Positions 1 to 33,295 of a stretch of DNA of 33,295 nt are shown piece by piece. This stretch comes from Thiomargarita sp. (GTDB lineage Bacteria; Pseudomonadota; Gammaproteobacteria; Beggiatoales; Beggiatoaceae), in assembly GCA_020721025.1 (NCBI GenBank), contig DYNO01000008.1, forward strand, positions 1 to 33,295, in the 5' to 3' direction. The notes below the pieces were generated by a model. The model was not told the DNA's origin. It saw only the letters and a program-made list of their open reading frames with translations, and did not search any database. Both the position numbers and the translations under genes were made by a program. How positions within the stretch are numbered: position 1 is the stretch's first letter; each line of letters begins with the position of its first letter.

Positions 1-2
1 TC

Positions 3-206
3 AGTTACAGTAGCATCGCTGAAATTCATTTGAAGGAAAATAAGTTAGCAGAAGCCTTAGCGTGGTATCAAAAAGCTCTTGCAATTGCTGAAAAGTTAGC
101 GGCTCTCGATCCGTTAAACCAGACATTTCAAAAAGACTTGAGAATAGACAAGCGTAAAATTGCAGACATTGAAGCGCGGTTGAAGAAGAAGAAAAAATCA
201 AAATGA
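3..206 (+). CDS. C-terminal end of a tetratricopeptide-repeat protein (5' truncated by window edge)
   Basis: Frame 3 reads SYSSIAEIHLKENKLAEALAWYQKALAIAEKLAALDPLNQTFQKDLRIDKRKIADIEARLKKKKKSK*; TPR pattern. The reverse-strand ORF 1..201 is its antisense. Confidence 0.75.
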   Translation, partial: SYSSIAEIHLKENKLAEALAWYQKALAIAEKLAALDPLNQTFQKDLRIDKRKIADIEARLKKKKKSK

Positions 207-214
207 TGGCTGTT

Positions 215-338
215 GTCTGAATCAGAATTTACAGAATTTGAGAATTTTCAGAATGAAAACCAAAACGAGCGGCTGAAAATGAATTGGTTGTTGCCGTTAT
301 TCTGGAAATTCTCAAATTCTGTAAATTCTGATTCAGAC
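215..338. repeat. Dispersed palindromic repeat, family A, copy 1
   Basis: Left arm GTCTGAATCAGAATTTACAGAATTTGAGAATTTTCAGAAT pairs with right arm ATTCTGGAAATTCTCAAATTCTGTAAATTCTGATTCAGAC. Confidence 0.9.
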
Positions 339-372
339 GAAAAATTCTAGTTTTAACAAGGAAAAACTCACC

Positions 373-609
373 ATGAATATCACACTCAATCCTCAAGCAG
401 AAACCTTTGTTCAGCACAAACTCGACTCAGGAAGTTACGACTCGCCCAGCGACCTCATAAACGAAGCTCTGTACCTCATGTCAAAATACGAAAAACGCTT
501 GACTGAACTCAAAACAGAAATTCAAATCGGTATTGAACAAGCCGAACGGGGTGAATGGGTTGATGCAGCAACAATCCTTACCAAATTACAGCAGCGAAGT
601 TTCAAATGA
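373..609 (+). CDS. parD: ParD-like type II antitoxin
   Basis: MNITLNPQAETFVQHKLDSGSYDSPSDLINEAL: ParD-type ribbon-helix-helix N-terminus; overlaps a ParE-like ORF by ATGA. Confidence 0.85.
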   Translation: MNITLNPQAETFVQHKLDSGSYDSPSDLINEALYLMSKYEKRLTELKTEIQIGIEQAERGEWVDAATILTKLQQRSFK

Positions 610-890
610 ATCTCAAATTGACTCAAATCGCTCGTGATGATTTGGAAGAAATTTGGGAGTACATTGCTGCGGAGAATCCCCAAGCGGCGACTCAGGTGAT
701 ACAAAAATTACTGGGAAGTTGCCAATTGTTGGCAGAATATCCGCTGCTGGGACGACAACGAAATGAACTTGCAGACAATTTGCGTAGTTTTCCAGTAAAA
801 AATTACGTCATTTTTTATCGAATCTCTGCGAAAGATTTGGAAGTGATCCGAATTTTAAACGCTGCGCGAGATATTGACAATATTTTTTAA
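606..890 (+). CDS. parE: ParE/RelE-family toxin
   Basis: LTQIARDDLEEIWEYIAAENPQAATQVI...LGRQRNEL...LRSFPVKNYVIFYRI...VIRILNAARDI is a ParE pattern; adjacent to ParD. Confidence 0.88.
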   Translation: MNLKLTQIARDDLEEIWEYIAAENPQAATQVIQKLLGSCQLLAEYPLLGRQRNELADNLRSFPVKNYVIFYRISAKDLEVIRILNAARDIDNIF

Positions 891-926
891 AATCCAGCTA
901 AGGATTTAACTATCATTTTGGCTTTC

Positions 927-949
927 ATTCTGGAAATTCTGATTCAGAC
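927..949. repeat. Family A palindromic repeat, solo right arm
   Basis: ATTCTGGAAATTCTGATTCAGAC matches the right arm of the 215-338 repeat; no left arm nearby. Confidence 0.7.
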
Positions 950-1016
950 AATCAATCTTGATTCAGATAAAATATAATATGTGACAATGACTTCCACCCC
1001 ACCAAAGGAATAACCG

Positions 1017-2543
1017 ATGTCCAGCATAAAATCCCTCACTACCCGTTTCATTTACCCATTTTTCTACACCCAAAACGCTACCCTATCCACGCTCACTTTC
1101 AGAGAAAAAACCGTCTGGCAACCCGTCCAACAACCCAAAGAATTCTATCGCCAAGAAATTCTCCAAGGGTTAGAAAACTTTATCTTCGGCGACCCACACA
1201 CCCCCCAATATTTCACGGTCAATCCAGAACTGGCTAACCAATGGTTCGGTCGAGAACTTCACGTCCGCTTCGGTGTCAAATTCGGTGACAAAACCGATCC
1301 CAAAGAATCCTTTTCAGCCAAACTCAGTTCCCACGCTGCCATTGAAATTTTCCTGTCCCCACAAGGTGGCGTTGGTATCCTCTCGATTCCGCTCGAAGCC
1401 ATTGCCATTGAAGACAAACCTGCTGCAAAACGCTTCAACTATCGCCTGTCGCAACATCTGCCCGCAAAAATTCCGCAACTTTTCCTCCCTCAACCCGAAA
1501 ACGCGCATCACATTTCCACACCGCCCGCGCCAGACAGCCCCTTGACCGAACGACTGGGCAAACGTGGGGGAGAATTTACGCTGATCGAATTACGAGATTT
1601 TCTCCTAAGTTCCTTGCAGATCACGCCCATTCAAGAACAATTCTCAATTTATAGCGTCGTCCAGTTTGAAGAATGCGAATTCAGCGAAACCACCCATACC
1701 GATGTTTTCCCGCTACTGGTCAGCATGAGCCATGTCGAAGAACCGCACCACGTTGGCAGTTCAGACATTCCTTACATTCGACTCAATTCACATCATTGGA
1801 GTGGTGTTGGAACATTGGGCGCGGTGCATTTTGTCGCTGATCAAGCAGAAGATATTACATTCAATCAACAACGCATTCCCACCGTATTCAATAAATATTT
1901 CCTGCCATATTTAGCTGCTCTACTGCAACGACTTATTTTACAACACATTTTGAAACAAGCCCAGCAAAATTCTAAACGAGAGCAAGACGCGGCAACCTCT
2001 GCCACCTCTGCCACCCATCTGCAACAGCTTCACAATAAAATGTTAGATTTCATGTTAAACAACTATTTAAGTGAAGTCAGCAGTCGCGAAGTGATTAATC
2101 AATATTACGAATTGGCAAAACGTGGATTACGGGTTGAGCAGTCATTTGAAGTATTGCGCCGCGCCCTACATGATGCTGATTTCAAAGAAGATATGAAATT
2201 TCAGTGTCAATCAACTGACAAAAACCAAGATCATCTCAATCAATTGGTGGCAATGCAGCGCAAAATTGAGTGGCTTGAAGTCTTTTTTGCATCCTACTAC
2301 GCGGGGGCTTTGGCACACTATGTCAGTGCTGGTTGGTTCGGACACTGGTTTGCAAGTGCAAGTACGTTGATCTGGGCTTTCTTTGGAGGCGGGATTGCAT
2401 TATGGTTACTCAAACCTTGGTCACATGAACATCATGATAAATCGAAGAAAATGCTTATTTGGGCATTTATTTTAATCGTAGTGGCATTGGCGATTTGGTT
2501 ATCTGTGGGATTTTGCTGTTATTATAAAGCTCACCATCAGTAA
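1017..2543 (+). CDS. Hypothetical protein with two C-terminal transmembrane helices
   Basis: 508-aa ORF, no family recognised; two hydrophobic stretches near the C-terminus (HWFASASTLIWAFFGGGIALWLL; MLIWAFILIVVALAIWLSVGF). Confidence 0.7.
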   Translation: MSSIKSLTTRFIYPFFYTQNATLSTLTFREKTVWQPVQQPKEFYRQEILQGLENFIFGDPHTPQYFTVNPELANQWFGRELHVRFGVKFGDKTDPKESFSAKLSSHAAIEIFLSPQGGVGILSIPLEAIAIEDKPAAKRFNYRLSQHLPAKIPQLFLPQPENAHHISTPPAPDSPLTERLGKRGGEFTLIELRDFLLSSLQITPIQEQFSIYSVVQFEECEFSETTHTDVFPLLVSMSHVEEPHHVGSSDIPYIRLNSHHWSGVGTLGAVHFVADQAEDITFNQQRIPTVFNKYFLPYLAALLQRLILQHILKQAQQNSKREQDAATSATSATHLQQLHNKMLDFMLNNYLSEVSSREVINQYYELAKRGLRVEQSFEVLRRALHDADFKEDMKFQCQSTDKNQDHLNQLVAMQRKIEWLEVFFASYYAGALAHYVSAGWFGHWFASASTLIWAFFGGGIALWLLKPWSHEHHDKSKKMLIWAFILIVVALAIWLSVGFCCYYKAHHQ

Positions 2544-2633
2544 GCGTAGGGTGCATAAACGAAGCGTCATACACCTTTGTGAATTTAAACATTTTGGTGC
2601 ATGACACTGCATTTATGCTCCCTACGCTTACTG
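2538..2633. repeat. Imperfect hairpin repeat (family B) between convergent genes; possible bidirectional terminator
   Basis: CAGTAAGCGTAGGGTGCATAAA (2538-2559) pairs with TTTATGCTCCCTACGCTTACTG (2612-2633); inner GTCATACACC pairs with GGTGCATGAC. Confidence 0.8.
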
Positions 2634-2652
2634 ATGTATTTTAAAAACTAAC

Positions 2653-4077
2653 TCAAACACAAATAATTTTCATTGAGTTAGAACCGCCTGAAATACCACT
2701 TAAATCGCCCTTAGTGATAATGACCAAATCGCCCTGACTGACGGCACCGCATCGCAACAAAGTGTTGATAATTTCTTGATTGGCATGAGCCGAATCGGTG
2801 AGCATCACGTCAAAATCCACCGGATACACGCCACGATACAGCGTTACCTTGCTACAGGTACTCGGCAAGCGCGAAAAAGCAAAAATGGGAATGCCGGAAC
2901 AAATTCGAGACATCCACAAGGGAGTTGAACCTGATTCGGTCAGTGCCGCGACCGCCTTCACATTGAGCAAATGATTCGCGGTGTACATCGTAGCCATCGC
3001 GATTGCTTCATCAATCCGCCCAAATTGGCTGGTCATGCGGTGATCAGAAATTTTGGATTCGGGTTGATGTTCTGCTTCCCGACACACCCGATCCATCGCT
3101 TTCACCACTTCTTCCGGGTATTTTCCCGCTGCGGTTTCTGCCGATAACATCACTGCATCCGAGCCATCAAACACGGCATTTGCCACATCCGACACTTCAG
3201 CACGCGTGGGAATCGGATTTTCAATCATGGTTTCCATCATCTGCGTCGCGGTAATCACGCCCTTGTTTAATTCACGCGCTTGACGAATCAACCGTTTTTG
3301 AATCGAGGGCAGGGCAGCATATCCAACTTCTACCCCCAAATCTCCCCGCGCCACCATGATCGCATCGGCAGCCTTGATGATGGATTCGGCATGATCTAGG
3401 GCTTCCGTCCGCTCAATTTTGGCAATTACGCCCCCGCTCCCGCCTCCCATTTGCAACAGACGACGCGCTTGATGGACATCTTCCGCAGTACGCACAAAAG
3501 AAACTGCAATATAATCCACTTGCCATGCCGCAGCTAGGACAATATCGCTTTTGTCTTTATGGGTGAGTGCCGCAGCAGATAAGCCTCCGCCCTGTAAATT
3601 GATGCCCTTGTTATTGGATAGTACCCCGCCAGCTAACACCGTACAACGAATTTCTGTGCTCACAATTTTGTTGATTTTTAAAGAAATTCTGCCATCATCC
3701 AGCGACAGTACATCATTTGGCTTCACATCGGTCAACAGTTGTTTGTAGGCAATTCCAACCCGTTCTTGAGTGCCTTGATCGCTGGGCAATGCGGCATCTA
3801 AAATAAAGGGATCGCCATTGTTTAACACAATTTTGTCATTCACAAAGCGTTCAATCCGAATTTTCGGTCCCTGCAAATCAGCAATCACTCCGATAGTGCG
3901 TCCCAAGGCACGCGCCCGTTCTCGCAACAAATCCAGTCGTGCTTTGTGAGTTTCTGGGGTTTGATGCGAAAAATTCAAACGCACCACGTCCACGCCGGCG
4001 ATCAAAATTTTATCTAACATCTGAGGATCGTCGGTCGCGGGGCCCAACGTCGCAATAATCTTGGTTCTTCTAAACAT
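2653..4077 (-). CDS. pyk: Pyruvate kinase
   Basis: MFRRTKIIATLGPATDDPQMLDKILIAGVDVVRLNFSH; IAKIERTEALDH; MVARGDLGVEVG; ATQMMETMIENPIPTRAEVSDVANAVFDGSDAVMLSAETAAGKYP. Confidence 0.98.
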   Translation of the reverse strand: MFRRTKIIATLGPATDDPQMLDKILIAGVDVVRLNFSHQTPETHKARLDLLRERARALGRTIGVIADLQGPKIRIERFVNDKIVLNNGDPFILDAALPSDQGTQERVGIAYKQLLTDVKPNDVLSLDDGRISLKINKIVSTEIRCTVLAGGVLSNNKGINLQGGGLSAAALTHKDKSDIVLAAAWQVDYIAVSFVRTAEDVHQARRLLQMGGGSGGVIAKIERTEALDHAESIIKAADAIMVARGDLGVEVGYAALPSIQKRLIRQARELNKGVITATQMMETMIENPIPTRAEVSDVANAVFDGSDAVMLSAETAAGKYPEEVVKAMDRVCREAEHQPESKISDHRMTSQFGRIDEAIAMATMYTANHLLNVKAVAALTESGSTPLWMSRICSGIPIFAFSRLPSTCSKVTLYRGVYPVDFDVMLTDSAHANQEIINTLLRCGAVSQGDLVIITKGDLSGISGGSNSMKIICV

Positions 4078-4199
4078 GGATAACTCATTGGAGTGGTTAA
4101 AAGAAATTTTTTGTCCGCGCTACTGTACCGATCTCATGTTACATCGTCAAGTATTTATCCGAATTTAACACGCAACCGGGTTTTTAAACTGACCACAGA

Positions 4200-5813
4200 T
4201 CAACGATTTTTAAACAAAGCCGCTTGTAACAACGATTGAGTATAAGGATGTTGCGGATTGGTAAAGATATGTTCTGTACTGCCCTGTTCAATCAATTTCC
4301 CCGTTTGCATCACGATTAAACGATGCGCCATCGCTCGCACTACTTTTAAATCATGGGTGATAAACAGATAACTGATGTTATGCTTCACTTGCAATTTTCT
4401 CAACAATTCAAGCACTTGTTTTTGCACTGAGACATCCAACGCGCTGGTCGGTTCGTCCAATAAAATCAATTTGGGTTCTAAAATTACCACGCGCGCAATT
4501 GCAATGCGTTGGCGTTGTCCCCCAGAAAATTCATGCGGATATCGCCACAACATCGTTTCGTCTAAACCCACTTCCCGCAACACTTTGACAATTTTTTCAC
4601 GACGTTGCAGCCGATTGAGTTTGGGAAAATGGATTTTCAACCCTTCACCGACAATTTCTTCCACCGTCATGCGCGGCGATAGTGAGGAATAGGGGTCTTG
4701 AAATACCACTTGAAATTCTTTGCGTAGCGGGCGTAATTCACGGGAACGCAGTTGATCTAACCGTTTGCTATCAAAGACAATTTCACCTTCACACCCTTGC
4801 AAACGTAACAAACACATTCCCAGTGTCGTTTTGCCGGAGCCGGATTCTCCAACAATTCCCAAGGTTTCACCGGGATAAAGTGCAACATCGACTCTATCGA
4901 CTGCCTTGATATTACTCACAATTCGCTTAAAAATGATTCCTTGCTTGACGGGAAAATGACAAAAAATTTGTTTGCCAGACAACAACGGCTTATCTTTTTG
5001 AGAAATCGCGCCCTTAATCAAACGCTTGGGTTCACTATCAAGCAAATGTTTGGTGTAAGCATGGCGGGGATGTCGAAATAAATCATGAACTCCCGCTTGT
5101 TCAACAATAATTCCCTTTTGCATCACACAGATACGTTCGGCAAAGCGTTTGACCAAGTTTAAATCGTGGGTGATCAACAACACTGCCATACCGAATTCTT
5201 TTTGCATTTGCTCAAGTAATTCAATAATCTGCAACTGAATTGTCACATCTAAGGCGGTGGTCGGTTCGTCAGCGATCAGCAACTTGGGACGACATGCCAA
5301 TGCCATCGCAATCATCACGCGTTGCCGCTGTCCACCAGAAAGCATGTGGGGATAGGCTTCAAAACGTTTCTCAGGCTCAGGAATTCCCGTGAGTCGCAAC
5401 AGCTCAAGCATCTGGTTGCGCGCCGCGGAACGACTCATGCCTTCGTGCAATAACAGCGGTTCAATCAATTGGTTACCGATGGGATAGACTGGATTGAGCG
5501 AGGTCATCGGCTCTTGAAAGATCATCGAAATTTCTTTGCCCCGTACCTTGCGTAATCGCGCCTGACTGACTTGTAATAAATTTTCGCTTTGAAATTCTAT
5601 CTGACCACTGGGATAATAAACTTGTTGTGGATCATGGAGTTGTAGGATTGACAATGCGGTGACCGATTTACCGGAACCTGACTCACCAACGAGGGCTAAT
5701 TTTTCACCGGGTTGAATATGAAAGCTAATTTGATGAACGACTTCTGTCGATGGTTCGGCGCGCCGTCCAAATGTCACTGATAAATCTTTGATACTTAACA
5801 ACGGTTTGAGCAT
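4200..5813 (-). CDS. yejF: ABC transporter ATP-binding protein with two NBDs, oligopeptide/microcin C type (YejF-like)
   Basis: Two Walker A/signature sets (GESGSGKS...[18 protein letters not shown]...FSGGQRQRI). [16 protein letters not shown] is the likelier start; the ORF track extends to 5873. Confidence 0.88.
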
Positions 5814-5876
5814 GTGAAAATTCCCATGACGAGTCAGATTTTTTACACAGGTATCAAGATGTGATTGATTCAATTT

Positions 5877-6317
5877 TTAGGATGAGATTTTTTTCTTCAT
5901 CGGCTTGACCAAATCACCCACTTTAACATCTTTCAATGGAACGACTTGTGGTGGAGATTCTTCAATAATTTCGTCTTCTCTTGAAAAATTTAGGATATCG
6001 TTCCGCTTGATGATTCTTTTTCTAGGGGGATAATATTCCGCTGACACCAAGGTCGTCGTTTTTTCTTGAATATGTTTTGGTTTAGCAATACCTTTGACAA
6101 TTTCCAGTTTTCCGAGATTTTCCCCGGTGTCTGGATCAAACAATTCTTCACCGATTGCATAAATTAGAAATCGATCATTGGGAGAAATACCGTCATTATC
6201 TCCCTTATTAATCACGACTTCATCGTCATCATAACCTCTGTCAATAACATACAGCACTTTTCCAAAAACAGCACCAATATTGACTTTTTCCACATCCTTC
6301 ACATTTTGAGCGTTCAT
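5877..6317 (-). CDS. Hypothetical protein with FlgT C-terminal-like region
   Basis: VINKGDNDGISPNDRFLIYAIGEELFDPDTGENLGKLEIVKGIAKPKHIQEKTTTL; overlaps the upstream ORF by ATGA. Confidence 0.65.
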   Translation of the reverse strand: MNAQNVKDVEKVNIGAVFGKVLYVIDRGYDDDEVVINKGDNDGISPNDRFLIYAIGEELFDPDTGENLGKLEIVKGIAKPKHIQEKTTTLVSAEYYPPRKRIIKRNDILNFSREDEIIEESPPQVVPLKDVKVGDLVKPMKKKISS

Positions 6318-6820
6318 TCAATGACCTCAATGTTTACATATCGACGAGATAACACAGTTTTAAATATCAAGGTGTTACGAATTTTTGGCGAGAGTTTTTC
6401 ATCTTCTTTGTTGATAAATTTGATAATTTGTATTTGAATCATTCCATTTTCTTGGATATTGAGCACGTAACCAATTGCGATAGGTTCTTCATATCCACTT
6501 TTATTTTTATAAATGGATAGAAACGATTCAGACGAAAGATTCATGTCTGTTTTTATGATAAGTATCTGTTTATTAGCGATATAGTCTATAATTTTTGTTT
6601 CTCCTGGATATTTTTTAAAAGTGGCGATGGCAAGAATTATTTTCATTAAGATGATTCCAACGGTCAGCGACAACCAGATACAAAATAGCAACCATTTGAT
6701 TGATATCATGGCATTAATATCAATAAACAAGGAAACGATGGTGGAAAGAACGCTAATGACTGTAATTGCAATGTAAAAACCTTCATTCCATAAAATTTGC
6801 TTAAATAACTTGAAGATCAT
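6314..6820 (-). CDS. Hypothetical membrane protein
   Basis: 168-aa ORF with two N-terminal hydrophobic helices; translationally coupled to 5877..6317. Confidence 0.65.
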   Translation of the reverse strand: MIFKLFKQILWNEGFYIAITVISVLSTIVSLFIDINAMISIKWLLFCIWLSLTVGIILMKIILAIATFKKYPGETKIIDYIANKQILIIKTDMNLSSESFLSIYKNKSGYEEPIAIGYVLNIQENGMIQIQIIKFINKEDEKLSPKIRNTLIFKTVLSRRYVNIEVIE

Positions 6821-6827
6821 GCTTGAC

Positions 6828-6989
6828 TCACAATTTTAAAATGGAATAAGGACAATCTTGAGGAAAAACGTTCAATTTGGTTTCCTCCATTGCTAATTTT
6901 AGCGCATTTGGATAAGCCTGTTGAGTATATTCAGATGATTGATTTTCGCGCTTGTTGGACACAAATGTGATTTCGGTGAAACGCATCAA
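6828..6989 (-). pseudogene. Truncated DUF29-like fragment
   Basis: YPNALKLAMEETKLNVFPQDCPYSI resembles the DUF29 C-terminal pattern. The frame upstream of ~6990 is replaced by the repeated element and the C-terminus is cut short. Confidence 0.55.
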
Positions 6990-6993
6990 AGGG

Positions 6994-7022
6994 TTGACAA
7001 CTATCACTGGTTTTATTATCAT
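6994..7022 (+). promoter_or_regulatory. Sigma70-like promoter at left edge of ncRNA copy 1
   Basis: TTGACA 6994-6999, 17-nt spacer, TATCAT 7017-7022. Confidence 0.65.
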
Positions 7023-7360
7023 CGGTAACAGTTTGTTATTGATTACAATCGATTTAACATTGTATTTCAAGTATTAAGCATGTGGTAATGGACTACGTTT
7101 TATAAAAAACAAATGTGTTTTACGGTGAGAACCAAGCCTATGATGGTATTGTTTACAAACGTAGTCCCGTGATTTAACGACATAAATAGATATAGTTGTT
7201 AAAACTATAAAGCTTGTTCCTACGAAAGTAGGAGTCCACGACACGATCCGGCGGGACTCTAAATGCACGTAAGAAAACTAACCGGGTGGAAGCGGGTCTA
7301 AGACTTAAGCAATCAAGCAGTTGTGTTGACGACGTGAGAATTATTCGCACATCTCCTCGT

Positions 7361-7381
7361 GTTAATGTTTATTAACTTTTT
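7361..7381 (+). terminator. Terminator-like hairpin with T5 at right edge of ncRNA copy 1
   Basis: GTTAAT-GTTT-ATTAAC followed by TTTTT. Confidence 0.5.
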
Positions 7382-7533
7382 AGGAACGGTGGAATTGATT
7401 GCAAGGATAAAAGAGTTATGTAGGGTGGATGAAGCATCTTTTGCCCATCATTTCATCAACGTAAAATTTGGTGGGTAGTGATAAACCTGTTACCCACCTC
7501 ACTAATTATCCAAACTATTTAATATAATTGAAT

Positions 7534-8661
7534 TTACCGATAGCTGCGAATATACCAGTATTCAAATGCCACTTTTGCCCAGTGTAACATGTGACTTGGC
7601 GGCAATAGACGCACTCGTTTGTCATCACGATACACCAACATGCCCTTGTTTAAACTGTCCACAATACACACCAATTCATGCTTAAACCGATGTTTTAATG
7701 GCTTTTTTTGTCGTTCGCACAATAGATTTTTGACCGCGGCACTTGCTTGAAGATCAGCAATATGGGCTTGTTTGGGCAACCAATCTGGACCCGGAAAGGT
7801 TCCAGCATCGCCTGCGACATAAATTTGATTAAAACCATCGACTTGACAATATTCATTGGCTTGAATAAATCCACCGGGAGATAATGGTAAACCGCTCACA
7901 TCTGCCCATGCCGGTCCAGTCATGCCGGGCATGAACATCGTTAAATCGCTTTCAATTTCGCCACCTTCGGTCAACACTTTGCCGGCTGCGAAACCTTTCA
8001 TTTTATGCCCTAGATGCGTTTCTACCCCACAGCGCGCCATCTGTGCCAACAATGCCGTCACTGCTTGTTCGCCCAACCGTTGTCCCGGCGAAGTGGATGG
8101 ATTAAAAAATACCAGACGAAACCGATTTCTACGCCCTTGCTGCCGTAAAAGTGTGTCAATGCCGAAGAGAAACTCAAAAACAGGTCCCCCACGTACCGCC
8201 GCCGGCTCGTTTGGATTCGTTGTAAATCCAAAAGCCAACGTTCCACCACTGAGGTCGTTTAAACGGTCAGTGTAAGTTTGAATATCCGAATAACTACTGC
8301 ATGGCAAATAGGTATGCTCAATGCCGGGCAATTTTTTGATAAATCTTCCCCCCGATGCAATCAGTAAACTGTCAAAAGTAACTTCGCCATTGTCCGTTTT
8401 CACCAGACGAGCGAGCGGGTCTAACCCTGTCACCGTGGCTTGTTGATAGGTCACTTTATAGCGGTTAAAGAAGTTTTCTAAGGGAATGGTCAAATTTTGT
8501 TCGGTACGTTTGCCGGCAGGCACCCAAATCAAGCTGGGGTAATAAAATAACACCGGGCGAGATGCAATCAAGAGAAGGGGATCAGTGTAACCTGATTTTC
8601 TTAACTTTTTCACCGCAGTCAATGCAGCGAAACTAGAGCCAAGTATAACAATGGGGGGCAT
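7534..8661 (-). CDS. FAD/NAD(P)-dependent oxidoreductase, sulfide:quinone oxidoreductase family
   Basis: MPPIVILGSSFAALTAVKKLRKSG dinucleotide fold; IYVAGDAGTFPGPDWLPKQAHIADLQASAAVKNL; SQR/FCSD-like architecture. Confidence 0.8.
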   Translation of the reverse strand: MPPIVILGSSFAALTAVKKLRKSGYTDPLLLIASRPVLFYYPSLIWVPAGKRTEQNLTIPLENFFNRYKVTYQQATVTGLDPLARLVKTDNGEVTFDSLLIASGGRFIKKLPGIEHTYLPCSSYSDIQTYTDRLNDLSGGTLAFGFTTNPNEPAAVRGGPVFEFLFGIDTLLRQQGRRNRFRLVFFNPSTSPGQRLGEQAVTALLAQMARCGVETHLGHKMKGFAAGKVLTEGGEIESDLTMFMPGMTGPAWADVSGLPLSPGGFIQANEYCQVDGFNQIYVAGDAGTFPGPDWLPKQAHIADLQASAAVKNLLCERQKKPLKHRFKHELVCIVDSLNKGMLVYRDDKRVRLLPPSHMLHWAKVAFEYWYIRSYR

Positions 8662-8936
8662 GGCTTTCCTCGTGATGATGTGATAAAAACTGTTACATTT
8701 CGGCTAACAACGATTCATAACCCGTGAAAACGCTCACTTTTGGGAATTTTGAAAATAAGATTTGAGCGGCGTAACTCCTACATTCGCAACTATTGTAAAG
8801 CATTTCGCCAACAGTAGCGAACGCAATTCATTTTATTGTGTCCATTATCGTGTGACGGTCGGTATCGTTGTTGTTATTCTGGAAATTGGGGGAATCTGGT
8901 TAAAAATGCGTAAGATGTTTATTTATCACTGTAAAT

Positions 8937-9695
8937 TTATTCAGTCAAGGTATTGCGTCCGCGTTCCCCGTGAAAATATTCCTGCAACCACGGATGATCA
9001 AAATTCACCAATGTATTCAAAGGTTCAGCCGCAATCAACTTCCGGTCTGCCAACACTGCCACTCGATCTGTCACCTTCCACAACGTATCTAAATCGTGAG
9101 TGATAATCACAATCGTCAAGCCAAGCAATTGTCTTAATTGTAAAATTAACTCGTCTAATGCTGCGGCAGAGATAGGGTCTAAACCGGCAGTGGGTTCATC
9201 TAAAAATAAAATTTGTGGGTCTAATGCCAAGGCGCGGGCAACGGCAACTCGTTTATTCATTCCGCCACTGATTTGACTGGGATATTTCGCGCCAACTTCG
9301 ACGGATAAACCGACCAATGCCAATTTCAGTGCAACGATTTCTTGAATAAAATCCGTGCTTAACTTGGTATGTTCTCGCAATGGGAGGGCAATATTTTCGG
9401 CAACGGTCAGCGAACTGAATAACGCACCATTTTGAAACATCACGCCACACACTTTGCGTAACCACAACGCTTGACTGTCTGATAACGTGAGAATTTCTTG
9501 CCCCAAAATTTCTATCGAACCTGCCGCGGGCTTTTCCAATAAGATCATTTCGCGCAATAACGTGGATTTGCCCGAACCACTGCCACCGATGATGGCAATA
9601 ATTTCACCGGGGGCAATTTCTAGTTGTAGATTGTCGTGAATCGTGAGCTTGCCAAACCGCGTCACTAGGTTACTGACTTTGATAATCGGTTGCAT
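8937..9695 (-). CDS. mlaF: ABC transporter ATP-binding protein, MlaF-like
   Basis: GGSGSGKSTLLREMI; ISGGMNKRVAVARALALDPQILFLDEPTAGLDPISAAALDELI; adjacent to MlaE-like permease. Confidence 0.85.
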   Translation of the reverse strand: MQPIIKVSNLVTRFGKLTIHDNLQLEIAPGEIIAIIGGSGSGKSTLLREMILLEKPAAGSIEILGQEILTLSDSQALWLRKVCGVMFQNGALFSSLTVAENIALPLREHTKLSTDFIQEIVALKLALVGLSVEVGAKYPSQISGGMNKRVAVARALALDPQILFLDEPTAGLDPISAAALDELILQLRQLLGLTIVIITHDLDTLWKVTDRVAVLADRKLIAAEPLNTLVNFDHPWLQEYFHGERGRNTLTE

Positions 9696-10397
9696 TTAAA
9701 TTTTCAATAAACTGAAAACAATAGAGAATATCGCATCGACAATGATGACCAGAAAAATGGCGCGTACCACACTGATGGTCACTTGTTCGCCCACGCTGTC
9801 TGCACCGCCACGCACTTGTAAACCTTGATAACAGCCGACTAAGGCGATAATGGCTGCAAAAACAGGAGCTTTGCTGATACCGATAAGATAGTGAGTGATG
9901 GGCACGGCTTGCGGGAATCGGTCTAAAAATTCGTAACTGCTGACACCTAAAGATAATTTTGCGACCAACATACTGCCCATCACACTCATGACATCGGCGT
10001 AAGCACAGAGCAAGGGTAGGGTAATAATGAGGGCGAATAATTTCGGTAATACCAATAATTCCAACGGAGCAATTCCCAAAGTACGCAATGCGTCAATTTC
10101 TTCAGTGATTTGCATCGTGCCGATTTGTGCAGCATACGCCGAGCCACTGCGTCCTGCGACAATAATTGCGGTCAACAGCGGGGCTAATTCTCGTAACAAA
10201 GTGATGCCAACCAAGTCAACGATGAAAATATTCGCGCCGTAAGTACGCAATTGCATTCCGCCTTGATACGCTAAAACTACGCCGATGAGAAAGGCAAGCA
10301 GTCCCACGATAGGCAGGGCGGTCACGCCGGAACTGTAGAGATTTGCAAGGAGGGCTTGCCAGCGAATGCGTTGGGGGTGGCGCAATACCCGTCCCAA
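9696..10397 (-). CDS. mlaE: ABC transporter permease, MlaE family
   Basis: LLRELAPLLTAIIVAGRSGSAYAAQIGTMQITEEIDALRTLGI is the MlaE hallmark. Confidence 0.92.
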   Translation of the reverse strand: MGRVLRHPQRIRWQALLANLYSSGVTALPIVGLLAFLIGVVLAYQGGMQLRTYGANIFIVDLVGITLLRELAPLLTAIIVAGRSGSAYAAQIGTMQITEEIDALRTLGIAPLELLVLPKLFALIITLPLLCAYADVMSVMGSMLVAKLSLGVSSYEFLDRFPQAVPITHYLIGISKAPVFAAIIALVGCYQGLQVRGGADSVGEQVTISVVRAIFLVIIVDAIFSIVFSLLKI

Positions 10398-10412
10398 GGT
10401 GATGGCGGTTTC

Positions 10413-10808
10413 TCAGATAAATCCAATAAATCCAATGAGTTGCTTCAGTTGGTCAACTGTGTGATAGCCAATTGTTTCAAGGAGGGAAAAACGGGGTGGT
10501 TGGGGCAGCGGTTGTAGCGTCGCGGCGTGAGTGGCGGCAAGTTGTAGTAATTGTTGCTGTTCTGGATTAAAACCTTGCCAAGTGATGTGATTGCCGGCTT
10601 GTTGCCATCGTTGCGTCCAACGCGTCAGTAACCATGCACCAGAAAGATCGAGTTGGGTAAGTTGTTGACCATCAATGAAAAATTCGGTGGGAGGCGTGAA
10701 GTGATGTAGCGTTGCTTCAAGGGTGGCGAGTTCAATCACCGTCCAAGTTCCGATACAATACAGGGTGTTATCCTTCCATTGCACTTCAGGCATTACTGTC
10801 GGAGTCAT
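10413..10808 (-). CDS. STAS-domain protein, likely the split N-terminal part of a STAS-MlaE fusion
   Basis: LTQLDLSGAWLLTRWTQRW resembles a STAS motif; same reading frame as the MlaE ORF, separated by one TGA. Confidence 0.7.
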   Translation of the reverse strand: MTPTVMPEVQWKDNTLYCIGTWTVIELATLEATLHHFTPPTEFFIDGQQLTQLDLSGAWLLTRWTQRWQQAGNHITWQGFNPEQQQLLQLAATHAATLQPLPQPPRFSLLETIGYHTVDQLKQLIGFIGFI

Positions 10809-10883
10809 TCGCTTTGTTTTTAAAAAATATCTTGAATCAATAGAGTGAAAAACTGAATAAATTTCTTCGTGAGAAATAATTCC

Positions 10884-11227
10884 AAATAAAACAAACGGTT
10901 CTTCGTTCCAATGCTCCGAGGCTGTGAAAGAACCTCATTTTTTGGATTTTTGGTTATGTAAAATCAACAACTTACAAGTCAAAAATTGTCAATTTTGGGA
11001 GTTCTTTTACAGCCTCTCCACGTTGGAATGCAGCCCGGACGCTCCGCGTCACCGGTTCAAATTCTATGGGTTCAACCATCGGTATTTCGCTATCCATTTC
11101 GGCGGAGCAACAATTTTTCATCAAGATGATAAAAAGCAATCAGTTAAAAATAATCACGCGTGACGCTGGAGCGTCTGGGCTGCATTCCAACGCGGAGCAT
11201 CGGAACGAGGAACTCTTTGTTTTATTT
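10884..11227. repeat. Nested inverted repeats (family C)
   Basis: Outer arms AAATAAAACAAACGGTTCTTCGTTCCAATGCTCCG (10884-10918) and CGGAGCATCGGAACGAGGAACTCTTTGTTTTATTT (11193-11227); inner arms 11021-11052 and 11160-11192. Confidence 0.85.
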
Positions 11228-11296
11228 AATAAAAAGCTGCTGCACCGTCATTTATAGTGCCACATCAGTCAGGATGACAATATTTTTCAGAGGCTC

Positions 11297-11329
11297 AAAC
11301 CTGTCAGGTTTCCGAAACTTGACAGGTTT
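11297..11329. repeat. Short inverted repeat AAACCTGTCAGGTTT-CCG-AAACTTGACAGGTTT, possible terminator
   Basis: 15-nt arms with one mismatch, 3-nt loop; downstream of the spoT/DUF1737-like genes. Confidence 0.7.
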
Positions 11330-11344
11330 AAAATAATCAAAAAA

Positions 11345-11515
11345 TTAGTTATTTTTCAACATCATAACCTGCACAAATGATTTAATTTGTCCATCTGCAT
11401 TAAACGCTATCGTGACATTACCATGAGGAATATAGCCATCTTTAATTTTTTCGTTGACTGCTTTAACCAATTGTTTATCATACGTTTCAACGACAATAAT
11501 ATATTTCTCGCCCAT
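11345..11515 (-). CDS. Small DUF1737-like protein
   Basis: MGEKYIIVVETYDKQLVKAVNEKIKDGYIPHGNVTIAFNADGQIKSFVQVMML; start chosen at MGEK. Confidence 0.65.
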   Translation of the reverse strand: MGEKYIIVVETYDKQLVKAVNEKIKDGYIPHGNVTIAFNADGQIKSFVQVMMLKNN

Positions 11516-11608
11516 GAGAATCTCCTTTGGCTTGGTTAAAAATGAGTAGTGAACAATTGAGTCAATAAAATTAACATGTTGTAGCAAACTTTGGAATACA
11601 CTCAAGAA

Positions 11609-13777
11609 TTAAACTAATCCATGACGTTGAATATGCGTCACCACGCTCAATTGCCGCAATTGCCGCATCACACTGGCAAGTTGTTTACGGTTACGCAGAC
11701 ACAGGCATAATTTTAACAAACTGGTCGAAGCGTCGCGGTTTTCATTAGACAGTTTTTCAATATTCACGCCTAACTCCGCAAGTACATTGGCAATTTGTGC
11801 TAATGCCCCGCTTTGATTGCGTAATTCAACATGCAGTCCGACATGAAATATCCGTTGAATTTCCTTTTCCCACTGCACCATCAACAATAATTCGGGTTGT
11901 TTGTAATATTCTGCTATTTTTTTGCAATCATTGGTGTGTACCGTAATGCCATGTCCTTGCTGCAAAATTCCAACAATTTCATCATCAGGCAAGGGACAAC
12001 AACAACGTGCGTAATTGACCAAATTACCTTCCGTGTTGCCAACGAATAACGACAAACTCGATTCATCAGGTTGCGCACAATCGGCACATTCCGTAAGCCG
12101 CTGCGCCACCAATACCGCCCCCACTTCACCCCACGCAATTTGTTTGAGCAGATTGTCAAAACTGGTGGCTTTAAATATCTGGCAAACATGTGTTTTTTGA
12201 GCGTCAGTCAAGGTGGTGATTGTCAGATGATAGTTATGCAAGTGCTTGTCTAATAACTGTTGTCCAATTTTTAAAGATTCGGCATCATCCAAACCTTTAA
12301 GATATTGATGAATTTGACTTCTGGCGCGGGCGGTGCGAACAAAATCTAACCAACTGGATTTGGGACGCTCACCTTTTGAAGTGTGAATTTTAACGACTTG
12401 TCCATTTTCGAGCGGTTTGTATAACGGCACGAGTTGATTATTGACCAACGTGGCAACACAGCGATGTCCGATATCTGTGTGAACTGCATAGGCAAAATCG
12501 ACCGGTGTAGCATTCTTGGGGAGATTGATGATTTTTCCCTTCGGGGTGAAAACGTAAACTTCTTCCGGGAATAAATCCATTTTGACGTGATCAATGAAAA
12601 TTTGTGAATCTTCACCGGCGGTTTTTTGAATGACCGCGAGATTTTTCAGCCATTCGATAGTGAATTGTTGCGCCCTAGTTGCCTCGCCAGCACCGGGATT
12701 AAATTGATATAAACCGTAACTGGTAATTCCTTTTTCCGCGAGTTCGTGCATAGAGTACGTGCCAATGGTGATCTGAATTTCACCAAAAGGACTGACCAAT
12801 TCCGTATGTAACGATTGATAACCATTGGTTTTTGGGACAGCAATGTAATCTTTAAATTTATCAATCGCAGGTTTATACAAGGTATGCGCCACCCCTAATG
12901 CGCGATAACACGCATCAATATTTTTGACAGTCACATGAATTGCCAACTTTTTCGTGACTTGTTGGAAGGTTTTGCGATTGGCTTCGGTCGCTTTTTTTTC
13001 CTTCATCTGTAAATACGTGATGTAAATATTGGGCTTGCGTTGGTCAACTTCGGCATAAACTCCCAATTTTTCAAGACGTTCTAACAGTGCGGATTGGGTG
13101 GCGATACAGGATTCATCACGTTCCTGTTTCAATTGACAAAGATGTTGCAATAACACTTTATGACGATGCGGATACAACGCCGAAAAACTTAAATCTTGTA
13201 ATTCGCAGCGAATTTCATTCATGCCCAACCGGTGCGCGATAGGGGCATAAATTTCCAAAGTTTCTTTGGCAATCCGCCGCCGTGAATCCGGTTTCATCAC
13301 GCCCAACGTCCGCATATTGTGTAATCTATCCGCCAGTTTGATGATAATGACCCGCAAATCCCGACTCATTGCCACCATCATTTTACGAAAACTGTCCGCC
13401 TGCCGCTGTTCACGAGTTTGGGACGGCATTCGACTCAGTTTACTGACTCCATCTACCAATTCAGCGACTTGTTCCCCAAATTGCTGACGTAGTTCTTCTT
13501 TAGAAATATCAGTATCTTCCAACACATCATGCAGCAATGCCGCGACAATGGTTTGGACATCCATCCGCATTCGTCCCAACAAATACGCCACCGCGACCGG
13601 GTGAAAAATATACGCCTCCCCCGAACGCCGCAATTGTCCCTCATGAGCTTTCGCACTCACTTGATAGGCACGATAAACCTCATGAATTTGTTCAGGCTCT
13701 AAATACTGTTCCAATAAGTCACATAAGTGATTGATATGAACAGGATTTAGCTCGACAGGGACGAGGGGTTGCGCCAT
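11609..13777 (-). CDS. spoT: SpoT/Rel family (p)ppGpp hydrolase/synthetase with degenerate synthetase motifs
   Basis: HD motifs (IFHPVAVA, ALLHDVLEDT, KLADRLHNMRT), TGS, ACT. Start at MAQPLVPVE (13777) avoids the overlap with rpoZ implied by the ORF-track start 13852. Confidence 0.93.
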   Translation of the reverse strand: MAQPLVPVELNPVHINHLCDLLEQYLEPEQIHEVYRAYQVSAKAHEGQLRRSGEAYIFHPVAVAYLLGRMRMDVQTIVAALLHDVLEDTDISKEELRQQFGEQVAELVDGVSKLSRMPSQTREQRQADSFRKMMVAMSRDLRVIIIKLADRLHNMRTLGVMKPDSRRRIAKETLEIYAPIAHRLGMNEIRCELQDLSFSALYPHRHKVLLQHLCQLKQERDESCIATQSALLERLEKLGVYAEVDQRKPNIYITYLQMKEKKATEANRKTFQQVTKKLAIHVTVKNIDACYRALGVAHTLYKPAIDKFKDYIAVPKTNGYQSLHTELVSPFGEIQITIGTYSMHELAEKGITSYGLYQFNPGAGEATRAQQFTIEWLKNLAVIQKTAGEDSQIFIDHVKMDLFPEEVYVFTPKGKIINLPKNATPVDFAYAVHTDIGHRCVATLVNNQLVPLYKPLENGQVVKIHTSKGERPKSSWLDFVRTARARSQIHQYLKGLDDAESLKIGQQLLDKHLHNYHLTITTLTDAQKTHVCQIFKATSFDNLLKQIAWGEVGAVLVAQRLTECADCAQPDESSLSLFVGNTEGNLVNYARCCCPLPDDEIVGILQQGHGITVHTNDCKKIAEYYKQPELLLMVQWEKEIQRIFHVGLHVELRNQSGALAQIANVLAELGVNIEKLSNENRDASTSLLKLCLCLRNRKQLASVMRQLRQLSVVTHIQRHGLV

Positions 13778-13796
13778 AGGACTGGTTTTATAATCC

Positions 13797-14030
13797 TCAA
13801 CCAGATCGGCGAGAACTGTGCCCTGTAGTATTGATTTCATCAATGTTGTCATAAGTCAGTTTTCCTTCAGCTATTTCACGTAGAGCAATCACAGTCGGCT
13901 TGTCATTTTCAGCAGGGACGAGGGGTACTGCCCCCAAAGCAAGTTGGCGAGAACGCTTGCTTGCCAGCAACACCAAGCGAAACCGATTTCCAACACTATG
14001 TAAACAATCTTCGACGGTCAATCTTGCCAT
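13797..14030 (-). CDS. rpoZ: RNA polymerase omega subunit
   Basis: [30 protein letters not shown]...[20 protein letters not shown]; directly upstream of spoT. Confidence 0.95.
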
Positions 14031-14212
14031 TACGCAATTCCTTAGGTATTAAAACAATTTAAAATATAAAATCGTTGCAGATACACAACAGTGTCGCTAT
14101 TTTGTTGCTATCGTATTATAAATCGCTAATTTATTCAACTAATTTATTATTTAACTACGTTAAGAGAGGGTTCTCAACCAACTCATTCGCTTGGTGTATA
14201 AAACCGGTTTGA

Positions 14213-14304
14213 TATTAGACCTGTTGCAAAAGCCCAATACTGAGAAAATTTTATTGTTTTAAATCAGTATGTTGACTTTAATTATGCAAAAGGTCTATTA
14301 TTGA
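14213..14304. mobile_element. Putative MITE of about 90 bp
   Basis: Imperfect terminal inverted repeats ATATTAGACCTGTTGCAAAA and TTATGCAAAAGGTCTATTAT; no ORF. Confidence 0.5.
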
Positions 14305-14458
14305 AACTCAGTAAAATTTGCACAAAACCGAGTAAAATTATACGGGGTGGATAACAGCATTGCCCACCAACATTTGATGAGCATAAAACGTTGGCTACTT
14401 GACTTAATTATGCAAACCAGATACCTATGTCCCGATATGCCAGCGTTACGAGTCAATT

Positions 14459-17400
14459 TCAAGATGTTGCAGACGGAGAAACTCCATACTTGAAGTCAGC
14501 TTCTTGCAAACATTGGTCAATTTCCGTCGCAAGCTGTAAAATCCAAGGTTCTACAAACATATTATCATGATAGACTGGAACTTCATAGAGTTGTACCGGC
14601 ATCTCGGTCAACTTTTCCAATGTGGACGAATATTTCCACCGCCATTCAGATGACAAAAACAAAGTAATTTCCAACCCCGGCAAGGCAGTTGGCGTATAAC
14701 GTTCTAATGCCTCATAAAAATGACTGATGAACGACATATCTTGCTGCTCCCGCGACACTTGCTTGCCCAGTTTTTTATACAATCTTTTAATCCAACGATT
14801 CAAACGCAACGACCAAGCTAAGTGGATAAAATACAACCTACTTGCCACTTTATGCCCAAGATAGCTCAAACCAAAAGTTTGGATATTGCGCCAATGCCGA
14901 TACAGTCCAAAATACAAATCGTTAGGCTCCCAGATGCTATCAAGAAAGGCAACAAATCCCACCTGCTTGCCGCGCGCCATCAATTCCCTCGCCATTTCAT
15001 AAACTATCGCAGTATCCGCACAGTAAGCACATAAATAATACGGACCTTCCGGTTGTAACCCTTCAATTTCCTTCACATAATACTGTGCGATAGATTCAAT
15101 GCTCAGATTATTTCTAAATTCTGGACGATTTTGCAAGCCAAAAATATTCAAGCCGTAAACTGGATGTGTTTTTTTCATCAGTGGCGCGAGGACTCGTGCA
15201 TAATTGGTTGAACCGACAAAGAAAAACGCCTTACTCTGTCCTTCCGGTCGAATGGGTTCTAACGCACACCATTCACGAGTATATCCCTGTGCCTTGATTA
15301 ATTCTGCCAATTGCACGATGGTTGGATGTCGAAACAATGCCATCAATGGAATATCTTTATGAAAGATTTGTTGCAATTTATACAGCAAGGTCACGCCCAA
15401 CAAGGAATGTCCGCCTAAATCAAAAAAATTGTCATCGACACTGATCGGGCGAGTATTCAGCAATTTCTCAAAGATAATCACCAGTTGTGCCTCAATCTCG
15501 TCTCGCGGGGCGACAAAAGTACGCGTCGAAAGTTGTCGATTTTGCGTTGGCTCCGGCAAGCTACGACGGTCGATCTTGCCACTGAATGTATGCGGTAAGC
15601 TGTCCATTTCGATCACAATGGCGGGAACCATGTATTCTGGCAACTTTTCCTGCAAAAACTCGCGCAAAATCTCGGCAAAGTTTTCACAAGGTGTTTTCAA
15701 AACCACATACGCCACCAAACGTTTATCGCCGGCAATTTCATGAATTACGACTGCAACTTCTTGAATTTGAGGATGTTGTGCCGCAGTAGCTTCGATTTCG
15801 CCCAATTCAATCCGAAAACCACGTAATTTAATCTGATTATCAGTGCGCCCCAAACATTCCAACACACCATCGTCATGATAGCGGGCTAAATCCCCCGTTT
15901 GATACAGTTTTGCAGTGTACATCCCATCATCGGCAGTCTGAAAGGGATTGTTGATAAATTTTTCTGCTGTCAATTCATCACGTTGCAGATAGCCGCGCGC
16001 CACCCCATCCCCCGTGATGTACAACTCACCCACGACACCAATGGGAACGGGTTGCAAATAACGATCTAAAATATAAATTTGAGTATTTTCAATCGGATAG
16101 CCAATCCATTCTGCAATTTTGCCCGGATTCGCATCAGCCGGTGCAGTCACTGGAACTGGGTAACAGGTTGACCAAACTGTAGTTTCCGTCGGACCGTACA
16201 TATTCCATAACCGAGAACCGCGCGCCAACAATTGCTCTGCCAACTCAGTTGTCAAAGGTTCACCGCCACACAACAAGGTCAGGGCTGATTTTCCCTGCCA
16301 ACCCGCCGCCAATAACATTCGCCAAGTGGCAGGTGTGGCTTGCATCACTGTAACCTCTGGTAATATCTTGATTAATTGCACTCCATCTATCGCCACCTCA
16401 CGCGGCACTAAGACGACCTGCGCGCCGATGATAAGTGGAAAAAATAGCTCCAATCCGGCAATATCGAAAGAAATCGTCGTAATTGCTAAAAATTTATCCT
16501 GTGTAGTGAACTGAAACGTGTGTTGCATACTGAGCAAAAAGTTCACAAAACCTCGTTGCAACACTTGCACACCTTTTGGCTTACCCGTCGAGCCAGAGGT
16601 ATAAATCACGTAGGCTAGATTTTCTAACTTCGTTGTATTAGTTAGATTTTCTGAACTTTCCTGAGCAATTTTATGAGCATCGCGGTCTAAGCAAATCACC
16701 GTTTCAATAGATTTGGGTAATTGCGATAACAGTGAATTTTGAGTCACGAGGATGCGTAATTGCGAATCTTCCAGCATAAATGCCAATCGTTGCGCGGGAT
16801 AGACTGAATCTAAAGGAATATAAGCCCCTCCTGCTTTCAAAATTCCCAGCAAACCGATCAGCATCGACAAATGACGCTCGGTGTAAATCCCAACAAATAC
16901 GTCTGGTTGTACGCCATGTTTGCGTAAATAATGTGCTAATTGGTTCGCTTGTTGATTTAAATGACGATAGTTCAGCGTTTGCGTCCCAAAACGAACTGCT
17001 ATGGCATCGGGAGTTTTTTCTGCTTGTTGTTCAAAAAGTTGCTGTACCGATAACGTTGAATAAGGGCGTTGGGTCGCGTTCCATTGTTTGAATAATTGCT
17101 GTTCTTCTGGCGTAACGAGCGGAATCGTCGAGATTTTTTGGTATGGATCGGTCGCGACTTTTTCTAACACTAACTGTAGATGAGCAATCAAGCGTTGCAC
17201 CGTCGATTCTTTAAATAAATCAGTATGATATTCGACAATGCCGTTGAGCCCCGTGCTGGTTTCTTCCAAAAATAGCACCAGATCAAATTTGGCAGCGACC
17301 TGTTTGATATTGAGCGCGGTGGCAGTGATGCCGGGCAGTGCCAACTCTTGCGTCGGGATATTTTGGAACGCGAACATGACTTGAAATAACGGCGAAAAGT

Positions 17401-18502
17401 TTAAATTGCGTTCGGGATGTAATTGTTCTATCAGGATTTCAAACGGTAAATCTTGATAAGTATAGGCATCCAGCGCGACTTGCTTCACTTGGGCGAGTAA
17501 TTGTAAAAAATCGTGTTGCTGTTGTAATTGTACGCGCAGTATCAAGGTATTAACAAAAAATCCAATTAAATCTTCTACTTCAGTACGATTCCGCCCCGCG
17601 ATGGGAGTCCCTAGAGCGATGTCTTGTTGTCCCGTATAACGATGGAGTAATACATAAAAACCCGCCAATAGCGTCATAAACAGGGTCGCCCCGGCGTTTT
17701 GACTGAGTTTTTTAAGATTATCGAGCAATATTTTGGGAAAAGTGAAAAATAGCCGCGCCCCACGAAAAGTTTGTAGTGTCGGACGCGGGTAATCGGTAGG
17801 TAGCGGTAGCGATGGCGGCGAACCTGTAAGCTGTTGTTTCCAATAATTAACTTGTTTGTGAAGCACTTCCCCTTGTAAATATTGTCGTTGCCACCGAGTA
17901 AAATCCGAATATTGAATTGGTAATGCCGGCAAACGTGTCGTGGGGTCGTGATAGAGTTTTGTTAATTCTTTGAAGAAAATACCGAGTGACCACCCATCGG
18001 CAACAATATGATGAATAATTAGAATAAAAATAGTTTCTGATTCAGAGAGTTGTAATAAAGTTGCACGCAATAATGGTGGTTGAGTTAAATCGAAGAGACG
18101 TGACAATTCCACAGTCGTTAATTTTTCTACTTCAATGGCTTGGGTCTCAGTAGGGAGAGCACGTAAATCATGATTTATTAACGATAAAGTGAGTTGCGGA
18201 TGTACCTTTTGCACCGGAGCTTCATTTTGGGTTGTAAAAGTGGTGCGAAGGCTGGCATGTCGTTGAATAATTTGGTTTAAACAAGATTCTAAACGCGTAA
18301 TTGAGAGGTGTCCAACCAAGCGATAGGCACTGATAATATTGTACGCAGGATTATTTGGTTCAAGTTGGTCAAGTAACCATAAACGTTGTTGTGCAAATGA
18401 AATGGGATAACTCTTTGGTTGTGTAGATTTTTCTTGTAACAACTGTGCCAGCAACGCTCGCTTTTGTTCGGCGGTCAGTTGGTCTAATTGTTCTGCGTTC
18501 AT
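14459..18502 (-). CDS. Single-module non-ribosomal peptide synthetase (C-A-PCP-TE)
   Basis: C domain HHIVADG; A domain YTSGSTGKPKG, NMYGPTETT, YQTGDLARY; PCP DNFFDLGGHSL; TE-like C-terminus GPYYLCAYCADTAIVYEMA. Confidence 0.96.
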   Translation of the reverse strand: MNAEQLDQLTAEQKRALLAQLLQEKSTQPKSYPISFAQQRLWLLDQLEPNNPAYNIISAYRLVGHLSITRLESCLNQIIQRHASLRTTFTTQNEAPVQKVHPQLTLSLINHDLRALPTETQAIEVEKLTTVELSRLFDLTQPPLLRATLLQLSESETIFILIIHHIVADGWSLGIFFKELTKLYHDPTTRLPALPIQYSDFTRWQRQYLQGEVLHKQVNYWKQQLTGSPPSLPLPTDYPRPTLQTFRGARLFFTFPKILLDNLKKLSQNAGATLFMTLLAGFYVLLHRYTGQQDIALGTPIAGRNRTEVEDLIGFFVNTLILRVQLQQQHDFLQLLAQVKQVALDAYTYQDLPFEILIEQLHPERNLNFSPLFQVMFAFQNIPTQELALPGITATALNIKQVAAKFDLVLFLEETSTGLNGIVEYHTDLFKESTVQRLIAHLQLVLEKVATDPYQKISTIPLVTPEEQQLFKQWNATQRPYSTLSVQQLFEQQAEKTPDAIAVRFGTQTLNYRHLNQQANQLAHYLRKHGVQPDVFVGIYTERHLSMLIGLLGILKAGGAYIPLDSVYPAQRLAFMLEDSQLRILVTQNSLLSQLPKSIETVICLDRDAHKIAQESSENLTNTTKLENLAYVIYTSGSTGKPKGVQVLQRGFVNFLLSMQHTFQFTTQDKFLAITTISFDIAGLELFFPLIIGAQVVLVPREVAIDGVQLIKILPEVTVMQATPATWRMLLAAGWQGKSALTLLCGGEPLTTELAEQLLARGSRLWNMYGPTETTVWSTCYPVPVTAPADANPGKIAEWIGYPIENTQIYILDRYLQPVPIGVVGELYITGDGVARGYLQRDELTAEKFINNPFQTADDGMYTAKLYQTGDLARYHDDGVLECLGRTDNQIKLRGFRIELGEIEATAAQHPQIQEVAVVIHEIAGDKRLVAYVVLKTPCENFAEILREFLQEKLPEYMVPAIVIEMDSLPHTFSGKIDRRSLPEPTQNRQLSTRTFVAPRDEIEAQLVIIFEKLLNTRPISVDDNFFDLGGHSLLGVTLLYKLQQIFHKDIPLMALFRHPTIVQLAELIKAQGYTREWCALEPIRPEGQSKAFFFVGSTNYARVLAPLMKKTHPVYGLNIFGLQNRPEFRNNLSIESIAQYYVKEIEGLQPEGPYYLCAYCADTAIVYEMARELMARGKQVGFVAFLDSIWEPNDLYFGLYRHWRNIQTFGLSYLGHKVASRLYFIHLAWSLRLNRWIKRLYKKLGKQVSREQQDMSFISHFYEALERYTPTALPGLEITLFLSSEWRWKYSSTLEKLTEMPVQLYEVPVYHDNMFVEPWILQLATEIDQCLQEADFKYGVSPSATS

Positions 18503-18652
18503 GCCGTTCTCCGTGTCTGAACCATCATTTTTTTAATTAACATAATGGGTTACGTCAATATCTTTATCAAGACACGCTAATAATTTATCTGGTTTTAAGC
18601 AATCCAACTTCCTAAAATGATGGTATGACAGATTTTTATTAACTAAAACAAA

Positions 18653-18712
18653 CAGTTCCTCGTTCCGATGCACCGGCGTGGGAACGAGAATCTCTTTGTT
18701 TTATTTGAAATA
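18653..18712. repeat. Family C repeat fragment upstream of the NRPS gene
   Basis: GTTCCTCGTTCCGATGC...GGAACGAGAATCTCTTTGTTTTATTT resembles the arms of 10884-11227. Confidence 0.7.
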
Positions 18713-18814
18713 ATTTCTTATCATGAAATTTCGTTGTTTGAATTTGAGTTCTCGAATAACATCAATTTTTATTTCTTTTTCCTTAAAATCAATGGCTTTG
18801 AACTCCTAAACTGG

Positions 18815-19375
18815 TTATGAATTCTTCCACTTGATGTTACAACCTAAACTGGGTTTCTGTTCAGAATCAATCGGTTGTCCTGCCAGTAATGCGTCCAATG
18901 CGGCTCGTAAATCTTTGCCTGTCACGGGAATGTCGTTGCCCGGACGAGAATCATCTAATTGCCCACGATAGACACATTTCATTTGATTATCAAAGAGATA
19001 AAAATCCGGTGTGCAGGCAGCATCGTATAATTTTGCGACGGCTTGCGTTTCGTCGAACAAGTAAGGAAAATTGAAGTTCCATTGTTCCGCTACGATTTTC
19101 ATCTGTTCTGGAGAATCTTCAGGATAATTCGCCACGTCATTGGAATTAATCGCGATGATGGATACGCCGCGCGGAATGTAATCTTGCCCCAGTTTTGCCA
19201 ATTCGTCCTTGAGATGCTTCACAAAGGGACAATGATTGCAAATAAACATAATCAATATCGCTACTTGCGATTTCAATTGTTGCAAATTTTCGGTCGTTCC
19301 CGTCGCTGGATTGAGCAAATGGAAATCGGGCGCGAGGGTGCCGAGTGGTAACATATTTGAGGGGGTTCTTGCCAT
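18815..19375 (-). CDS. Thioredoxin-family / AhpC-TSA redoxin
   Basis: LGTLAPDFHLLNP; ILIMFICNHCPFVKHLKDEL; TPDFYLFD. Confidence 0.88.
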   Translation of the reverse strand: MARTPSNMLPLGTLAPDFHLLNPATGTTENLQQLKSQVAILIMFICNHCPFVKHLKDELAKLGQDYIPRGVSIIAINSNDVANYPEDSPEQMKIVAEQWNFNFPYLFDETQAVAKLYDAACTPDFYLFDNQMKCVYRGQLDDSRPGNDIPVTGKDLRAALDALLAGQPIDSEQKPSLGCNIKWKNS

Positions 19376-19507
19376 ATTTTACGCACCTGACTGGTGGGAG
19401 TTTTTCAGAAAAATTTCAGATTCAGATTGCTACATACAGAGACAAAACTTCTTATTTTATTAAAGCTAACGTTTTGTTTTGAAAAGCTCATTGCTAGGAA
19501 AAGACGA

Positions 19508-20251
19508 CTACATTTCATTTTGATAGGCTTGATACAATGAAACCACTCTTTTGACATAATCCTTGGTTTCACGATACGGCGGGATTTGATAGCCATAACG
19601 CTTTACTGCATTTTCACCGGCGTTATAACCTGCCAAAGCCAACTCCATGTTATTATTAAACATTTCTAACAAATCTCGCAAATAACGCGCGCCACCGTAA
19701 ATATTTTCCACAGCATCCGTGCGATCCTGAACCCCATAACGTTGCGCTGTGCCGGGCATCAATTGCATCAATCCCGTCGCTCCTTTGGGAGAAACGGCGC
19801 GAGGATTGTAGGCGGATTCGACTTGAATGACTGCATGTAATAACGCTGCTTCCACGTTGGTTTCTACCGCGGCACTTTTCACTAAGTCCGCGTAATCGCT
19901 AAATTTTCTACGCATCACATCCAACGCGGGATAATTGCCCCCCGCCAACGGTTGCAACGTACCATTGCCATCATAAATCAGTCGATAGCGAACGTCTAAT
20001 TGCCGATCCGCAAGGTGCACTGTGCCCTCGTTATCGATGAATTTGTAAATACGCACCGATGCAACCATCTGATCATACGAGGCTTGTGCTGATTTTTTCG
20101 ACGGTTGAGGTTGTCCTGGCAGGCGGTCAGTAAAGTTAATCACCCCGCGTTCGTCCACATAACGATAAATGGCATCTGTTGCAATCGCATCATTGAGCCA
20201 TAAAAATAGATTGCATAGTAGGGATAAATGGATAAAACACGATTTTTTCAT
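19508..20251 (-). CDS. Lytic transglycosylase with N-terminal DUF4124-like region
   Basis: AIYRYVDERGVINFTDRLP; VIQVESAYNPRAVSPKGATGLMQLMPGTAQRYGV; LALAGYNAGENAVKRYG. Likely start MKKSCFIHLS at 20251. Confidence 0.92.
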   Translation of the reverse strand: MKKSCFIHLSLLCNLFLWLNDAIATDAIYRYVDERGVINFTDRLPGQPQPSKKSAQASYDQMVASVRIYKFIDNEGTVHLADRQLDVRYRLIYDGNGTLQPLAGGNYPALDVMRRKFSDYADLVKSAAVETNVEAALLHAVIQVESAYNPRAVSPKGATGLMQLMPGTAQRYGVQDRTDAVENIYGGARYLRDLLEMFNNNMELALAGYNAGENAVKRYGYQIPPYRETKDYVKRVVSLYQAYQNEM

Positions 20252-20452
20252 AATCTTCAACTTGACAGCGATTCTTAAGAAACGATTTGAGATTATAGCG
20301 GTAACTGTCTGAAAATGTAACATCCTCGCCGCGTGATACTGAAAAAAAAGGTTAAGCGTGATCAATGCGAATAAATTACGAATAAAATCAATTGATTGTG
20401 CGTGAGCATTTTAATAAATTTCGCACTTGCTCAGTTTCTTGAATATTTGCCA

Positions 20453-21079
20453 TTATTTCGTTGCAATCTCTGTGACACGTAGCCAATCACAAGTAATCTC
20501 TCCCGCCATACATTGCATCATCGGGTTAGGACATTGTTCTGCTTGAGTAAAATGTCGTGAGGCGGTTTGCCCCTGTAAAGTAACTATTTGCCCTTCTAAT
20601 TTTACTAACTGTGCTTGTAGCTTATCAAAATCTTCACTTTTATTTTCAAAAATGGGGTCACGTAGCGAATTGATGATGTAGCGCTTATCTTTGACAATGA
20701 GCGCATAATAGCTTGAACCCCCTTGACAATAACTTTCGTTGCTTTTTTGCCACTCGGCTTTCACCAATTTTCCTGTAAAATCTTGCAGTTCGCCCAATTC
20801 CACGCGAGAAACCGGCGGTTCAATTGCCTTGTCTGGGGGAGCAGTCCGTCTGGTTTGCGGTCTCGGTGCGGGTTCAGATTCGTCAAGCATCGGTTCATCG
20901 TCGGTTTGTGTCCCGATAGCGTCAAATTTTGGCGAACCGAGTAGGTTTTGCATTTTATGCTGTGGCGATAAGGTGTTACGAAACGATTGCGTGGCTTGTT
21001 CACTGCCAATGCCCATTTCGGCGGACACGGAAAAATGCAGCGCGCCGAGAGCCAAGAGAATGATTTGACGATATTTCAT
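20453..21079 (-). CDS. Hypothetical exported protein
   Basis: N-terminal signal peptide MKYRQIILLALGALHFSVSA; no family recognised. Confidence 0.6.
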   Translation of the reverse strand: MKYRQIILLALGALHFSVSAEMGIGSEQATQSFRNTLSPQHKMQNLLGSPKFDAIGTQTDDEPMLDESEPAPRPQTRRTAPPDKAIEPPVSRVELGELQDFTGKLVKAEWQKSNESYCQGGSSYYALIVKDKRYIINSLRDPIFENKSEDFDKLQAQLVKLEGQIVTLQGQTASRHFTQAEQCPNPMMQCMAGEITCDWLRVTEIATK

Positions 21080-21112
21080 GTGAAAAAATTCCTAAACGAC
21101 GCTAAAAGGATG

Positions 21113-21220
21113 GTCTGAATCAGAATTCACAGAATTTTAGAATTTTCAGAATAACGTCAAATTGAATGCTGTTGATTTTCATTCTGCGAATTCTAAAATT
21201 CTGAAAATTCTGATTCAGAC
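21113..21220. repeat. Dispersed palindromic repeat, family A
   Basis: GTCTGAATCAGAATTCACAGAATTTTAGAATTTTCAGAAT ... ATTCTGCGAATTCTAAAATTCTGAAAATTCTGATTCAGAC. Confidence 0.9.
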
Positions 21221-21243
21221 AGAGTTCCTTGATTCAAATAAAA

Positions 21244-23991
21244 TTAATCAGTTTGACCGTGACAATGTTTGTATTTTTTGCCCGATCCACAAGGACATGG
21301 CTCATTCCGCCCAATTTTGCGCTCATTTCTCACAAAGGGTTGATGCACGGGCTCTTCTGGACGTGCCGCCGCTTGTCTTTCAGCATCATCGGCATATTCA
21401 TTGGTCAAACCGTCAACGCGGGCGTGTTGAAATTCCATCGGCACTGCTTGTCGCCGTTGTTGTTCAATCGCTTCCACTTCTTGTTCGGCACGAATCTGCA
21501 CTTTCGAGACGATATCAATCACATCTTCTTTCACCCGTCCGAGCAAACGTTCAAACATTTCAAAGGCTTCGCGCTTGTATTCCTGCTTCGGATTTTTTTG
21601 CGCATAGCCCCGAAGATGAATGCCTTGACGGAGATAATCCATTGCAGCAAGATGTTCTTTCCAATGTCCATCTAAAATTTGCAACATGATGGCTTTCTCA
21701 AAATGTCGCATCACGGACATGCCAACTTGCTGTTCCTTATCCACATACACCGTTTCAATATGGTCTAAAATCCGTTTGCGCAGGGGCTCTTCATGCAATT
21801 CAGGTTCGTCGTGTAACCATTGCGTAATCGGCAATTTGACCGCAAACCGTTGTTCTAACGCTGCTTCTAATCCTTCAGTATCCCACAATTCTTCTAAACT
21901 GCTGGGAGGAATGTAGGTATTAATCACCGCAGTCAACACGTCATAACGGATGGCTTTTATCGTTTCTGAAATATCTTCAGATTCCATCAGTTCATTGCGT
22001 TGCTCGTAAATCACTTTGCGTTGATCGTTGGCAACATCATCATATTCAAGCAGTTGTTTCCGAATGTCAAAGTTACGCCCTTCGACTTTGCGTTGTGCAT
22101 TTTCAATTGCCTTCGTGACCCAAGGATGTTCAATCGCTTCGCCTTCTTCCATACCCAACTTTTGCATGATGCTGGTGACGCGGTCGGAGGCAAAAATCCG
22201 CATTAACCCATCTTCCAGCGAGAGATAAAACCGACTCGACCCCGGATCGCCCTGCCGTCCCGACCGTCCCCGTAACTGGTTGTCAATCCGCCGTGATTCA
22301 TGCCGCTCTGTACCGACAATGTGCAAGCCACCCGCCGCTAACACTGCATCATGTCGTTGTTGCCACTCATTTTTCAGTCGTTGCACTTCTTGCGGATCCG
22401 TATTTTCACCCAACGCGGTAATTTCACCCTTCACATTGCCGCCGAGCACAATATCCGTTCCCCGTCCTGCCATATTGGTTGCAATGGTGACGGTGCCCGG
22501 ACGACCGGCTTGTGCGATGATATGCGCTTCATGTTCATGAAATTTCGCATTTAAAACTTGATGCACAATTTTTTCTTTCTGCAACAATTCCGCAAGTTCT
22601 TCAGAACTTTCAATCGACGCAGTACCCACTAAAACAGGTTGCCCACATTTTTGACAATCTTTAATATCTTCAATAATCGCGGCGTATTTTTCCCGCTTGG
22701 TGAGATAGACCAAATCGCCTAAATCTTTGCGAATCATGTCGCGGTGGGTGGGAATGACGATGACTTCTAAACCGTAAATTTGTTGAAATTCAAAGGCTTC
22801 CGTATCCGCCGTCCCGGTCATGCCCGCAAGTTTTTCATATAACCGGAATAGGTTTTGGAAAGTGATCGAGGCAAGGGTTTGATTTTCATTTTGAACTGGG
22901 ACATGTTCTTTCGCTTCAACCGCTTGATGTAGCCCATCTGACCAACGCCGCCCGGGCATGGTGCGACCGGTAAATTCATCAACAATAATCACTTGACCGT
23001 CGCGAACGATGTAGTCAATATTACGACGAAACAAGGTGTGGGCGCGCAACGCGGCGTTAATGTGGTGCATCAACATAATATTGGCAGTGTCATACAAACT
23101 GTGTCCGGGGCGCAAAATCTCCGCCTGCATCAAAAGTTCTTCGATGTGTTGATGCCCTTCGTCGCTGAGCACCACCTGTTTGCCCTTTTCATCAACGTAG
23201 TAATCGCCTGGCACTTCTTCCTCATCATCTTTGTGCGGTTCGCGCGCTTGTGGCTTGAGTTTGGGGATGATCTCGTTGATTTGACCGTAAAGATCAGAAC
23301 CGCCTTCAGAAGGACCCGAAATAATCAAGGGCGTGCGCGCCTCATCAATCAAAATAGAATCCACTTCGTCGATGATCGCGTAGTGTAATTTGCGTTGCAT
23401 CCGCTCATTGACGTTGAAAGCCATATTATCGCGCAGGTAATCAAACCCAAATTCATTATTCGTACCATAGGTAATATCGGCATTGTAGGCAGCTTTTTTA
23501 TCTTCTGGACTTTGCCCGGATAAAATCACCCCGACATTCATGCCTAAAAATTGATAAATTTGCCCCATCCATTCCGCATCCCGTTTGGCTAAATAATCAT
23601 TCACCGTCACGATATGCACGCCCTTGCTGGTCAACGCGTTGAGGTAAGCAGGCAGGGTTGAGACTAAGGTTTTTCCTTCACCAGTACGCATCTCAGCGAT
23701 TTTATTATCATTCAGCACCATTCCACCAATCAGCTGCACGTCAAAGTGGCGCATTTCCAAAGTACGTTTGCTGGCTTCACGCACGGTCGCAAAGGCTTCT
23801 GGCAACAGGTTGTTTAACACCTCGCCTTGATCTAAACGCTGTCTGAATTCTACGGTTTTCGCGCGCAGTTGCTCATTGGTGAGCGCGGCGAATTGGGGTT
23901 CTAAGGAGTTGATATGATTGACAACTTTAAACAAACGTCTAACGATTCGGTCATTCCGACTACCGATGAGTTTTTTGATAAAATTAAACAT
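21244..23991 (-). CDS. secA: Preprotein translocase ATPase SecA
   Basis: [37 protein letters not shown]-terminal [17 protein letters not shown]. Confidence 0.99.
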
Positions 23992-24207
23992 GATGAAATT
24001 GGTAATTTAAGCCAAAAGGTTGAGTTTCATGCCAAAACAAATATGTGGATTAGCGACGGTATCGGGTATTGTGGAAGCATTCTAGGTCGTGTGTCAAGTC
24101 CATTTTTTAGGGGCGTTAGATGCCGTCAGAAATTCGAGTGTTTACAACATGCGATGAAATAGTGGTCGGGAATGAGTTTATCAATGGTCACGATTAAATT
24201 TGCAGGG

Positions 24208-24236
24208 TTGACAACTATCACTGATTTTGTTATCAT
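24208..24236 (+). promoter_or_regulatory. Sigma70-like promoter at left edge of ncRNA copy 2
   Basis: TTGACA 24208-24213, 17-nt spacer, TATCAT 24231-24236. Confidence 0.65.
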
Positions 24237-24564
24237 TCATAACAGTTTGTTACCGATTGTAATCGATTTAATGTTGTATTTCAAGTATTAAGCACGTAGT
24301 AATGGACTACATCTTATAAAAAAACCAATGTGTTTTACGGCGAGAACCAAGCCTATGATGACATTGTTTACAAACGTAGTCCCATGATTTAACAACATAA
24401 ACAGATATAGTTGTTAAGACTATCAAGCTTGTTCCTACGAAAGTAGGAGTCCACGACACGATCCGGCGGGACTATAAACTGCACGTAAAGGTGACGTAAG
24501 GCTTGAGCAATCAAGCAGTTGCGTTGACGACGTGAACAAAGTGAGAATCATTCGCACATCTTAT

Positions 24565-24585
24565 GTTAATATTTATTAGCTTTTT
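24565..24585 (+). terminator. Terminator-like hairpin with T5 at right edge of ncRNA copy 2
   Basis: GTTAAT-ATTT-ATTAGC (one U-G wobble) followed by TTTTT. Confidence 0.5.
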
Positions 24586-24829
24586 AGGATCGGCATGTTG
24601 CAAAACTGAGCGTGTTATTATAAACTACTCGGATTGCAAAATTAGCTTTTTTCGCATCCGTCTGACTTGAATCTCAAAAAGATAAATCATTCTGCTCCGG
24701 TCGAAAGAGATATGTTGATAATTCAACAGGTTGCAAATTCTGCTTTCTTGTCAAGAAGTTTTGCTATTAATTGAATGATAAAGAAAATTTCGATTAAAAG
24801 CGGATTTTTTACGGAAAGATTAAAAAAGT

Positions 24830-24858
24830 TTGACAAAGTGTTTCGTTTCCTGCATAAT
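24830..24858 (+). promoter_or_regulatory. Sigma70 promoter for tRNA-Met
   Basis: TTGACA 24830-24835, 17-nt spacer, CATAAT 24853-24858; tRNA starts 49 bp after the -10. Confidence 0.75.
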
Positions 24859-24906
24859 GTCATCTTCAACGCGGTACAAAATAAAGTTCTCACAAAAAGC
24901 AAATTT

Positions 24907-24983
24907 GGCTATGTAGCTCAGTCGGCTAGAGCACAGCACTCATAATGCTGGAGTCGGTGGTTCGAATCCACCCATAGCCACCA
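24907..24983 (+). tRNA. tRNA-Met (anticodon CAT), CCA encoded
   Basis: GGCTATGTAGCTCAGTCGGCTAGAGCACAGCACTCATAATGCTGGAGTCGGTGGTTCGAATCCACCCATAGCCACCA folds as a cloverleaf. Confidence 0.96.
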
Positions 24984-25031
24984 TTTTCATCATCCTTGAT
25001 ATCTCTCTCCACATCAGGGAGTTCCCCCAAA

Positions 25032-25439
25032 ATGAATCAGCCTCTCGCCACTCGCGGTATGCACCATGTTGCGCTTAATGTTGAAGATTTAGCCGCATGT
25101 GAACATTTTTACGTTGATCTGCTCGGAATGCGTGTAGAATGGCGACCCGACGCAAATAGCTTGTATCTTTCCAGTGGGTCTGATAACCTCGCGCTACACA
25201 AGACATCTGTCGCTCTGCATGATGGAACACAACACTTAAATCACATTGGTTTTATCATCGCATCTCCGGCTCAAGTGGATGAATGGTATCATTTTTTACT
25301 TGATCACCAAGTACGCATGAAGACCACGCCACGCCAACATCGCGATGGTGCTTACAGTTTTTATTGTTTTGATCCCGACGGCAACACGGTGCAGATGATT
25401 TATCACCCGCCCTTAGTGCCCGCTGCGGCAATCTCATAA
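25032..25439 (+). CDS. VOC family (glyoxalase/dioxygenase fold) protein
   Basis: [29 protein letters not shown]...[10 protein letters not shown]...[17 protein letters not shown]; start at MNQPLATRG. Confidence 0.88.
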
Positions 25440-25444
25440 GAGTC

Positions 25445-26275
25445 ATGTTGATGGGAAAAAAATCGAAAAAAATGAAAATCAAACTCCAAGGTTTCAACAA
25501 TCTCACGAAAACCTTGAGTTTTAATATTTACGATATTTGTTACGCGAAAACCGCGAAACAGCGTAAACGGTATATTGATTATATTGATGATGTGTATAAT
25601 GCCGAACGGTTGACACAGATTCTCACTGATGTATCCAACATTATTGGTGCGAATATCCTCAATATTGCCCGTCAAGATTATGATCCGCAAGGGGCAAGTG
25701 TCACTATGTTAATTTCCGAAGGGGAAATGGCATGTGATAGCCCTCACTCGGATCAAGATGATGCAGTTCCCGGTCCCCTGCCTGATTCTGTCGTCACGCA
25801 CTTGGATAAAAGCCACATCACCGTCCATACTTATCCCGAGAGTCACCCCGATAATGGTATCAGTACCTTTCGTGCAGATATTGACGTTTCTACCTGTGGT
25901 CGCATTTCGCCGTTGAAAGCGTTGAATTATCTGATTCACAGTTTTGATTCTGATATCGTCATCATGGATTATCGGGTGCGTGGTTTTACCCGTGACAAGG
26001 GCGGACGCAAGCACTATATTGATCACAAAATCAATTCGATCCAGAATTTTATTTCTGAAAAGACTAAGGCGATGTATCAACTCGTTGACGTGAATGTGTA
26101 TCAGGAAAATATTTTTCACACCAAGATGATTTTGAAAAATTTCAAATTGGACAACTACTTGTTTGATATTTCTTCAGAAGATTTATCATCCGAGGAAATT
26201 GAAAAAATTGAGCGGCGATTGCAGCATGAAATGATGGAAATCTTTTACGCTGAGAATATGCCAAGCAAGGTTTAA
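25445..26275 (+). CDS. speD: S-adenosylmethionine decarboxylase proenzyme
   Basis: [65 protein letters not shown] is E. coli SpeD-type. Confidence 0.95.
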
Positions 26276-26287
26276 TCTCCCCCCTCA

Positions 26288-26335
26288 AAACAACGTCATA
26301 CTCTGCAAATCGTGGTGATGACGTTGTTTCTTTCT
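26288..26335 (+). terminator. Intrinsic terminator downstream of speD
   Basis: AAACAACGTCAT (26288-26299) pairs with ATGACGTTGTTT (26318-26329), followed by CTTTCTT. Confidence 0.65.
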
Positions 26336-26505
26336 TATGATTTTTAAAGATTTTCTCGTGTGCGGGTGTTAGAACGGGGAACTGTTTGATTGAATAAAAA
26401 TCTACCACATTGTCAAGTTCGATTGCTGACAACCAAATAATAAAATTATTTTTTGCAGTGCCATGCGTCACCCCTCCCACTTTTCGTCGGCTCAGAATCC
26501 AAAAG

Positions 26506-27387
26506 ATGTACCCACAAAACTATCTATTAGGCGTGTTATTCATTCTCATCTCGGAATTCATGTTTGTTTCCATGTCCGCAGTGGTCAAGGTGACATCCGT
26601 CCACGTTCCCAGCGAAGCCATTGTATTTTTTCGTAATTTTTTCGCAATCTTGATCTTACTGCCTTGGATGCTACATCGTGGAGTCAACGTGCTGAGTTGG
26701 CAACAAATGCGGTTACATTTTTTACGCTCCCTTTCCGGTTTGGGTGCAATGTATTGTTTTTTCTACACTATCGCGCACATTCCACTGGCAGAAGCTTCGT
26801 TGCTCAAATTAACCATGCCGTTTTTCCTACCGATACTCAGTATTTTCTGGTTGGCAGAAGCGGTATCGTTGCGAGTCATCTGGGCAATTATTGTCGGATT
26901 TATCGGAGTAGCGATCATTTTGAAGCCGGGCACCATCACATTTTCCAGCGTCTCCCTCATCGCATTATTAGGGGGATTATTTGCTGCCGTCGCCACCAGC
27001 ACCATTCGCCGCATGTCCGCGGTTGATTCCAGCATCAATATCGTATTTTATTTCGCAGTTATTGGCAGTGTATTTTCCGCTATCCCATTGTTTTGGAGCG
27101 AATTTATTCTAACCTACCACGCCATGATGCTGTTATTTGCCGTCGCGATTCTTGCCACAATTGCACAACTGGTCATGACGTATGCCTACCAAATTGCCCC
27201 CGCCGCCAGCATTGGACCATTCAGCTATGTCTCTGTTATCTTTGCAACAAATTTTGGTTGGTGGTTTTGGCACGAACAAGTTGACTATTGGTTTTTCATG
27301 GGCGCGAGTTTGATCATATTCGCAGGTATTTTATTGATTCTCAACGATAAAAAGCCAGTTTTAGCGGAATCACCCTCATCAGATTAA
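26506..27387 (+). CDS. DMT-superfamily (EamA) transporter
   Basis: About ten hydrophobic helices; RNFFAILILLPWML, RSLSGLGAMYCFFYTIAHIPLAEASLLKLTMPFFLPILS; start at MYPQNYLLG. Confidence 0.88.
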   Translation: MYPQNYLLGVLFILISEFMFVSMSAVVKVTSVHVPSEAIVFFRNFFAILILLPWMLHRGVNVLSWQQMRLHFLRSLSGLGAMYCFFYTIAHIPLAEASLLKLTMPFFLPILSIFWLAEAVSLRVIWAIIVGFIGVAIILKPGTITFSSVSLIALLGGLFAAVATSTIRRMSAVDSSINIVFYFAVIGSVFSAIPLFWSEFILTYHAMMLLFAVAILATIAQLVMTYAYQIAPAASIGPFSYVSVIFATNFGWWFWHEQVDYWFFMGASLIIFAGILLILNDKKPVLAESPSSD

Positions 27388-27436
27388 TTGTTTGCGCGCG
27401 AATTTCACCTTATTTAACTCATCATTTCTCAATTTC

Positions 27437-28465
27437 ATGCAACGTACTGATTTTAATTTTGAATTACCTGAAAACCTGATCGCGCAATATCCGTGTGAAC
27501 CACGCAGTCACAGCCGTTTGTTACATCTTGAACCGGAAACGGGAAAATGTCGCGATTATCACTTTTTTGATTTACCTAACTTGTTGCAAAAAAACGATTT
27601 ATTGGTATTTAACGATACAAAAGTAATTCCTGCGCGCCTCTTTGGGCAAAAAACAACCGGTGGTAAAATTGAAATTTTGGTGGAAAGTATTTTGGATAGC
27701 CAGCATATTTTGGCACAATTGCGTCCAAGTAAATCAATAAAATTAGGTGCTTATATTCACTTAACTGATAATATTCAAGCCATCGCGGTTGAACGACGGG
27801 ATAACTTCTTTGTATTGCAATTTTTAGATCCGCGACCGGTGTTAGAAATTTTACAACTTATCGGACATATTCCCTTGCCGCCGTATATTCAACGTCCAGA
27901 TACTTTGCAAGATAGCGAACGTTATCAAACAGTTTATGCGCGACATCCGGGGGCAGTGGCAGCACCTACCGCAGGTTTACATTTTGATGAGGCATTATTG
28001 CAACAATTGCGAGAACAAGGTGTGGATATGGCATTCGTGACGCTGCATGTGGGCGCGGGCACCTTTGCACCGATACGAGTCAATGACTTATCACAGCATC
28101 AGATGCACCAAGAGCATATTATTGTGTCGGCGGCGGTTTGTGAACAAATTGCCCGAACTCGACAAAAAGGTGGGCGAGTGATTGCGGTGGGGACGACCTG
28201 TGTGCGTGCGTTAGAAACTGCGGCTCAGAATGGAAAATTGCAACCTTATCAAGGACAAACTCGGTTATTTATTACACCGGGCTATCAATTTCATCTGGTT
28301 GACGCTTTGGTCACAAATTTTCATTTACCAGAATCAACTTTGTTAATGTTGGTTTGTGCCTTCGCAGGACAGCAAGCGGTGTTGGCGGCGTATCGTTATG
28401 CGGTGCAACAACAGTATCGGTTTTTTAGTTATGGGGACGCGATGTTTTTATGCAAGGCAATTTAA
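27437..28465 (+). CDS. queA: S-adenosylmethionine:tRNA ribosyltransferase-isomerase
   Basis: MQRTDFNFELPENLIAQYPCEPRSHSRLL; NDTKVIPARLFGQK; GAVAAPTAGLHFDEALL; TLHVGAGTFAPI. Confidence 0.97.
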   Translation: MQRTDFNFELPENLIAQYPCEPRSHSRLLHLEPETGKCRDYHFFDLPNLLQKNDLLVFNDTKVIPARLFGQKTTGGKIEILVESILDSQHILAQLRPSKSIKLGAYIHLTDNIQAIAVERRDNFFVLQFLDPRPVLEILQLIGHIPLPPYIQRPDTLQDSERYQTVYARHPGAVAAPTAGLHFDEALLQQLREQGVDMAFVTLHVGAGTFAPIRVNDLSQHQMHQEHIIVSAAVCEQIARTRQKGGRVIAVGTTCVRALETAAQNGKLQPYQGQTRLFITPGYQFHLVDALVTNFHLPESTLLMLVCAFAGQQAVLAAYRYAVQQQYRFFSYGDAMFLCKAI

Positions 28466-28813
28466 ATATTAAAATCAATGACTTAAAAATTTACCTCTCT
28501 ATCTCAACATGCACCTAAACAAAATGAAAGAAGCAAGAGCTGATAAATCAATCTGTTAATGCTTTGTTGCCTGCTGATACAAAATCACATCAGATATTTT
28601 ATTCATTTAAACAAATTCTTAAGTTGTGTTTGATCAGCAAATGGACGGTTATAACAGCAATTGTCTAAATAAATCTTCATATTGCCACTCAATTCAATTG
28701 TTCAATGTTCAAGTGATCCGTCCTGTAAGCATAAGTTAAAACGCTATCATTTTGTAATTTCGCCCCATTCTCGCTACACTATGCACAGTTACAAAATCAA
28801 CCGAGAAAAACCA

Positions 28814-31621
28814 GTGAGCGAGTACAAACACACTTTACACCTGCCTCAAACTGACTTCCCCATGCGCGGCAACCTGCCCCAACGTGAGCCTGAGATGCTG
28901 AAACGTTGGCAGGAACTCAATATTTATCAACAACTTCGTGAGCAACGCGCCGGGCAGGACACCTTCATTCTGCACGATGGTCCCCCGTATGCCAATGGTG
29001 ATATTCACATCGGTCATGCGGTCAATAAAATTCTCAAAGATTTCATTGTCAAAGCCAAGTCCATGAATGGCTTAGATTCTCCCTATATTCCGGGCTGGGA
29101 TTGTCACGGACTGCCTATTGAATTGCAGGTGGAAAAAAATCTCGGCAAAAAACAAGTCTCGCCGCGTGAATTTCGTGATGCTTGTCGGGAATATGCGCGG
29201 CAACAGATTGAAAAACAAAGTAAAGATTTTCAGCGATTGGGCGTGATGGGCGATTGGGCAAATCCGTATCTAACAATGGACTTTAAAACTGAAGCAGACA
29301 TCGTGCGGGCTTTGGGCAGAATTATCGCAGCGGGTCATGTCGATAAAGGGTTTAAACCCGTGCATTGGTGCAGTGAATGTGGCTCGGCATTGGCAGAAGC
29401 AGAAGTTGAATATGAAGATAAAACGTCGCCCGCGATTGATGTGCGTTTCCAAGTGGTTGATGAAGCTGAAGTTAGCAAACGTTTTCAGATCGCCGCGTGT
29501 TCACAAACTTCAATTGTTATTTGGACGACCACACCTTGGACTTTGCCAGCAAATCAAGCAGTTGCACTCCATCCTGAACTTGAATATGTCCTCATTGCGC
29601 ATCAACAAGACGGCGTGACTGAACATTTAATTTTAGCCGAAGCCTTGTTAAACAGTTGTTTGCAACGCTATCAGATTGAAAATTATCAAATTGTGGCGCG
29701 CTGCGTTGGGCAAGATTTAGAACACCTTAAACTCAAGCATCCATTTTATGCGCGGGAAGTGCCTGTTATTCTTGGCGATCATGTTACGACAGAAGCAGGA
29801 ACGGGCGCGGTGCATACGGCTCCGGGGCATGGTTTGGAAGATTATATTGTGGGATTGCGCTATCACTTGCCGATTGATAATCCTGTCGGTGGTGATGGGA
29901 AATTCCTGCCGCATACCGAAATCTTTGCCGGCGAGCAGGTATTTAAAGCCAATGATCACGTCATCGAAGTGTTGCAAGCGCATCGTAAGTTATTGCATCA
30001 TGAGAAGATTCGCCACAGTTACCCGCATTGTTGGCGGCATAAAACGCCCATTATTTTCCGTGCTACGCCGCAATGGTTTATCAGCATGGAAAAACACCAA
30101 TTGCGTCAACAAGCGTTAGAAGTGATCCAAGCGGTTGATTGGACACCAGAATGGGGCGAACAGCGCATTGTTGGCATGATTGAAAACCGTCCGGATTGGT
30201 GTATTTCTCGACAACGGAATTGGGGTGTGCCGATCACGGTGTTTGTGCACAAAGAAACGGGGGCATTGCATCCACAGACGCTTGAATTGATTGAAAAAAT
30301 CGCACAGCAAATTGAAAAAATTGGGATTGATGCGTGGTTTGAGCTGCAACCGACGGAATTACTCGGTGACGATGCACAACACTATGATAAAGCAAGCGAT
30401 ACGCTCGACGTGTGGTTCGATTCTGGGGTGACTCATGCGACGGTGCTGGAAACCCGTGATGAGTTGTGTGTACCGGCGGATTTGTATTTGGAAGGTTCGG
30501 ATCAGCATCGCGGTTGGTTTCAATCGTCCCTGTTGACTTCGGTGGCAATGCGACACGGTAAAGCCCCTTATTCTGGCGTGTTGACTCATGGTTTTACGGT
30601 CGATGCCAAAGGGCGTAAGATGTCGAAATCCTTGGGAAATGTGATTGCCCCGCAGGATGTGATCAAAAATTCTGGCGCGGATATTTTACGGTTATGGGTG
30701 GCGGCGACCGATTATCGTGGCGAAATTACGGTTTCCAATGAAATTTTAACTCGGATTGCTGAGGCTTATCGGCGGATTCGCAACACGTCACGGTTTTTAT
30801 TGGCAAATTTGGCGGGCTTTGATCCTGCAACCGATAGGGTGTCTCGTGAAAATATGTTGGCGTTGGATCGTTGGGCGGTGGATAAAGCCTATCATTTGCA
30901 GCAAGAAATTATCAAAGCCTACGACAGCTACAATTTTCATGTCGTGTATCAAAAAGTTCATCATTTCTGCACAGTTGAGATGGGGAGCTTGTATTTAGAC
31001 ATCATCAAGGATCGACAATATACGTGTCAAAAAGACAGTGTTGCCCGTCGTTCTGCGCAAACTGCGTTATTTCACATTATTGAGGCGTTAAGTCGTTGGT
31101 TGACACCGATTTTAAGTTTTACCGCAGATGAAATTTGGCAATATATTCCCGGCGCGCGTGGGAAATCGGTGTTGTTAGAAACGTGGTATAACGGCTTGTT
31201 TCCATTGGATGAAAATAGTGTTGTTGCCGCGCCGACGTGGGATAAAATTTGGGTGATTCGTGAAGCGGTGAGCAAGGAATTGGAAAAATTGCGGGCTGTG
31301 GAGGTGATCGGGGCAGGATTGGAAGCGGAGGTGCATCTGTATTGCGATCATCATACGGTTGAATTGTTGTCTGTGCTGCAAAATGAATTGCGTTTTGTAT
31401 TGATCACTTCCTATTCGCATTTACATCTGGCAGAGCAACGCCCGGAAGATGCGGTGAATTATGAAGGTTTTTGGGTGAAGGCGCAGCGGTGTGAGCATAA
31501 AAAATGTATTCGTTGCTGGCACTTACGTGAGGACGTGGGCGCAAATGCAGAGCATCCAGAATTGTGTGGGCGGTGTGTGGAAAATGTGGCGGGGGTGGGT
31601 GAAGTGAGATTGTTTGCGTAA
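28814..31621 (+). CDS. ileS: Isoleucyl-tRNA synthetase
   Basis: [42 protein letters not shown]-terminal Zn ligands CIRCW...CGRC. GTG start at 28814 (VSEYKHTL) likely; ATG at 28781 possible. Confidence 0.97.
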
Positions 31622-31630
31622 ATGAAGGAT

Positions 31631-31680
31631 GTTTGAACCCTAATTCGTTTTGAGTAAATTACGCGAATTGGGGCTCAAAC
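31631..31680 (+). terminator. Hairpin downstream of ileS (terminator or palindromic repeat)
   Basis: GTTTGAACCCTAATTCG pairs imperfectly with CGAATTGGGGCTCAAAC; no strong T-tract. Confidence 0.45.
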
Positions 31681-31785
31681 GATGAATTAATTTTATAAAT
31701 TTAGACCTATTATTGAGTCTATAAAGGGGATTCATCTTAATTATAACCCCAACAAATTGCTCTGCCGTCGCTTTAGAATTACGTC

Positions 31786-32199
31786 TTAGATCATTAGTGG
31801 TTTTAGCCAATTTTCAACTCGGACATGGGGATAGCGTCTAAAATCACTTTCGTTATTGGTAACTACAATCAGATTCATCGCAACGGCTTGTGCTGCAATC
31901 AATTTATCTAAAGCATCTGCCTTTTTATCGCGAGTGGCATAACGAATACTGGCATAAACATGAGCCGCCGCCGACTCAAACGGTAATATCGGAATAAGTT
32001 CTAATAAGGCATTGAGTGCTTGTTGATTTTGAAAACGAGTTTCTTCCGCACAACAAACAATACCATACTCCAACTCTGCCAGTGTAATTGCTGACATCAC
32101 GATATCACCTTGATGACATGCTGCAAATCGTTCTGCCACTTCGGGCGGTTGACGTTTCATTAGGTAAATACATATATTTGTATCTAATAGATATTTCAT
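31786..32199 (-). CDS. vapC: PIN-domain toxin, VapC family
   Basis: MKYLLDTNICIYLMKRQPPEV; SAITLAELEYGI; ADALDKLIAAQAVAMNLIVVTNNESDFRR. Confidence 0.94.
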   Translation of the reverse strand: MKYLLDTNICIYLMKRQPPEVAERFAACHQGDIVMSAITLAELEYGIVCCAEETRFQNQQALNALLELIPILPFESAAAHVYASIRYATRDKKADALDKLIAAQAVAMNLIVVTNNESDFRRYPHVRVENWLKPLMI

Positions 32200-32426
32200 A
32201 GACCATCACGCTGTTGTTCACCTTGCTCATCTCTGCCATCCACCATAAAATCAGGACTGAAGGCGGCAAAACACGACATGAGATGGGTGAGCTTTTGAGT
32301 CAGCACTGGGCGAATCAGGAGTGAGCTACCAACTTGTAAAATTTCATAATTCTTTTCAGCGAGTTGCAGTTCTTTGGGAATATGCACTATCTGCATTCCA
32401 TCTTGAGTTGATATTCTGGCTAACAT
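32196..32426 (-). CDS. vapB: VapB-like antitoxin
   Basis: MLARISTQDGMQIVHIPKELQLAEKNYEILQVGSSLLIRP; overlaps vapC by ATGA. Confidence 0.85.
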   Translation of the reverse strand: MLARISTQDGMQIVHIPKELQLAEKNYEILQVGSSLLIRPVLTQKLTHLMSCFAAFSPDFMVDGRDEQGEQQRDGL

Positions 32427-32521
32427 GATGCCTCTGCTTTAAAAACAAGGTTGTCATAACTGCATCTTCTTGTTTTGGCGAATGGTAAGAATTATGGTTA
32501 GAAAGTTCTGAACCGTATTTT

Positions 32522-32646
32522 GTCTGAATCAGAATTGACGGAATTTTAGAATTTTCAGAATGAATACCAAGCGATAATCAAAAAGTTGTCATGATTTATT
32601 GCCGTTATTCTGGAAATTCACAAATTCTGAAAATTCTGATTCAGAC
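32522..32646. repeat. Dispersed palindromic repeat, family A
   Basis: GTCTGAATCAGAATTGACGGAATTTTAGAATTTTCAGAAT ... ATTCTGGAAATTCACAAATTCTGAAAATTCTGATTCAGAC. Confidence 0.9.
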
Positions 32647-32654
32647 AAGAAATT

Positions 32655-33295
32655 TTACTTTTCAACTTCAGTGGCAAAGATTTCAACTTGTTTTGAGAAA
32701 TGCAGGTCGATTATTGGGGCGTTCACAGGTGAAGAACAACCTGATGGTAAAGTTGGGACGGTTGAAGTTATAAAAGAAGGGCTACCTATTAATGTTCCAA
32801 TATTCGCACCCGCTGAACCCGTATTCGCAACCGTTGTTCCACTACCTTCATCAAAGCTGTAATAGTGAGTTGGGCTTGTGGCTGAATAAGTGCCGCATCT
32901 CAGCTTAGGAATATCAGCGTCTACCAGCGCACTGTTAAACACTTTCAAATCATCGATTGAGCCAGAGAACCAATTACTCGTGCCTATGAGGCTAGCAATG
33001 TGGGTGCTTGTTGAATTTCCATTAGCAAAATTACTTGTTGACCAAGTAATTGAGCCATCTGGTACGCCGTCGACGTAAATTTTACCTGTAGTAGAACTCA
33101 CCGTAGCGGCAATATGTGTCCATTGGTTAAGCGTCAAAGAAATCCCACCAACCCGTGATTCCCAACTCCCACCACTTCTACCCAATTCAAGCTTACCGCC
33201 ATTTAACCTGAATTCAAGATGTCCCGTTCCTCCATCGCCAGTATAGAACCGGTTTGACATCTTTAAAACCAAACCAAACAGGTTTATACCGGAAA
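32655..33295 (-). CDS. LamG-like jellyroll domain protein (5' end beyond window)
   Basis: HLEFRLNGGKLELGRSGG...LNQWTHIAATVSSTTGKIYVDGVPDGSI...WFSGSIDDLKVFNSAL; frame stays open to the window edge. Confidence 0.85.
   Translation of the reverse strand, partial: SGINLFGLVLKMSNRFYTGDGGTGHLEFRLNGGKLELGRSGGSWESRVGGISLTLNQWTHIAATVSSTTGKIYVDGVPDGSITWSTSNFANGNSTSTHIASLIGTSNWFSGSIDDLKVFNSALVDADIPKLRCGTYSATSPTHYYSFDEGSGTTVANTGSAGANIGTLIGSPSFITSTVPTLPSGCSSPVNAPIIDLHFSKQVEIFATEVEK

Follow-up and report, generated by a model that had tools for sequence, protein, structure and literature searches.

Protein-less IS607-type elements with a probable TnpB guide-RNA scaffold in a Thiomargarita genome

A block of about 400 bp occurs twice in the 33,295-nucleotide stretch of Thiomargarita sp. 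DNA analysed here (the window; GenBank assembly GCA_020721025.1, contig DYNO01000008.1), starting at a promoter-like site and ending at a terminator-like hairpin, which raises the question of whether it is an RNA gene in its own right or part of a transposon. The initial annotation proposed an autonomous transcription unit of about 350 nt, as either a multicopy noncoding RNA (ncRNA) gene or an ncRNA-bearing mobile element. The mobile element with a structured, covarying RNA is borne out, but the autonomous unit is not, since its ends are transposon ends. Both copies are protein-less, MITE-like, non-autonomous IS607 elements and not a free-standing ncRNA gene, and the block is very probably an IS607-family derivative carrying the guide RNA (reRNA, or omegaRNA) of TnpB. 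The parts of the two copies described below lie on the forward strand. Elsewhere in the window, a 1347-aa open reading frame (14459-18502) resembles a single-module nonribosomal peptide synthetase with a thioesterase-like end, and two small open reading frame pairs (373-890 and 31786-32426) resemble ParDE- and VapBC-type toxin-antitoxin modules.

The two copies, 6990-7389 and 24204-24593 as first annotated, align over 400 columns with sharp ends and 83% identity (E 6e-122), slightly lower than the 85-90% estimated by eye. As was also noticed then, the DNA flanking the two copies is unrelated, and no long open reading frame is common to both. Unrelated flanks are seen at every other copy of the block as well. 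The element limits were set from the ends common to the copies, giving two complete elements, copy 1 at 6992-7389 (398 bp, GG to GG) and copy 2 at 24206-24593 (388 bp), neither of which contains a TnpA open reading frame that would make it an autonomous IS607 transposon. A count of two is too low: a search of the host assembly (3.24 Mb, 293 contigs, 92% complete) yields 40 matches, comprising three full-length copies (the two in the window and one on contig C204), two near-full copies (C264 and C254) and 35 partial ones. Beyond the two in the window, the genome thus has three copies that are full or nearly so. Most of the longer partial matches stop at the common right end, and many span the right half only. 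The block is found in none of 57 related genomes. Searches with the interior pattern in GTDB genomes, with the right-end core in viral contigs and with the interior in plasmids gave no match, in collections that may omit the source genome or its near relatives.

The joined flanks of copy 1 give no through-match in 43 family genomes, and the flanks themselves are repeat-like, the left one being similar to repeats of relatives and the right one containing a common palindromic repeat. As no empty site was recovered, the insertion of copy 1 is read from the common ends only. For copy 2, the predicted empty site is ..GGG followed by CATGTTGCAAAACTGAGCG. The palindromic repeat GGTGGGTAGTGATAAACCTGTTACCCACC lies just right of copy 1 (7465-7498), with similar stretches occurring many times in the relatives G007 and G028, and the left flank (6828-6993) encodes the short remains of a C-terminus (..YPNALKLAMEETKLNVFPQDCPYSIL..), which are also seen in relatives and which we take to be DUF29-like in appearance.

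The ends identify the family. The termini, GG followed by TTGACAACTATCACT on the left and TTTTTAGGATC followed by GG on the right, also bound elements that encode TnpB or a serine transposase of the IS607 family. The 17-bp left end GGTTGACAACTATCACT (6992-7008), with GG as the crossover dinucleotide, has 31 matches across the genome and is identical in the IS607 tnpA-bearing elements L053 and L057, with one base different in L050, and in the tnpB-only elements L036, L038, L039, L041, and L043. The TTGACA-N17-TATCAT site annotated as a promoter is indeed present in both copies, at 6994-7022 (score 11/12) and, read directly, at 24208-24236; it lies ahead of tnpA or tnpB in the gene-bearing relatives and is the transposon left end. 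The TnpA proteins of elements sharing this end are of the IS607 serine transposase type (helix-turn-helix plus resolvase domain), belong to the NCBIfam family transpos_IS607 (NF033518, E 1e-54) and match the TnpA structures of ISC1904, ISC1926, and IS1535.

IS607 transposons are described to have GG at both termini, to insert at (G)GG targets and to make no target duplication (PMC6188088). The elements studied here likewise show GG at both termini and as the target, with no target duplication seen. GG is present in 26 of 26 left-end contexts, an invariance that is no independent test because the search pattern included GG with one mismatch allowed. Directly ahead of the left GG stands a G in 16 of these 26 contexts and an A in 8, in line with the (G)GG preference of the family. 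Some copies of the ~376-aa tnpB type (L059-L063) have another conserved left end, TGCTCCGTCCTGTTACCATAACAGTTGACAACAGATAAC, without the GG start, and TGCTCCGTCCTG also adjoins the right end of L022 and, inverted, L005.

At the right end, CGG terminates 26 of the 27 ends found and is followed by random flanks, a boundary as reported for IS607 elements (PMC6188088 and PMC10711439). The MITE right ends finish with ..TTTTTAGGATCGG, and those of the TnpA elements L080 and L081 with ..AAAAAATGATCGG (GATCGG). These two elements, on contigs C171 and C161, represent the reverse reduction, with tnpA kept, tnpB largely deleted and the same end type. In copy 1 the crossover GG lies at 7388-7389, and a guide would begin directly after it, at about 7390-7409. 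The AU hairpin and T-run proposed as a terminator are present beside this end in copy 1 (7361-7382), but the stem of copy 2 is weaker (GTTAAT..ATTAGC), and a terminator scan found none because the stem is AT-only. The supposed terminator is the right end of the transposon. Since one pseudoknot arm of the RNA scaffold is made of the six bases that precede the final G, a functional RNA must read through into the flank.

This scaffold occupies the 3' part of the block, at 7233-7389 in copy 1 (covariance model E 1.2e-9) and at 24448-24593 in copy 2 (E 3.1e-14). In copy 1 it comprises SL1 (7233-7258, with the loop CGATCC at 7244-7249), P1 (7266-7270/7332-7336), P2 (7279-7282/7320-7323), P3 (7304-7307/7314-7317), and a pseudoknot in which the SL1 loop pairs with the six nucleotides ending at the first G of the terminal GG (3' arm at 7383-7388). 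A pseudoknot and right-flank bases are likewise part of the scaffold in the ISXfa1 IS607 reRNA (PMC10711439). We scored the 23 pairs of the four helices and the pseudoknot over 22 distinct sequences. The paired cells amount to 95.8%, against a mean of 72.0% after shuffling, the double-changed cells to 121 against 39.4, and the covariation to 0.657 against 0.193; none of 500 shuffles reaches the observed pairing, double changes or covariation, and with a displacement of a single column, pairing falls to about 30%. The covariation is strong in all five helices, and the pseudoknot changes in concert (CGCTCA/TGAGCG, CGTTAC/GTAACG, CGCTTG/CAAGCG, and CGATCC/GGATCG). The spacing between SL1 and P1 is nearly constant in the sequences of this genome and of relatives. 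The helices were placed by hand on segments hand-aligned with natural spacing; both controls, shuffling and sliding, back this placement strongly. Unsupervised RNAalifold on a MAFFT alignment misses most helices because the P3 and P2 regions differ in length. The whole element folds no better than its shuffles (z -1.4), and the scaffold makes up only ~157 of the 398 bp of copy 1.

All 23 scored pairs are intact in copy 2, including the pseudoknot CGATCC/GGATCG, and it could, as judged from this fold, serve as a guide. Copy 1 has two mismatches, A.C in P3 and A.A in the pseudoknot (whose arm reads GGAACG); it also lacks 9 nt after P1 through a deletion, and is probably decayed. Scanning Rfam at the gathering score returned only the tRNA, and nothing credible up to E 10; the block was not recognised as a named RNA family in the initial annotation either, but the kind of RNA is a known one, the TnpB reRNA.

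Genomic matches that start at query position 244 of the block (window 7233) directly follow an open reading frame ending in ..CDCGLSIDRDLNAALNLN.., which is the TnpB C-terminus; in L010, the match begins about 10 nt past the stop of an intact tnpB, and the arrangement in relatives is alike. The scaffold there lies between the tnpB 3' end and the transposon right end, the location expected of a reRNA, and it directly follows intact tnpB both in the host genome and in other sulfur bacteria. The L010 gene has 376 codons from stop to stop and encodes the Pfam domains HTH_OrfB, OrfB_IS605, and Cas12f1-like_TNB; the protein belongs to the NCBIfam family guided_TnpB, has ISDra2 TnpB as its closest natural PDB match (E 4e-48), and has readable RuvC D-E-D residues. 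Homologous TnpBs, 59-71% identical, are encoded in Thiotrichaceae, Chromatiaceae, and Methylococcales, in many cases behind an IS607-type TnpA serine recombinase, and the right ends of these relatives read ..TTTTTAGTAGCGG or ..TTTATGAGCGG (..AGCGG / ..AACGG).

The covariance model finds 63 reRNA copies in the host genome, including both window copies, and 0-2 copies per genome in 42 family relatives. Most of the copies lie at contig ends, in broken tnpB repeats. Upstream sequence of 1.2 kb or more is available for 24 of them; a full-length tnpB precedes 3 of these and a tnpB fragment 6, while 15 have no tnpB. Contig breaks strip intact tnpB from this sample, so that 21/24 is not a genome-wide fraction, and the safe statement is that at least 21 reRNA loci lack an intact tnpB.

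The middle of the block is a noncoding relic with a recognisable scrap of tnpB. In copy 1, blastn, tblastn, and an alignment with the L012 and L011b MITEs locate the codons for VFYGENQA at 7106-7139; the counterpart in the 548-aa TnpB of L078 is VSYGENQA, which stands just ahead of the RuvC Asp. Two further MITE types carry this scrap as well, L012 and L011b, the latter having both ends of the 548-aa TnpB type. The window copies combine a left half of the 548-aa type with a right half of the 376-aa type and therefore look chimaeric in sequence. About 50 nt around the scrap are conserved in three MITE types with differing right halves (L001-L003, L012, and the second element of L011), which may reflect common ancestry or function. 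A small hairpin, CCTACGAAAGTAGG, lies directly before the reRNA (7210-7232 and 24425-24447); of the five copies, the two in the window, L002, and L004 have it and L005 does not. It is also absent from tnpB-linked copies and looks like a separate insertion. The interior stem GGACTACGTTT/AAACGTAGTCC was rejected as a conserved feature, as it is disrupted in copy 2 and in those on C264 and C254.

These features suggest how the element may live. An IS607 serine transposase supplied by other elements would recognise the left (GG plus TTGACAACTATCACT) and right (TTTTTAGGATC plus GG) ends and move the element in trans by crossover at the GG dinucleotides, without target duplication, as deduced from the ends common to these elements and the known IS607 mechanism. 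The element has lost every protein gene and has retained the left-end promoter and the complete 3' reRNA of a ~376-aa TnpB. A transcript begun at the left end and running past the right end would have flanking host DNA as its 3' tail, and an intact TnpB encoded elsewhere may use such an RNA as a guide for cutting the empty donor site, favouring retention of the element. The intact TnpB and the IS607 TnpA are encoded in this genome; we infer the read-through and the use of the flank as a TnpB guide in trans, and regard such guide use as plausible but tentative, with somewhat less than an even chance. It is possible, though doubtful, that the genome hosts a guide-only IS607 population, in which trans-acting guide genes would persist without either protein and direct a common TnpB to their own empty sites; that the 63 reRNA loci far exceed the intact nuclease genes is read in this sense with equal hesitation.

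Passive carry-over and the supply of guides in trans are equally possible. The same element may carry its guide RNA as mere baggage, with no guide made or used, a reading to which we give about an even chance. The right end required for transposition overlaps the reRNA, and because the scaffold abuts this end, internal deletions that preserve it tend to keep the scaffold by default. The mismatches and the deletion of copy 1 point the same way, as does the divergence between copies, which shows no clear extra constraint (0.89-0.99 in the reRNA against 0.79-0.96 in the interior); purifying selection on the scaffold is not demonstrable among so few MITE copies. However, L022, a minimal element of 128 bp, has no more than the last ~97 bp of the right end. 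This suggests that an end can do without the whole scaffold, though it is no proof that the scaffold is used. Several tnpB-less copies also score as high as tnpB-linked ones, with 73 bits for L012 and L014, 65 for L238, and 60 for copy 2.

It is improbable that a Y1 transposase moves the block as a palindrome-associated element (PATE) of the IS200/IS605 type. Such elements are known (PMC3119063), IS605 elements also contain tnpB and a reRNA, and the block has a hairpin close to its right end, but the 92% complete assembly has no match to the Y1 transposase (PF01797), the close TnpB relatives stand behind serine recombinases, the GG at both ends and the (G)GG targets fit IS607, and the left end is identical to that of IS607 TnpA elements. 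A host ncRNA gene in several copies, each with a promoter and an intrinsic terminator of its own, would account for the good -35/-10 match, the hairpin with T-run, and the real RNA structure in the 3' part, but is scarcely credible given that tnpA- and tnpB-bearing transposons are bounded by the same ends, the right end is a scaffold pseudoknot strand with a negative terminator scan, and the block has unrelated flanks at each copy and is missing from all 57 related genomes.

Read as an IS607 derivative, the block is a known kind of element in an unusual variation, an IS607 reduced to its ends and a guide RNA. It resembles the tnpA- and tnpB-carrying IS607 transposons (IS607, IS1535, ISC1926, and ISXfa1) in its GG termini and (G)GG targets, in showing no inverted repeats or target duplication and in the right-end-encoded reRNA of a TnpB, but at 388-398 bp it lacks tnpA and tnpB, with TnpA available from related elements in the same genome. 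Its scaffold resembles the ISXfa1 reRNA (PMC10711439) in its ~150 nt at the right end, its stem-loops, its flank-derived guide (predicted here) and the pseudoknot of an apical loop with guide-flanking nucleotides, but stands without its tnpB and matches no Rfam family. With bacterial MITEs it shares short non-autonomous repeats bearing the ends of a larger IS, but it has no terminal inverted repeats and a structured guide RNA aboard. Discussion of IscB and IS605 TnpB has extended to omegaRNAs that act in trans and to PATE-encoded guides. The tnpB transposons of the IS605 kind have known gene-less derivatives, the PATEs (PMC3119063), core-deleted and protein-less like the block and mobilised in trans, as we infer here, whereas the block has IS607-type ends, GG chemistry, and a complete guide scaffold with a promoter. 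In Thiomargarita, IS605-derived MITE-like features were predicted (PMC4853749). We found no description of protein-less IS607 elements with a complete reRNA, in a search that stopped short of the main full texts on TnpB retention and trans-acting omegaRNAs.

A formerly unexplained repeat thus becomes a natural test of TnpB acting in trans, and the covariance model and structure provide an experimentally usable description of a gammaproteobacterial IS607 reRNA clade absent from Rfam. If protein-less IS607 guides work, selfish guide RNAs can spread without a nuclease of their own, and the TnpB retention model would reach whole families of parasites of the parasite.
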